Source: Nitrospiraceae bacterium
GTDB lineage: Bacteria; Nitrospirota; Nitrospiria; Nitrospirales; Nitrospiraceae
Length of the DNA: 64,000 bases
Direction of reading: 5' to 3'
NCBI GenBank assembly: GCA_919902505.1
Contig: CAKKRE010000021.1
Coordinates: 43,674 to 107,673 of the forward strand
A model generated the notes under the pieces. It was given only the letters and a program-made list of their open reading frames with translations, was not told the DNA's origin and did not search any database. Made by a program: the position numbers and the translations under genes. Below, piece after piece: positions 1 to 64,000 of this stretch. How positions within the stretch are numbered: the stretch's first letter is position 1; every line of letters begins with the position of its first letter.

Positions 1-1124
1 GAATGCGGCAACGGATTGGTTTTGGACAGGAACTCGGCCGTCGCCTTCGCCGTTTTCCTCGGTTGCGGGCACACACCGCTCGGGCCCGCACCGCTTCCCG
101 CCGCCTGCGCCACTTCGGCTCCGCCTTTGAACGTGGCTCGCAAATAGGCCATAACATCCGCGACACCCTGCTGCCCGATCGTCAGGCCCCAGTAAGGCAT
201 ACTTGGCGATTTTCCCATCGCCGCTCCACCGTGATTGATGACATTATAAAGATAGTCGGTCGGCACCTTGTCGAACGGAATGTTCGCATGGATCGCCGGC
301 TTCGGCTCCAGGCCGGATGCCGCGGGCCCGTCACCTTTTCCGGTCGCTCCGTGGCATTGCGAGCAATATTCTTTGTAGATCACCTTCCCGCGATCGACGC
401 TCACCATCCCGAACTCCGGCGCCGTCCAGGGCTCGTAATATTTGAAGTCCTTCACCCCCTGCACCATGAGGAACCCGATCACCGCGCGAAGCTGCGGCTC
501 CGTCGCATCGGCCAGGAACTCCCCGTTATGGACCGTGAAATCTTGCGGGTTCTGGCCGAAACGGAAGAGCCAATCCTTGTCGTACCGTTGACCGGCCGCG
601 ACGAGCGACGCGCTCTGCGGCCCGCCGATCAGCTTGCCGTTCTCCTCGATCAGGTGACAGCCGAGACAGGCGTGGGCCTTATAGGCCATGCCGCCAAACG
701 TCGCGTCGAACTTACTGACCTTCGAGAGATCGAAGGCACCGACTTTTACCCGCGGGTCCTTGTTGTACTGCTCGAAATATTCGGCGATGGCCACAGCTTC
801 GTCATCCGCGACGACCGGATGCCGCATCGGCCCCTCAGACAAATCCCATCGATACCCTTTGGGATAGAGCGGTGCTTCTTTCCCTGTGAGATACCGAAGC
901 AACCATGATCGCTGATACTTGCTCCCGGCCCAAATCAAATCAGGTGCCTTCAAGTTGAAACGCGAATCCGCGTTCCCTTCCAAGCGGTGGCATCCGGCGC
1001 AATTGTTCTGGATCAACGCTTTGGCTCGACTCTGGTCGCTTCCCAACAGCAGGCGCGGGAACGACACCAGCCCGAGTACGAATACCAACGCGCATCCGAT
1101 CATCACCGTTCGTCTTCCACCCAT
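1..1124 (-). CDS. Multihaem c-type cytochrome (three CxxCH), signal peptide, truncated by left window edge
   Basis: Manual minus-strand translation from ATG at 1124 (MGGRRTVMIGCALVFVLGLVSFPRLLLGS...NNCAGCH...ACLGCH...YCSQCHG) stays open to position 1; absent from ORF track because it has no stop in the window. Confidence 0.85.
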   Translation of the reverse strand, partial: MGGRRTVMIGCALVFVLGLVSFPRLLLGSDQSRAKALIQNNCAGCHRLEGNADSRFNLKAPDLIWAGSKYQRSWLLRYLTGKEAPLYPKGYRWDLSEGPMRHPVVADDEAVAIAEYFEQYNKDPRVKVGAFDLSKVSKFDATFGGMAYKAHACLGCHLIEENGKLIGGPQSASLVAAGQRYDKDWLFRFGQNPQDFTVHNGEFLADATEPQLRAVIGFLMVQGVKDFKYYEPWTAPEFGMVSVDRGKVIYKEYCSQCHGATGKGDGPAASGLEPKPAIHANIPFDKVPTDYLYNVINHGGAAMGKSPSMPYWGLTIGQQGVADVMAYLRATFKGGAEVAQAAGSGAGPSGVCPQPRKTAKATAEFLSKTNPLPH

Positions 1125-1161
1125 GAGGCACCCCTTCCTTTCACTCCCTGCGATTTGCCCG

Positions 1162-1797
1162 TCAGCGTGTCTCAAGCCAGGCATGAATGTCTGCGATCTC
1201 CTGATGACTCAGCACTGAGCCCCAGGCCGGCATCGGGCCACGACCATGAAGCACCGTTTCCCAGAACGCCCCTTCATTCTTCAAGATCGTATTGCGCGCC
1301 AGTTTCGGTCCCGCCCCGCCGACGGCGCCTTCGCCATGGCAGGCCTGGCAATTGTGCGCAAACAGTCCCGCCCCTCTGGCCGCCACGCCGGTCACCGGGC
1401 CCTCAAGCCCAGGACGCGGGCCTGCCGCAGGCGCGATCATGGCCAACTCTTCTTCAATCGACGGCAGATGGTCCGGCGCACCGGGATGATACCGCGCCGT
1501 CACGAATTGCAAGACCACCGCTGTCTCTTCCCTGGACAAATCCGCTCCCCAATGCATCATCTTCTCAACCGTCACTGTCCATCGGTCGGCCGGCAACCGT
1601 TGCTGGACGATCAGGTCGGTCGTATGGCAGACGGCGCAACGGGCATGAATCAATGTTAGAGCTTGACGAGCCTGGGCCGGTTGAATCGTTCCACGGTCAT
1701 CTTCCTGAGCAGCCGTGATCGCGACCCAGCCAAGCAGGGTACAGAGCCATGCAGCGAGCAGGAAACCGGAGGTCTTTTTCGCCGTTCTCTGGATCAT
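1162..1797 (-). CDS. Dihaem c-type cytochrome, probable SorB-like electron acceptor of sulfite dehydrogenase
   Basis: Internal start MIQRTAKK.. at 1797 overlaps the upstream gene stop (ATGA); CAVCH and CQACH motifs. Confidence 0.8.
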   Translation of the reverse strand: MIQRTAKKTSGFLLAAWLCTLLGWVAITAAQEDDRGTIQPAQARQALTLIHARCAVCHTTDLIVQQRLPADRWTVTVEKMMHWGADLSREETAVVLQFVTARYHPGAPDHLPSIEEELAMIAPAAGPRPGLEGPVTGVAARGAGLFAHNCQACHGEGAVGGAGPKLARNTILKNEGAFWETVLHGRGPMPAWGSVLSHQEIADIHAWLETR

Positions 1798-2978
1798 GCC
1801 GCGACCGTCACGGCCAGGCGATCCCACCCATTCCAGAGAAACCCGCCCGGATTCCACGGGCTCATCGCCGGTTGTTGCTCCCCCTGCGCATCGCTGGCGC
1901 GGCAGAGAATGGCGGTGGGCCCCGGCGTACGTGCGTTCCACACGAACTGCCACTGCCGCCAGGCATAGGGTTGCCCGTCTCCCAATAACCGGGCCTGTTC
2001 CCAGGTCTTTCCGTCGTCGCAGGACACTTCGACCTTCAGAACCGGCGCCTCGCCGGCCCAGGCGACACCTTGAATCGTGACCGGCCCGATCCGTACCGTG
2101 TCTCCCTCGGCCGGAGCGGCGATGAGCGACTTGACGGGCATCTGCTCGACCGGAACCATCGCGCTTTCCGGCAACCCGGAAGACAGGCGAACGGCCGTCT
2201 CCGGAATGCGATAGGCCTGCTGCATGTAGTAACCTGGCGTCTCGTCGGCCCGCACCGTGATCTCGGTCAACCACTTCATGCAGGATTCGGCCATCCAACC
2301 GGGGGTAATGACCCGCAGCGGCGCGCCATGCAGCAAAGGCAGGGGACGACCGTTCATTTCATAGGCCAGGAGCGTGTCAGGATGAAGCGCCTTCGCGAGG
2401 GGGATACTTCGCGTGAACAGCGGCACCGTGGCCAGCACCGGTCGATCCGCCCCTTGCAACTGCACATGCAGTCCCTGAAGTTTCACCCCGGCTCGCTGCA
2501 ACACATCCCGCAGACGCACCCCGGTCCATTGCGCGTTGCCGACCGCTCCGCGTTCCCACTGCACACCGGGCACTTTGGGACGATGGTGCGCGCGTCCGTT
2601 TCCGCTGCATTGCAGGACGGCGGTCAGGGTGACGGCCTCGAGCTGTTGTAAGTCTTTGAGGTTGAGCGTCAGCTCCTCTTTGACCAGCCCTTTGACCGCC
2701 AGTCGCCACGTCTCGGAGCGCACCGCGTCGGCGGCAGGTGGACCGAAATGGCTCCGTACGAAGAACCGCTCATTCGAGGTCAAACGGGAGAGAAATTCGC
2801 GAACGGGTGTTTCTGCGTCGAACGGACGGGACACTCGCACCGTCAGGGGCCCGCTCGATTGGGCGGCCTCTCCCTCGATCGGATTCGCGCTCACCGTCAC
2901 TCCGCGTCCCTTTAGAACCAGCGCGGCACCCACACCCTGCAACAACGTCTTGGCCAGAGCACGCCGAGCAACCTTCAT
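1794..2978 (-). CDS. Molybdopterin sulfite oxidase family protein (SorA/SoxC-like)
   Basis: Sulfite oxidase Mo-cofactor fold with catalytic-type LQCSGNGR Cys motif; C-terminal dimerisation-like region (AWAGEAPVLKVEVSCDDGKTW). Confidence 0.85.
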   Translation of the reverse strand: MKVARRALAKTLLQGVGAALVLKGRGVTVSANPIEGEAAQSSGPLTVRVSRPFDAETPVREFLSRLTSNERFFVRSHFGPPAADAVRSETWRLAVKGLVKEELTLNLKDLQQLEAVTLTAVLQCSGNGRAHHRPKVPGVQWERGAVGNAQWTGVRLRDVLQRAGVKLQGLHVQLQGADRPVLATVPLFTRSIPLAKALHPDTLLAYEMNGRPLPLLHGAPLRVITPGWMAESCMKWLTEITVRADETPGYYMQQAYRIPETAVRLSSGLPESAMVPVEQMPVKSLIAAPAEGDTVRIGPVTIQGVAWAGEAPVLKVEVSCDDGKTWEQARLLGDGQPYAWRQWQFVWNARTPGPTAILCRASDAQGEQQPAMSPWNPGGFLWNGWDRLAVTVAA

Positions 2979-3412
2979 GATCCTCCTTCCGATTGCTCAG
3001 AGACCTCCCCGGGATGGCTATGCGGATTCAGCTCGATCGCGATAGCGGCAGGCACGACGATCGATTGATGCACCGTACACCCATGCGCCACCTTCAGTAG
3101 CCGTTCTCTCAGCTCGGGTGTCACTCGATGGGGAAGGCGAATCGCGAGTTGGATCTGCCCGACTCGATGCGGCGCTTCGGCTATCGTCCACTCCGCTTCT
3201 ACCTTCAGTCCTTCGCGTGAGATATCGTGTCGCGCGCAGAACTGGCCGACAAAGTACCCCACGCAGCTCGCCACCGAACCGACGAACAATTCCACGGGCG
3301 ACATGCCGGAATCCGCGCCGCCGTCGTCCGCCGGCTGATCCGTGACCACGCGATGCCGATCGCTGAGGATGTCGTAGCGCGTTCCTCCCTGATACGCCAC
3401 GCTGAGTTTCAT
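2975..3412 (-). CDS. OsmC family protein
   Basis: SPVELFVGSVASCVGYFVGQFCARH and C-terminal HGCTVHQS motif. Confidence 0.8.
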   Translation of the reverse strand: MKLSVAYQGGTRYDILSDRHRVVTDQPADDGGADSGMSPVELFVGSVASCVGYFVGQFCARHDISREGLKVEAEWTIAEAPHRVGQIQLAIRLPHRVTPELRERLLKVAHGCTVHQSIVVPAAIAIELNPHSHPGEVSEQSEGGS

Positions 3413-3511
3413 CTCGTCCTCCTCCGCTCGCATCTCGTACTTCGCATCTCGTTGTTCATTCCCAGGAGGGATGTGTCATGAGATACGCCTCACGAGACGC
3501 GTTGCACGCGT

Positions 3512-4357
3512 TCAATAGGGTGCATCCGCCGGTTTCTCTCCCTTCGGCCAGTCATTGCCCTTGTCGTGAAAATCCGGGCGTGGTTGGGAGTTGATATACG
3601 CCGCCACGTCATAGGCATCCTGATCCGACAGGGCCCATCCTCTGGTGCGAGGCATGTTCGATTTGATGAAAGAAGCGGCCACCGGAATACGCGCCATCTC
3701 CGCGCCGATGTTGTAAGACTGAGGCCCCCACACAGGGGGAGCTGCCATCGTGCCCTGCCCGTCCCCTCCGTGGCAAAACGCGCAACGGGACGTGAAGACC
3801 TTGGCACCGTTCACCACATCCGGCGGCTTGGGCGCTTGAATCCGTGGAATGCCGCGCCAGGCCATCCGGCTTCCTGCCGGAACATCCTTCGACAGCCATC
3901 CGATGTAGGCCACGATCGCCTGAAGCTTATGACTGTCTTGCGGGATCGGCTTACCGTTCAGGCTGCGCTCGAAACATTCATTGATACGGTCGGCCAGCGT
4001 CACGACGCGGCCGGTCCGCGCACGATATTCCGGATAGGCCCGCGAGAGCCCGACATAGGAGGCCGAATTGGGATCGAGCCCTGCGTCCAAATGACAATTG
4101 GCGCAGGTGAGCCGGTTTCCTACGTAGGGGGCGGCAAATTCCTGCGTATGGACGATCAACTGGTAACCCAACCGGATCTGCTCCCCGCGCTGCCCGCCGG
4201 AGATGGAATCGGGGGAGGGATGACTGAAGAGGGCATCGAGCCGTTCAGGCTCGGCTTGATTCACGGCAGGTTGTCCGCCGCTGCGCGATTCCTGAGAACC
4301 GACGCAACCTCCGGCGAACACGCCGAGTGCTATGGCACAGAGAAAAATGTGTCGCAT
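3512..4357 (-). CDS. Dihaem c-type cytochrome lipoprotein, TsdA (thiosulfate dehydrogenase)-like
   Basis: CANCHLDAG, NECFERSLNGKPIP, CAFCHGGDGQG; lipobox FAGGC. Confidence 0.7.
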   Translation of the reverse strand: MRHIFLCAIALGVFAGGCVGSQESRSGGQPAVNQAEPERLDALFSHPSPDSISGGQRGEQIRLGYQLIVHTQEFAAPYVGNRLTCANCHLDAGLDPNSASYVGLSRAYPEYRARTGRVVTLADRINECFERSLNGKPIPQDSHKLQAIVAYIGWLSKDVPAGSRMAWRGIPRIQAPKPPDVVNGAKVFTSRCAFCHGGDGQGTMAAPPVWGPQSYNIGAEMARIPVAASFIKSNMPRTRGWALSDQDAYDVAAYINSQPRPDFHDKGNDWPKGEKPADAPY

Positions 4358-4604
4358 ACTTAGATGATCACGCAAACTGCATACCACGTCGACACGAGCT
4401 CGACTAAGAGAATTAGCTTTTGGCATGCCCTATGGGGAATGCGTGCCTGCATACGTGGCGACAAAAGCCACAGTCCCCCTTTGCCGCCTGCGGCATCGTG
4501 CTACAGCGAACTCGTACGCCTGACCGTCTTGAATGTGATGATTAGGGACAGGTTTGGGGAAAAGGATTCGGGGAAATAGTCAGTCGCTCGGACCCACTGT
4601 TGGA

Positions 4605-4955
4605 TCACGGTTTGAGCGAGCGAATGTAGGCGATCACATCGGCTAACTTCTCCTCATTGAAGGCTATCGCATACCCGGTCATGGCCGTGCCGGGCCGCCC
4701 CTCCTGTATCACCTTGCGCAACTGCGCATCGGTCTTCTCCTGCGTCGCCTTGGCCGTGAGATTGGGCGGGGGCGGCGCAAGATAGGCCGCCATGTCGCTG
4801 TCGCCTTTTCCAGTCGGCCCATGACAGTTCTGGCAACTCTCGCGATACAGCTTCTGACCGGCCTCGGGATTCCCCTTTCCGGAGACGGCCAGACTGATCG
4901 GAATCACTCCCAGCGCAAACAGCATTGTGAGGCTCAGATTGACTATTGTTCGCAT
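4605..4955 (-). CDS. Small monohaem c-type cytochrome
   Basis: Signal peptide from MRTIVNLSLTML; CQNCHGPTGKGD; ADVIAYIRSL tail. Confidence 0.8.
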   Translation of the reverse strand: MRTIVNLSLTMLFALGVIPISLAVSGKGNPEAGQKLYRESCQNCHGPTGKGDSDMAAYLAPPPPNLTAKATQEKTDAQLRKVIQEGRPGTAMTGYAIAFNEEKLADVIAYIRSLKP

Positions 4956-5005
4956 AACGATTCTCCCCAAAGAGGTTTCCAGGAACAGACGCATCTGCTC
5001 GCGTC

Positions 5006-6331
5006 TTACGTCGCCCGCTTCAAACTCAACATGTAGCTGGTCAAGTCATTGAGCTGTTGATCGGTGAGCGGGAACTTCGGCATGAACGATCCCGGCGATA
5101 CGGATTGCGGATCGCGGAAATGCTTGAGATGCCAGGCCCGGTCCGGCCTCGTGTCCCCGATCGTGGACAGGTCGGGGGCGACGGCGCCTCCTTCACCATG
5201 GATGCGATGGCACCCGGCGCAACCGAGCTGCGCATACATCGCTCTCCCCTGGGCGACGGCCGGATCGGTTCTCGGCACGGCGTACAGATTCTTGAGCGAG
5301 ATGCCTAAGAGGCCGAAGACGACGAACAGGAACAACAGGCCGCTGCCCAGCGCCACCGGCCTCCGTATGGGGTTTCGAACCGGGTTGCGATCGATGAACG
5401 GCCAGCACAACATGATCAGAATCACACAAAGAGGCAGGACCCAAGTCGCAAGCGGCTCAAGCGGTCCGTGCACGTACTTGAGCAGCTCGTAATAGAAGAG
5501 AAAGTACCATTCGGGCACCGGCACGAAGCTCGTATCGGACGGGTTGGCCTTATCCGTCAGGGGCAGGGGAATGCTGAACGCCAGCGTGGCGACCACGAGA
5601 AACACCGCGGCGATCACTACCGCATCCATGTAGACCTGCCGGGGAGCGAAGGTCTCGCTGCCCAGCGACGCCCGATCGTCGGTCCAGGGCCCGGCCGGCC
5701 CCACCCGCCGCAACACGAAAAGATGCAGGGCGATTCCGCCGATCAGAATCGCCGGCAGGAATAACACATGAATCGCAAAAAACCGCGAGAGCGTCAATGC
5801 ACCCAGGATTTCCCCTCCTCGCAAGACCCGGGAGAGGAAATCACCGACGAGCGGAACCGTGCCCACCATGTTGATGCCGATCTGCGTCGCCCAATAGGCA
5901 GTTTGATCCCAGGGCAGCAGGTAGCCGGTAAACGCAAAGGTCATCACGACGAGGAACAGCACCACCCCGACCATCCACATCGCTTCACGCGGCTTTTTGT
6001 AGGCACCATAGAGAAACGTCTGCAGCATATGGAGGCCGATCGCCACGACCATCGACGACGCGCCCCAATGGTGGAGCCCGCGCACGAACCATCCGAATGT
6101 GACCTCGGTTTCAATGAATCGGACGCTGTCGTAGGCGTGGTCCGGCGTGGGAGCATAATAAAGCGCGAGGAACATGCCGGTGGCGGCCTGAAGTACGAAC
6201 AAGAACAACGTGACGGAGCCGAAGACGTAAATCCAACTGGCTCCGCCCGGAATGGGTTCGTCAAGCAACGTACGCTGAACCGGCTTCAGATTCAGGCGAC
6301 TGTCGAGCCAGTCGTACAGGCGAGTAGGCAT
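5006..6331 (-). CDS. Cytochrome b (b6/subunit IV-like) fused to C-terminal cytochrome c domain
   Basis: Start MPTRLYDWLDSRLNLKP at 6331; multi-TM cytochrome b motifs (GWFVRGLHHWGASSM, PVPEWYFLFYYELLKY) followed by CAGCHRIHGEGG. Confidence 0.9.
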   Translation of the reverse strand: MPTRLYDWLDSRLNLKPVQRTLLDEPIPGGASWIYVFGSVTLFLFVLQAATGMFLALYYAPTPDHAYDSVRFIETEVTFGWFVRGLHHWGASSMVVAIGLHMLQTFLYGAYKKPREAMWMVGVVLFLVVMTFAFTGYLLPWDQTAYWATQIGINMVGTVPLVGDFLSRVLRGGEILGALTLSRFFAIHVLFLPAILIGGIALHLFVLRRVGPAGPWTDDRASLGSETFAPRQVYMDAVVIAAVFLVVATLAFSIPLPLTDKANPSDTSFVPVPEWYFLFYYELLKYVHGPLEPLATWVLPLCVILIMLCWPFIDRNPVRNPIRRPVALGSGLLFLFVVFGLLGISLKNLYAVPRTDPAVAQGRAMYAQLGCAGCHRIHGEGGAVAPDLSTIGDTRPDRAWHLKHFRDPQSVSPGSFMPKFPLTDQQLNDLTSYMLSLKRAT

Positions 6332-6350
6332 ATTCCTCGTGGAAAGCGGG

Positions 6351-6902
6351 TTACAACTCCACACTCTGTGGAAGGCCGGATTTGAAGTCCTGATACATGA
6401 CGAGGAGCCGGCCTCCCTCCACTTTCGACGGCAGTACATCCAGCGGACGCGGCGCGGGTCCGCCCAGCACCTGACCGTTGATGTCATAGGCGCTCCCGTG
6501 ACAGGGACATAAGAACTTCTTTTCCGTGTCGTCCCACCGATACCCGCATCCCAGATGCGTGCAGATCGGCGAGAAGACCTTCACCTCGCCTTGCGCCTGC
6601 TTCACCGCCCATACCGCCTTCTGGGACTTCGCTTCCAGCCAGCCATCGCGGACGGTGGTCACATGATCCAATTGGGTAGGGCGCCCCGCGGGCAAGGTAT
6701 CCACCGGGCCGACATCGACCCATTCACGTTTGCGTCGCATGAAGGCCGGTGACACCAGCGAGCCGAGCAGTGGCACAGCCAACCCTGCCCCGACCACAGC
6801 GGCCGCGGCAACAGTCACCCAGTGAAAAAATGTACGCCGCGACCCGACCGGGGTCGACAGCCCTGCCCTTTCACTGCCCTGTGTGTCGTCGGAATGACTC
6901 AC
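6351..6902 (-). CDS. Rieske iron-sulfur protein of bc-type complex
   Basis: CTHLGCGYRW and CPCHGSAYD motifs, N-terminal TM. Confidence 0.9.
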   Translation of the reverse strand: MSHSDDTQGSERAGLSTPVGSRRTFFHWVTVAAAAVVGAGLAVPLLGSLVSPAFMRRKREWVDVGPVDTLPAGRPTQLDHVTTVRDGWLEAKSQKAVWAVKQAQGEVKVFSPICTHLGCGYRWDDTEKKFLCPCHGSAYDINGQVLGGPAPRPLDVLPSKVEGGRLLVMYQDFKSGLPQSVEL

Positions 6903-6991
6903 GTTCGCAATCCATCGTGTAGGGTGATTCCGGACAGGAGGGGAGACGGCAGCATATTCACTCCCGCCCCCTCCGCCATTCGCAATTTGAT

Positions 6992-7435
6992 TCAGACCGT
7001 CTGGTTCTCAATATCCAGCCCCAGACCGATCCAGGCCCGCAGCAAATCGTGTCGGGTCAATGTGTATCTGATCGTGCCGTCCTTCTCGACGGGCAGATTG
7101 AGCAAGCGCTTCTCTTCCATCATTCGAACCGCATCGTCGATCGATGTCTCCGCCGTCACGGTAATCCGATCCTTGACCATGACCTGTTCTGCCGTCAGCT
7201 GATTGAGATCCTGGTTCGACCTCAGGGCTTTCAATAGATCGAATTCACTGATGAACCCGATGTACTGTCCCGCGTCATCGACCACCGGCGCCCCGGGTGT
7301 ATGAGTCGTCAGCAACTCCACCGCAATCGCCAATGCGCTTTGGTTCCGGTGAATGCGCAATTGGTTCGTCCCTACAATCTGTCCGACCGTCTTAAATCCG
7401 CCTACCGGCACACCCGGTCTTGCCATCGTCGTCAT
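6992..7435 (-). CDS. CBS domain-containing protein
   Basis: Two CBS-like repeats (TPGAPVVDDAGQYIGFISEFDLL; LLNLPVEKDGTIRYTLTRHDLLRAW). Confidence 0.8.
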   Translation of the reverse strand: MTTMARPGVPVGGFKTVGQIVGTNQLRIHRNQSALAIAVELLTTHTPGAPVVDDAGQYIGFISEFDLLKALRSNQDLNQLTAEQVMVKDRITVTAETSIDDAVRMMEEKRLLNLPVEKDGTIRYTLTRHDLLRAWIGLGLDIENQTV

Positions 7436-7541
7436 CCTGTCCTCCTTCGCGCTATTCCAGTGACGGAATTGCCACCGGCACTATCCACACCGTCTATGAT
7501 CGACAGTGCGCACACGCCACTTCACAGAGAAACCTGTTGGG

Positions 7542-7763
7542 TCAGGATTTTTTACCTGCCTCGATCGGGCAAGTATTGATCCCCAGCAGAGTCCATACCG
7601 GACAAAACCCGATGGCGCCGGTGACCAACGCAATCGCTCCCATTGCCAGCGCAATCCCCATCCCCACCGGCGGAAGCCCGGCGAAAGCACCGATTCCGAT
7701 CAACAAGACCCCGAGGACAATCCGGACCGGCCGCTCGATTCCACCGACATTGCATGCCATCAC
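7542..7763 (-). CDS. DUF2892-type (YgaP C-terminal-like) inner membrane protein
   Basis: NVGGIERPVRIVLGVLLIGIG...GFCPVWTLLGINTCP. Confidence 0.7.
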   Translation of the reverse strand: MMACNVGGIERPVRIVLGVLLIGIGAFAGLPPVGMGIALAMGAIALVTGAIGFCPVWTLLGINTCPIEAGKKS

Positions 7764-7961
7764 AGCACCTCCTTCGTTGCGATCACGCTCTCAACTGCCA
7801 GCTTTCGGCCATCAGCATTCGGATTCAAAGACTGTCGGCTAATCGCTATCTTAATGGGTATGAGTCATCATCCAGAAGATGGATTCAGCTTTTGCAGGTT
7901 TCGCTCTCGACGATTTTTCAGCGACACCTTCCGCAGCCAGCTGACGGCTGATCGCTGACGG

Positions 7962-8432
7962 CTACTTCGTTGTCGCAAACCGATACATGTCATGGCAGGT
8001 GGTGCAGCGCGCCGTCATGCTCGACAGACGATTGAGAATTTGCACGGAGGATTCCCCTTGCGCAATACCGTCCGCCAGATGATCCATATCCTTGTGGATC
8101 GACATGCCCATTTGCTTAAAAGCCAGGGGCAGTTTCAGCATGACAGCGGGATTGACGTCTGCCGCCATCGCCATGCCTGCCGAGCGAGCTGCGGCTTCTG
8201 CGGCCTTGAGGTTTTGGTCCTGGCTCCCTAATACCGTCACCACTCCATGTACCGACTTGAGCAATTGCCGCATCTCCGCCAGGATCAGATCCCGCTCCGC
8301 CGGCGCCAGGAGGACTTCCGTGCGCCCGTCGGCCCCCGGCCTGGTGTGCCCCTGCACGAACAACGCCACAATCACGCCCACCGTAACTATCCATAACACT
8401 GCGGTTCCCAACCCAAGCACACGCCAATTCAT
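7962..8432 (-). CDS. Membrane-anchored cytochrome c'-like protein with C-terminal CTTCH
   Basis: N-terminal TM and C-terminal ARCTTCHDMYRF. Confidence 0.65.
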   Translation of the reverse strand: MNWRVLGLGTAVLWIVTVGVIVALFVQGHTRPGADGRTEVLLAPAERDLILAEMRQLLKSVHGVVTVLGSQDQNLKAAEAAARSAGMAMAADVNPAVMLKLPLAFKQMGMSIHKDMDHLADGIAQGESSVQILNRLSSMTARCTTCHDMYRFATTK

Positions 8433-8453
8433 CAGGCAACCCTTTCCATTCGG

Positions 8454-8819
8454 TTACGGGAGCTTGCGACTGGCGTTACTCCCGAGCACTCGTACGTAAG
8501 CCGTCACGTCACGGATCTCCTCGTCGGAGAGGACAAATTTCCACGCTCCCATGGCAGTGTCTTTCCGTCCGTCGTGAATCGTTTTCATGAGGGACGCATC
8601 CAACTTGCTTTGTGCAGCGGGAGAGCTGAGATCGGCGACCGGCGGATTAAACTTCATAGAGGCGTCGCCCTTCCCATCGACTCCGTGGCAACGGATACAG
8701 AGATTGGTATAGAGCACCTTGCCTTTGGCCACATTCCCCCCGGCCGCATACGAACCACTGCCCACCGCCGCAGCGAAGAGCATCGACAGGAGAACCGGAC
8801 CGGTGACTCTGGCGTTCAT
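8454..8819 (-). CDS. Small monohaem c-type cytochrome
   Basis: CIRCHGVDGKGD; signal peptide from MNARVTGPVLLSML. Confidence 0.8.
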   Translation of the reverse strand: MNARVTGPVLLSMLFAAAVGSGSYAAGGNVAKGKVLYTNLCIRCHGVDGKGDASMKFNPPVADLSSPAAQSKLDASLMKTIHDGRKDTAMGAWKFVLSDEEIRDVTAYVRVLGSNASRKLP

Positions 8820-8927
8820 CATCTTCTCCTTTGTAAGGAGCTGCCGCACACCCGTGGCTTCCCCACATACAATGAGAATGCGATCCTCGTGCCAGTTTGA
8901 CAGGAAAGGACAATGAAGGGAACCGCG

Positions 8928-9108
8928 CTAGCCCGGATTATTCATGAATACCGCCGCGAGGCGTTCGAGACGGAAGCCCGCCGAGGCTGCTCGCATGTGA
9001 GGCCGACGCAGGCGTACTCGCAGTCCGTCGAGGAGGCCGAACGAGAACAGCCTCGCCGGGCGAGAGGATCGGACGCCGGAGCAGGTATTCATGAATAGTC
9101 TGGGCTAG
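8928..9108. repeat. MITE-like element family A, copy 1
   Basis: Terminal inverted repeats CTAGCCCGGATTATTCATGAATA ... TATTCATGAATAGTCTGGGCTAG; highly similar to 29658-29836. Confidence 0.85.
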
Positions 9109-9213
9109 GAGTAGCCGAGTAGCGGAAGAATCCGACGCGCAGCCGGGCAAACCGTGGAGACTATCGCCCCACCGCTCGATCCCGGCTGGCGCAGGATGCC
9201 CCAATCCGGAGCG

Positions 9214-9648
9214 TCAGGAGATGGTGGGCTCTAGGGTGATGCGTGTTTTCATCGAATTCGAGATCAGGCAGTTGGCCTCTGCCTTCTCGATGAGCTCCTT
9301 GGCTTTCGCCGCATCGCTACCAGACTGAAGGGTAATCTGCGGACGCAACGTAATCACGGTGACCTGAAACTTTCCTTCTACGAGTTCCAACCGTCCTTCC
9401 GCCTCACAGTGGTACGACGTGAACGCCAATCCGGCCCGTTCGGCGACCGCCAGAAATGTCGTCATCAGGCAGATGTTGGCCGCCGCCACATACAAGTCCT
9501 CAGGCGACCAGATGCCTTCATGTCCTTTGAACTCCGGAGGTGTCGCGACCCGGATCTCCGGTTTGCCGTCGCAGGTGATGATGCCCTTTTTCTGTTCCGT
9601 CCATTTCACTGCCGCGCGATACGTATACACCTTGCTGCGAACTTCCAT
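9214..9648 (-). CDS. OsmC family protein
   Basis: SPEDLYVAAANICLMTTFLAVAERAG; start MEVRSKVY preceded by GGAGGG. Confidence 0.75.
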   Translation of the reverse strand: MEVRSKVYTYRAAVKWTEQKKGIITCDGKPEIRVATPPEFKGHEGIWSPEDLYVAAANICLMTTFLAVAERAGLAFTSYHCEAEGRLELVEGKFQVTVITLRPQITLQSGSDAAKAKELIEKAEANCLISNSMKTRITLEPTIS

Positions 9649-9673
9649 CGTTCCCTCCAATTGAAAACAATTG

Positions 9674-10657
9674 TTACAGAATCCGATCCTCTGCACGTGT
9701 AATGTCCGACAGGCCGAGAGTCTCCGGGAGCACCCGACGGTAACCCGACGAAAATTTCGGCGTTTTCACGGTGACGACCGGGCAGGTAGCCCGGCGCAAG
9801 ACCGCATCCGCCACGCTTCCGAACCGTTCCACCGACACTCCGCGACGGCCATGGGCCCCCATGACAATGAGGTCGGCGTGATGCCGCAAGGCACAGGCCA
9901 GAATCGTATCGGATGGCAGCCCCACAGAAATTTCGAGATCGGCCGGCAACCCGAATGACGTGATGACCTCCTTGAGTTCCATCAGTTGCCGGTTCCAATA
10001 GTCACGTTTGCGCGCTTCCTCTTCGATGAGGCCAAGCCCGCAGTCCAAATCATACCCAACCGGCTCCAACACATGCATCAACGTCAGCGTGGCGCCGATC
10101 CCCTTGGCAAGTTGAATGGCATACTCAACTGCATCCAGCGACGGGCTCGAAAAATCCAGCGGCGCCAGGATATGCCGGATCTGCACCTGCCTGCCTGCCG
10201 CAGGCTGGCCCGCTTGTTCACGCAGCCCCGGCACCACGAGAACCGGACAGGGGCCTTCCTTCACAACCCGTTCCACCGTGCTGCCGATCAACCCGTACAG
10301 CGAAGTATTGAGCCCCTGAGCACCCATCGCGACAAGCTCCACCCCTTGGACCTTGGCAGCCAGACAGATATGCTCGGTCGGGTTCCCCAGCACCAGCCGT
10401 ACCTTGGCTGAAATGCCGTTGCGCGCCAGATCGTCACGTACCTGCTCCAACTGCCGCGCAGCCGCTGCTCGCGTCTGTGCAACCGCAGCAAGAGCCTCCG
10501 TCTCGGCACTCAACCACGGGGGCACCTCGATCACATGCAGGACTTCCAACGTGGCTCCCCAGTGGGAGGCGAGATAGACGGCATAGTCCTGTGCAGACGT
10601 TGCACCATCCGAAAAATCGGTCGCGAAGAGGATCCGTGTCATCGGTGGCGTATTCAT
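9674..10657 (-). CDS. Universal stress protein, tandem UspA domains
   Basis: Two ATP-binding Usp motifs (GLIGSTVERVVKEGPCPVLVVP; GAHGRRGVSVERFGSVADAVLRRATCPVVTV). Confidence 0.9.
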   Translation of the reverse strand: MNTPPMTRILFATDFSDGATSAQDYAVYLASHWGATLEVLHVIEVPPWLSAETEALAAVAQTRAAAARQLEQVRDDLARNGISAKVRLVLGNPTEHICLAAKVQGVELVAMGAQGLNTSLYGLIGSTVERVVKEGPCPVLVVPGLREQAGQPAAGRQVQIRHILAPLDFSSPSLDAVEYAIQLAKGIGATLTLMHVLEPVGYDLDCGLGLIEEEARKRDYWNRQLMELKEVITSFGLPADLEISVGLPSDTILACALRHHADLIVMGAHGRRGVSVERFGSVADAVLRRATCPVVTVKTPKFSSGYRRVLPETLGLSDITRAEDRIL

Positions 10658-10943
10658 GGCAGCTCCTGTGAAACGGTTGGATGACTCCTCCTCCACGAAC
10701 GGCCGACCTTCAGCAGCCGACAGCCATCACGTTGAGCCCGGAGCCGGTGGACGTGATTGCCAGAATGAATAGAGGCTCCGGTGGCGATCGAACATTGCGA
10801 GCAACGTCGACATAGGGGGACGGCAGACGCATCCAGATCGCACACCCGTCGGGGAATTCCGGTGCTTCCGGCGCAGTCCTCTGCTTCCCGCATAGCATGA
10901 GTGTCGACATGACAGATACGTACCTCAACTCGGAATCACGCGC

Positions 10944-11498
10944 TTATCCGAAGGACAACGTGCTTGCGCGCACGACCTGAGTCAGCCCCCAGAGTAGAAA
11001 CAGCCCGTAGACCGTACCGAAGAACCAGGGAAAGCTGATCGCGCGATGCGCCCACCATTGACGATGTTGCCGGAACGCCCAGGACGGTTCGAAGGAACGC
11101 GGCTCATTGCTTTCCTCGACGATCGTTTCACGATGTTCACGGAGTCGATACAGACTATTCACCGGCCTTCGTTCCCCCCACTCAGGCATGGTTTCGATGC
11201 CCCGGAGCTGCCACTCCCAGAGCGCATTTTGCCCGGAGAAGCGCCCGAGCACGATCGCCATCTGCACACTCATGAGGATCCCGATGATGCTGAACAGCAC
11301 AATGATGATGGTAAAGGGAAGCGCCAGTGATTCCCGCGACACCAGCAACCCGATCACCGCGACAAAAATCGAATTGGCGGTCAGATAGTCCGACAGCATC
11401 GTGTGATAATCCCGCACGCCGGACGTCCACAACGTCAGCAGATGTGCATAATCGGATCGTAACCCCTCTTGATCCAAAGCCCTCACCTCAGGCTCCAT
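10944..11498 (-). CDS. Hypothetical integral membrane protein
   Basis: Three hydrophobic segments, start MEPEVRALDQEG; no family recognised with confidence. Confidence 0.6.
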   Translation of the reverse strand: MEPEVRALDQEGLRSDYAHLLTLWTSGVRDYHTMLSDYLTANSIFVAVIGLLVSRESLALPFTIIIVLFSIIGILMSVQMAIVLGRFSGQNALWEWQLRGIETMPEWGERRPVNSLYRLREHRETIVEESNEPRSFEPSWAFRQHRQWWAHRAISFPWFFGTVYGLFLLWGLTQVVRASTLSFG

Positions 11499-13209
11499 TG
11501 ACGTCTTGTCCGACCAGCCGATACGCATTGCGCAGATACTGCCCCACCATGCGCTGCGTGTTGAAGAACGCTCCGTTCATCGCAATCGCATGTTTCATAA
11601 TCTCGATAAAACCTTCCCGATCCTTGTAAAAACAGGGCAGGACCTTCTGCTCAAGCTTGTCGTACAGCGCCCGAGCATGGCAGGCCTCCATCTCATCCGC
11701 AGGCGAATCACAGGCTTCGATCTTCTCGCCGATCGACCAGCCCGTGACCCCTTCAATATGGCCTTCGACCCACCAGCCGTCCAGCACGCTGAAACTCGGA
11801 ACCCCGTTCATCGCCGCCTTCATGCCGCTCGTGCCGGAAGCCTCCATCGGCGGAAGCGGCGTATTCAGCCAGACATCCACGCCGGCGCAGAGGAGACGTG
11901 CCAGCGTCATGTCATAGTTGGCGAGATAGGCTACCGACAGCTGCCCGCGCATGCCGTGAATGCGATGGATCATGTCCTTACCGGCTTGATCCTGAGGATG
12001 CGCCTTCCCTGCAAAGACGAATTGAATCGGGCCTGCCTCTTTCAGCAGACGCCGCAACCGCTCGACATCGTGAAACACCAGCGTCCCTCGCTTATACGCC
12101 GTCGCGCGGCGGGCGAAGCCGATGGTGAGGACATCGCGGTCGAATCCCGCGTTGGTCTGGCGGTTTACTTCGTCCACCAAGGCCAACTTGGCCTCCCGAT
12201 GGGCCATCCAGATTTCCGAACCGGGAATACTGATGGCGTAACGAAGCGATAATTGATCGTAGCGCCAGTCGGGCAAATGACGGTCATAGAGGTGTTGAAA
12301 CGAGGGCGCGGTCCAGGTCACGGCATGCACCCCGTTGGTAATGGAATGGATCGGATAGCCGGGATACAACGAGTGGGACACCTCGCCATGCCGCATGGCG
12401 ACACCGTTGACGAAGCGGGATCCCCGCAAAGCCAGCAAGGTCATGTTCAGCGCATCCTGGTGCTGGCAGGCCTGCACGAGATCGCATCGCCGACTCCCCA
12501 ACACCCGATGCGCGAGTTCCACGGGGAATTGGTCGTGGCCCGCCGGCACCGGGGTATGTGTGGTGAACACGCATTGCTCCCGCACCTGCTCGATCACCTC
12601 CGGCGGCACATCTCCATTCCGCGGTGCCGTCCCGATGGCCGCCTCGATCAATGCCAGGACCAGCAGCGCCGCATGCCCTTCATTGAGGTGGTAACGAAAA
12701 ATGTTCCCGTGCCCCAACGCGCGCAAAAGAGCGAACCCGCCGAACCCCAGGATCATTTCCTGGCATAAGCGATAATGCGAGTCCCCGCCATAGAGCGTAT
12801 CCGTGATGGTCCGATCCCAGGGACTGTTTTCGGGCAGATCGGTATCGAGCAGATACACCGGAACGGTATGGCCCGACATGCCGGTGACGTGATGCCGCCA
12901 GGCACGAACGTGCACGGTCCGGCCCTCGATTTCGACAGAGACTCGCGGCTCCATCGCCTCGGCGAAATCGTTGACTGCCCAGGCCACCGGCTCCTCAGAC
13001 TGCCATCCCTTCTGATCGAGTCGCTGATAAAAATAGCCCCGCCGGTGGAGCAGCGTGACGCCGATCATCGGCACGCCCAGATCGGCCGCGGAACGAATCG
13101 TGTCGCCGGCCAGAACCCCGAGTCCTCCCGCATAGGTCGGCATCAGCGGATTCAGGCCGATCTCCATGGAAAAGTACGCCACGAGGGTGTGGCTGTTCTG
13201 CCGGGTCAT
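11488..13209 (-). CDS. glgP: Alpha-glucan (glycogen) phosphorylase, short form
   Basis: AYFSMEIGLNPLMPTYAGGLGVLAGD, FHLNEGHAA-type (YHLNEGHAALL), NTPLPPMEASGTSGMKAAMNGV. Confidence 0.9.
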   Translation of the reverse strand: MTRQNSHTLVAYFSMEIGLNPLMPTYAGGLGVLAGDTIRSAADLGVPMIGVTLLHRRGYFYQRLDQKGWQSEEPVAWAVNDFAEAMEPRVSVEIEGRTVHVRAWRHHVTGMSGHTVPVYLLDTDLPENSPWDRTITDTLYGGDSHYRLCQEMILGFGGFALLRALGHGNIFRYHLNEGHAALLVLALIEAAIGTAPRNGDVPPEVIEQVREQCVFTTHTPVPAGHDQFPVELAHRVLGSRRCDLVQACQHQDALNMTLLALRGSRFVNGVAMRHGEVSHSLYPGYPIHSITNGVHAVTWTAPSFQHLYDRHLPDWRYDQLSLRYAISIPGSEIWMAHREAKLALVDEVNRQTNAGFDRDVLTIGFARRATAYKRGTLVFHDVERLRRLLKEAGPIQFVFAGKAHPQDQAGKDMIHRIHGMRGQLSVAYLANYDMTLARLLCAGVDVWLNTPLPPMEASGTSGMKAAMNGVPSFSVLDGWWVEGHIEGVTGWSIGEKIEACDSPADEMEACHARALYDKLEQKVLPCFYKDREGFIEIMKHAIAMNGAFFNTQRMVGQYLRNAYRLVGQDVNGA

Positions 13210-14480
13210 GAGGCCTCCAGCACCTGCTTGATCAGTCGAAGCTCATCGCGCACCAGCCGCGGCATGAGAAAATGCCGCCGCACATGTTCACGCCCGGCCC
13301 GGCCGAACTCTCCACGTTCGCCCGGTCGCTGCAGCAGATGGAGCAGCCGCTCCGCGCAGGCGTCCACACTGTCGACCAGATTCTTCTGAAAGGACTCGGG
13401 GAATTGCATGGGAATGCCTCCGGTGTTCCCGGCGACCACCGGCTTCTCCTTCCATAACGCTTCGGACACGACCAACCCGAATCCCTCCCGCAAGGACTTC
13501 TGGATCACCACATCGCAGCCACGCTGGAACGCGTTGACCTCCATGCTCCCCACCCCGGCGAGATTCGTGAACACGAACAGGTCCGGGTCCTTCGCGGCTT
13601 CTTCTTCGACTCGATCCAGAATCTCCCAGCCCTCCGGATCGTCGCCCGCCATCGCGCCGATGAGCACCAATTGAACGGTTGGAATGGCCTCTTTGACCAG
13701 GCGGTAGGCCCGGACGACCCCGAGCGGATCTTTCCAGGGATCGAACCGCGAGACCTGCAACAGCAACGGCCTCGTCGGATCCACCCCGGAGTCCGCGATC
13801 GCGCGCCGGCACAAGTCTTCAGGCAATTCCATGTTCTTCGTGGCCAGGGGATCGATGGCCGGAGCGATGAAGGCCACCCGCTTCGCCGCCAATTGGGGTA
13901 GAACGAACTGGCTCATGGTGAAGACGACCGCCTCATACTCTTCGAGCAACGGCCGCAAAAACTGACTGACCTCCTGATCCGGCGCCGAGCTGTCGATATG
14001 GCACCGCCAAATCCATGTGGCATCGCGGGGCCCGGCAAAATGCCGGATAGCCGCCGGCTGCGGGTCGTGCACGATATACACATCGTAGTCATTGCCGAGC
14101 GCCTTGGCGCTGCGTTCATTGACCTTGAGGTACAGGTCCTGCGCCGCTTTCCCTAAGCCGTAGTGCCCGCCTTGCAGTGCGTTATGGAACGCCTTGGTGA
14201 TGGCAAAAAATTCCGGTTCGCCGTGGATCAAGCGCCAGTCCGCCTGCACACCGAGCGCCTGCAGCATCGGCACATACCGCGCCAGCAGTTCCGCCACACC
14301 CCCGCCGGCCGCCGTGGAGTTCACATGACAGACTTTGACGCCCTGCAGTTCTTTCGCGAGCGTCCTCAGCTCCTCATCGGCCTCTTCGCTCATCAGTGTG
14401 CGGTACCCATCCAGATTGGCCTGTATCGCTCCGCATCGTCGTCCGATGCCGACTTTCGGCAACTGCGTCTTCAATTCCAT
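13206..14480 (-). CDS. GT4 glycosyltransferase, TreT-like trehalose synthase
   Basis: VNSTAAGGGVAELL, VSRFDPWKDPLGVV, SLREGFGLVVSEALWKEKPVV. Confidence 0.8.
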   Translation of the reverse strand: MELKTQLPKVGIGRRCGAIQANLDGYRTLMSEEADEELRTLAKELQGVKVCHVNSTAAGGGVAELLARYVPMLQALGVQADWRLIHGEPEFFAITKAFHNALQGGHYGLGKAAQDLYLKVNERSAKALGNDYDVYIVHDPQPAAIRHFAGPRDATWIWRCHIDSSAPDQEVSQFLRPLLEEYEAVVFTMSQFVLPQLAAKRVAFIAPAIDPLATKNMELPEDLCRRAIADSGVDPTRPLLLQVSRFDPWKDPLGVVRAYRLVKEAIPTVQLVLIGAMAGDDPEGWEILDRVEEEAAKDPDLFVFTNLAGVGSMEVNAFQRGCDVVIQKSLREGFGLVVSEALWKEKPVVAGNTGGIPMQFPESFQKNLVDSVDACAERLLHLLQRPGERGEFGRAGREHVRRHFLMPRLVRDELRLIKQVLEAS

Positions 14481-14532
14481 TGTCCCTGAATCTCCCTCAT
14501 GAATCCGTATCCTGACCTCTATCGCTGCTCTG

Positions 14533-15009
14533 CTACCCGAACGTCACGCGAACCCAATCACCAAGATAGTGCGTGATCGCGACCACACAGAGTCCGATCA
14601 CGACATGTTCCCCGATCACCTTCCACGGCGGGACCCCTTGCGCGCGCGCCAGCGCATAACTGAGCACCGCCAACAGCGACAACCCCCAGACGAGGCTGGC
14701 CGCCACAGCCAGATCCAACGGCATGAACAACACCGGAACCGCAAAGGTCACGGCAATCACGAATTTCGCCGCGAAGGTCGCCAGGGTCGATTCCCAAATC
14801 TCATTGGTGTCCCCATGGTTCTTGGATTCTTCCGCAATGTGGATGCCCAACGCATCGGACATGGCGTCGGCGACCGCAATGGTGAGCAGCCCGCCCAGGA
14901 CCACGGACTTCGAATGGGTGCCCGCATGCAGTCCCACCATCAGCCCCAAGGTGGTAATCACGCCGGAAGTGAGCCCGAAACTGAACCCGATCTTCAACGG
15001 TGTGCGCAT
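14533..15009 (-). CDS. VIT/CCC1-like membrane transporter
   Basis: FGLTSGVITTLGLMVGL, VADAMSDALGIHIAEES; five predicted TM segments. Confidence 0.6.
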   Translation of the reverse strand: MRTPLKIGFSFGLTSGVITTLGLMVGLHAGTHSKSVVLGGLLTIAVADAMSDALGIHIAEESKNHGDTNEIWESTLATFAAKFVIAVTFAVPVLFMPLDLAVAASLVWGLSLLAVLSYALARAQGVPPWKVIGEHVVIGLCVVAITHYLGDWVRVTFG

Positions 15010-15070
15010 ACCCCATACCTTGTCATCGCGGCAGACCGTCTCAGAGGGAGCGGGACGTCGGAGTCTTGGA

Positions 15071-15700
15071 TCAACAGGCTTCCTTCTCCGCTCCTCGCAG
15101 ACAAGACGCAATCCAGTCGTTCAGCGCCTCAAGCACCCGGGTCACTGCACGATTGGCCGCCAGCACGCCCCCATAGGCATCCTCACTCGGAGCCGGCTCG
15201 AACGATTCAAGACTCCTGGCGCCCATGATGCGTTGCGCTTTCGTTTCCGTCAGTTGAGCGCGCAGCCGTATCCTGGTGCCGCTCGGTCGCTGCAGAAACT
15301 CCTGTTGCACCACCAGGCCGGAAATGTCCAGCCGGTAATCTCCCCGGGCCGCCGTCGGCATCGGTACCACCACACGCCAGACGCTCGTGCGCTCCAGCGA
15401 CTGCAGCAGCAAGGGCGCCAACATCCGTGGCGGGGCATCGACCCACACATTGGTTGCGTAGTAGTTCACTTCATACGGCCGCTGGAGGTAGGCCATACGC
15501 GGCTGTTCGAATCCAGCTTCCGCCTGCGGCACTCCCACGACGAGGACGCCATGGGTACCCGCCGGCCCCGTTCGAGGGCTCGCCCCAGACAGAGACTCGT
15601 CCATTGCCAGCACGAACGTATGAACCGGATTGTCTCCCGATCGCGGCACGACACAGGCCGTCAGCGCGCAGGACCACAGCAGGACTCCGACCCATTTCAT
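15071..15700 (-). CDS. ABC-type transport auxiliary lipoprotein (PqiC/LptE-like component of MCE system)
   Basis: Lipobox LTAC at start MKWVGVLLWSCALTAC; position directly downstream of MCE gene. Confidence 0.65.
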   Translation of the reverse strand: MKWVGVLLWSCALTACVVPRSGDNPVHTFVLAMDESLSGASPRTGPAGTHGVLVVGVPQAEAGFEQPRMAYLQRPYEVNYYATNVWVDAPPRMLAPLLLQSLERTSVWRVVVPMPTAARGDYRLDISGLVVQQEFLQRPSGTRIRLRAQLTETKAQRIMGARSLESFEPAPSEDAYGGVLAANRAVTRVLEALNDWIASCLRGAEKEAC

Positions 15701-15728
15701 GACGCGCCGGTTCACGCCCACGTGTCCC

Positions 15729-16691
15729 TCACTCGCCGGGCCCCTTCGTTTGGGCGGATCGGCCAAGGACCAGCACATTCGGTTGCCGTTCGACCTGCTG
15801 CGCCACACGATTCAAGGTGGCGGTCAGTTGCCGAAGCTCCGTGACGAGCAGCCCCGCATCGGCCAGCGTCTGCCGCGAAAACTGTTCGATACCGGGCCGA
15901 CTGGCGTCGATCATCCCTCCGACCGAGCGGCTTGTCCGCGATAAGTCTTCCGTCATCTGCTGCAATCCAGCCGCGCTCCTGCTCATACGCTCCACCAATG
16001 CGGGAAGCTGTTTGCCGAGTTGCTCCGTCACACGCGACGACTGCTCCGCCGCCTGCACCGCGTTCTGCACTCCGCGGTCCATCTGGCTGCTGCGTTCCGC
16101 CAGCACCTTTGTGACTTCCGACAGATCTTTCAGGATCTGCTTCAAGACCGCACGATTATCTTCATCCAGCGCAGAAGAAGCATTTTGGGCCAGCCCGTTC
16201 AGATTGGCCACGAGGGTCGACAGGCCTTGGTCCGACAACAGTTTCGCCAGCGTCCCGTCCAGCCGGCCGAATAACGAGGGCACGCTCGTGATGACCGGAT
16301 AGGTCTGCCCGGCCGCCGGCGTCAAGGGAGGAGCCTCCCTAGTTCCACCGGTCAAATTGAGCGTCACCAATCCCGTGAGCCCCTGCGTGACCAGCACAGC
16401 CTGCGTATCGGTCTTGACGGGTGTCCCGCCGACAATGTCCAACGTCACCCGCACCTCTTCTGAATTCTCAGGGTTGAGGATGACTTGTTTCACCCGCCCG
16501 ACATCCACCCCGCGATATTTCACGGTCGAATCCACGCTGAGTCCGGCAACGGACTCGCGGGTATAGACGTAATACCGATCATAGATTCCACGATAGTCGG
16601 TTTTCCCCAACCAGAAAATCGCACCGAGGATCGTGGCACCCAGCAGCAGGACGAACGCGCCGACCAGGATATAGTTGACCTTCGGTTCCAT
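15729..16691 (-). CDS. MlaD/MCE family substrate-binding protein
   Basis: Single N-terminal TM, MCE domain (VAGLSVDSTVKYRGVDVGRVKQV) and long coiled coil. Confidence 0.85.
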   Translation of the reverse strand: MEPKVNYILVGAFVLLLGATILGAIFWLGKTDYRGIYDRYYVYTRESVAGLSVDSTVKYRGVDVGRVKQVILNPENSEEVRVTLDIVGGTPVKTDTQAVLVTQGLTGLVTLNLTGGTREAPPLTPAAGQTYPVITSVPSLFGRLDGTLAKLLSDQGLSTLVANLNGLAQNASSALDEDNRAVLKQILKDLSEVTKVLAERSSQMDRGVQNAVQAAEQSSRVTEQLGKQLPALVERMSRSAAGLQQMTEDLSRTSRSVGGMIDASRPGIEQFSRQTLADAGLLVTELRQLTATLNRVAQQVERQPNVLVLGRSAQTKGPGE

Positions 16692-16701
16692 CCGCCACCT
16701 C

Positions 16702-17529
16702 TCAATCCCGGTGCAGTCCTCTTCCGGAATGATTCAGATGTGCCGCACGCCCACGGGGACCGTGAAAATAGCTCCGGATAACGGGATCGTCCGAACGGGC
16801 CAGCGCTTCCATCGTTCCCAACCCAAGCACCTGCCCTTCGCCCAGCACCGCGACCCGATCCGCAATGCGCCACAAGGAATCCAAATCGTGCGTCACCATC
16901 ACCACGGTCAACCCCAACAACCGTTTCAGATTCAACACCAGATCGTCGAATCCGGCGGCAATGATCGGATCCAATCCGGCCGTCGGTTCATCGAGAAACA
17001 GCAGCTCCGGATCCATGACGATCGCACGAGCCAGCGCCGCGCGTCTCCTCATCCCGCCGCTGAGCTCACTCGGGAATTTGATCGCGCTGTCCGGAGGTAA
17101 TCCGACCAAGGCAATTTTGAGCGCCACGATATCCCGGATCGCTTCAGCGCTCAACGGCGTATGCTCACGAAGCGGCACCGCCACGTTCTCCGCCAGGGTC
17201 ATGGAACTGAACAGGGCGCCATGCTGGAACATCACGCCGAACCGGCGATGCAGCGGGCTTCCGTTCGAATGTGTCAGTTGACGGCTGTCTGTGCCCAACA
17301 GGCGAATCGTCCCCGTCGTCGGAGTCAGCAATCCGATGATTTCTCGCAGCAACGTCGATTTCCCGCAACCGTTGCCGCCCGCAATGGCGAACACCTCGCC
17401 ACGCACGACCGTGAGACTCACATCTTGATGCACGACCGCCGTGCCGAACCGCGTCGAGACATGACTGACCTCGATCACAGGCCATTCAGCCTGATCGCTC
17501 GATGCGCCGATGGGAGGTGGATGGTCCAT
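16702..17529 (-). CDS. MlaF-like ABC transporter ATPase
   Basis: Walker A GGNGCGKST, signature ELSGGMRRRAALARAI, Walker B LLFLDEPTAGLDP. Confidence 0.9.
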   Translation of the reverse strand: MDHPPPIGASSDQAEWPVIEVSHVSTRFGTAVVHQDVSLTVVRGEVFAIAGGNGCGKSTLLREIIGLLTPTTGTIRLLGTDSRQLTHSNGSPLHRRFGVMFQHGALFSSMTLAENVAVPLREHTPLSAEAIRDIVALKIALVGLPPDSAIKFPSELSGGMRRRAALARAIVMDPELLFLDEPTAGLDPIIAAGFDDLVLNLKRLLGLTVVMVTHDLDSLWRIADRVAVLGEGQVLGLGTMEALARSDDPVIRSYFHGPRGRAAHLNHSGRGLHRD

Positions 17530-17541
17530 GAAGCGTCCCTG

Positions 17542-18681
17542 CTATAAACTCCACCAGTTCAGAAGAATGCTGCAAATCGCATCGAAGATAATGACGAGAA
17601 AAATACTTTGCACCACACTGATCGTCGTATGCCGCCCCACATCATCCACCCCGCCGCGAATCTGGAACCCCTGATAACAGCCGACCAGCGCGATGATGAC
17701 GGCGAAGAAGGGCGCCTTGCCGAGACCGATGAGCATATGCCGTAGCGCCACGGCCTCCTCGAAGCGCGAGAGAAAGGCGCTGAAACTCACGTTGAGCTGA
17801 TTCGACGCGATCAACATGCCGCCGAAAACACCCAGCACATCGGCATAGGCGGTCAGCAGCGGCAGCGCCACGACCAACGCCAGGACCCGCGGCAACACCA
17901 ACAGCTCGATCGGCGACAGGCCGAAGGTTTGCAACGCATCCAGCTCCTCGGTCACCTTCATCGTGCCGATCTGCGCCGCATAGGCCGACCCGGACCGCCC
18001 GGCGATCAGAATCGCGGCAATCAGCGGGGCGATTTCCCGCAACAGCGAGATGCCCACCAGATCCACGATAAAAATATTCGTCCCGAACTTCCGGAGCTGC
18101 TCGGCACCCTGGTACGCAATCACCACGCCGATGAGAAACGTCAGCAGCCCGGTGATCGGCAACGCATTGACCCCGTCCAGCCGGAGGCTATTCAGGCAAC
18201 TGCGCCAACGCATGCGACGGGGCGCCGCCACCAAACGAACCAGCGCCGTCGCACTCTCCCCGAGAAACTCCAGCCCTCGAATCATCCGGACAAGATGATT
18301 GCCGATCGCTGTCTTGAGCCGCTCACTCCCGTTCGACCGCGGGGCGACCTCAGCGACCATCGCGGCCCAATTGGACGACACCAGGCTCATCAGCTGCGCA
18401 TAGTCCGACCGAAGGCCTTCAATCGAGACCTCGCAGCCCTGGCGTCTGGCTTCCATCAAGGCGCGATACAACACGACCGCACCGCCGGTGTCGAACGCCT
18501 CGATCCCGCTCGCCTCGAAGACCAACACACTTCGAGCAGGCCAGACCATTCCTCTGAGCGCACGTTCGACCGGTGCCACATCGGGCATGGTCCAGGCTCC
18601 CCAACAACGGAGGGTCCGGCCCTCCAGCCACGTCACACCGGCCGGCTGCTGCTGGTTAGCCATTGGTTGACCGCGCTTCAT
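17542..18681 (-). CDS. MlaE-like permease with N-terminal STAS domain
   Basis: MlaE motifs (LLREIAPLIAAILIAGRSGSAYAAQIGTMKVTEELDAL). Confidence 0.9.
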   Translation of the reverse strand: MKRGQPMANQQQPAGVTWLEGRTLRCWGAWTMPDVAPVERALRGMVWPARSVLVFEASGIEAFDTGGAVVLYRALMEARRQGCEVSIEGLRSDYAQLMSLVSSNWAAMVAEVAPRSNGSERLKTAIGNHLVRMIRGLEFLGESATALVRLVAAPRRMRWRSCLNSLRLDGVNALPITGLLTFLIGVVIAYQGAEQLRKFGTNIFIVDLVGISLLREIAPLIAAILIAGRSGSAYAAQIGTMKVTEELDALQTFGLSPIELLVLPRVLALVVALPLLTAYADVLGVFGGMLIASNQLNVSFSAFLSRFEEAVALRHMLIGLGKAPFFAVIIALVGCYQGFQIRGGVDDVGRHTTISVVQSIFLVIIFDAICSILLNWWSL

Positions 18682-18745
18682 CTACCGCATCGACTCGTGC
18701 CTTAGCAGGATGCGGAAAAAGTCCGCCAGCGGCGTTCTCGACACC

Positions 18746-18834
18746 CGTGAAGCGTGAATCGTGAAACGTATCTCGCGAGCATGTCGCAACCGATTCTGCA
18801 ACGAGAGACGAACGACGTTTCACGAACGACGGAC
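18746..18834. repeat. Short inverted-repeat spacer, GTGAAACGT family
   Basis: cgtgaagcgtgaatcgtgaaacgta ... acgacgtttcacgaacgac; related to 22824-22861, 25177-25240 and 35285-35340. Confidence 0.6.
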
Positions 18835-18939
18835 GAGGGGATGGCCTTTTTGCGCGTCCTGCGGGTTATTGTCATACCGCCACGGCGCATGAGTTGATCG
18901 TAGCCTATTGCGCAACAATCGAGTTTTTCTGCAGTCTTG

Positions 18940-20094
18940 TTACACCTGATTCTGTTCGCGCAATGTCGCAATGAGTTCTTTCTTACTGACCAGCAGCGCA
19001 CCCAACCCGAACAGCACCGTCAGCAACGTCACCAGCCCTCCGACCACCGGAATAAGCGACAGCACCGAATACAGGACCAGCCCCGCCACGAAGGGCCAGG
19101 CCAGCGACGACGACTCCTCCTGCCGGCGAATCAGGATTTGTCCCACATAGGTGATGGCATACACTCTCGCCAGATAGACCGTCGCCCCATACAAGGCGAG
19201 CAGCAAGACGCCGATCGGAAGCGCGAACAATGTGACCACGAAACTCAACGCCACGACGGGCGTGGCGACCAGAGCCACCGTGCCCCAGCCGAGAGCCGCT
19301 GTCGGACGTTCACCGATCGTCGCGGTGACCCGCCCGGCAAACACCGGGTAGACCCGTAAGAGCACCAATCCCAGGATCAACGTCGAGACGAATCCGATGA
19401 ATGCAACCATGAGCCGGATGCCGATGAGCCCCTGGCGCGCCCGTTCAATGCTCCAACCTTCTGGCAACGGCCGCTGTGTAATCGCGCCCCGAACGGTCGC
19501 CTCTTCGTCGATTGAGGGGGCCGCTTCACCCCAGTACCTCAGCCTGCCCCCGACCGTGGCCTTCGAGGTGAGACGCACCGACCCTGCCGCCACGATCAAA
19601 TCTCGCTCAATCTGGTTTGACAGCGTCGCATTCCAGGCACCGACCCTCGCATCCCGACCGACAGTCCCGGCAAGTTGCACATGGCCGCCGCCGGCGATGA
19701 GGTTGTCCCGCACCTTGGCCGTTCCGGTCATATGCACATCCGCGCCACCGAGGGTGGCATTCCTCCCGATGGTTCCACTCACCGTCACCTGCGCACCGGC
19801 AATTCTGGCATCCTGAGCCACGGTGCCGGACAGAATCACTTTGGCTCCCGCCACGATCACATCGCCGTTGACCACTCCATCGATCAGCACCTCACCACCG
19901 GCGGCATAGAGATCGCCGTTGACGATGCCGGAAATTTCCACATGCGGGCCGAAGGCGAAATAGTCCCCCTGTACAATCTGCCCCGCACGTAACACAGCCC
20001 GCTCCTTCCACGGCGCGCGAGCCAACGGTTCATCGGCCTGGACAGTGGCAGGCAGCATGCACAGGATCAACAACAGCACCATACGTGTCGTCAT
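18940..20094 (-). CDS. Bactofilin-like/polymer-forming membrane protein
   Basis: Beta-helical repeat region (GIVNGDLYAAGGEVLIDGVVNGDVIVAG...) then four TM segments; signal peptide. Confidence 0.7.
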   Translation of the reverse strand: MTTRMVLLLILCMLPATVQADEPLARAPWKERAVLRAGQIVQGDYFAFGPHVEISGIVNGDLYAAGGEVLIDGVVNGDVIVAGAKVILSGTVAQDARIAGAQVTVSGTIGRNATLGGADVHMTGTAKVRDNLIAGGGHVQLAGTVGRDARVGAWNATLSNQIERDLIVAAGSVRLTSKATVGGRLRYWGEAAPSIDEEATVRGAITQRPLPEGWSIERARQGLIGIRLMVAFIGFVSTLILGLVLLRVYPVFAGRVTATIGERPTAALGWGTVALVATPVVALSFVVTLFALPIGVLLLALYGATVYLARVYAITYVGQILIRRQEESSSLAWPFVAGLVLYSVLSLIPVVGGLVTLLTVLFGLGALLVSKKELIATLREQNQV

Positions 20095-20145
20095 GTGAAT
20101 GGCCTCCTGAATGGTCACAGGTTGAACCCGACCCGGGACCCGCGT

Positions 20146-20571
20146 TCATCGTGGCAGGACGCCGGCGCCGAATCGATAGACCAGATCTCCGCCGAAATAA
20201 CTCGCAATCAACAACAACAGCCCGCCACTCAGGCCGATGACCAGCACCAGCGCCGGCTGTTCGCGCACCCAGCCCAAAAAGGAGGCCAGACGCAGCCCGA
20301 ACAGGCCGAGAAATACCCAGAACACGGAGCCGCCCAACTCCTCATGCATTTCGAGGGCCTGTTTCGGGATCCCGCTACGCTCCACCGCTTCTTCAGCAAA
20401 GTGCCCGGTGATCACCGCCACTCCGGCCGCCAGGATGCCGAGCACCAGCAGAGACAAACTGGTCTCCCGGAACTGTTCAGTCCGCCATCGAAACGCCAAC
20501 GCATCGAACAGGGTGCTCGCCAACAACAATGCGATAGGAAAATGGACGACCATGGGATGAATCGGGTGCAT
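20146..20571 (-). CDS. DUF2231 membrane protein
   Basis: MHPIHPMVVHFPIALLLASTLFDAL motif. Confidence 0.8.
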   Translation of the reverse strand: MHPIHPMVVHFPIALLLASTLFDALAFRWRTEQFRETSLSLLVLGILAAGVAVITGHFAEEAVERSGIPKQALEMHEELGGSVFWVFLGLFGLRLASFLGWVREQPALVLVIGLSGGLLLLIASYFGGDLVYRFGAGVLPR

Positions 20572-20888
20572 GCCCTCTCCTTCATCGATCAAGGTAACTC
20601 GGCGCGGCCTCATCTGGAGTCGCCAGGACAGACAGGACCGTCCAGAAATCGGCGCCTTTCAACCCAGAAGTGCAAGGATGGAGCCCTACTCCTTCCCGAC
20701 GCAGAGGCCGCTGAAAGCTTACAGCAAGACCGGAGAAGGAGATGCGGGAGCCTAAGAGGGTGAGGAACAATCGGGGAGGACTGCTACAGAGAGAGCCCTT
20801 GGCCCTGGGGCAGAATGCAACAGACTCGATGGATCAGAATAGGACACCGGCACGGCCTTCGCATGAAACGGCTCGCCGCTTGCCCGGC

Positions 20889-22598
20889 TCACGGCACCCG
20901 AGCGGACGTCTGCTCCTGAACAGAAAGCAGGAACAGATGTTTGCGACCAGGCTGCCGGAACTCCTGAAGCTTCCCCACGACCAACCCCGTGTGCGCTTGC
21001 AGCGCAGCGGCAGGTTGCTCTTCCGTAACGACTCGGATAGCGCCATGTTTGCGCACCGCTTCAAGCACCGCATCCTGACTCGGCAGATCCGGCACCACAT
21101 TGTCCCGCTTCAGATAATACAGGGCATCTTCATTCTTCGGCCACCCGGGGATATACATGAACAGGGCGGGCTGAGTGCCCAGGGCCATGGTTTTGATTTC
21201 CTCGACGGCCTTCCGGGGCGACGCGGCCTGATCGATCGCGGGAAACACGTAGTTCACCACCAGCACCACGTAGGCGACCGCAAGAGCCCCGACCATGCTG
21301 AGTGCGAGGCGTACGCGTGATCGAAGCACGGCATAGAGGAGCAAGCCGGCCAGTGAAACGATCGTCACGATGAACATCGGAGACACCACGGCAGTGGACA
21401 CCAGCCACCGGCGGCGAAGCGGTGCTGCGCCAAAGAACATCCCGGCGGCGAACGTCACGGCCAACACACCAAGCAACACGCGGAGCAGGGGCGCCATCGC
21501 AGCAGAGTCCTCGGCCGACGAGAACAGCCGGTGATAGTAGTATCCGATCATCAAGCCGATACCGGGCACGACCGTCGTGAGATAGGGCTCACGTTTGAGG
21601 GTGGCCAGGCTGAAGGCGGTGAAGAGGCCCAGCACCCAGACGAGCAGCAGCAGCTCCGTGGGATGAGCACGGAACGGTCGTTGGGCCCAGAGCAAGAGCA
21701 GCGCCGACGGAAGCACCGCGCACCAGGGGAAAAAGTCGGCCCACATCATCCCCAGATACCAATACAGGGGATGCCCGTCGGTAGTCGGGCCGGTTTTGCC
21801 GATGAATCCGGTATTCCACGTCGACTCGATGGCTTTGCCGATTCGAAAATGGTGCTGATACCCGGGCCCCAGCATCTGCGCGTATGCTCCCATCATCGCG
21901 ACAGCCAGCGCGAACCCGGCCCAGAAGTATCCATTTTTCAGCATCCGCGTATCGCGCTGAATGGCGGCATACAGGGCCATCACGAGCAACGGCAGAAAAA
22001 ACCCGTGCATCTCTTTCAACATCGCACCGAGGGCCATGCTGACGAAGGCGAGCAGATACCAGCGTGAGCTTCGCCCCAGCAGTTGCACCTGAATCCAAGC
22101 GAACAGGGCGAGGGTGACCAGGAAGGTAAGCGTCGAATCGAACAGCACGCGACGCCCGTACCAGAGGAAGACGTGGCTGGTGGCGACGACCAGCGCCGCC
22201 CAGAATCCCGCCGTCGGCGACACCAGCCTCACTCCAAGGACATACGTCAGGACGATGGTGCCCACTGCGGCCAGCGAGCCGGGCAGGCGCAAGGCAATTT
22301 CGTGATCGCCCCATATCGATGTCGAGAGATTGAGCAGCCAAAAAAACAGCGGCGGTTTATTGAAATAGGGAACGTCGTGGTAGGTCAGGTCGAAAAATTC
22401 ACGCCGGCGCCCCATTTCTCCCGCAATGCCGGCATACAGTCCTTCGCTCCCCTCCAATAACGACAGATGGAGATTGGCAAAATAGGCCCAACCGCCGACC
22501 AACGCCAGTAACACCATTTCAAGATACTGGCGACTTGCAAGACTCCGCGTCTGCCATTGATGCGATCCTTTCTGGCTCATCACCCTTCCCGTCGACAT
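20889..22598 (-). CDS. GT39/ArnT-like glycosyltransferase
   Basis: Multi-TM with EGLYAGIAGEM...YFNKPPLFFWLLNL. Confidence 0.85.
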   Translation of the reverse strand: MSTGRVMSQKGSHQWQTRSLASRQYLEMVLLALVGGWAYFANLHLSLLEGSEGLYAGIAGEMGRRREFFDLTYHDVPYFNKPPLFFWLLNLSTSIWGDHEIALRLPGSLAAVGTIVLTYVLGVRLVSPTAGFWAALVVATSHVFLWYGRRVLFDSTLTFLVTLALFAWIQVQLLGRSSRWYLLAFVSMALGAMLKEMHGFFLPLLVMALYAAIQRDTRMLKNGYFWAGFALAVAMMGAYAQMLGPGYQHHFRIGKAIESTWNTGFIGKTGPTTDGHPLYWYLGMMWADFFPWCAVLPSALLLLWAQRPFRAHPTELLLLVWVLGLFTAFSLATLKREPYLTTVVPGIGLMIGYYYHRLFSSAEDSAAMAPLLRVLLGVLAVTFAAGMFFGAAPLRRRWLVSTAVVSPMFIVTIVSLAGLLLYAVLRSRVRLALSMVGALAVAYVVLVVNYVFPAIDQAASPRKAVEEIKTMALGTQPALFMYIPGWPKNEDALYYLKRDNVVPDLPSQDAVLEAVRKHGAIRVVTEEQPAAALQAHTGLVVGKLQEFRQPGRKHLFLLSVQEQTSARVP

Positions 22599-22823
22599 GT
22601 CCCCACGACCTCCCCTGGTCCTGAATGTCTCGTCTCGGTTGACCGTCCTACCCCATGGCTCACGCAGTATAAGTTTTCAGCGATCTCATTAGAAGCCCTT
22701 AGCCGACAGAGTCGTTCGTGCCGCGTCGCTCGTCCGCAGAAAATGAGCCTCTGGCAGAGAGCTCATGGCGTATGGCCAGCAATCGAGCGTGGGCGTCTTG
22801 GCTGTCAGCTCTACGCCATCTTT

Positions 22824-22861
22824 ACGGTTCACATTTTACGTTTCACGTTTCACGCCTAACG
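22824..22861. repeat. Short repeat, GTGAAACGT family, overlapping RND stop codon
   Basis: Minus strand CGTTAGGCGTGAAACGTGAAACGTAAAATGTGAAC; its TAG is the RND stop at 22856. Confidence 0.7.
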
Positions 22862-25800
22862 ACCTCCACCGATCCACAGGTAGTAGAGCACGGGAATGAC
22901 GACCAGCGTCAGAACCGTCGAGGCGCCGACGCCGAACAGCAGCGAGACGGCCAGTCCTTGGAAAATCGGGTCGAGAATAATCACGAAGGCTCCGACCATC
23001 AAGGCCGCGGCCGTCAACAGAATGGGACGGGTCCTGATCGCGCCCGCGCGAATGACGGCCTCCAACAGCGACACCCCCTCCGCCTCCTGATGTTGGATGA
23101 AATCGACCAGCAGAATCGAATTGCGCACGATGATACCGGCGAGGGCGATAAACCCGATCATCGACGTGGCCGTGAAATAGGACCCGGTGAGCCAGTGGCC
23201 GGGAAGAATGCCGATGAGCGTGAGCGGAATGGGCGCCATGATCACCACCGGCGTGAGAAACGATTGGAACTGCGCCACGATCAGCACATAGATCAACAGC
23301 AGCGCCACCGCAAAGGCGATGCCCATATCTCGAAATGTTTCATAGGTGATGTGCCATTCGCCGTCCCACTTCATCGCAAACCGCTGTTCCGACCAGGGCT
23401 GCACGGCATACTGCTGCGTCAACGCATACCCTTCCGGCAACACCAGCTGCTCCAGTTTCTTCCCGATGCCCATCACACCATAGACCGGGCTCTCGCCCTT
23501 GTCAGGGCCTACTCCCCCGACATCCGCAATCACGTAGACGACCGGCTTTTGATTCTTGTGGTAGATCGCTTTATCCCGCACAGTCTGTTCCACTCGAATC
23601 AGCTCGGACAGCGGCACCATATGGCCGGCGGTCGTGCGCAACGAAATCTCGCCGAGATGCTCCAGGCCGGTCCGTTCGACGATCGGCAGGCGCAGCCGCA
23701 CCTGCACCGGCCGATTCTCTTTGGGAATGTGCACCAGTCCCACATCGGCGCCTTCCAACGCCAGTCGTAACGTCCGGACGATTTCCTCCGACGGAATCCC
23801 GGCCAGCGCCGCCTTCGCGCGATCCACGGTGAACACATACTTCACCTGGTCGGCTTCGAGGTAGTCATCGACATCGACGACGCCGGCCGTCGTCTCGAAC
23901 AATCCGCGAACCTCTCGCGCAATCGCCCTCTGCCGCTCGTAGTCGGGCCCATAGATCTCCGCCACCAGCACAGATTGCACAGGCGGGCCGGGTGGCACCT
24001 CCAGCACTTTCACGTTCGCTCCGAAGGGCTGCCCGATGTCCTGCACCGCGGAACGAATCCGTTGCGCGATGTCATGGCTTTGCGTCTTCCGTCGCTCCTT
24101 GGCGACCAGATTGATTTGAATGTCGGCCTCGTACGGCTGGTCGCGCAGATAGTAGTGCCGAACCAGTCCGTTGAAATTGAACGGCGAGGCCGTGCCGACA
24201 TAGGCCTGGTAATCGCGGGTCTCCGGAATCGTGCGCACGTACTGCGTCAAGGCCTTCGTCACCCGGGCCGTTTCCTCCAGCGTCGTGCCTTCCGGCATAT
24301 CGATCACCAGCTGCAATTCGCTCTTGTTGTCGAACGGCAGCATCTTCACCACCACCGCCCGGGTATAGAAGAGCGCAACCGACCCGACCAGCAACAGCGC
24401 AATAACCGCCAACACAAGATAGGCCATGACCGGATGCGACAAGACCGGGGCCAGGAGCCGCTGGTACAGGCGATAACTGCGACTGCCCTCGAACGATTCG
24501 TGATCGACCCCGGCCATGTGCACACCGGGCCGGTAACAGGTCTGGCAGAACCAGGGAATGACGATGAACGCGACCAGCAGGGACACGAACATGGCAATCG
24601 ACGCATTCACCGGGATGGGCCGCATGTAGGGCCCCATCAAGCCCGAGACAAACGCCATGGGCAGGAGCGCGGCAATCACCGTCAGGGTGGCCAGAATCGT
24701 CGGGTTGCCGACCTCGTCGACGGCAAACAGCGAGGCTTCGCGGTGCGGGCGAATCCGCAACGTGAGATGCCGGTAGGTGTTCTCCACCACCACGATGGCA
24801 TCATCCACAAGAATACCGATGGAAAAGATCAACGCAAACAGCGTCACGCGGTTGATGCTGTAGCCGATGAGCATGGAAATGAACAGGGTCAGGGCGAGCG
24901 TGAGTGGAATCGCGATTGAGACCACCAGTGCGGGGCGCAGCCCCAGTGTCAGTCCAAGAAACACCACGACGGCGACCACTGCGATCAGGAGATGCCAGAG
25001 CAGCTCGTTGGCTTTTTCATCGGCGGTTTCTCCGTAGTCGCGCGTCACCGTCACGCGCACATCATCGGGAATCAGGGTCCCTTTAAGTTCCTCGACTTTT
25101 CGAATGACGCCCTGCGCAATCGTCACGGCGTTGGTTCCGGCCTGCTTGGCAATGGCCACGGTCACAGCCTGATTTTCGTGAGATGTGAAAGGTACAAGGT
25201 GAGAAGCGGGAGTATTCGTTTCACCTTTCACGTCTAACGTGTCATGCGCACCGCCGGGTCCCTCGCCATGCCACACATAACTGGTCGCTTCGGTCGGACC
25301 ATCGGTCACCTCGGCCACCTGGCGAAGGTACACCGGCCGTTGTTCGTTGACGCCGACGACCACCCCTTCCAGATCCTCTTTCGAGCGGATGAACCGGCCG
25401 GTCTCCACGAGAAAACTCTCATTCCGGCTTTCGAACCGGCCGGTCGGCAACGCGAGGTTTTCGCCCTGAATGACGCCGGCGACCCGCAACGGCGTCAGGC
25501 CATAGGCCTTCAATCGTGAGGGATCGATCTGCACGCGCAACTCGCGGCCGCGACCGCCCACCACAAAACCAGCTGCAGTGCCGGGGACCTTCTTCGCATC
25601 TTCCAGGACCTGATCGCCCAGTTGCCGCAGCTGGAAATCCGTATACCGTTCGCTGGACAGGGTCAGGGTGACGATCGGCACATCGTTCACATCCCTCGGT
25701 TTGACTTGGAACGGCTGAGCGCCCGGCGGCAGCAGATCCTGGTTCGACATCAATTTATCGTAGAGATCCACCAGACTCTGTTCCATCGGCTCGCCGACAT

Positions 25801-26128
25801 AAAAGCGCACGATGATCAACGCCCCGCCGGGACGGGAGATAGAGTACACGTATTCAACGGTCTTGATTTCGGACAGCTTGCGCTCAATGGGCTTAGTGAG
25901 CTGCTCTTCGACTACCTTCGCGGAGGCCCCGGGAAACGACAGCCAGACGTCGGCCATGGGCACCACGATCTGCGGCTCTTCTTCGCGCGGCGTCAGGACA
26001 ATGGCGAACAGTCCGAGCAGGAGGCTGGCAATGATGATCAACGGGGTGAGTTTGCTGCCGACAAACAGCGCGGCGAGCCGGCCGCTCAAGCCGAGGGGAG
26101 CCGGGGAGTGGGGGGGAGCTGATAGCAT
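22856..26128 (-). CDS. RND (HAE family) efflux pump inner-membrane subunit
   Basis: 12 TM RND architecture, GILVDDAIVVVENTYRHL, GFIALAGIIVRNSILLVDFIQ. Confidence 0.9.
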   Translation of the reverse strand: MLSAPPHSPAPLGLSGRLAALFVGSKLTPLIIIASLLLGLFAIVLTPREEEPQIVVPMADVWLSFPGASAKVVEEQLTKPIERKLSEIKTVEYVYSISRPGGALIIVRFYVGEPMEQSLVDLYDKLMSNQDLLPPGAQPFQVKPRDVNDVPIVTLTLSSERYTDFQLRQLGDQVLEDAKKVPGTAAGFVVGGRGRELRVQIDPSRLKAYGLTPLRVAGVIQGENLALPTGRFESRNESFLVETGRFIRSKEDLEGVVVGVNEQRPVYLRQVAEVTDGPTEATSYVWHGEGPGGAHDTLDVKGETNTPASHLVPFTSHENQAVTVAIAKQAGTNAVTIAQGVIRKVEELKGTLIPDDVRVTVTRDYGETADEKANELLWHLLIAVVAVVVFLGLTLGLRPALVVSIAIPLTLALTLFISMLIGYSINRVTLFALIFSIGILVDDAIVVVENTYRHLTLRIRPHREASLFAVDEVGNPTILATLTVIAALLPMAFVSGLMGPYMRPIPVNASIAMFVSLLVAFIVIPWFCQTCYRPGVHMAGVDHESFEGSRSYRLYQRLLAPVLSHPVMAYLVLAVIALLLVGSVALFYTRAVVVKMLPFDNKSELQLVIDMPEGTTLEETARVTKALTQYVRTIPETRDYQAYVGTASPFNFNGLVRHYYLRDQPYEADIQINLVAKERRKTQSHDIAQRIRSAVQDIGQPFGANVKVLEVPPGPPVQSVLVAEIYGPDYERQRAIAREVRGLFETTAGVVDVDDYLEADQVKYVFTVDRAKAALAGIPSEEIVRTLRLALEGADVGLVHIPKENRPVQVRLRLPIVERTGLEHLGEISLRTTAGHMVPLSELIRVEQTVRDKAIYHKNQKPVVYVIADVGGVGPDKGESPVYGVMGIGKKLEQLVLPEGYALTQQYAVQPWSEQRFAMKWDGEWHITYETFRDMGIAFAVALLLIYVLIVAQFQSFLTPVVIMAPIPLTLIGILPGHWLTGSYFTATSMIGFIALAGIIVRNSILLVDFIQHQEAEGVSLLEAVIRAGAIRTRPILLTAAALMVGAFVIILDPIFQGLAVSLLFGVGASTVLTLVVIPVLYYLWIGGGR
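25177..25240. repeat. In-frame GTGAAACGT-family inverted repeat inside the RND coding sequence
   Basis: Arms cgtgagatgtgaaaggtacaag / gtttcacctttcacgtctaacg; encodes part of HDTLDVKGETNTPASHLVPFTSHE. Confidence 0.65.
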
Positions 26129-26219
26129 ATGGCTTATAGCGTATGGATGGGATTCGAGGTCATGTGATAGGTCGTCCTGTTTTCACTCTTGCCATACGCC
26201 ATAGGCTATTTGCTCTTTT
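26116..26219. repeat. TATGGC-family inverted repeat, copy 1
   Basis: GAGCTGATAGCATATGGCTTATAGCGTATGG ... GCCATACGCCATAGGCTATTTGCTC; similar to 47226-47340 and 53026-53160. Confidence 0.7.
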
Positions 26220-26226
26220 CCGGGAG

Positions 26227-27315
26227 TCACGGCGCCTGAGGCGGCAATGCCACCGCCGTCATGTCTTGCACCAACGCGCCGTCCCGGCCCTTGCTCCCGT
26301 CCACGATGACTCGCTCACCGGCATCCACACCGGAGAGGACTTCAACCCCCTGCTCCAGCGTACGGCCGATCTTGACCCATCGAAGACGTGCCACCCGGTC
26401 GCTCCCGACCACAAACAAGCTGGCCAGCTCGCCGCGCTCGATGAAGGCCGACTTCGGGAGGAGCAGCGTCGTGTTCATCCCTTTTTCCAGGCGGAGCCGA
26501 CCGAACATTCCCGACTTGAGCCCGCCCGTCTTGGGAAGGTCCACCTTCATCGTGAAGGTATGGGTTTGCGGATCGCCGGCCGGAAGAATCTGCGACACGT
26601 TCCCTTTGAGAGGATCGGCACCGAGCGCATCGATGACGACGGGGACCGATGAGCCGATCGAGACCACCCGCACATCGCTTTCGGCCACGGTCGCTTCCAG
26701 CCGGAGTCGTTCGGGATCTTCCATTTTGAGCAGCGGCTGCCCAGGGGAGGCCAGTTCCCCGATCTCAACCTTCTTCTCCGTGATGACGCCATCGAACGGC
26801 GCTTTCACGATCGTGTAGCTCAACTGCGCGAGAATAGCCTTGCGAGCGGCTTCGGCCACCCGTAACCCGCGCGTGGCGTTCTCCAGCTCCTGCTTGGATA
26901 CCGCATCCTTCCGGTAGAGGTCTTCCATACGGGCCTGGTGTGCTTTGGCATTGTCGAGCTCCGCCGTCACCCGGGATAACTCGGCCTGCAAGTCACGATT
27001 GTCGAGCACCATCAGGGTCTGTCCCTTGCGTACGACGCTGCCTTCACGGACCAGCAGATTGTCGATGGTGCCCTGGATGCGGCTGGCCAACGTCGCCTGA
27101 TAGACGGCCGCCACTTGTCCGGTCACTTCAACCGTCACCGGCACCTGGCTGGTCTTCACCTCGATCACCGCCAGCTGGAGGGCGGGCTGAACGGCCGTCA
27201 CCGACGGGGCCTCTCCGGTCCGGGGCGGCTGCTCGGACTGCCCGCAGCCCGCCGCTACCAGGAGAGCGACCACAAGCCATCTCGCCTGCCTAAACAGTTC
27301 GTTATTCCTGGACAC
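26227..27315 (-). CDS. RND periplasmic adaptor (HlyD/MFP) lipoprotein-like
   Basis: LASRIQGTIDNLLVREGSVVRKGQTLMVLD; VAAGC lipobox; next to RND subunit. Confidence 0.9.
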   Translation of the reverse strand: MSRNNELFRQARWLVVALLVAAGCGQSEQPPRTGEAPSVTAVQPALQLAVIEVKTSQVPVTVEVTGQVAAVYQATLASRIQGTIDNLLVREGSVVRKGQTLMVLDNRDLQAELSRVTAELDNAKAHQARMEDLYRKDAVSKQELENATRGLRVAEAARKAILAQLSYTIVKAPFDGVITEKKVEIGELASPGQPLLKMEDPERLRLEATVAESDVRVVSIGSSVPVVIDALGADPLKGNVSQILPAGDPQTHTFTMKVDLPKTGGLKSGMFGRLRLEKGMNTTLLLPKSAFIERGELASLFVVGSDRVARLRWVKIGRTLEQGVEVLSGVDAGERVIVDGSKGRDGALVQDMTAVALPPQAP

Positions 27316-27490
27316 CCAACCTCCGCAAAAGAGCCATCATCGGACACCAGCCGCTGAATGACGACTGGATCAGATTCACCGCGACGAACGCGGCGAAATA
27401 ATTATAGTAGGGGTGCACTGTGGCGCCCAGCACCACCGCACCCAGCACAAACACCCCAGCGATCAAACGAAGCAAGTCATTGAGTTTCAT
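27302..27490 (-). CDS. DUF2892-type small membrane protein
   Basis: MKLNDLLRLIAGVFVLGAVVLG...FSGWCPMMALLRRLG. Confidence 0.65.
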   Translation of the reverse strand: MKLNDLLRLIAGVFVLGAVVLGATVHPYYNYFAAFVAVNLIQSSFSGWCPMMALLRRLGVQE

Positions 27491-27648
27491 GTGCCGCCCC
27501 CCTTTCTTACACCATATGAGTAAGCAGAGGGAAAAAGGATTCGAAACAAGGAGAAGTCCGCCATGAATCAAGGACTTCCCTCGTCTCCGGCACAAACGCC
27601 CTTCTTACCCCGGCACCAACTTGAGCGCGCCATCCTGTACGCGAACGA

Positions 27649-28674
27649 TCAGAAGCGATATTGACCGCCGATGGAAAGAATCGAGTCCTGAAAGTCGCGC
27701 AGCGCATTCGTCGAGGTACGTTTGCCGTATTGAAAGGACAGCATCACCGTCGCAGCTGCCGACATGTGATACCGCAGTTCCGCGATGCCCTGGTGCGTGG
27801 CATCGAACCGGCCCACGTGCGTATCGCCCGCGAGGCCGCTGGTAAATGTTTTTCGCCGATGAATATAGGTGAACCCGAGATCCCACTGCCGATTGAGTCG
27901 AACCTCCGTACCGGCCGACACCATATGGAGGTAGTAGGACACGTCGTCCGCAAACTGCGTGTCCTTGTGACCATCGGCCAGCCCCCGTTCATAGAGATAG
28001 GTCAGCGTCACTGCCAGCCAATCCATGGCACGGTAGTCGACGCGGGGGCCGAGGGTGAAAAAGTTCGTATTCCGTTCCGCAAATGAGTCGTTGTAACGCC
28101 TGAGCCCGTACCGGGTCATCAACGTGCCTGTGACGCTGTCCGTCAATCGGCGTTCGATTTCGGCGCGCCAATGGTGCGAGCTGACCCGCTCCTCCTGAAT
28201 CGAGCGGGTGCCGGTGCGCCGCTCGAAATTCGGGCCCAGAAAGAGGTTGGGCACATACCGATACCGCACCAACAGCGTGGTCGCCCGGTCGAGCGACAAT
28301 CGGTCCTGGATGCGGTAGTCGGCATGGTTGAAGATGGGGTTATTGGTGTAGATCGCCCCCTGCGCCTTCACCGAGAGTTCATTCTTCCCCTGCGCCGTAG
28401 GCGTGGAGTGCACCACCTCCAGCGCCGGCTCCCAAATCAGATCCTCCGGCTTGTCGGCGGACACCACCGTCGGTTGTGAAGGATCTTCTGTCAGGCGAAG
28501 TCGACGCGCGGAAGAAAACTGAAAGGCATCGGAGGTATAGCTCGTCTTCTGCTCAGCGACGGCCGACCACTCGGCCTGCGCCGGCCGATCCGGCCCCCAC
28601 ATCAGACTTGCCAGCACCCCCCACAAGGCGGCACGACACACATTGGGCAGGAGGGAGTGCGGATACCGCATCAT
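27649..28674 (-). CDS. Outer-membrane beta-barrel protein
   Basis: Alternating amphipathic strands and C-terminal aromatic residue (ILSIGGQYRF). Confidence 0.65.
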   Translation of the reverse strand: MMRYPHSLLPNVCRAALWGVLASLMWGPDRPAQAEWSAVAEQKTSYTSDAFQFSSARRLRLTEDPSQPTVVSADKPEDLIWEPALEVVHSTPTAQGKNELSVKAQGAIYTNNPIFNHADYRIQDRLSLDRATTLLVRYRYVPNLFLGPNFERRTGTRSIQEERVSSHHWRAEIERRLTDSVTGTLMTRYGLRRYNDSFAERNTNFFTLGPRVDYRAMDWLAVTLTYLYERGLADGHKDTQFADDVSYYLHMVSAGTEVRLNRQWDLGFTYIHRRKTFTSGLAGDTHVGRFDATHQGIAELRYHMSAAATVMLSFQYGKRTSTNALRDFQDSILSIGGQYRF

Positions 28675-28809
28675 CGACTTGTGTGGCCCACAGAAGCATG
28701 GAATGGGGAACGCATCCCCGTCAGTTTCGCGCGCCGTCGCGGAACAGGGACCATCCCACGAGAGCCTGTTGCTGAGCGTCCGACAGAACGAGCCTCCCGT
28801 CAACCAAGT

Positions 28810-29607
28810 TCATATTTGCGGACCCCATAACTTCACCAGATTCACCACGATCATGCTGACGGCGATCGAAACCGTGATGAAGGCCGTAATGCGACCCATC
28901 GTGGTCGGAGAAAGCCAGGTGCCGACCCGCACCCCCAGAAGCATCCCCGCCAGACTTCCTGCCAAGACCCACGCCGTCAGCGGCCAGTTGATCCGCCCGA
29001 ATTGGAGATGGCCGACCACCCCGCCGATAGAGATACAGGCGATGATGCTGAGAGACGTTCCGATCGCCAGCCTGGTCGGGAACCCGAGGATGAGGATCAG
29101 GGCCGGGACCACCATGAATCCGCCACCGACTCCGAACAAACCGTTCATGGTTCCCACAGCCAGGCCGATGCCACCGACCTTCAGCCAGCAGGTGCGGGGG
29201 AAGCGGGTCGCACAACTTTCTTCCCCGTCAGGGCCGGACGGCATCTGACGATAGCGAGTCATCGCCGCTCTGACCAGCAGCAGCAGGAACCCGAACAGCA
29301 CCAGCAGGATTTCCTCACGAACCAGGCGATGCCCGAACGCGCCCGCCCACGAACCGATCGCGCCGGTCCAACTGAACGCCAGGACGGCTGTGGCCTCGAC
29401 CTGTCCTTGCCTCCCATATTCCCACGCGCCCAGCAGCGACGAGGTCGCCACAATGATCAACGACATCGCCGCCGCCTGCTGCATGGGAATCCCGGCAAGG
29501 TAGACCATGAGGGGGAGGCCCAGAATCGCGCCCCCCGTCCCCGTCGCGCCGAGTTGCAAGCCGATGGGGACGCCCGCCAGCAGGGAACGCAACGCCTGGT
29601 CGATCAT
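28810..29607 (-). CDS. TSUP (TauE/SafE) family transporter
   Basis: GTGGAILGLPLMVYLAGIPMQQA and GLFGVGGGFMVVPALILILG. Confidence 0.85.
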   Translation of the reverse strand: MIDQALRSLLAGVPIGLQLGATGTGGAILGLPLMVYLAGIPMQQAAAMSLIIVATSSLLGAWEYGRQGQVEATAVLAFSWTGAIGSWAGAFGHRLVREEILLVLFGFLLLLVRAAMTRYRQMPSGPDGEESCATRFPRTCWLKVGGIGLAVGTMNGLFGVGGGFMVVPALILILGFPTRLAIGTSLSIIACISIGGVVGHLQFGRINWPLTAWVLAGSLAGMLLGVRVGTWLSPTTMGRITAFITVSIAVSMIVVNLVKLWGPQI

Positions 29608-29657
29608 GCCGGTTCCTTCTCGATCGTCGCCACGCGATGCCCCGTCCCCATATCGTT

Positions 29658-29836
29658 TAGCCCGGATTATTCATGAATGTCGTCGCGAGGCGTTCGAGAC
29701 CGAAGCCCGCCGGGGCTTCTCGCAAGCGAGGCCGACGCAGGCGTACTGACAGTCCGTCGAGGAGGCCGAACGAGAACAGCCCCGCCGGGCGAGAGAATCG
29801 GACGACGGAGCAGGCATTCATGAATAGTCCGGGTTA
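29658..29836. repeat. MITE-like element family A, copy 2
   Basis: TAGCCCGGATTATTCATGAATG ... CATTCATGAATAGTCCGGGTTA; its right end contributes the TAA stop of the SQR-like gene at 29834. Confidence 0.85.
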
Positions 29837-31081
29837 GGCCGGTCCTTCCAACTTGGCAATGCCCATGGCCTTCAAAATCACCTTCTCGTAGTACGGCTCG
29901 CTTACGCCCTTTTTCATCTTGCGCAAGAAATACTTCTCCAGCGCAATTTTGGCAAGGTGCACCCACTTGCCCTTCTTCGCCCAGGTGACATTCCGCGGCG
30001 CCATTTGCGGCAACGCCACAAAGGCCACACCCGTGTCCCCCATGTCGGCGAGACAGATCGCATTCCAGGTCGCGGTCTCGCGCTTCGGGTCATCCTCGAT
30101 ATCGGCCTTGATGTTGTGCACCGCCGCCGACACCATCGACTCGATCATGTACCCGGTCTTGGGCGCACCGGTCGGAATCGGAGTCTGCTCCACCGGCGGA
30201 ATGGCCACGCAGACACCGACCGAATAGATATTTTTATACTTCGGATTGGCCTGATACGCATCGATATTGACAAACCCTTTGGGGTTGCAGAGCCCCGGCG
30301 TCCCTGCCACCGCGTCCACTCCGGCGAACGGCGGAATGATCATCGAATACCGGAACGGGATCTCCTGCCCTCCGTCGAGCAAGAGTTTGCCCGGCTGCAC
30401 TTCTTTGATCGCCGTATTGCAGATAGGCTTCATCGAATGATCGGCAAACTCATCTTCCATCAAACGGCGGGAGGCGCCCACACCTGCGAGCCCCATATGG
30501 CCGATATAGGGTTCCGGCGTCACAAAATAGATCGGCACCTTCTTCCGGAGTTTCTTCTTGCGGAGATCGGCATCCAGAATGAACGCCATTTCGTAGGCCG
30601 GTCCAAAACAGGAGGCGCCTTGCGCCGCCCCGACCACGATGGGACCGGGGTCTTTCAGAAAGGCTTGATACGTGCCCCAGGCCTGCTCGGCATGGTCCAC
30701 ATTGCAGACCGATTGCGTGTACCCGCTGGGCCCGAGTCCTGGCACCGCGCCGAAATTGAGCTTCGGCCCGGTGGCGATAATCAGGTAGTCATAGGGGACT
30801 TCGCCCTTCGAGGTGATGACACGATTCTGTTCAGGCTCAATCCGCTCCGCCATGGCATGAATGTATTCCACGCCTTTTTTCTCCAGCACCGGGCCCAGGG
30901 CAAAACTGATGTCTTTCCTCGTTCGCCATCCGACCGCCACCCAGGGATTGGAGGGGACGAAATGGAACGACTCCACGTTGGAGATCACCGTCACTTTGTG
31001 TTTCTTCGCCAGCAATTCCCGGGCTTCATAGGCTGCCGGCAACCCGCCGATGGACGCGCCGATGATGACGACCTTTGCCAT
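29834..31081 (-). CDS. FAD-dependent NAD(P)/sulfide:quinone oxidoreductase-like (SQR)
   Basis: MAKVVIIGASIGGLPAAYEARELL; VPYDYLIIATGPKLNFGAVPGLGP; conserved Cys in GASCFGPAYE. Confidence 0.75.
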   Translation of the reverse strand: MAKVVIIGASIGGLPAAYEARELLAKKHKVTVISNVESFHFVPSNPWVAVGWRTRKDISFALGPVLEKKGVEYIHAMAERIEPEQNRVITSKGEVPYDYLIIATGPKLNFGAVPGLGPSGYTQSVCNVDHAEQAWGTYQAFLKDPGPIVVGAAQGASCFGPAYEMAFILDADLRKKKLRKKVPIYFVTPEPYIGHMGLAGVGASRRLMEDEFADHSMKPICNTAIKEVQPGKLLLDGGQEIPFRYSMIIPPFAGVDAVAGTPGLCNPKGFVNIDAYQANPKYKNIYSVGVCVAIPPVEQTPIPTGAPKTGYMIESMVSAAVHNIKADIEDDPKRETATWNAICLADMGDTGVAFVALPQMAPRNVTWAKKGKWVHLAKIALEKYFLRKMKKGVSEPYYEKVILKAMGIAKLEGPA

Positions 31082-31434
31082 GATCCACCTCCCCTCAAAG
31101 TAGATTCCTACCGTCCCCGCCTCGCTGCGTGATCCCGTCCCTCCCGCGAGTAACCCGTCCTGCTCCAAACCTGGGACTAAGCACGATCCGTTTCCACCCC
31201 TCTTGTTAAGAGCCAGCACAGATCATTTGGATTCAGCCGGAGTAGAGATAAACCGGTGTGCGGGAAATTTTATGCCCCGCGGCAAGACTGAGGTCGGGTA
31301 GTGATCCCTCATTGCACTGTGTCTCGAACGAACACTTCGACAGATCTTACGATACCTAGGGGATTTGTCGGGTTGACATAGCCGCTGGCGGGCCGGTACT
31401 CCTATTATGGACGTATTATCGAGGAGGGTTCCCC

Positions 31435-32136
31435 ATGCTCCATCGTCTTTTTGCCGGCAAAGGCCTGATCATCGCCCTTGCCGTGGGATTTATAGCGGTC
31501 GAGTCCATCGTCGCAGCTAGTTTCCTGAGCCTGCTGCACTTCAAGACTTCCAACAATTGGGCCACGAAAAGTGAGCAGGTGCTGCTTGAGTTGGAACGGA
31601 TGATGAGCGCCGTGGCGGGGGCTGAAACCAGCCAACGCGGATACATCATTACCGGCTCGGACGAGCACCTTGCACCCTATCGCGAGGCAGTCGTCACGCT
31701 TGAAGACCAGATCCGGCGGATCGGAGGGCTGACAAGGGACAATTCGATCCAGCAGGACCGGGTGGCCTACCTTGCCACACAGGTCGAACAGCGATCGGAG
31801 GAAATGGACCAGGCCATCGTGACACGCCGCAGCAAGGGGCTCCCCTATGCCAAGTCGGTCGTGGCGGTGAATCAACAGAACCGGACGATGGATACCATCC
31901 AGGATATCAGCGCGCAAATCCGGAAGGAGGAAACCAGGGTCCTGGAGCGCCACCGGGCGGACTCCGACGCCTGGGCCTTTACGACTGGCTCGTTCGCCGC
32001 CGTGTTCTTCATCTTGAATGCGGTGGTGTTCACTCTCTGCGGCATCGTGATCAAAATGGCCCTCACCAGCCAGGCACAGGCTGAACGCCTCCTCCACGCG
32101 TTGCCGCATTCCTCCTCCGCTCAGACAACACAATAG
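31435..32136 (+). CDS. CHASE3 domain membrane sensor without output domain
   Basis: Two TMs flanking CHASE3-like segment (SAVAGAETSQRGYIITGSDEHLAPY). Confidence 0.7.
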   Translation: MLHRLFAGKGLIIALAVGFIAVESIVAASFLSLLHFKTSNNWATKSEQVLLELERMMSAVAGAETSQRGYIITGSDEHLAPYREAVVTLEDQIRRIGGLTRDNSIQQDRVAYLATQVEQRSEEMDQAIVTRRSKGLPYAKSVVAVNQQNRTMDTIQDISAQIRKEETRVLERHRADSDAWAFTTGSFAAVFFILNAVVFTLCGIVIKMALTSQAQAERLLHALPHSSSAQTTQ

Positions 32137-32140
32137 TGGC

Positions 32141-32614
32141 CTACGTCCTGGCAAGGACCACGGCCAGCAACAACACCAGAAGGGCCACCAGCAACGAAAT
32201 GCGCGGCACGAGCACCGAATAGCGGAGCAGCATGCGGTCCCGCGCGGTCCTTGCTGGCTCAGGCGTTCTCAAACTTTGCCGCACGCGCGGCCCGACCACG
32301 AGATCGTGCAGCAGCGTCAGGGTAAACAAGAGCGTCACCAATCCGATCTTGGCGGCAAAAATCGTGGGCCAGCGGGATGGTTCCATCAACGGAATCGATC
32401 GACCCGCAGCGAGCGTGAGCCCGGTTACTACCAGGATCCCCATGGCCCCCCAGACCACCGCTCTGAACCGATAGGCGACCGTTCGAAACAGCACCGCGTA
32501 CTGCGCGAATGCCCCATCCCGCTTCAGCACCGGCACCAGCACGACGGACAAGAACACCATCCCCCCGATCCATACCATAGCCGCCAGCAAGTGAATCCAG
32601 ACCAGTGCAAACAC
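32141..32614 (-). CDS. CopD-like four-TM membrane protein
   Basis: VWIHLLAAMVWIGGMVFLSVVLVPVL. Confidence 0.65.
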   Translation of the reverse strand: MFALVWIHLLAAMVWIGGMVFLSVVLVPVLKRDGAFAQYAVLFRTVAYRFRAVVWGAMGILVVTGLTLAAGRSIPLMEPSRWPTIFAAKIGLVTLLFTLTLLHDLVVGPRVRQSLRTPEPARTARDRMLLRYSVLVPRISLLVALLVLLLAVVLART

Positions 32615-32694
32615 AAGACCATCCTTTCGCTCTCATCGATGGACGTACTATGACCGAGGAGAGCGCGAAGCGGCAAGACAGGGGCGGCATAGAG

Positions 32695-32883
32695 CTAGGA
32701 GTCTGTCCGAGTCATCCTTCGTTGCGAGGCGAAGGAGCTGCTGGTAGATGCGAGGCTGCAGGCGCGAAAAAACCGGAGGCGTATTCGCTGGAATACGTTG
32801 AGGATTTTTTCGGGCCGAGAACGACGCAGATGCCGGCAGCTCGTTTGCCGCAGCAGAATGGCATTACTCGGACAGACTCCTAG
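32695..32883. repeat. MITE-like element family B
   Basis: Perfect 18-bp terminal inverted repeats CTAGGAGTCTGTCCGAGT / ACTCGGACAGACTCCTAG. Confidence 0.85.
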
Positions 32884-33380
32884 GCGGGACGACGCAGATT
32901 CGGACACCAGTCGATTTCACCCAATACGGCCAGCACCTGCGTCTCTGGATGGACCAGAGCCGTGGGAGGATGAATGCCGATCAGGGCGCAGTCGCGGCAC
33001 AGAAACTGGCAGGGAGCCGCACAGGATTCCGCACTGCAGCCTAATTTTGCCTGCAGTGTGACCGCCTTGCTCGTGCAAAACGCCTGCGGGTCGGCGACGG
33101 TCAGACTCTGCCGATAACAGTCCAATCGATTCCACAAGGCCACCAGGCTGGACATGCGTTGACCATTCACCGTTGCCCAGGAGCCTGGAATCCGTACGGA
33201 CTCACCGATGACCTGCAGGGCAACCTCAATGTGCTCCGGCAGACTCGCGAAGGTGACAACGTGTGAGCGCTCGGCTCCCTGCGCGTCGATGCTGTGGGTG
33301 AACGTATGCAGCCACGCCTCTTCGCCCAGCGGGTGCGGCAAGGAACAGTCGTCCGGTAGATGCACCGCGATCGTCACCAA
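32880..33380 (-). CDS. Hypothetical Cys-rich protein
   Basis: 166 aa with CSAESCAAPCQFLCRDC; stop codon lies in the repeat terminus. Confidence 0.55.
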   Translation of the reverse strand: MVTIAVHLPDDCSLPHPLGEEAWLHTFTHSIDAQGAERSHVVTFASLPEHIEVALQVIGESVRIPGSWATVNGQRMSSLVALWNRLDCYRQSLTVADPQAFCTSKAVTLQAKLGCSAESCAAPCQFLCRDCALIGIHPPTALVHPETQVLAVLGEIDWCPNLRRPA

Positions 33381-33530
33381 GACCCGACCTCATGAGTCCT
33401 GCGTGCAGGACCGTCGCCATGCCGGTCGAGCCTCTCGGCACCGACCGGCATGGCAGCGTCGTATTCCTGTGCCTACAGTCGAATTCGCGATCTTGAACCA
33501 GGGCGTCGTTCTTACCGCCTTTATTTCCTC

Positions 33531-34232
33531 CTAGAACGAAATCCCGACATACGGCCCGACCTGGAAGTAATCGTTGTTGGTGTTGGTCAGACGCGCCGTC
33601 AGGTGATACCGGGCATCGACCCCGACCTTAAACGCCTTCCATACCGCGTATTCGAACCCGCCGCCGAACTGCACCCCGAGGTCGAGGTATTGCGTTCGAT
33701 TCGACGGGGGACTGATCACATGGATGTCCAAACCGATCGGAATGACCCAGGGCCTGAACGCGCTGCCTTCCATAAACTTGATCTTCGGGGCCACGTCGAT
33801 CGTGACCATCGTAAGCTGCACCTTTTGCGGATCAAGGGCAGTTGTGCCGGTTAGAGTATGAGCCGCTGCGCTTCCTATGGTGTTATTCACTCGGGATGAA
33901 TTGATGCTGTTAAATTGCAGTCCGATCTCCCCGACCACCCAGGTCTTGTCCATTCCGCCCCAAACGTCCTTCGACATGACCAGATCCAAACCCGCACCGG
34001 CATACCATCCGGCATTGCCTCCATTGGCGCCCGTGAGCCCCGCCGTATCCGTAAAAATCTGCCCGCTCCGGTCCTGGTTCAAATTCATGAACCCGCCTTT
34101 GAAGAACACCATGTTGCCGGTGCCTTCCTCAGCCAATGCCGGCCGCGCACAAGCAACACCGAACACCGCGGCGATCGCAACTGCCGCACCCCACATTCCA
34201 ATGTTCCGCACGACTCTCCGAACCCGCATCAT
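33531..34232 (-). CDS. Outer-membrane beta-barrel (OmpW-like) protein
   Basis: Signal peptide ending ARPALAEE, beta-barrel pattern and terminal F (QVGPYVGISF). Confidence 0.6.
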   Translation of the reverse strand: MMRVRRVVRNIGMWGAAVAIAAVFGVACARPALAEEGTGNMVFFKGGFMNLNQDRSGQIFTDTAGLTGANGGNAGWYAGAGLDLVMSKDVWGGMDKTWVVGEIGLQFNSINSSRVNNTIGSAAAHTLTGTTALDPQKVQLTMVTIDVAPKIKFMEGSAFRPWVIPIGLDIHVISPPSNRTQYLDLGVQFGGGFEYAVWKAFKVGVDARYHLTARLTNTNNDYFQVGPYVGISF

Positions 34233-34477
34233 GTTCCCCTCCTTGATGTGTCACCGAAGCGCCTGACTGGCGCCCGGGTTGGCTTCCCGTCTTGTCCTCG
34301 CCGGCCTGAGGCAGGAGCAGCGCAAGCATGTGGTTTACTACTCTTCTGAACAGCATAGACATTCCTCGTCTTAGCCCTGCTTCGATCATCGAACGCAGCG
34401 GCGACGCTCGTGCCGGCCTCACACCGGCGAGTCGCGCTCCTCATTGGTCCCGCGCCCGTTGCCACTCATGCGCGACT

Positions 34478-35026
34478 TCACACTTGCAGCATGCGCCGAC
34501 TGATTCGCCGTCGCTGCACGGCGGTCAACCGCATCTCGGCTAAGGCGAACAGCAGCCGCTCCTCACAGGCGATGTGTCCACGATAGCGACGAATCAGCGC
34601 GTGAAGCTCCGCGGTCAGCGCCCGCCATCCGCCGAATGTTTTTGACGCCGCCGCGTTTTGACCGTTGACCCGCTTTCTCGCAAGCTGTCTCATCACCGCT
34701 GTCGCATCGGCTTTCAGCGCCCGGTGTTCGTCCAAGAAGCTCTGGAACTGCTCTTGCCCATCCTGCTTCCGACCGAGGATTCGCAGGAGATCGCCGACCA
34801 GCACCTCTTCCCGTTTGAAATGCACGTCCACGGGGCCGGTAAAGAATTCGAGCAGTTCTCGCAGCGTGTCCCGGTTCGTTCCCTTGACCGTACCGCTCCC
34901 GGATGAGCGAGGACTCATCGCCGTTTCGACCATGGCCAGTCGGTCCAGAATCATTCGGTGCTCCCGTTTGAGCAGGGCCAACGGATCGACGGTGAGACTC
35001 GTTCGCCTGCTACCTTGAGACACCAT
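34478..35026 (-). CDS. Hemerythrin HHE cation-binding domain protein
   Basis: LKREHRMILDRL...VDVHFKREE...FLDEHRALK...YRGHIACEERLLF. Confidence 0.75.
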   Translation of the reverse strand: MVSQGSRRTSLTVDPLALLKREHRMILDRLAMVETAMSPRSSGSGTVKGTNRDTLRELLEFFTGPVDVHFKREEVLVGDLLRILGRKQDGQEQFQSFLDEHRALKADATAVMRQLARKRVNGQNAAASKTFGGWRALTAELHALIRRYRGHIACEERLLFALAEMRLTAVQRRRISRRMLQV

Positions 35027-35284
35027 CGTTCCGGGATCCCATGGACGGAAGCTCCAACATGCGAGCAATGCGACAGCGTCATGCCGTGCGCACTGTACCG
35101 AACAGGTAGGCGGGCACACACTGGCATCGGCCGGTCTGACACATGATTTATCTCAAGGTTTCGGATAGGCCATTGGACCTATGCCTGCGGGGACGAGGCA
35201 AGGGGCGAGATGAACGAACCATACGAGAACGACGAGATGGAGGAGAGCCCGAGGCGTTCGGAATGTCGAACCCGGAACCTTGAA

Positions 35285-35340
35285 CTTCGCGTCGCGCCTG
35301 TCGCGCTTCACGAACGACGCTTCACGAATAACGTCTGACG
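35285..35340. repeat. Short repeat, GTGAAACGT family
   Basis: gtcgcgcttcacgaacgacgcttcacgaataacgtctgacg beside the Crp/Fnr stop. Confidence 0.55.
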
Positions 35341-35347
35341 GGTTCGT

Positions 35348-36058
35348 TCAGCGCTGGGCAATTCTGGAGAGGCGGTCTGGATTCAACAAGGTGATGGTTC
35401 TTCCATCGATGGTGAGGACCCCCTCATCGCGAAAAACACCGAGCAGGCGGATGGCGGTTTCAACCGTGATCCCAGCCATCTCGGCCACTTCTTCCCGTTT
35501 GAGCGTAAGTCCAACCCGGACATGATCGTCATTTTTTTTACCGAATCGATCGCCGAGTTCCAGCAGCAGGCCGGCTAATCGCGCGCGGGCAGTCTTGAAC
35601 GTGAATTGATCGAGATGATCCATATTGACCCCGACTTCATTACTGAGGAGCTGGATCAGCTTGATCGCCAGTTGAGGATTTCTGTGGATGACCGCGAGGT
35701 AGCGTTCCTTGTCGATGACGCAGACTTGAGAGGGTTCCAATGTCTCGCACGTCACTTCATGAAGGGCTCTCTCGCCGAATACGTGCTTCTCGATCAACTC
35801 ACCAGGGCCCAAGATCCGGACGATCTGCCGCCGGCCTCGCGTCGAAGAGCGAGTCAGCTTGACCTTGCCCGAGCATAACAAATAGAGGCCCAAGCACAAA
35901 TGACCTTCGTAGAAGACGGTCTGGTGAGGCGCGTAATCGAGCGTGCGTTTGATTTTCTGAAATTCGGCGAGATCGCTTCCTGCAAGATCGCACAGCACGA
36001 CCTTCGCGCGAAGCCCGCAGGTGTCGCAATTTTCGATGAGGCAGGGCTTCCGTTTCAC
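35348..36058 (-). CDS. Crp/Fnr family transcriptional regulator
   Basis: cNMP-binding fold plus HTH (LKREEVAEMAGITVETAIRLLGVFRDEGVL); Cys-rich N-terminus CLIENCDTCGLRAKVVLC. Confidence 0.85.
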   Translation of the reverse strand: MKRKPCLIENCDTCGLRAKVVLCDLAGSDLAEFQKIKRTLDYAPHQTVFYEGHLCLGLYLLCSGKVKLTRSSTRGRRQIVRILGPGELIEKHVFGERALHEVTCETLEPSQVCVIDKERYLAVIHRNPQLAIKLIQLLSNEVGVNMDHLDQFTFKTARARLAGLLLELGDRFGKKNDDHVRVGLTLKREEVAEMAGITVETAIRLLGVFRDEGVLTIDGRTITLLNPDRLSRIAQR

Positions 36059-36396
36059 GACTTGTCGATTCCTGGCGCTAGTCCAACACCGTGCTCTCGA
36101 AGACTGCTCGAAACACGGTCAAACCGGACCTTTCACACCGAATTCAGATGAACCCTTCATTCCCGGCCATCCACCTCCGGTCGGCCTTTCCTGTGTGCCA
36201 GAATTTCTTCGGACTGCCCGCGCCAAGGAGTGGGGGCTGTCTACGCTTCTTGAGCGGCCCGCCATTGGCCGACGCGACATCAAGGCGCGCAGGCCGGGGC
36301 GCCGGGGAGCCGGTCGTCTCGCGATCCAGCCTGGAGACGAACCGGCCCATAGGCTTGGCAAGTAGGAATCCGTTCCCTCCGCCCCCTCTCCCCATA

Positions 36397-37359
36397 CTAC
36401 TCCTTCGTCAGTGACACCTTCGCTCCCGCGTCCTCCTGGGCATCCTGCGCGCAACGGAATCCCATCCAATTGATCTTGGTCTTGGGATCGGTGCCGTTCC
36501 GCATTGCCGCCCGCATCGTAGTGGTGCTATCCATCCATCCACCGCCACGGAACGCTTTCTGCGTGCCGGTCTCCGGCCCTTTCGGGTTCCGGCCCGGCGA
36601 CTTCTTGTAATAATCCTGGTCGTACCAATCGGAGACCCACTCGGACACGTTCCCGATGGTTTGATAGAGACCATACGGACTCACGGCATTGTCGTACCTG
36701 TCGACGGAAATGATCGGTGGATAGAGCAACAGCCGCTCCGGACGATCCCGCACGGGACCGGACAATCCGGTTCTGCCGAAATTGGCCCGGGTCGGACCGG
36801 CATATTCACTTCCCCACGGGAATAGTCTGCCATCCACTCCACGCGCGGCCTTCTCCCACTCGGCCTCGGTCGGCAACCGCTTGCCCGCCCATTTGCAGTA
36901 CGCGTCAGCGTCGTACCAGCTGACGTGCATGATCGGATGATGCGCCATCGTATCCTGGAAGTTTCCTCCGTCGTACCGCCAATCCAGCTGCGGCAGACGA
37001 TCCGTAGCCAGGACAAACTTGAGATACTCGAGCGCCGTGACTTCGTACTTGCCGATCATGAACGCGTCCAGATACACCGACCGCTGCGGAATTTCGCTCC
37101 GGTACGCCAACCGATCCGCCTTCTTATCGCTCCCCATGAGGAACTCGCCGGCTGGAATGAGGACCATGTCTTCCTTGGTCTTCCACTTTGCGACCCGCTC
37201 CTGCGCGAGCTTCTTGCCTTCCTCGGTCCACTCGATCACGATGTCCTGTGTATCCAACGCCCGTGCGGCAGGAGCCAGCGCAAACAGCGCGGCTCCGATC
37301 AACAGAGCCTGCCTGGCTAGTTTTCCCCTCCGTGAGACATTCCTTCGTTGTTTGTTCAT
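36397..37359 (-). CDS. SUMF1/formylglycine-generating enzyme-like protein, secreted
   Basis: IPAGEFLMGSDKKAD...RLPTEAEWEKAARGVDGRLFPWG...GNVSEWVSDWYD...RGGGW; signal peptide. Confidence 0.85.
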   Translation of the reverse strand: MNKQRRNVSRRGKLARQALLIGAALFALAPAARALDTQDIVIEWTEEGKKLAQERVAKWKTKEDMVLIPAGEFLMGSDKKADRLAYRSEIPQRSVYLDAFMIGKYEVTALEYLKFVLATDRLPQLDWRYDGGNFQDTMAHHPIMHVSWYDADAYCKWAGKRLPTEAEWEKAARGVDGRLFPWGSEYAGPTRANFGRTGLSGPVRDRPERLLLYPPIISVDRYDNAVSPYGLYQTIGNVSEWVSDWYDQDYYKKSPGRNPKGPETGTQKAFRGGGWMDSTTTMRAAMRNGTDPKTKINWMGFRCAQDAQEDAGAKVSLTKE

Positions 37360-37380
37360 CCTCGGCCTCCTCCTCTCCTA

Positions 37381-37446
37381 GCTATCAGCATTCAGCGATC
37401 AGCTTTCAGCAACAGCTCCTGGCTGACGGCTGATAGCTGACTGCTC
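37381..37446. repeat. GCTGA-family inverted repeat
   Basis: atcagcattcagcgatcagctttcagca ... ctggctgacggctgatagctgactgct; overlaps 3' end of the upstream SUMF1-like CDS. Confidence 0.7.
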
Positions 37447-38315
37447 GCTGTGATTGATGTTGCGCAACGAAACCCTGTCAAATAACTCCAGTGATCCAGC
37501 CCCCCAGCATTACGCCCGGCCGACCGGGCCACCTCGGGATCTTCATTCCATGATCCTCCGCGAAACACTTTGTCCTGCCCGGATTCAGGCCCCTGGGGAT
37601 TGCGATTCCCCTGGCGCCGGTAATACTCCGGATCGAACCAATCAGAGACCCACTCACTCACATTGCCGGCAAGCTGATGCACCCCGTAAGGACTCACGCC
37701 GTTGTCGTAACGATCCACATTCGCGAGCGGCGGATACTTAGCGCCGCGCTTCGAACCGGAATGGGCAATGTTGCTCTTGATCCAGCCGGCCGGCTCATTG
37801 CCCCAGGGAAACATCCGTCCGTCTTCACCACGAGCCGCCTTCTCCCATTCGGCCTCGGTGGGCAAACGAGCCCCCCGCCAGCGGCAATAGGCATCGGCTT
37901 CCCGCCAGGTCACGCCGATCACCGGATGTTTGGCCATCTTCTCCGGGAACGGCTGTGCCCTCCAGTAATGCGGCCAGGCCGCGCCGGTTGCCAACACATA
38001 CCGCAGATAGTTCACGTTGCTGACCTCGTAGCGGTCGATGCTGAACGCATCCACATAGACCTGGTGCTGAGGCAGCTCCTGCGGCCCCGCGGCCCGATCG
38101 AACTTCGGATCGCTACCCATCAGAAACGGGCCGGCCGGCACCGGCACCATCCCGTCCGGCGCCTCGATCAACGCCAGCCGCTCGACATCATCGAGCGGGG
38201 ACCAGAGCGGCGGCGGCTTCGGCAATTCATGGTCGGCATGAACAAGGCCGTGAGGCAGCACGCTCATCAAGAGCACCGCTGCCATCACGATGTTGATGCT
38301 TACTGTTCTGGTCAT
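37392..38315 (-). CDS. SUMF1/formylglycine-generating enzyme-like protein, secreted
   Basis: VPAGPFLMGSDPKFD...RLPTEAEWEKAARGEDGRMFPWGNE...GNVSEWVSDWFD; C-terminus SSQLSAVSQELLLKADR is repeat-encoded. Confidence 0.85.
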   Translation of the reverse strand: MTRTVSINIVMAAVLLMSVLPHGLVHADHELPKPPPLWSPLDDVERLALIEAPDGMVPVPAGPFLMGSDPKFDRAAGPQELPQHQVYVDAFSIDRYEVSNVNYLRYVLATGAAWPHYWRAQPFPEKMAKHPVIGVTWREADAYCRWRGARLPTEAEWEKAARGEDGRMFPWGNEPAGWIKSNIAHSGSKRGAKYPPLANVDRYDNGVSPYGVHQLAGNVSEWVSDWFDPEYYRRQGNRNPQGPESGQDKVFRGGSWNEDPEVARSAGRNAGGLDHWSYLTGFRCATSITASSQLSAVSQELLLKADR

Positions 38316-38333
38316 GGCCGCTCGGCTTTCAGC

Positions 38334-38388
38334 TCTCCGCAGTCAGCCCCCGCAATCAGAGACTGACTGCCGATTGCTGACTGCTTCC
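38334..38388. repeat. GCTGA-family inverted repeat
   Basis: ctttcagctctccgcagtcagcccc ... gactgactgccgattgctgactgc. Confidence 0.6.
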
Positions 38389-38396
38389 GTCCCCTT

Positions 38397-39347
38397 TCAA
38401 TGACCCTGCTTTTTGACCAGCGGATCGATTTCCTTCTTCGCTTCCTCGGTCACGTTATAGCGGGCATACGCATGGTCCAGGACCTCATTGGCATAGAGCC
38501 GCCCGGTCGGCGCCGGGACCCCGATCATGGCCTCAACGGTGCCCTTCGGACCGATGGTGACGGTTTGTTCCGTCGCCGTCCTGATATAGGGATGCCAGAC
38601 GACCAACTTATAGGTGCCCGGCGGCACATCGGTCATGGTGAACCGGCCCTGTTCGTCCGTCTTGGCAAAGTAGGGATTCATGATAGCCACGCCCCAGCTC
38701 TCCATGTAGGCATGGAAACCGCACTGCATGACAAAGATCCGGCGGTTTTTGCTGAGTTTCACCAACTCTTTCATCGGCGGACCGGCCATGTGTTTGTGAT
38801 ACATCCCAGCCTCGGTACGGTCCTTGAAATTGCGCGGATGCTGCGGATTCATCGGCAGCGGCACGTTGAACAGAACACGCGCGCCCAAATTCGACGTTTC
38901 ATAGGCCTGAATGTCGTGCATCACCGGATCCATGTTGACGACCGTGACCGACTGATCGTCCCGCACGACGGTCGTAAACGGCAGGAACAGGCAATCCTTC
39001 GCCTCTATTTGCGGCACTTCTTTCTCAGCGAACGGTTTTCCCTTCTCAATCCCCTCCAGATACACGACGACTTCACGAAACTCGCCTCTCGGTCCGACGT
39101 TGAACGGTTGCAGAATGCGCCAGCCTTCCCCGTCGGAAATGCGCCCGCAATAGAACGGGTCCGGCAGTGTGGTGAGGTTGTACCCTTTCGGTTTCGGGAC
39201 TGTCCCCTCCAACTTCACGATCCCCGTCAGTGTCCCGCCATCCGATACAGTAACTTCTTCATAGGCTGACACAGGACTGCTCGCGAGAGACGATGCGAGA
39301 GCAACCGTAGCCAACCCCAAGACCCACCCGAAACAACTCTTCTTCAT
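38397..39347 (-). CDS. Secreted carboxypeptidase-regulatory/cupredoxin-like (plastocyanin-like) protein
   Basis: Signal peptide MKKSCFGWVLGLATVALA; VTVVNMDPVMHDIQAYE, FVMQCGFHAYMESW, DEQGRFTMTDVPPGTYKLVVWHP. Confidence 0.7.
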   Translation of the reverse strand: MKKSCFGWVLGLATVALASSLASSPVSAYEEVTVSDGGTLTGIVKLEGTVPKPKGYNLTTLPDPFYCGRISDGEGWRILQPFNVGPRGEFREVVVYLEGIEKGKPFAEKEVPQIEAKDCLFLPFTTVVRDDQSVTVVNMDPVMHDIQAYETSNLGARVLFNVPLPMNPQHPRNFKDRTEAGMYHKHMAGPPMKELVKLSKNRRIFVMQCGFHAYMESWGVAIMNPYFAKTDEQGRFTMTDVPPGTYKLVVWHPYIRTATEQTVTIGPKGTVEAMIGVPAPTGRLYANEVLDHAYARYNVTEEAKKEIDPLVKKQGH

Positions 39348-39488
39348 CGCCTGCTGCTGACGCTTCGTTGTAGTACCCAGTGTCACGTCCGGCCTCCTCT
39401 GTGATTGGTCCATGGTGCGATCGACTGATACCATCGATCATACAGGGAAGCCATCACGTTTTTCTTCCCCCGAGACTTAAAATACAGA

Positions 39489-39521
39489 TGGGGGAGCTGC
39501 GTGATACAGGCAGCTCCCCCA
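39489..39521 (-). terminator. Candidate intrinsic terminator downstream of the giant multicopper oxidase
   Basis: Perfect 12-bp stem TGGGGGAGCTGC/GCAGCTCCCCCA with 9-nt loop, 28 bp past the stop; minus strand continues TCTGTATTTTAAG. Confidence 0.65.
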
Positions 39522-39548
39522 TCCGGTGTTACGCCATGACTGACCCGC

Positions 39549-42500
39549 TTACTTCATGGCAGTCGGAATCGCCTGCGGCTCGGGCAGCACTTCGGCTTGA
39601 CGTGCACCCGCTCCACTTGCGCTGAGAGGCTGAATCCGCGCATCGCCGGTCGGCAACACACGCAGATAGCCCCACTGTCCGGACTGCGTGTAGGGCAGCC
39701 GTGCATTCGACCACACGAAGTCGCCCACCTGACGATACGGTCCGCCCGCACCGCCACGGATGAAGACATCGAGGGTCTCAGACCCGGCGTATTCCACCAC
39801 GCTGATCATGTCGGCACCCGCCATGTACGGCTCGATCGGCCACTCGTGGCCCTCGACGCTGAACATGCCGTTCTGCTCGCTGTTCGCCCCGATCACATGG
39901 ATACGGAGCGCATCACCCGCGTGCGCCTCGATCAGAGGCGTGACGGGATCTTCGGGCTTATCCACCGCGCAAGGCTGGAAGATCTTGCCCAACGAGCACC
40001 CTTGTTCCTCGCGGAACTTGTACGGTTCAGCGCGGTAGTTCACCGACGTCAAACCGGCCACGTTCTGCACATAGGGCATGAACGCGGTTCCGATGATGTT
40101 GTCCTCGTCTTGGAAGAAGAGGGCCACGTCACGGTAGTTCCGCTTGCCGGCGTTTTCAGAAAGGGTGGTGTCGACGATGACGTCGGCCCGCCACACGTTC
40201 TTCTGTGACACATCGGCACCGGTGACGGGATCACGATACTGCGATCCCTTCGGACCGATGACGATCGCGCCGTACAATCCGTTACGCGGATTGACGACGA
40301 TGTTGCCACCGTCCCACACCAACGACGTCGTTTCCTTGTTGGAAGGATGCGCGTAATAGGTGTAGGTGCGGCTCTCGCCCGGAGCCACGGTCTGATCGCC
40401 GGCATTGTTGCCGACATTCAAGCCCTGGCTGTCTTTCGGATCGAAGGCCAGACCCGGCGCAAAGAACGACGCCCGGCTCGCCTTCATCTTGTTCTTCAGA
40501 TTCACCTTGAGGCAATCGCCCAGATTGGCGCGCAGCGTGAGCGGATTCGGCATCACGTTGCCCGCGACGGTCGCGGCTTCTTCCTCCAGCGCGAAGATCT
40601 TGCCTTCCGGCATGGTCATTTCGATCTTCCGCTCGAAATCCACCTCGATCGCATCCGGGGCCTTCGGATTGAGCTTCATCGGGCGATCCAACGCCACGAC
40701 GTTGAAGCTCTTCACCGGAGCATCCGACGGACACACGGAATTGGGAGTCGCCGGGATCCCGAGAGGATTGGTCCCCCTGGGCAGCGGCTTCAAGTCCGCC
40801 ACTTCCTTATCGAGCACGCGGATGATGCCCCATCCACCTTCGGCGAAGTGCGACGTTCTGCCGTTGAAGTGGATGTAGTCACCCGGCATACCCTGGAATC
40901 CACCCGCCTTGGTGACGAGGTCGTACCGCTCGGCGATCCCGACGTGAATCGAGTTCTTCCGGTTGGCCTCCGGGGCATACCGCTCCGTGAGGAAGGTATG
41001 TCCGGCGATCGTCCAGACGTGGGATTCGTTCATCAGCTGATGCAACAGGCGGAACACCATGGTGTCGCCCGTGTACGCCCGCAAGAGCGGCGTGCCCGGA
41101 TCACCGTGGATCGCGCTGCTGAACAGCTTCGAGGTGTCCGGATTGTTGGACAGGCGTTGTGCAAACGGAGCCGCGCGGAAGTTGAAACCGCTACCGGTCG
41201 TGTGCGTCCCGCCGTTGATGTACTTGTTCGGCGCATTCAGGATCTTGTCCGGCATCTGGAAGGACACCGTCTTTCCTGCTTCCAACGCCACTTCGATCGG
41301 CTGTCCGGGAGGATTGCCGGCTTCGATGACGTTGACCGTGTGCGGCACCGTGTCGTGGATGGAGACCATCAACTCACGGAAGCTGCCGCTGACACCGGCA
41401 CCGATCGGCTCGTTGCTGTGAATGTCCGCGATCGGACCGCTATACACCAACTTGCCGTTCTTCGGATCATGATAGGTGGACCCGAACGGCTCCACGATCG
41501 TCACGCCGAACCCGCCATGGGGCCAGGTCGTCGCGCCGAACGCGTGGTCATGCCAGAACACGGTTCCCATATCCACGTCCACCCACCACCGGTACCGCAC
41601 GAACTCCGGCGACACAAGATCGCCCGCCGGGTGGTTGTGCTTCAGTGGCTTGAAGAACGTGATTTGATCGCCCTTGATTTCCTTGATACGAACGACTTCC
41701 TGACAGCTCTTATCCCGCGGCAGTGACGCCGCTGGATCGTTGCCCTTCTCCAAGCAATCCATCCCCACCATCAGTTCCGTGTTGGGATGGAACAATGCCG
41801 CGCCAGGTGCCATCTGGATCTTCATAGCGGTGGCGCCGGCTTTCGCCTCGCCCGTGAGCTTCGCAACCATCGGAGCCGGCAATCCATGCTTGGTCTTCTT
41901 CCCCCACATGGTGAACGGCCGGACCGACATTTCATACTCCATCCCGGAGATCACACCGTCTGAGTTCCCGGTGTCGAACTGGAAGAAGTGGGGATGGATG
42001 TTGATCTTGGACGACTGGAAGTTCGTGTAATCGTCGTCGTCCCATTCGCTGGTCAACAACAAGTCCACGCAGTCATACACGTTGGCGCGGATGACGGCGG
42101 GCAGTTTCAGATCGTCATTGGCTCTGGTCAAACGCTCTTCTTCGTGAAGGACGTAGATCAGACCGTCCTTGTCCACCATGGCCGGCTCTTTCCCCTGCTT
42201 CTTGGCCAAGGTGATCGGCATGCGGACAAAGTGGATGTTGTAATGCTTCCGATTGGCGTTGTCAGGGCACAGGCTCCAACGGCCCTGTTCGCCCGGCATC
42301 GCCGGCTCGGAGGTCCGCTCACCGTTGGCATCCTGGTGAATCGGCTCCAACCATGGCGCACCGCTGTGGTTCGCCGAGAACGGCACGCGCTTGCCGAAGT
42401 GCGGCTTGAACAACGGCCAGGCCATTTTCCCTGTCGTCGGATCGAACAGGATCGCCGGTCTGGTGCTGTCATCCCACTTCGCGGCCCACGTATACTTCGG

Positions 42501-44489
42501 ATTCGGAGCGGTGCTTTCCCGCTCACCGCGAGCGATGTTGCCGTCCCACTTCCAGTCCCACACCGTCGAATCGTAGGCCATGATCTGGCCCTTTTCATCA
42601 TTGGTGTGGCCCGGCTGACCCTGGGCCGGAACAAACATCTCGACCCAATCCTTGATGTTCACGATCACAGGATCGGACTTCCAGTTCGTCTTCTGGCTCT
42701 TGTCGACGATCTTGAAGGTCTTGCCGAACCAGTCGACCGTGCTGCCGATCAACTTATCCGACGAAACACCCTGCTTCATACGGCCCAGACGATCCGGCAA
42801 CTCACGCATATCCGGCATCGTGTCGGTATGCGCTGCACCGACCTGCAACGTATTGTAGAACCGGCCGTACCCCCACATGCCCGCCACATAGTGGTGCGCG
42901 ACGTGGCAGTGATAGAGGAACTCGCCGGCCAGGTGCTGACAGCCACCGCCGCCGCATTCCGGTTCCAGGTCGAGCGCTTCGGACGGACCAACCACTTCCA
43001 CGTCCACCCGATCGGACTTCGTCCGGACCACCGGATACTTCACCGGACCGTCCTGTCCCTTAAACCAATGCTCTTCCTGATCGGCACGCGGGCTGCGCTG
43101 CCAACGGATGGTGCCGCTGTGCGGATGGTGGGAGTGGAACACTTCCGATCCACCATGCACCAAACGCCACTTGACCGGATCACCGAGGTAGCCACGGGCC
43201 ACCGTGGTGGGCGGGTCACCGAAGGTGTAGGCGCTGTAGGCCAGCGACTCATCTTCGAAGCCGAAATATTCATGCTGCAAGTGCATCTGATCGATGCCGA
43301 ACGGCTCGCTGCGATAGTTGATCGCGCGGCCACCCGGACGATAGGCATCGGTCAACGGATCGCGCTGCGGCAAGAAGTCACCCTTCTTGTTCAGCGGACG
43401 GAACGCTTCGTCGCCGATCTCGTGATAGAAGAGCACGAATTCGCGGAAGTCCGGTCCGGATCCGTTGTCGATCATGACCTCCCATCCACCGTCGATCTCG
43501 GGCGCGGCGCCCGTTCCGAGCGGATCGAGGTACTTGGAGCCCTTCGGTTCGACGATGAAGGCACCGAAGAGGCCCAACACCGTCAACTCGCGATCATGAC
43601 TCCATGAGTGGAACTGCCGCACACCTTCCTGCATCTGCGGATGGATGTACCATTCGAACTCCTGCGCCTTGCCCGGCGAGACTACCGTGTCCGGGTTCGT
43701 CGTCGTCGCAGGCTTCCCGGTGGCGCTTACGATCATGCTGGAAGCTGCGATGACCAAGCTACCGTCCTCACCCTCCATCTGATTGCGCAGCGTCATCTTG
43801 ACGCAATCGCCCTGGTTGGCACGAAGCACCAGCGGCTGAATCGCATCGCCCTGGTTGCCGGTCGTCACCGCGCCAGGATCGAATCCGTCCTTTTCGCGCG
43901 CTTCCTTGTTCTTGGTTTCCTCAGCGCGAACCTTGTCGATTTCCCCGGTGTGGACGTACATATAGCCGGGATAGAAGTCGAGCCAGCGGTTCAAGCTGAT
44001 TTCGATGTTGATCATCGACACGTCGTACTTCTTCACCGGCGCATTGGCGGGACATTTCCCCCCTGACGTCATCACCGGTTCGCCCTTCGACGAATCGGAC
44101 GCCAGCAGGAAGCTGCTCCCGTCCTGTCCCATATACTGGTGCATCATCGACATTTCGTTGAATGCACCGGAAGTCTGCTGCGCCTTCGCGTCCGTCTGCG
44201 CCTGTTGTTCCAACTTCTCCATCAGGCGGTGGTGCTGCATCTCCATCTTTTCTGCATTCCCGGCACGACCCTCCATGGCGTTTTCCACCACGGTCTGACC
44301 CTTCAGGGTCTGGGTCCAGCCCGGCATGGCGACAGGCGTCGCATGTCCATCATGCGACTGATCGCCCGGCCCGGCCGCAAATACCCACGGCGCCGCGAGC
44401 AAACTGCCCGATAGCAGCGCCGCCTGCAGGCTCAGCATCGCCTTGCGACTGATGCGCCTGCGCTTTGACACATGCACTGAAGACCTCAT
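39549..44489 (-). CDS. Giant secreted multicopper oxidase (1646 aa, multiple cupredoxin modules)
   Basis: YHCHVAHHYVAGMWGYGR type-1/type-3 motif, HSHHPHSG, INIHPHFFQF, VFWHDHAFG; repeated LRANxGDCVKxxLxNxM modules; N-terminal signal. Confidence 0.9.
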   Translation of the reverse strand: MRSSVHVSKRRRISRKAMLSLQAALLSGSLLAAPWVFAAGPGDQSHDGHATPVAMPGWTQTLKGQTVVENAMEGRAGNAEKMEMQHHRLMEKLEQQAQTDAKAQQTSGAFNEMSMMHQYMGQDGSSFLLASDSSKGEPVMTSGGKCPANAPVKKYDVSMINIEISLNRWLDFYPGYMYVHTGEIDKVRAEETKNKEAREKDGFDPGAVTTGNQGDAIQPLVLRANQGDCVKMTLRNQMEGEDGSLVIAASSMIVSATGKPATTTNPDTVVSPGKAQEFEWYIHPQMQEGVRQFHSWSHDRELTVLGLFGAFIVEPKGSKYLDPLGTGAAPEIDGGWEVMIDNGSGPDFREFVLFYHEIGDEAFRPLNKKGDFLPQRDPLTDAYRPGGRAINYRSEPFGIDQMHLQHEYFGFEDESLAYSAYTFGDPPTTVARGYLGDPVKWRLVHGGSEVFHSHHPHSGTIRWQRSPRADQEEHWFKGQDGPVKYPVVRTKSDRVDVEVVGPSEALDLEPECGGGGCQHLAGEFLYHCHVAHHYVAGMWGYGRFYNTLQVGAAHTDTMPDMRELPDRLGRMKQGVSSDKLIGSTVDWFGKTFKIVDKSQKTNWKSDPVIVNIKDWVEMFVPAQGQPGHTNDEKGQIMAYDSTVWDWKWDGNIARGERESTAPNPKYTWAAKWDDSTRPAILFDPTTGKMAWPLFKPHFGKRVPFSANHSGAPWLEPIHQDANGERTSEPAMPGEQGRWSLCPDNANRKHYNIHFVRMPITLAKKQGKEPAMVDKDGLIYVLHEEERLTRANDDLKLPAVIRANVYDCVDLLLTSEWDDDDYTNFQSSKINIHPHFFQFDTGNSDGVISGMEYEMSVRPFTMWGKKTKHGLPAPMVAKLTGEAKAGATAMKIQMAPGAALFHPNTELMVGMDCLEKGNDPAASLPRDKSCQEVVRIKEIKGDQITFFKPLKHNHPAGDLVSPEFVRYRWWVDVDMGTVFWHDHAFGATTWPHGGFGVTIVEPFGSTYHDPKNGKLVYSGPIADIHSNEPIGAGVSGSFRELMVSIHDTVPHTVNVIEAGNPPGQPIEVALEAGKTVSFQMPDKILNAPNKYINGGTHTTGSGFNFRAAPFAQRLSNNPDTSKLFSSAIHGDPGTPLLRAYTGDTMVFRLLHQLMNESHVWTIAGHTFLTERYAPEANRKNSIHVGIAERYDLVTKAGGFQGMPGDYIHFNGRTSHFAEGGWGIIRVLDKEVADLKPLPRGTNPLGIPATPNSVCPSDAPVKSFNVVALDRPMKLNPKAPDAIEVDFERKIEMTMPEGKIFALEEEAATVAGNVMPNPLTLRANLGDCLKVNLKNKMKASRASFFAPGLAFDPKDSQGLNVGNNAGDQTVAPGESRTYTYYAHPSNKETTSLVWDGGNIVVNPRNGLYGAIVIGPKGSQYRDPVTGADVSQKNVWRADVIVDTTLSENAGKRNYRDVALFFQDEDNIIGTAFMPYVQNVAGLTSVNYRAEPYKFREEQGCSLGKIFQPCAVDKPEDPVTPLIEAHAGDALRIHVIGANSEQNGMFSVEGHEWPIEPYMAGADMISVVEYAGSETLDVFIRGGAGGPYRQVGDFVWSNARLPYTQSGQWGYLRVLPTGDARIQPLSASGAGARQAEVLPEPQAIPTAMK

Positions 44490-44728
44490 ATGTCGGCCTC
44501 CCTCCTTGATAATCCCGCGCCCTTCCGCGGGAGTGGTTAAAAAGCGTGGTCGTGTGACCGGCCTCCGTCAGGCAGGACCCCGGCTCCTCCGGCCTCTCCT
44601 TTTTCCCTCCACGAAACGCTCCCAAAAGGAAAAAGGGCTGGTGAAGGATGTCCTCAAAGTTCGAGGGAGCAGGTCATTCGGAGGCCGGTCCTAATCACCC
44701 GCACCTTCACCAGCACTGCGGCTACAAC

Positions 44729-44743
44729 GCAATTGATGTGCCC
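44729..44743 (-). promoter_or_regulatory. Candidate sigma54 -24/-12 promoter upstream of multicopper oxidase
   Basis: Minus strand GGGCAC-ATCAA-TTGC versus consensus TGGCAC-N5-TTGC (one mismatch, invariant GG/GC kept). Confidence 0.45.
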
Positions 44744-44849
44744 ACTAGTGGAATTTCTCACTCACAGGATTTTGCACGCGTTATGAAGGTGTTAGGCAAT
44801 GATGTAGGAAAAATTAACCGGGCGTGAAATGCCACAGTTTTCCAGACGA

Positions 44850-44910
44850 TTAGACAGCACACCTCGATACCGACATGAACACTTAAAATACAACTACTTA
44901 GACTGTCTAA
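44850..44910. promoter_or_regulatory. Candidate enhancer-binding-protein site
   Basis: Near-perfect palindrome TTAGACTGTCTAA (44898-44910) plus half-site TTAGACAG (44850-44857), ~110-170 bp upstream of the -24 element. Confidence 0.4.
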
Positions 44911-45065
44911 ATAGATGGACATCAAATCATGATTTTTGGGGCAATACGGGACAGCCACCTCGCTCCACGGTTGCGAAAGGAAGAGTCATCGGACTGATTC
45001 TGAAGAGGATTTGAATGGATGCAGGGAGCGGATGAGGGACCTGAAGCCAGGCTCTCTTGTCCGAA

Positions 45066-46499
45066 CTACTGAATGCCGAGCTCGTGCAGCTTGTTGTAGA
45101 GACTGGCCCGACTGATTTTGAGCACACGGGCCGCTTGCACTCGATTCCCGGAGGTCTGCTGCAATGCCTGCAGGATACGAGCCCGCTCGGCCTGTCGCGC
45201 CGCGCCCCGGCCGACCGTCCTGAGGTCGGTATCCTGAGGGTGACTCCCCAGTTCGACCAGATCCGCACAGGTCAGCTCCGTATGGGTCGTGGTCACCACG
45301 GCTCGCTCGATATAATGCTGCAGCTCACGAACATTCCCGGGCCAGGGCGCAGCGGTCAAGGCACGCATGGCCTCTTCGCTCACCTGACGCAGGTCCTGCC
45401 GATGCCGCTGGCAGGAGTCGGCAATAAATTTTTCGACCAAGAGGGGAATGTCCACCCTTCGGTCACGGAGCGGAGGCAAATGAACAGGCAACACGGCCAG
45501 CCGATAGTAGAGGTCCTGACGAAACGCCTTCGCCTTGACCAAATCGGTCAGATCCTTGTTGGTGGCAGAAATGACACGGACATCGATCTTGACCGGCTGC
45601 GTCCCGCCGACTCGCTTAATCTCGCCTTCTTGCAAGACGCGAAGAAGTTTAGCCTGGAAGGTCGGAGAGGTATCGGCAATCTCATCCAGAAAGATCGTGC
45701 CACCGTCGGCCTCTTCGAACAGACCGGGCTTGGCCCCGGCCGCTCCGGTAAAGGCGCCTTTGACATGGCCGAACAGCTCACTCTCCAGCAACGTTTCCGG
45801 GAGCGCCCCGCAATCGACCACCACAAACGGCTTGTCGCGACGGTAGCTCGTCTGGTGAATAGTCCGGGCCACGAGTTCCTTTCCCGTGCCGCTTTCACCC
45901 TGGATCAACACCGTGGCCGAACTGTCGGCCACCAACCGGATCATTTCAAACAGCTGATTCATGGCCGGACTCGCACCGACCAGATCGCCCAATCTCGATT
46001 CGGTCCGTTCCGGACGCGATCGGCCAGGCCTTTGCTGCGACAGCGCCGCTGGAATACTGAGCGGCTCCGACCGCTTGTGAAACAGCACGAGGACCGAGGC
46101 CACTTCTCCTGTCGAGGAGACGAGCGGAAACGCCTGGTGCATGCCGCAGGCAGTCCCATCGCCCGACGTGTTGCAGGAGACCGTGAGTACTTCCCCCGTC
46201 TTAAAAACCGACTCAGCCGGACAGGTCCCGCAGGGGTCTGTCATTTGAACGAAGGACTGAAAACACTTGGCCGGCTTGGCGACCGCAGACGGCTCGCCGG
46301 AGTGCGCCCACGCGGCGTCATTGGCATAGACCACGTTGAGTTCTCGATCTATCACGGCGACGCGGTCCGTCAGCCCGTCAGCCAATTGCTTCAACGCTTC
46401 CAAACGAGCGGCCAAAATCGGATCGGCGAAGGGGGAAAGGGGCGTTACCTGTGAGTGAGATCCGGCCATCTCATCACTCCTCATTTCTATGGGAACCAC
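45066..46499 (-). CDS. Sigma54-dependent transcriptional activator with N-terminal PAS domain
   Basis: AAA+ motifs [25 protein letters not shown]-terminal Fis HTH ([23 protein letters not shown]). Confidence 0.9.
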
Positions 46500-46610
46500 G
46501 AGGGGCCTTTCTACACTGTAGAGGCCCTATTTGTACTACGCCCACGACTACGAAGACAACCCTCCCCCCTTGGGGGAGACCTCGCGAAAACACGTATCAA
46601 CCGCCCATGT

Positions 46611-47042
46611 TCAGTGCAGCAGTCCATCCTCTGGCCGGCCTCCGGGATGTTGCAGGAGTTGCTTGACCGTCGCTTTGAGCTCCGATAGCCTGACCGGCTT
46701 GTCGAAGTAGGCCGTCGCGCCGTTCTTTATCGCCTCGTCCTTGGTCTGGGCATCACCAAAGGCGGTCATGACGATAATCGGACAACCGGGCACACAGCTT
46801 CTCAATCGATGGACATAGTCGAAACCGCCGGCCGGCATTTTCAAGTCGGTCACGATCAGATCGGGAGCCGCTCGTATGACCGCAGCCAGCCCCTCTTCCC
46901 CGTTGCTGGCCTCGCGCAATTGGTATCCCTCTCCCCACAGCTCATCGCAGAGCAAGCTCCGCATATCCTTATCGTCTTCCACCACCAGTAATACGGCTGG
47001 TGTTCGACTGTCCACGTTCGAACCCTCGGAATAGGTCACCAT
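46611..47042 (-). CDS. Stand-alone response regulator receiver protein
   Basis: VLLVVEDDKDMRSLLCDEL...LIVTDLKMPAGGFD...GATAYFDKPV; no output domain. Confidence 0.85.
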   Translation of the reverse strand: MVTYSEGSNVDSRTPAVLLVVEDDKDMRSLLCDELWGEGYQLREASNGEEGLAAVIRAAPDLIVTDLKMPAGGFDYVHRLRSCVPGCPIIVMTAFGDAQTKDEAIKNGATAYFDKPVRLSELKATVKQLLQHPGGRPEDGLLH

Positions 47043-47225
47043 GGGGACAACACAACGCAAACCATGTGCCACTCGCGCCGGCGCGTGAAAGCGAGCAACT
47101 CCTTGTATTCACTGGACAACTGGACGCGAAGGTTTTTCCAACCAGTAGGTGCATGAACCGGCCTCTGGCGAGAAAGACCCCACCCTCTGAAAAAGCCCTG
47201 TCCCGAAGCGCCACAACGGGACGAG

Positions 47226-47340
47226 CAGAGCGTATGGCGAATAGCCGATGGCGTATGGCACGAGCGAAGAAAAGAGTCCAACCATTCCCAAGGGCTGTTC
47301 AATCCCAGCCATAAGCTAGATGCCATACGCTATCAGCTCT
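47226..47340. repeat. TATGGC-family inverted repeat, copy 2
   Basis: gcgtatggcgaatagccgatggcgtatggcacgagcgaaga ... gccatacgctatcagctc. Confidence 0.7.
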
Positions 47341-50023
47341 TGTCTATCGGTAGGCAAACGGTGAAGGTCGTCCCCCGCTCAGGTTCACTCTCCACCTCGA
47401 TCGTTCCGCTGTGTTCCTCAATGATGCCCTTCACCACCGTCAGACCTAACCCGGTTCCCTTCCCGAACTCCTTGGTGGTGAAAAACGGGTCGAACACCTT
47501 GGCGATCACGTCCCGGGGCATCCCGTGACCGGTATCCGCCACCGACAACCGGACCATGTCTCGGTCCGGCGCCAGTGCCAGCTTCAAGACCCCTCCCCCG
47601 GGCATCGCATGGATCGCATTCATCACCAGGTTGATCAGGACCTGACTCATCTGATCGGCATCGGCATGCACCAACGGGCAGGCGTCGGCGAACGAGGTTT
47701 CCACGCGGATGTTGCTGTGAGACAGGCGTTCCTGGAAAATTTCCAGGTTGTCCTCGATGGTCTGGCGCAAGTCCAAGGCGCGGTGCTCGACCGGACGTCG
47801 CCGGGCAAACGCCAGCAACTGATTCATCACCCGCGTAATTCGCTCGACCTGACTGACGATAGTTTGAAGCCCCTTCCTGACCGGCTCCTCCTTCGTTCGC
47901 TCCATCAGATATTCGGCCCGGCCCAAAATGACGTTCATGGGTGTGCCGATCTCATGCGCCATGCCGGATGCCACGGTTCCCAGTTCGGCCACGCGCTCCG
48001 TCCGACGGAGTTGCGCCTGCAGGCGCTTCCGCTCCGTGATGTCGCTGGCGATGCCGTCGATCCGCAACGGACGGCCTTCGGCATCCTTGATGACCCGCCC
48101 GCGGTCATGCAGCCAACGCAGGTCGCCGTCGAGCCTGACGATGCGATACTCCACATCGAACTCCCCCATGGTCAAGAGGGCCTGTCTCGCCTGTTCCGCA
48201 ATCACGCGATCGTCGGGATGAACGACCTCCAGCCATAACGAGGGCCGGGCCAAAAACGCGTCGGTCGGGCGTCCATAGATCTCCAGCACAGACGGACTGA
48301 CATAAAACAGCGTGGACAGATCCAGCGACGACGACCAGATCACGTCCTCCATCGCCCCCAATAAACTTTGAAGCCGCTCTTCACTCTCCCGCAACTTCTG
48401 CTCGGCCGCTTTGCGCATCGAAATATCCCGCAAGACGACCAGTATGCCGAACCCCTCTTCATCCTGGAACCGGGCGGCCCTGACAGCCACATCCACGCTC
48501 ACCCCGTCCAACCGCACGATCTTTTCCTCGACCTCAGGCACCGTGTTACCGGGCTCCAGGAGATGCCGGATCCGTTCACCGATCAACTCGTGGTAGTCGG
48601 GATGCGCCAGGTCGTACAGCGACTTGCCGAGAATCTCCTCTCCCGACCGGGCCCCGAACAACCGAAGGCCCTGTTCGTTGGTAAAGATGATCCGGTTCTC
48701 CCGGTTAACCAGGATGGCATCCGGCAAGACCGCCAACAGCCGGCGATACCGGTCTTCGCTTTGGCGCAGCAACGCCTCGGCCTTTTTCCACTCGGTCACA
48801 TCGCGCGTCACACCCAAAACCGCCGTAATGGTGCCATCGGCTGATCGCAGAGGCACCACATGCATATCCAGCCACCGGTGAGTCCCCAGAAGACCGACCA
48901 TCTGAAACTCCAATCGCCCCGCTTCCCCTCGCCCTGCCTTACGGACCAGCTCACGGTAGATCGTTCGAAACTCGGCGGTGACCAGATGGCACACATCCCG
49001 TCCGATGATGTCGGCACTGCTCATCACCTCGATCATGGCAAGGCCTGCGGCGTTGATGGTCCGGACGGTTCCATCCAGGTTGAGCAGTTTCACACATTCG
49101 GGCTCGGTCTCAATAATCGCCCGTAACAGGGCCTCGCGTTCCGCCAGCTCCTGTTCGAGCCGTTTGCGTTCGGTAATATCGCGGAGGATGACGGTGTAAT
49201 ACCGCGTCCCTTCCACCGCGATCTGCGAGATCGCGGCTTCGATCGGAAATTCCTCTCCGTCGGCCCGGACCCCCATCACCATGCCCAGCGCGCCCATTTG
49301 GCGCGTCGTGATACCGGAACGGCCGAACGCCCGGATATGCTCATCATGGGCGCTGCGGAAACGCTCGGGAAGCAGTCGATCCAGCGGCCGTCCCAACACT
49401 TCCTCGGCGCTCCACTGAAACATCTTTGCAGCCGCCTGATTGAACAGCACGATCTTGTGCCCTTCGTCGATGGTGATAATGGCATCCATGGCCGAGCGAA
49501 TGATGCCTTCAAAGCGCAGTTTCTCCCCCTGCATTTCTGCTTCAGCACGACGTTGTCCCGCCTCGGCACCCACCACCGCCGCTTCAGCCCGGATACGCGC
49601 TTCCGCCGCTAGAGCCTCTGCGGCCTCAGTTTGATGTGGCTCAGCCCGCGCGGTCGTGAGTGCCTGAGACATCCGGCCGGGACCCACGTCCGGCCTATCC
49701 GGACTAAGCGGGCGACCGGTCACCAATGCAGCCACGGCCCCCATGATCCCGATGCCCAGCAGACGATTGAGCCATGAGGAAAGCGGCAGAGAGCCGGCGG
49801 AGGACGCAAGAGGGCCGATCAGCGCCAGCAACGCCACCAGCCCCATAAAATAGCGGGAAACCTGCCCGAGTGAGGAAGCCGCGATCAGAATGAACGGAAT
49901 CGCATAGAGCAGCCACAGGTCGATCCCGGCGGGCGCCGACAGATCCAGGACGAAGATCCCGACCGTCAGCAGCAATGGAACGCCGTATTCAAACCGCGGA
50001 GATTTCTGATGAAGGGGCTGCAC
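47333..50023 (-). CDS. Multi-PAS membrane sensor histidine kinase
   Basis: Several PAS domains, HisKA GMAHEIGTPMNVILG, HATPase DTGHGMPRDVIAKVFDPFFTTKEFGKGTGLGLTVV. Confidence 0.9.
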   Translation of the reverse strand: MQPLHQKSPRFEYGVPLLLTVGIFVLDLSAPAGIDLWLLYAIPFILIAASSLGQVSRYFMGLVALLALIGPLASSAGSLPLSSWLNRLLGIGIMGAVAALVTGRPLSPDRPDVGPGRMSQALTTARAEPHQTEAAEALAAEARIRAEAAVVGAEAGQRRAEAEMQGEKLRFEGIIRSAMDAIITIDEGHKIVLFNQAAAKMFQWSAEEVLGRPLDRLLPERFRSAHDEHIRAFGRSGITTRQMGALGMVMGVRADGEEFPIEAAISQIAVEGTRYYTVILRDITERKRLEQELAEREALLRAIIETEPECVKLLNLDGTVRTINAAGLAMIEVMSSADIIGRDVCHLVTAEFRTIYRELVRKAGRGEAGRLEFQMVGLLGTHRWLDMHVVPLRSADGTITAVLGVTRDVTEWKKAEALLRQSEDRYRRLLAVLPDAILVNRENRIIFTNEQGLRLFGARSGEEILGKSLYDLAHPDYHELIGERIRHLLEPGNTVPEVEEKIVRLDGVSVDVAVRAARFQDEEGFGILVVLRDISMRKAAEQKLRESEERLQSLLGAMEDVIWSSSLDLSTLFYVSPSVLEIYGRPTDAFLARPSLWLEVVHPDDRVIAEQARQALLTMGEFDVEYRIVRLDGDLRWLHDRGRVIKDAEGRPLRIDGIASDITERKRLQAQLRRTERVAELGTVASGMAHEIGTPMNVILGRAEYLMERTKEEPVRKGLQTIVSQVERITRVMNQLLAFARRRPVEHRALDLRQTIEDNLEIFQERLSHSNIRVETSFADACPLVHADADQMSQVLINLVMNAIHAMPGGGVLKLALAPDRDMVRLSVADTGHGMPRDVIAKVFDPFFTTKEFGKGTGLGLTVVKGIIEEHSGTIEVESEPERGTTFTVCLPIDKS

Positions 50024-50059
50024 GCCGATGGCTCCCAGCGCGAGGGTGAGACGGTGAAG

Positions 50060-51439
50060 CTACGCGTCTGAGTGTGGTTTGCCTTCGATTTCAGCGAGTT
50101 TCCGGTACAGAGTCTTCCGGTCGATACCCAGGACATGCGCGGCCTGATACTTGTTGCCGCCCGTCTTTTCCAAAATTTTCACGATGTACTCTTTTTCCAC
50201 TTCGTGCAACGGCAGGGTGCGTTCCGCGGCTTCATCGAGAATCCGGCGATCGCCTCGGGAGCCTTGCACCTGCACCGGCAAGTCGTCCGCGCCGATCATG
50301 TCCCCATGGCTCAGCGTGACGGCCCGCTCAATGACGTTCTCCAACTCCCGCACATTCCCCGGCCAGGCGTAGTCGGCCAGCATGGCGAGAGCCGATTCGC
50401 TGATCCCCTTGACCTGTTTGCCTCTGCTGCCGGCGCACTTCTTCAAGAACGCATCCACGAGAATCGGAATATCCTCCCGACGTTCGCGCAGCGGGGGGAG
50501 CCGCAACTCGATCACATTGAGGCGATAGTAGAAATCTTCGCGGAATCGCTTATTCTTCACTTCTTCGGCAAGGTTCAAGTTCGTGGCGGCGATAATACGC
50601 ACGTCCACGGGAATAGACTTGGTCGCCCCCACGCGACGGATTTCCCGTTCCTGAATGGCGCGCAGGAGTTTTGCCTGGAGCATGAGCGGAAGTTCGCTGA
50701 TTTCATCCAGAAACAACGTGCCCTTTTGTGCCTCTTCAAAGAGCCCGCGCTTGTCCATTTTGGCATCTGTAAACGAGCCGCGCATGTGCCCGAAGAGTTC
50801 ACTTTCCAGCAATTGTTCAGGGATCGCGGCGCAGTTCACCGGGACAAACGGCGCATCCCGCCGGTCGCTGTTGTAATGAATGGCCTTGGCGACCAGTTCT
50901 TTCCCCGTCCCGCTCTCTCCCGTGATCAACACGTTGGTCGGACTGTCGGCCACGCGTCGAATCAGATCGAAGACCGCCTGCATCGGCTTGCTCTTACCGA
51001 GAATCTGATGAAAGCTGTACTCCTTATGCACCTCTTTCCGCAGCCGGCTGACTTCGCGCCGGAGCGCCGCTTCCCGAATCGCGCGCTCGACCACCCGCAC
51101 CAGTTCCTCGGTTTTCACCGGTTTGGTCAGATAGTCGCTGGCGCCATGCCGGATTGCCTCGACCGCCGTCTCCACAGATCCGAAGGCCGTCATCAGGATC
51201 ACGCCGATATCGGGATAGCGGTGCTTCACCTCCGCCAACAACTCGGTACCTAACATACCTTTCATGCGGAGGTCGGTCAGGACCACGGCATAGTCTTCCT
51301 CGCTCAGCCGCTGAAGCGCGTCGGCACCGCTGCCGACGCCCGTGCATTGATGCCCGCGGCCCTGCAAGACATCGCACAGCAGGCTGCGCATGTCGGCATC
51401 ATCGTCGACCACCAAGACCGCGCCCCATTCCTCAGTCAT
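50060..51439 (-). CDS. NtrC-family sigma54-dependent response regulator
   Basis: REC (VLVVDDDADMRSLL), AAA+ ([24 protein letters not shown]), Fis HTH (YQAAHVLGIDRKTLYRKL). Confidence 0.92.
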   Translation of the reverse strand: MTEEWGAVLVVDDDADMRSLLCDVLQGRGHQCTGVGSGADALQRLSEEDYAVVLTDLRMKGMLGTELLAEVKHRYPDIGVILMTAFGSVETAVEAIRHGASDYLTKPVKTEELVRVVERAIREAALRREVSRLRKEVHKEYSFHQILGKSKPMQAVFDLIRRVADSPTNVLITGESGTGKELVAKAIHYNSDRRDAPFVPVNCAAIPEQLLESELFGHMRGSFTDAKMDKRGLFEEAQKGTLFLDEISELPLMLQAKLLRAIQEREIRRVGATKSIPVDVRIIAATNLNLAEEVKNKRFREDFYYRLNVIELRLPPLRERREDIPILVDAFLKKCAGSRGKQVKGISESALAMLADYAWPGNVRELENVIERAVTLSHGDMIGADDLPVQVQGSRGDRRILDEAAERTLPLHEVEKEYIVKILEKTGGNKYQAAHVLGIDRKTLYRKLAEIEGKPHSDA

Positions 51440-51700
51440 ACAGCTCCCTCACGTGCTCCTCTCATCGGACCGGCTCTCCAGCGAGTGCGCGCACAGCCTA
51501 ATCGGCTTACTCCCGAGCGGTCAAGGGGCGTCCTGCCGCAGGTCATTGCCGCCTGCTGTCGCGAAATGCCCCAGCGTCACTCGCAGACCAATCTTCGAGC
51601 CACCACGCCTATGAGGCGAGCACGCCACTTCATCGAGTTGTGGCCCCATTCCTCAACGGCACTTCTCTTGCGTCTTCCCTGGCGAGACGGGAGGTCGTTG

Positions 51701-53020
51701 ATGGCAGCAGATCACTCGGAACAGGACCCGCGGCAAACCACCCGCCCGGCACCGGTCATGCTGGCTCCCGTTCCGGTAGTGCAAGGTCAGGGCCATGATC
51801 AGGTTCCTGTCAGAGTCGGCGCGAGCCCCCTTCCTGACAGAAAGCGACGGGTGCCGCTCCTACTCGCGACGGTGGGACTTCTGGCGATCCTGGCTCTTGG
51901 ATTGTGGCATTGGTGGTCCAATGACCCGGTTGCCGGTCGCTATAAGACCCTCCCCGTCGACCGTGGCCCGATCACCTCGCTGGTCACAGCCACGGGAGCC
52001 GTGAACCCCGTCATCTCAGTGCAGGTCGGCAGTCAGGTTTCCGGCAAGATCGCGAAAATCTACGCCGACTTTAACTCCATCGTGCGGGAAGGCCAGGTCC
52101 TCGCCTCCATCGACCAGAAACCCTATCAAGCCAAGGTCAGCCAGGCCAAAGCCGCCCTCAAAAGCGCCAAAGCCACATTGGCCAAAGCCCGGAACATGCT
52201 CGCGCAGAGGACACTCGAACTCGATCGCATGGCGGCGCTGCGGGAGCAACAATTCGTCGCCCAGTCGGATCTGGATCTGTCGAGAACCAACTATCGCGAT
52301 GCCGAAGCACAGGTGGATCTGTCTCAGGCACAAGTCGACCAAGCCAAGGCCACCCTCTCTTCTGCGGAATTGGACCTGGGCTACACCACGATTATTTCGC
52401 CGGTCAACGGCACCGTCGTCTCCCGTAACGTGGAGGAAGGGCAGACGGTCGTCGCCAGCTTTCAAACCCCGACCCTCTTCGTGATCGCCCAGGACCTCAC
52501 CCGCATGCAGGTCATCGCCAATGTCAGCGAATCGGATATCGGCGGCGTCAGCGAGGGCACCTCCGCCGACTTTCGTGTGGATGCGTACCCGCGTGAGTTT
52601 TTTCACGGGGTCGTGACGCAGGTCCGGAATGCTCCGGTCAGCATCCAAAATGTGGTCACCTACGACGTGATCATCTCCGTCGAAAACCCCGAGCTCAAAC
52701 TCAAACCCGGCATGACGGCCAACATCACCATCGTGACGGCGCGCAACGAAGATGCGCTCCGTGCCCCCAACGCGGCCTTACGATTTCGTATGCCCGGCGT
52801 GCCGGTGGATCGCAAGACGGCGCAGCTGTGGGTGCTGGAGCCAACAGGTCGTGTGCGGGCGGCACCGATCAGCACGGGTATTGCCGACTCGCTGTTCACA
52901 GAAATTACGACCGGCGAGGCGCGCGAGGGCGATGCCGCCATCGTGGGGATTGCGTCGGCAGAAGACAGCGCCCAGGAGAAACTCCCGCCTGGCTTTGAGT
53001 TCGGGCCGAAGATCAGGTAG
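51701..53020 (+). CDS. MacA-like HlyD/MFP adaptor
   Basis: Start MAADHSEQDPRQ; SVQVGSQVSGKIAKIYADFNSIVREGQVLASID and coiled-coil hairpin. Confidence 0.85.
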   Translation: MAADHSEQDPRQTTRPAPVMLAPVPVVQGQGHDQVPVRVGASPLPDRKRRVPLLLATVGLLAILALGLWHWWSNDPVAGRYKTLPVDRGPITSLVTATGAVNPVISVQVGSQVSGKIAKIYADFNSIVREGQVLASIDQKPYQAKVSQAKAALKSAKATLAKARNMLAQRTLELDRMAALREQQFVAQSDLDLSRTNYRDAEAQVDLSQAQVDQAKATLSSAELDLGYTTIISPVNGTVVSRNVEEGQTVVASFQTPTLFVIAQDLTRMQVIANVSESDIGGVSEGTSADFRVDAYPREFFHGVVTQVRNAPVSIQNVVTYDVIISVENPELKLKPGMTANITIVTARNEDALRAPNAALRFRMPGVPVDRKTAQLWVLEPTGRVRAAPISTGIADSLFTEITTGEAREGDAAIVGIASAEDSAQEKLPPGFEFGPKIR

Positions 53021-53025
53021 AAGCG

Positions 53026-53160
53026 GAGCTGATAGCTCATGGCCTATGGCGTATAGCACGAGTGAAGAACCTGTATTTTCCGGACCATACGTTATGGGGT
53101 AGCTGCCAACAGCTCTTCGCATTGCTTATGCCATAGGCTACCAGCCATACGCGATAAGCT
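53026..53160. repeat. TATGGC-family inverted repeat, copy 3
   Basis: gagctgatagctcatggcctatggcgtatagcacgagtgaagaa ... ttcgcattgcttatgccataggctaccagccatacgcgataagct. Confidence 0.7.
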
Positions 53161-53172
53161 TTCACAAGTTCT

Positions 53173-54405
53173 ATGAGCTTTCTCTGGCTGACCATTCAAT
53201 CCGCCCTACGTGTGCTGCGGCGTAATCCGCTCCGCGCAGGGTTGACCATGCTCGGCATTGTCATCGGCGTCGGCGCCGTCGTCGGCATGGTGAGTCTCGG
53301 ACAGGGCGCGACCGCCTCGGTCCAGCGTGAGATCGCCAGCCTCGGCACCAATGTGCTCATTATCATCCCCGGCGCCACCACGACGGGCGGCGTCCGCGGC
53401 GGACTCGGCTCGGTCTCGACGCTCACCGTGGACGATGCGCGCGACATCGAAAAACGGATCGGCGATATCAGCCTTGTCACCTATGCTTCCCGATCGGTCC
53501 TCCAGGTCATCCACGAACATAAGAATTGGAATACCATCGCGCTCGGCACCACCACCGCCTTTCCCGATCTTCGCAACTGGCCTGTGGCCGACGGCAATTT
53601 CTTCACCCAGGCGGATGAGGACGCCGCCGCCAAAGTCGTGGTGCTCGGGAAAACCGTCGCGGACAACCTGTTCGAGCGCGGAGAGGAAGTCCTCGGGGCG
53701 CAGATCCGGGTCAAGAATGTGCCGCTGCGTGTGATCGGCATCCTCTCGTCCAAGGGCCAATCCCTCTCCGGACAGGACCAGGACGACATCGTCGTCCTGC
53801 CGTTCACCACCGCAGAGCGAAAAGTCCTGGGCACGAAATTCCTGGGCACCGTCGGGATCATCATGGTCGCCACCCAGCACCGCTACAGCATCCCGGCTGC
53901 CGTGGAGGAGATCAAAGAACTCCTGCGCGCACGACACCGGATTCACCCGGCCGAGGAGAACGATTTTACGATCCGCACCATGGAGGATGTGGCCAAAACG
54001 GTCGCCGGAGCCAGCCGCACGATGATGGTGATGCTGCTCAGCATCGCCTCCATCTCGCTGGTAGTCGGCGGAATCGGGATCATGAACATCCTCTTGGTCT
54101 CGGTCACGGAACGGACGAGAGAAATCGGCATCCGTATGGCGGTCGGAGCCAAACGCGCCCACATTCTGCTGCAATTTCTGGTCGAGGCAATCATCCTTAC
54201 GGCAATCGGCGGAGTGGCCGGGGTGATATTCGGCATCGCCGGGGCGCGACTCCTCACCCGCCTCATCGGCTGGCCCACGATCATCTCGTCGCAAGCAGTG
54301 GCCGTGGCTTTCCTCTTCTCGCTGGCCGTGGGCATCTTCTTCGGCCTCTACCCGGCCAACAAAGCTTCGCGGATGAATCCCATCGAAGCGTTGCATTATG
54401 AGTAG
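53173..54405 (+). CDS. MacB-like ABC permease (FtsX domain) without ATPase domain
   Basis: NPLRAGLTMLGIVIGVGAVVGMVSLGQGA; ITERTREIGIRMAVGA-type motif (VTERTREIGIRMAVGAKR). Confidence 0.88.
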   Translation: MSFLWLTIQSALRVLRRNPLRAGLTMLGIVIGVGAVVGMVSLGQGATASVQREIASLGTNVLIIIPGATTTGGVRGGLGSVSTLTVDDARDIEKRIGDISLVTYASRSVLQVIHEHKNWNTIALGTTTAFPDLRNWPVADGNFFTQADEDAAAKVVVLGKTVADNLFERGEEVLGAQIRVKNVPLRVIGILSSKGQSLSGQDQDDIVVLPFTTAERKVLGTKFLGTVGIIMVATQHRYSIPAAVEEIKELLRARHRIHPAEENDFTIRTMEDVAKTVAGASRTMMVMLLSIASISLVVGGIGIMNILLVSVTERTREIGIRMAVGAKRAHILLQFLVEAIILTAIGGVAGVIFGIAGARLLTRLIGWPTIISSQAVAVAFLFSLAVGIFFGLYPANKASRMNPIEALHYE

Positions 54406-54440
54406 CAGCGCCAATCAGAGGCGGAAGCGGTATCCCGACC

Positions 54441-54713
54441 TTGACACCTCTTGTGAATTTTCCGAGTATGCACCTCGTGGGTACGAGGGAGAAAAATGAG
54501 CGGAAGTTTCCAACGTGGCAGGATCTGCCAGACGGCGAAAGACGGTATTGGATCGATGTTCCAAGCCGGTCAGGCTGGCGTGTCCGATATGTCAAAGAAG
54601 TCGGATCCGATGAAGTCACGCTCCGTTTCTACCAGGAGGTCTACGATGCAAAAGGGGATTTGATTGAGGTCCATCACAAGTATCCGGTAGACTTGGGCCA
54701 TCGAAAGGTATAG
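54441..54713 (+). CDS. Small conserved-looking protein of unknown function
   Basis: RYWIDVPSRSGWRVRYVKEVGSDEVTLRFYQEVYDAKGDLIEVHHKYPVD; start codon uncertain. Confidence 0.55.
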   Translation: MTPLVNFPSMHLVGTREKNERKFPTWQDLPDGERRYWIDVPSRSGWRVRYVKEVGSDEVTLRFYQEVYDAKGDLIEVHHKYPVDLGHRKV

Positions 54714-54718
54714 CTGCT

Positions 54719-54982
54719 ATGGAGATCATCTCCCGCGAAGCCGTAGCCAAAAAGCTTGCCGCCTATTTGCATCACGATCTGTCGCTGACCGACCTGGTGG
54801 CGTGGGCGGAATCGGCACTGATGGCAAGTGACTTCGATCCCGCCCATTTCGCCGCTATTCGCGATGTCATCGCACGGCTTGGTGTCGCCGACGTCCGGAC
54901 CTTCGGGCTCGCATGGGAAGATTGCGAACAACTCCTTGCTAGGCTCGGCTATTCCGCACAGATCAGTATTGTGGCGCGATAA
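54719..54982 (+). CDS. Small conserved-looking protein of unknown function
   Basis: MEIISREAVAKKLAAYLHHDLSLTDLVAWAESALM...WEDCEQLLARLGY; 5 bp after previous gene. Confidence 0.6.
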   Translation: MEIISREAVAKKLAAYLHHDLSLTDLVAWAESALMASDFDPAHFAAIRDVIARLGVADVRTFGLAWEDCEQLLARLGYSAQISIVAR

Positions 54983-55084
54983 CTGTGGGTTTCCTCAGTG
55001 CTATCCCCGTAACCTTTCTCTGCTGGCGTCTTGAACCGGAAATGTGCGCGAGCTGGATTCATTAGCCAAGAAGAGCGTTGGAAT

Positions 55085-55525
55085 ATGTCAAAGTTTGTAT
55101 CGGTTTTTGTGATTCTGTTTATCGCTGGTTGCGGAAGCCCGTCTCAATGGAATGACATGGACAAAGTATCAGTCACATCGTTTATTAGATCAATAGCATT
55201 GGTGACCAAAGCCCATTCTGTTAGCAACGCGAGGGGGCCAGGTGTTGTTTCAAAAAGCCAGATGCAGGAAATGATGCGCCTATATGAGGAAGCTTATCAG
55301 TTAAGTCGGAAAACCACTGACGAGTCATTGGCAAAAGCAAACCCCGAGCTGCCAAAGCATTACTCATTGTATTTCCGAGAAGGCCTACGGCTCAGATTAG
55401 AAGCATGGAACACAGGAAAAAATTATTCCGAGATTCAAGGTTCCTCTTTGCTCGATTCATGGGCTGATTGGTATGGAAAGGCCGAAATACACATCCCCAA
55501 GAAAATGGTCATCGCCTCACCTTAG
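55085..55525 (+). CDS. Putative lipoprotein
   Basis: MSKFVSVFVILFIAGCGS lipobox. Confidence 0.6.
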   Translation: MSKFVSVFVILFIAGCGSPSQWNDMDKVSVTSFIRSIALVTKAHSVSNARGPGVVSKSQMQEMMRLYEEAYQLSRKTTDESLAKANPELPKHYSLYFREGLRLRLEAWNTGKNYSEIQGSSLLDSWADWYGKAEIHIPKKMVIASP

Positions 55526-55558
55526 GCCTAGCGAGTCGTTCCAGCCGATACGGTAACC

Positions 55559-55883
55559 ATGCGGCCGAGCATTCGACCCGCGAGGCCGAATTTACTCGTT
55601 GGGCGCGGCTCAATCAGGCTATATGCAAGGAGAGCTTGGAGCGCTCTTTCTGTGCTTCTGCTTGTGTCGTGTGCATCGGTTAAGCCGCAGGAGTTCAGAG
55701 GCCCGAGCGGAAAAACAGCTTATTCGATGAGGTGCAGGCCATGGGGCGAACTTTGGATGATGGCTACAAGAAAGTCGGCGAGCTTTGCCCTAGTGGCTGA
55801 TCGTACGTCTGGTATTGTCGCAGCTCCCATGAGCGACAGAGGTACAATCGCCGCACCACGACCTTGCAGTTGAGTGCAAGTGA
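55559..55883 (+). pseudogene. Frameshifted small lipoprotein gene
   Basis: SALSVLLLVSCASVKPQEFRGPSGKTAYSM, then MGRTLDDGYKKVGELCPSG* in a second frame, DRTSGIVAAP in the first, and DLAVECK* in another frame. Confidence 0.55.
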
Positions 55884-56027
55884 ACAACCGGTCATTTACA
55901 ACAGATACTTACCAGGGGAACCAAATCTTTCGTTGACATAGCGGTGAGGGACTGACAGCGCAAGACGCAGGTCTACCCCCCATCTACTCCATCGAGCACC
56001 CATGGCCTGTCACCCAAAACGACTTAC

Positions 56028-56150
56028 AGGATGTCCAAAATGGTCGCCCGACTAGGCCGCAGCGAGCGAAAGGCCGAGACGTACATGTGAGCCGTACGGT
56101 GAGGTCTTGAACGGGGCGAGAACGACGGCGGAGGCCATTTTCAACATCCT
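56028..56150. repeat. MITE-like element family C
   Basis: Terminal inverted repeats AGGATGTCCAAAATGG / CCATTTTCAACATCCT (16 bp, 2 mismatches). Confidence 0.75.
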
Positions 56151-57070
56151 GGGACCTGTTGTTCCGCGTGGTAGGAACTACGGACCAGCGGGCCCGATTC
56201 GACGTGGCGGAAGCCGAGGGCTAAGCCTTCCTCTTTCAGGACGGCGAATTCGTCGGGGTGGTAGAAACGCGCCACGGAAAGATGCTCTTTTGTTGGCTGG
56301 AGGTATTGGCCGATGGTCATGATGTCGCAGTCGACTGAGCGCAGGTCTCGCATGACCTCCCTGGCTTCATCCGTCGTTTCGCCCATGCCGACGATCAATC
56401 CCGACTTGGTCGTCATGCCCATCTGCTTGGCCCGGCCCAGCAACTCAATCGACCGCTGATATTTCCCCTGCGGCCGGATCGAGGGGAACAAGCGCCGCAC
56501 CGTTTCGATGTTGTGATTCAGAATGTTGGGCTTCTCGGCGGCGACCAGGGCAAGCGCCGTCTCATTGCCTTCAAAATCGGGAATGAGCACCTCGATCGTG
56601 CAGCTGGGGATCAAGCGCCGGATATGGCCAATCGTCTCGGCAAACACCGACGCGCCGCCGTCATCCAATTCATCCCGGTTCACTGACGTAATCACGGCAT
56701 GTCTCAAGTTGAGGGCCTGGACTGCTTCCGCCACGCGTAACGGCTCTTCCCGATCCACTTCATGCGGCCGGCCGGTGGCGACCGAGCAGTAATGACAGCG
56801 CCTCGTGCAGATGTCGCCGAGAATCAGAAAGGTCGCGGTGCGGGCGTTCCAACATTCCCACATGTTCGGACAGCGCGCCTCTTCACAAATCGTGTGGAGG
56901 TTGAGCCGGTCCATGGTCTTGCGAATGTCGTGATAATCCGGACCGGTCTGAAGCTTCACCTTGAACCAGGGCGGCAGGCGGCGAGGTTGAGCAGCTGAGT
57001 GCTGATCACTCAAAGCAGTCGCAGATTCCACGCCAGGCTTTCGCACATCATCAATACGAATGAAGCTCAT
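56141..57070 (-). CDS. lipA: Lipoyl synthase
   Basis: Radical SAM CTRRCHYCSV, CEEARCPNMWECW, TTKSGLIVGMGET; ATGA overlap with E2 gene. Confidence 0.95.
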   Translation of the reverse strand: MSFIRIDDVRKPGVESATALSDQHSAAQPRRLPPWFKVKLQTGPDYHDIRKTMDRLNLHTICEEARCPNMWECWNARTATFLILGDICTRRCHYCSVATGRPHEVDREEPLRVAEAVQALNLRHAVITSVNRDELDDGGASVFAETIGHIRRLIPSCTIEVLIPDFEGNETALALVAAEKPNILNHNIETVRRLFPSIRPQGKYQRSIELLGRAKQMGMTTKSGLIVGMGETTDEAREVMRDLRSVDCDIMTIGQYLQPTKEHLSVARFYHPDEFAVLKEEGLALGFRHVESGPLVRSSYHAEQQVPGC

Positions 57071-58269
57071 GGTTTTACCACCGGAGCCACCAGCTCCTGC
57101 GGATGTTCCAGCACCCGTTTGAACTCTTTCAGAAACTGCGCGCCCATCAAGCCATCGAGCGCCCGATGATCGCACGACAACGTGACCTTCATCCGTCGTC
57201 CGGCGGTCACTGTTCCTTTCGTCACAACCGGTACATCCCGAACAGCACCCACGGCGATCGCAGCGGCCTGGGGCGGCATGAGCAGCGCGATAAAGTTATC
57301 CACGTCGAACATCCCCAGATTGGAGATGGCAAACGTCGCCCCCGTATATTCCTGCGGCTGCAAGCGCTTCTGCCTGGCCCGTTCGATCAACGACTTGGTC
57401 TCCGCCGAAATCTCGGCCAGCGTTTTCGCGCCGCAGTCTCGAATCACCGGCGTAATCAAACCATCCTCCATGCCGACGGCCACCCCGATATCAATCTGCT
57501 CGAACCGTCTGATCGCGTCGCCGGCAAAGGAGACGTTGATCTCCGGGTGCCGACGCAACGCCAGCGCCGATGCTTTGATAAGCAGATCGGTGATGGACGG
57601 ATGCGTCTGACGGCTCTGTTTGAATTGATCGCGGACCCGCTCCGCCTGCTCCATGTCGATTTCGACTGTCAGATAAAAATGGGGGACCGGCGCCTTGCTC
57701 TGTACCGTCGCTCTGGCGATGGCTTTTCGCATCTGGCTCAACGGCTGATCCGTTCCGGCCGGCAGTGCCTGCGCGGGCCGAGCGGTCGCCTGAACCACAT
57801 CGTCTTCGACAATTCGCCCGCCCGGACCGCTGCCGGTCAGGGCGGAAAGATCGATGCCCCGTTCAGCGGCCAGGGCTTTCGCTCGCGGAGAGGCGAATGG
57901 ACGCGCACCCTCAGGACGCGCCGCTGCAGTTGGGGCAGGGGCCACTCCCGGCGCGGCGCCGGTTTTGGCGCCATTGCCGATCGACGGCGCGGCCGTCACA
58001 CCGTCTGACAAGGCCGACGCAATGTCTTCATCAGCCTCGGCGATCACCGCGATCAACGTGCCGGACTGCACGGTCTCACCATCTCGCACCAGAATCTTGC
58101 GCAAAATCCCGGGGGCAAAGGCTTCAAGATCCATGACGGCCTTGTCGGTTTCGATCTCCGCGATCACTTCGCCCGCGTGCACCTGATCACCTTCGCGCTT
58201 CTTCCAGGCCAGCAGCACGCCCTCTTCCATCGTATCCGTCAATTTGGGCATGACCACACGACTAGCCAT
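57067..58269 (-). CDS. Pyruvate/2-oxoacid dehydrogenase E2 (dihydrolipoamide acyltransferase)
   Basis: Lipoyl domain IETDKAVMDLEAF, catalytic SCDHRALDGLMGAQFL. Confidence 0.93.
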   Translation of the reverse strand: MASRVVMPKLTDTMEEGVLLAWKKREGDQVHAGEVIAEIETDKAVMDLEAFAPGILRKILVRDGETVQSGTLIAVIAEADEDIASALSDGVTAAPSIGNGAKTGAAPGVAPAPTAAARPEGARPFASPRAKALAAERGIDLSALTGSGPGGRIVEDDVVQATARPAQALPAGTDQPLSQMRKAIARATVQSKAPVPHFYLTVEIDMEQAERVRDQFKQSRQTHPSITDLLIKASALALRRHPEINVSFAGDAIRRFEQIDIGVAVGMEDGLITPVIRDCGAKTLAEISAETKSLIERARQKRLQPQEYTGATFAISNLGMFDVDNFIALLMPPQAAAIAVGAVRDVPVVTKGTVTAGRRMKVTLSCDHRALDGLMGAQFLKEFKRVLEHPQELVAPVVKP

Positions 58270-58332
58270 GGATTCCCCTCCAGGATGCAGACCACCTTCG
58301 AAGTCCGGCGCGGACCAGACGGCGACCGCTCC

Positions 58333-59310
58333 TCATGCGGCACCACAGACTGACTTGACGGCAGCGATCACACGCGGCACATCCGGAATGGCGGCGTCTT
58401 CCAGCGGACGGCTGTACGGCATCGGCACCTCCTCGCCGGTCACGCGAACGATGGGGCCGTCCAGGTAATCGAACGCCGCCGTGTAGATGCTGTCGGCAAT
58501 CTGCGCGCCCAGTCCGCAAAAGCGCCACCCTTCTTCGACGATCACCAGGCGCCCGGTCTTTTGGACCGAGGTGACGATCGTGTCGAGGTCCAAGGGCTTG
58601 AGGGTGCGCGGGTCGATTACCTCGACATCGAGCCCCTCACGACTCAGCTGATCCGCTGCCTCCATCGCCACCAGCAACATCTTGGAATAGGCCACGACGG
58701 TCACATCCGCCCCCGCGCGCTTCACCTCGGCCTGACCGAGCGGAATCGTGTACTCCCCTTCCGTCACTTCCCCCTTCGTGCCGTAGAGCAGTTGCGCCTC
58801 GATAAAGATCACGGGATTCTGGTCGCGGATCGCGCTCTTCAGCAACCCCTTCGCATCCCTTGGCGTCGACGGCGCGACCACCTTCAAGCCAGGCACATGA
58901 CAGAACCAGGCTTCCAGGCTTTGGGAATGTTGCGCCCCCAGTTGATGCGCGGCGCTGCCGGGGCCACGAATCACGATGGGAACAGATAGCTGGCCGCCCG
59001 ACATGTAGCGGATTTTGGCGGCGTTGTTCACGATCTGATCCAGCGCCACGATGCCGAAATTCATGGTCATCAGCTCCACGATCGGCTGCAATCCCGCCAT
59101 AGCCGCCCCGATGGCCAAGCCGGTGAAACCCGCTTCGGTAATCGGCGTATCGACCACCCGCTGCGGTCCGAATTCTTCAACGAACCCCTTGGTCACCTTA
59201 AACGCGCCCTGGTAATAGCCCACTTCTTCGCCGATCAGAAAGATGCGCGGGTCGCGGCGCATTTCTTCCCGCATCGCCTGGTTGAGAGCTTCCCGGTAGG
59301 ACAACAACAT
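58333..59310 (-). CDS. Pyruvate dehydrogenase E1 beta subunit
   Basis: VGYYQGAFKVTKGFVEEFGPQRVVDTPITEAGFTGLAIGAA. Confidence 0.93.
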   Translation of the reverse strand: MLLSYREALNQAMREEMRRDPRIFLIGEEVGYYQGAFKVTKGFVEEFGPQRVVDTPITEAGFTGLAIGAAMAGLQPIVELMTMNFGIVALDQIVNNAAKIRYMSGGQLSVPIVIRGPGSAAHQLGAQHSQSLEAWFCHVPGLKVVAPSTPRDAKGLLKSAIRDQNPVIFIEAQLLYGTKGEVTEGEYTIPLGQAEVKRAGADVTVVAYSKMLLVAMEAADQLSREGLDVEVIDPRTLKPLDLDTIVTSVQKTGRLVIVEEGWRFCGLGAQIADSIYTAAFDYLDGPIVRVTGEEVPMPYSRPLEDAAIPDVPRVIAAVKSVCGAA

Positions 59311-59317
59311 CGTGATG

Positions 59318-60286
59318 CTAGTCCTCCACCATCACGTCGGCATGCAAAGCCGATGGATCCGGGAATGGACTCTCGTCGGCAAATTTCACCGCCGCTGCCA
59401 CGATGTCCCCGACCTCCTGCTCAAGCGGTTTGAAGTCGGCTTCCACACAAAGCGCCTGATCCAGGATCTGCTGCTTCAGCAGCACCAGCGGATCTCGCTT
59501 GCGATGTTCCTCGACTTCATCCTTACTCCGGTAATGGCCATGCGAGGGATCGGCCATCGAATGGCCCATGAACCGATAAGTCATCGCCTCAATGAAAAAC
59601 GGCCCATGCCCGGCACGCACCTGATCCACCACCGTCCGCATCAGCGCCCGCACCGCGAGCACATCCATGCCGTCCACACGCTCGGCCATAATGCCGTAGG
59701 AACGCGCCGCCTCCGCCACGTTCTCGTACAACGCCACCGCCCGATGCACCGGCGTGCCCATCCCGTATCGATTATTTTCACAGATGAAGATCACCGGGAG
59801 TTTCCACAAGGCCGCCAGATTGAAGGCTTCATGCGCCTGGCCGCTCGGCACGGCGCCTTCGCCGAAGAAACAGACGGTCACCAGCTCCTGCTTCTGATAC
59901 TTGGTCGCGAAAGCCAACCCTGTGGCCAACGGAATGTGTCCGCCGACGATGGCGTATCCGCCCATGAACCGGTGCGCGAGGTCTACCAGATGCATGGAGC
60001 CGCCCTTGCCCTGACACAACCCCGTCGCTTTACCGAACAGTTCGGCCATCACCTTGCCGGGATCAGAACCTCGAGCCAGACAATGCCCATGGTCGCGATA
60101 GGCGCTGATCGCATAATCGTCCGGCCGCAACGCCGCGATCGCTCCGACGGCAATCGCTTCTTCGCCGATATAGAGATGCAGGAACCCGGCTATTTTGGCG
60201 AGGGCGTACATTTCCGCCGACTTTTCTTCAAACCGGCGGATCAACAACATCTGGCGATAGAGCGAGAGGAGATCTTTTCTATCCAT
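59318..60286 (-). CDS. Pyruvate dehydrogenase E1 alpha subunit
   Basis: ThDP-binding GEGAVPSGQAHEAFNLAALWKLPVIFICENN; YRFMGHSMADP. Confidence 0.93.
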   Translation of the reverse strand: MDRKDLLSLYRQMLLIRRFEEKSAEMYALAKIAGFLHLYIGEEAIAVGAIAALRPDDYAISAYRDHGHCLARGSDPGKVMAELFGKATGLCQGKGGSMHLVDLAHRFMGGYAIVGGHIPLATGLAFATKYQKQELVTVCFFGEGAVPSGQAHEAFNLAALWKLPVIFICENNRYGMGTPVHRAVALYENVAEAARSYGIMAERVDGMDVLAVRALMRTVVDQVRAGHGPFFIEAMTYRFMGHSMADPSHGHYRSKDEVEEHRKRDPLVLLKQQILDQALCVEADFKPLEQEVGDIVAAAVKFADESPFPDPSALHADVMVED

Positions 60287-60411
60287 GCCGGCCATTATGC
60301 ATGCCACGACAAGACGACTCAACCGTGATGTTCGGGAAGCAGATCGCACAGGAAACGAGATCAAGATCAAGAAGGTGGGACCTGATTTGCCAGTCTATCG
60401 TGCGCTCCTTC

Positions 60412-61878
60412 TTAGTTCTCCGCATGCTGGAGGGCCTCGAATGCCGTGGCGACTCTCAGCTGATCCTCCCGTGAGAGTTGATCCAGATCAACCTTCTTGC
60501 CATGTTTGGTCACCAATGAAGTGGAAGAAGTTTCGCCAAGTCCCACTGCCATCATGACGTGGTCCACTTCTTCTCCGTCAATGAGGGGGAACAAACGGGC
60601 AATGGTCGGAGGGATGTTGAAATTGGCATACACAATCAAAACCGAGACTTGGCTGGGAGTGAGCGTCACATTCGCGGTCGCAGTGGAAGAGGCAAAACTC
60701 CCACTTGAGGCGCCGCTCGTGACCGTCACCATGGGGCTGGAGGTTGTTGGTAAATGAACCTGCACTGTGAACAGTGTCGGCACTGGGATATTGCTGGCGG
60801 TCAGGACGACCGGGACCAAACTGCCAGTTCCGACCGGGAGTGTCACATCCGGTGTTGTGGCGGCCCCGATCGGAACCGGCGGCATAGCCACGCCGGCGAT
60901 CGAGGCAATCCGCAAGCTCGGCGCGCTGATCAGCGGGGGCACACTGGCCGCTGTCACCCCGGTCGGGGCGCCAGGCGAGAGACCGGGCGTACTCGTTCCG
61001 GTGAAAGACAATGTGTTGGCCTCGACCCGGATACGGCCACTGTTCGACAAATTGTAAAAACACGACGGCTGGATGCCAGGAGTGGCCTGCAGGGCCCCCG
61101 CACCGAGAATCTGTGGCGCGACCAGGCGAATCGCGCCGCCGCTCCCACTTCCGGCAACCGTATTAAAAGAGCAATTAGCACCGAGCATTCCTCCTTTGCC
61201 GCCGTTTGCCGTCACCGCTCCGTTGATGGTGATTTGGGTTGACGACGCAATCACAATCGCGCCGCCCCCGCCGCCACCGGACCCACCGGCTATCGTCTGT
61301 CCCGACGTAGAATTTGCACGAGTTCCTCCTCCTCCGGACCCGCCGAAGAGTGGGACGAGCGACACAAAGGACAGATCGGCGCCATAGGTGCCATGTCCCT
61401 GTGGAGCATTGTTGCACGTGCTGGACGCACATCCCGGCCCCCCGCCTGGCCCTTGCCCAGTCGTTCCCGAGTCATTGGTCCCTCGCTGCCCTCCATTGCC
61501 CCCTGAAAATCCGCCAGGGCCACCGAGGGCCCCGACGTTCAATGTGGGACCAGTGCTCGACTGAGGCACCCCATCGAACCCATTCACACTCACGGTTCCG
61601 GCAATCGTGACATCGCCTGAGGCCAACAGGGCCGCCGACGTGTTGCTCACATTCGGGGTAAAGGTGAGGGTGACACCGGCGGGAATGTTCACGGTCGTGT
61701 AATTCAAGACCCCGTCCGGCGGCAGGGCGATGGCCGTATTGGAGGTCGGGTTCAGAGCGCCCAACACTCCCGTACTGCCGCTGTTGAACGGCACTTGTGC
61801 CAGGGCCGATGGACTTCCGACCAATCCCCAGACAAGGCAAGATAGAGCAAGGATGATACCGCGTAGATAGCCAGTCAT
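60412..61878 (-). CDS. Secreted Gly-rich hypothetical protein
   Basis: RBS AAGGAGTTGATT before MTGYLRGIILALSCLVW signal peptide; GGSGGGGTRANS / GGSGGGGGGAIVIAS glycine-rich core. Confidence 0.7.
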   Translation of the reverse strand: MTGYLRGIILALSCLVWGLVGSPSALAQVPFNSGSTGVLGALNPTSNTAIALPPDGVLNYTTVNIPAGVTLTFTPNVSNTSAALLASGDVTIAGTVSVNGFDGVPQSSTGPTLNVGALGGPGGFSGGNGGQRGTNDSGTTGQGPGGGPGCASSTCNNAPQGHGTYGADLSFVSLVPLFGGSGGGGTRANSTSGQTIAGGSGGGGGGAIVIASSTQITINGAVTANGGKGGMLGANCSFNTVAGSGSGGAIRLVAPQILGAGALQATPGIQPSCFYNLSNSGRIRVEANTLSFTGTSTPGLSPGAPTGVTAASVPPLISAPSLRIASIAGVAMPPVPIGAATTPDVTLPVGTGSLVPVVLTASNIPVPTLFTVQVHLPTTSSPMVTVTSGASSGSFASSTATANVTLTPSQVSVLIVYANFNIPPTIARLFPLIDGEEVDHVMMAVGLGETSSTSLVTKHGKKVDLDQLSREDQLRVATAFEALQHAEN

Positions 61879-61937
61879 AATCAACTCCTTGTGGCCAGTC
61901 ATCTCAACGCATGCCCAACAACCCTGACGGGCTTCTC

Positions 61938-62837
61938 TCATGGCAACAGCACGCTACCCTTCGCCACACCGAATGACGGACCGGTATGGGGCCCGTCGAG
62001 GAGGACGCTCCCCATGGTCACGCTCGATGACGAACCGGTTGACGGCCCATGGCGAAACACGCTGCCTTTCGCAACCGCCGACGAGGACTGCGCAGGTGTC
62101 ACAGTCACTGTTACGGGTCCACTGGTCGCCGTGCCGCCGAGCGTGTCAATTGAGAAGGTATAGGCTTGCAGTGGCGCAGAAGCCGGGACCGTCACCGTCA
62201 TCGTGATCTCCTGCGGATTATTCCCCTGCACCACCGTGGCCGTGAGATTGGACGGAGCAAACGTGATGGCAGGGGTATTCCCCAAATTAAATCCCCCGAC
62301 CACGAGCTGAACGGTACTCCCTTGCGGGACCCTATTGGGCGTGACGCTCGCAATGACGGGTGGAATCAGCACGGTGAACGCCAGGGAACTGGTGGCGGTC
62401 CCATTCGTATTGGTCACCGTGACAGGACCCGTAGATGCGCCAACCGGCACGTTCACGACCAGACTCGTCCCCGTTGCCGAAAGGACGGTGCCTGCGACAC
62501 CGTTGAACGACACCTGATTGCTCGAAGGCGGAGCAGTAAAGCCGAAGCCTTGAATGGTCACAGCTATGTTCACACGTGCGCTGCCGGGTGCGACGGCAAA
62601 CATCCCCACTCCGCCGCCGCTCGTCGTGAATCGTTGAATGCCGAGGAGGTTGCCGACCTCATCGTAGGTGTAGACTGCAACCTGTCCTTGTCCATCGATC
62701 ACTCCTGCCAGCCGACCCAGCTCATCGTAGAAATATTGGGCGGTGTCGGCAGGTAAAGCCGTCGGCATCAAAAGACTCGCGCAGAGCAGAGTCATCAGGC
62801 CAAATCTCGCTACACTATATGAAGGGAACCTGTTCAT
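61938..62837 (-). CDS. YD-repeat and IPT/TIG-domain secreted protein with C-terminal tandem repeats
   Basis: AQYFYDELGRLAGVIDGQGQVAVYTYDEVGNLLGI; IPT-like PPVIASVTPNRVPQGSTVQLVVGGFNLG. Confidence 0.75.
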   Translation of the reverse strand: MNRFPSYSVARFGLMTLLCASLLMPTALPADTAQYFYDELGRLAGVIDGQGQVAVYTYDEVGNLLGIQRFTTSGGGVGMFAVAPGSARVNIAVTIQGFGFTAPPSSNQVSFNGVAGTVLSATGTSLVVNVPVGASTGPVTVTNTNGTATSSLAFTVLIPPVIASVTPNRVPQGSTVQLVVGGFNLGNTPAITFAPSNLTATVVQGNNPQEITMTVTVPASAPLQAYTFSIDTLGGTATSGPVTVTVTPAQSSSAVAKGSVFRHGPSTGSSSSVTMGSVLLDGPHTGPSFGVAKGSVLLP

Positions 62838-62954
62838 TCGACAGACCTCAACACGCCCACCTTGGTCTTGATGATCTTCTGTTCCGTCGTCATGGTCCTC
62901 ACTCCTTCCGTGAAGGCGAGGACTCTACCGGACTGTCAGATTAAGTTCTAGCTT

Positions 62955-63281
62955 TTACAGATTAAACACGAACAGAAACCATCCAGATGTCATTGCCGCT
63001 GCTAGCGTTGCTAAAATCACGATCAGCATTAGTTTGAAAAATCTCAGCTTCAACTCCTCAAGTTGTGTCCGGTCCGCTTGAGGGTCAAGTTCTCCAAGAG
63101 CTTCCTTCTTGGTTTCCGCATAGCGCAAGTAAATAACAACCAAGACCAGAGGGCCGGTCATGGTGACGTAGATAAATTTTTCGAGCGGGGATGCGCTATT
63201 CGCGCGAAGCACCAAGAGAATCGGCCCGAAAAATATGCTCAAGAGTGCAAGAAAGCCAATATAATTTGTTTTGGTTTCCAT
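62955..63281 (-). CDS. Hypothetical membrane protein (about four TMs), candidate immunity protein
   Basis: Hydrophobic segments at both ends; located immediately downstream of the Rhs C-terminal ORF. Confidence 0.5.
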   Translation of the reverse strand: METKTNYIGFLALLSIFFGPILLVLRANSASPLEKFIYVTMTGPLVLVVIYLRYAETKKEALGELDPQADRTQLEELKLRFFKLMLIVILATLAAAMTSGWFLFVFNL

Positions 63282-63318
63282 ACAGACATCCCGACCTGCT
63301 CCCTTTTTGCAATTCTAC

Positions 63319-63942
63319 TTATGGTCGTCCGATGTTTCCTCCAAGGGCAGAACCAATCGCCGGTAGACCCACTTGAGGGGCGAGACCCAAACCTGCTCCT
63401 ATTGCGTTAGTGACCGCAATTGACAGTGTTTGGCCTGTTGCTGTTATAGCGCCAGCTAGTTGTGCCTGAATTGCAGTTTTAGCTGCTGCTCCCAATCCAC
63501 CTCCCACGGCGGCGCCGACGACCGAGCCTATATTGATTGGCTTGCGCCCAGATAATGTTTGCCCGATGAGGTTACTGAGCCCTGAAGTAATCACCCCGAA
63601 AGCGGCAGGAGGCAAAGGATATCCGACACTGGCAGCAGCACCGGCTAAGATACCGTTAGCGATACCAAAAGTGGTGAGGGTAGCAAACTTCGCGGAGAAA
63701 ACAGGAACCCCTTGAGCAATTGCACCTGTTGCAGCACCGACTCCACCAAATATTGCGCCAGCGATAAGAAAAGGAGGAACCTGCGCAATCTGACCCGATG
63801 GATCACGATAAGAAACAGGATCATTGAGCACGTAGGAGTATTGATTGAGAGTTTGAGAATTTGTTGGAATGGCTAACGCTGGGTCCTCCTGAATAAATCT
63901 GTGATGAAGCGAACTGAGGTATCGTGCCCGATAATAATACAA
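63319..63942 (-). CDS. Rhs core C-terminus with variable hydrophobic C-terminal domain; 5' part outside or disrupted
   Basis: GLYYYRARYLSSLHHRFIQEDPALA...NQYSYVLNDPVSYRDPSGQ Rhs core signature; frame remains open to the right window edge. Confidence 0.75.
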   Translation of the reverse strand: MYYYRARYLSSLHHRFIQEDPALAIPTNSQTLNQYSYVLNDPVSYRDPSGQIAQVPPFLIAGAIFGGVGAATGAIAQGVPVFSAKFATLTTFGIANGILAGAAASVGYPLPPAAFGVITSGLSNLIGQTLSGRKPINIGSVVGAAVGGGLGAAAKTAIQAQLAGAITATGQTLSIAVTNAIGAGLGLAPQVGLPAIGSALGGNIGRP

Positions 63943-64000
63943 ACCTGAGCCTGTTGCACAAACCCATTGACACCTAGGTAATACTATGCATAATAAGCGC

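Follow-up and report, generated by a model that had tools for sequence, protein, structure and literature searches.

In the window (the whole stretch of DNA analysed, 64,000 nucleotides, whose closest public genome is that of Candidatus Nitrospira defluvii at 98% protein identity), a long reverse-strand open reading frame encodes a predicted multicopper oxidase, MCO-A, with a gene for a companion protein carrying a cupredoxin domain directly downstream, two FGE (sulfatase-modifying-factor)-like genes beyond that, and a set of regulatory genes upstream (Table 1). Further downstream lie genes for an Fnr/Crp-type regulator and a hemerythrin-domain protein (34478-36058), whose synteny is kept mainly in close relatives. 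Elsewhere in the window, two adjacent exported ORFs occupy 60412-62837, one with YD-like (RHS-type) repeats recognised by eye.

Table 1. Coordinates of MCO-A, its sequence features and its neighbours in the window.
Feature	Position	Strand	Basis
MCO-A, six-domain MnxG-like multicopper oxidase, 1646 aa (predicted)	39549..44489	-	ORF with ATG start; 9bxa MnxG E=2.8e-83; 80 aligned sequences
Putative N-terminal export signal, about aa 1-39, RRRISRKAMLSLQAALLSGSLLAAPWVFAA	44373..44489	-	Read from sequence
HSHHPHSG, aa 452-459, domain 2: type-1 ligand H452, trinuclear H455 and H457	43113..43136	-	Align with MnxG H281, H284, H286
YHCHVAHHYVAGM, aa 526-538, domain 2: trinuclear H527 and H529; type-1 C528, H533 and M538	42876..42914	-	Align with MnxG H334, C335, H336, A340, M345
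INIHPHFFQF, aa 829-838, domain 3: trinuclear H832 and H834	41976..42005	-	Align with MnxG HIH 529-531
VFWHDHAFG, aa 977-985, domain 3: trinuclear H980 and H982	41535..41561	-	Align with MnxG HDH 574-576
Domains 5-6 without copper ligands, aa ~1240-1646	39552..40772	-	Pfam Cu-oxidase_3 match at aa 1305-1414; HCH absent from sequence
Companion, exported, 345 aa: cupredoxin domain (H173, C238, H241, M244) and CarboxypepD_reg domain	38397..39434	-	Pfam
Exported FGE/sulfatase-modifying-factor-like protein 1	37392..38315	-	PF03781 E=2.2e-54
Exported FGE/sulfatase-modifying-factor-like protein 2	36397..37359	-	PF03781 E=1.1e-58; syntenic
Putative sigma54 -24/-12-type promoter GGCACATCAATTGC, about 250 bp upstream of MCO-A start	44729..44742	-	Pattern GGCAY-N5-TTGC
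Sigma54 activator (AAA+, Fis-type HTH, weak PAS match)	45066..46499	-	PF00158 E=2.3e-72
Single-domain response regulator	46611..47072	-	PF00072; syntenic in MCO-A loci
PAS-domain sensor histidine kinase	47333..50023	-	Pfam
NtrC-family response regulator	50060..51439	-	NCBIfam; syntenic

Inspection of the copper motifs revealed that the HxxHxH/HCH pair of MCO-A (aa 452-457 and 527-538) lies ahead of its two HxH motifs (aa 832-834 and 980-982). The preliminary description of this DNA had likewise placed a C-terminal-type pair before an N-terminal-type pair, with motif coordinates that are correct to within about 0.1 kb. It had named an ordinary cupredoxin order and a gap in the trinuclear ligand set as the observations that would speak against it; we find that the ligand set is complete and that the order is not laccase-like. 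The 12 predicted ligands are invariant in all 80 aligned sequences, and they are kept in the 26/26 class-level homologues that cover these positions, in a paralog (MCO-B, see below) and in a Streptomyces homologue, which argues that the motif set is not due to chance. The third module recognised earlier (aa ~1240-1646), which does lack an HCH motif, corresponds to domains 5 and 6; its cysteines are C1253, C1326, C1498 and C1507.

The best PDB relative by far was the MnxG of Bacillus sp. PL-12 (9bxa, 1227 aa), which matched in several stretches along the chain, and with profiles of MCO-A domains 2 and 3 MnxG was the sole PDB match at their cut-offs. By alignment, MnxG has the same order, H281/H284/H286 followed by H334-C335-H336 with M345, then HIH 529-531 and HDH 574-576 (residue numbers counted from the printed alignments). 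The likeness to MnxG suggested in the preliminary description is borne out by sequence, down to the identical motif order. One position differs: chain A of 9bxa has Ala340 where MCO-A has the predicted type-1 ligand H533, presumably an H340A mutation in 9bxa. Since the published mnxG primers encode HCHLYPH/Q, that is, His or Gln at the position of residue 340 (PMC3039467), Ala340 is probably an engineered type-1 change.

The order of the motifs had also been regarded as anomalous, and this part of the preliminary description does not hold. A canonical three-domain laccase or CotA-type enzyme, in which HxH is expected before HxxHxH/HCH, was considered and rejected, the order in MCO-A being the reverse. 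In a survey of six-domain multicopper proteins, every bacterial six-domain multicopper oxidase (MCO) analysed had its mononuclear site in domain 2 and its trinuclear site in domains 2 and 3 (PMC3600357), and in the mnxG primer study region D is likewise ahead of regions A and B (PMC3039467). As judged by alignment, the motif order of MCO-A is real, yet it is the known layout of its enzyme family, which explains the apparent permutation.

By the same alignments, the modules of MCO-A are better described as six cupredoxin domains, with the predicted copper set on domains 2 and 3 and not on domains 1, 4, 5 or 6; as in the six-domain MnxG-type enzymes, domain 2 has the sole type-1 site and shares the trinuclear ligands with domain 3. 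The profile of domain 2 also matches MnxG domains 4 and 6, that of domain 3 also matches domains 1 and 5, and in the alignment a CP...RANxGDC-type cysteine pair recurs at the starts of the odd domains (C146/C229, C741/C807 and C1253/C1326); these cross-matches and the recurring pair indicate that MCO-A is built from three odd/even cupredoxin pairs. In a six-cupredoxin ring the trinuclear centre may occupy different interfaces, that of domains 1 and 6 in ceruloplasmin; in MCO-A it is predicted to lie at the interface of domains 2 and 3. An AlphaFold model of aa 140-1245 was unusable (pLDDT 38.7) and was discarded, and the three-dimensional geometry of the copper site is predicted by homology only.

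A second copy, MCO-B, is 68% identical to MCO-A and lies on another contig (G000:C16:321693-326510; loci L002, L096). At a threshold of E<=1e-50, and with class membership assigned by counting rows by kinship, an MCO gene was present in 163 of 396 Nitrospirota genomes: 163 of the 165 from the window's class, Nitrospiria, and none of the 231 others. Most MCO-positive Nitrospiria genomes gave two matches each. We searched the same 396 genomes for the nitrite oxidoreductase alpha subunit, NxrA, which is present in most genus-, family- and order-level relatives. Among the 21 genomes related to that of the window at class level only, NOB-type NxrA was found in 0/21 and the MCO in 21/21, while 16 Nitrospirota outside the class (e.g. 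G062, G176, G328) encode NxrA-like proteins (E<1e-200) and lack the MCO. The MCO thus tracks the class and not nitrite oxidation, and an exclusive role in nitrite oxidation is rejected by this comparison.

In a tree built by a quick method, whose root we do not rely on because it depends on a single, very long Streptomyces branch, A copies are set apart from B copies within the order, and class-level copies form other groups. In some Nitrospira the two copies are close together in tandem (L018, L019, L037, L056; G373:C15:692898-706667), an arrangement compatible with a local duplication that was later split. In one MAG the MCO frame is disrupted (L034, about 12.2-12.6 kb), with a 791-aa open part and six in-frame TGA codons in the shifted stretch; recoding was rejected there, as the disruption is local, confined to one MAG, and resembles frame errors.

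The companion cupredoxin accompanies both copies: it occurs within 2.7 kb downstream in 32/39 MCO-A loci and 27/29 MCO-B loci, and likewise in most class-level MCO loci. Its four candidate ligands are 97-99% conserved in 97 sequences, and its model (pLDDT 88) resembles small cupredoxins, among them 5fc9, 4hcf and amicyanin, whole-chain TM-scores being low because only one domain matches. An FGE-like gene lies within 4.5 kb in 29/32 MCO-A loci. Exported FGE-like pairs accompany both MCO copies (36397-38315 in the window; L096:1020-2899), and each copy in the window has two cysteines only, far apart. The MCO-B cluster contains three companion-type genes, a HEAT-repeat protein, a DUF420 protein, a cytochrome bd-like oxidase and two FGE-like genes, and MCO-B lies about 70 kb from nxrA on a shared contig.

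The upstream region distinguishes the two copies. The GGCAY-N5-TTGC pattern was found upstream of 43/47 MCO-A genes, as against 1/34 MCO-B genes and 3% of random 700-bp segments; in the window, the strict pattern TGGC-N7-TTGC gave matches at chance level only. Genes for the sigma54 activator and the sensor histidine kinase were upstream in 18/29 and 17/27 MCO-A loci, respectively, and in 0/19 MCO-B loci in each case; the response regulator and the NtrC-type regulator are likewise kept upstream in many MCO-A loci and missing from MCO-B loci. A further sigma54-type match, GGCACATGGTTTGC, lies at the start of the response-regulator gene (47057-47070). A two-component system acting through sigma54 therefore probably activates MCO-A, and MCO-B lacks a promoter of this type. 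In Pseudomonas putida, the mnxG and mcoA promoters have predicted sigma54 sites, and control by the two-component system MnxS/MnxR has been proposed (PMC11930936); the parallel with MCO-A is suggestive, not proof.

Taken together, these results indicate that MCO-A is almost certainly (probability about 0.95) a secreted, six-cupredoxin-domain multicopper oxidase of the MnxG type, probably periplasmic. For a metal-oxidase role we estimate a probability of about 0.5. Metal oxidation by MCO-A is plausible, and the natural substrate would most likely be Mn(II), though a different metal ion, for instance Cu(I) or Fe(II), is also possible. We hypothesize that the type-1 copper in domain 2 (H452, C528, H533, M538) would accept single electrons from the reducing substrate and pass them along the His-Cys-His link (H527, C528, H529) towards a single trinuclear centre (H455, H457, H527, H529, H832, H834, H980, H982) at the domain 2/3 interface, where O2 would be reduced to water; the adjacent cupredoxin may serve as an electron or copper partner. 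The electron path follows established multicopper oxidase chemistry, and the ligand set and architecture are taken from sequence homology.

The enzyme is nearly universal in Nitrospiria, a wider occurrence than that of known Mn oxidation, and we count this against the Mn-oxidase reading. Its presence throughout the class, whether or not NXR is encoded, would fit a general aerobic role, such as a periplasmic defence that protects an aerobic chemolithotroph by oxidising Cu(I) or by making Mn(III) to scavenge superoxide. A Mn(III)-based ROS defence was proposed by Lucker et al. in 2013, who noted that N. defluvii has neither superoxide dismutase nor catalase (PMC3578206). The predicted copper-binding site of the companion and the CopC-type gene adjoining the Streptomyces homologue are consistent with a role in copper defence, but a Pfam scan of the adjacent window ORFs found no CopA-, CopB- or CopC-type copper-resistance gene. 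CueO/PcoA-type Cu(I) oxidases, moreover, are three-domain enzymes of ordinary motif order and differ in this from MCO-A, and a ROS defence would still need Mn(II) oxidation, which makes it a physiological variant of the metal-oxidase reading. We regard a defensive role as possible but doubtful.

The cupredoxin gene directly downstream in most MCO loci could instead encode a physiological donor, the MCO being coupled to nitrite respiration as a redox valve or an auxiliary O2 reductase; the cytochrome bd-like oxidase, DUF420 and three companion-type genes of the MCO-B cluster and the position of nxrA on its contig fit such a link. It is unlikely, however, given that the MCO is kept in the 21 class-level genomes without NOB-type NxrA and is absent from the 16 Nitrospirota with NxrA-like proteins. 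It is more improbable still that the MCO and the neighbouring cupredoxin form a class-wide electron-input module of Nitrospiria, in which electrons taken by the MCO from Mn(II) or another metal would pass via the cupredoxin to respiration and not to O2 only. Such a module, if it existed, would provide energy from metals for nitrite oxidisers and their relatives, possibly including the Mn-oxidising Manganitrophaceae (PMC9040806). Finally, copper ligands are missing from four of the six domains, as is the case in all bacterial relatives (PMC3600357), and this would suit a degenerate, structural or inactive MCO relative; but the type-1 and trinuclear ligand set is complete and invariant, and we give this explanation hardly any weight.

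Less expected than the motif order is that an MnxG-like oxidase belongs to the core of Nitrospiria, as a rule in two copies and usually beside a blue-copper gene. Nitrospiria are major nitrifiers and include cultivated species; the distribution makes a testable point and raises the question of whether common nitrifiers oxidise manganese. With its putative sigma54 promoter, MCO-A is a candidate for regulated metal oxidation. An MnxG-like enzyme in N. defluvii was already reported in 2013 (PMC3578206); the conserved partner and the regulation of MCO-A make its function testable.

Compared with known systems, MCO-A shares most with MnxG of PL-12: both have six cupredoxin domains, a type-1 site that belongs to domain 2, trinuclear ligands divided between domains 2 and 3, and the order HxxHxH, HCH, HxH, HxH. 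MCO-A differs in being 419 aa longer, with long inserts and a putative export signal, and in its recognised neighbour, a cupredoxin where MnxG has MnxE/MnxF. Mnx activity in Bacillus depends on MnxE and MnxF (PMC5622069); no small gene of MnxE/F size was recognised beside MCO-A, where the neighbours are the cupredoxin, FGE-like and regulator genes. MnxG/McoA of P. putida GB-1 (NF041487) gave significant partial matches to MCO-A (1.9e-31) and shares the predicted sigma54 promoter and two-component control (PMC11930936), but its operon differs, and MCO-A scores 108 bits against the 3100-bit cut-off of the NCBIfam MnxG equivalog, so that an Mn function is not transferable to MCO-A by orthology. 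MofA of Leptothrix and OmpB of Geobacter, compared here by description, are large bacterial MCOs of about 1600 aa linked to Mn or Fe and similar in size to MCO-A (PMC3600357); neither a mofB (isomerase) nor a mofC (cytochrome c) gene was recognised by Pfam scan of the adjacent window ORFs. Ceruloplasmin is also a six-domain oxidase with one trinuclear centre, but this lies between domains 1 and 6, and there are three type-1 sites (PMC3600357), as opposed to the predicted domain 2/3 centre and single type-1 site of MCO-A.

Each of the Manganitrophaceae has two novel MCOs with no role assigned, and the authors point out that lithotrophy by way of these enzymes would require a periplasmic carrier to take up the electrons (PMC9040806); the companion cupredoxin is a candidate for such a carrier. 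Lucker et al. described a multicopper oxidase of Nitrospina gracilis, highly conserved in N. defluvii, that resembles the Mn oxidase of Bacillus SG-1 (PMC3578206). Like MCO-A, this putative enzyme is MnxG-like, belongs to nitrite oxidisers and is clustered with cupredoxin-like proteins, and there also with a bd-like oxidase (PMC3578206). The MCO-B cluster resembles the one drawn there for nitrite oxidisers and, judged by the bd-like-oxidase neighbours, the copy they described looks like MCO-B rather than the gene in the window.
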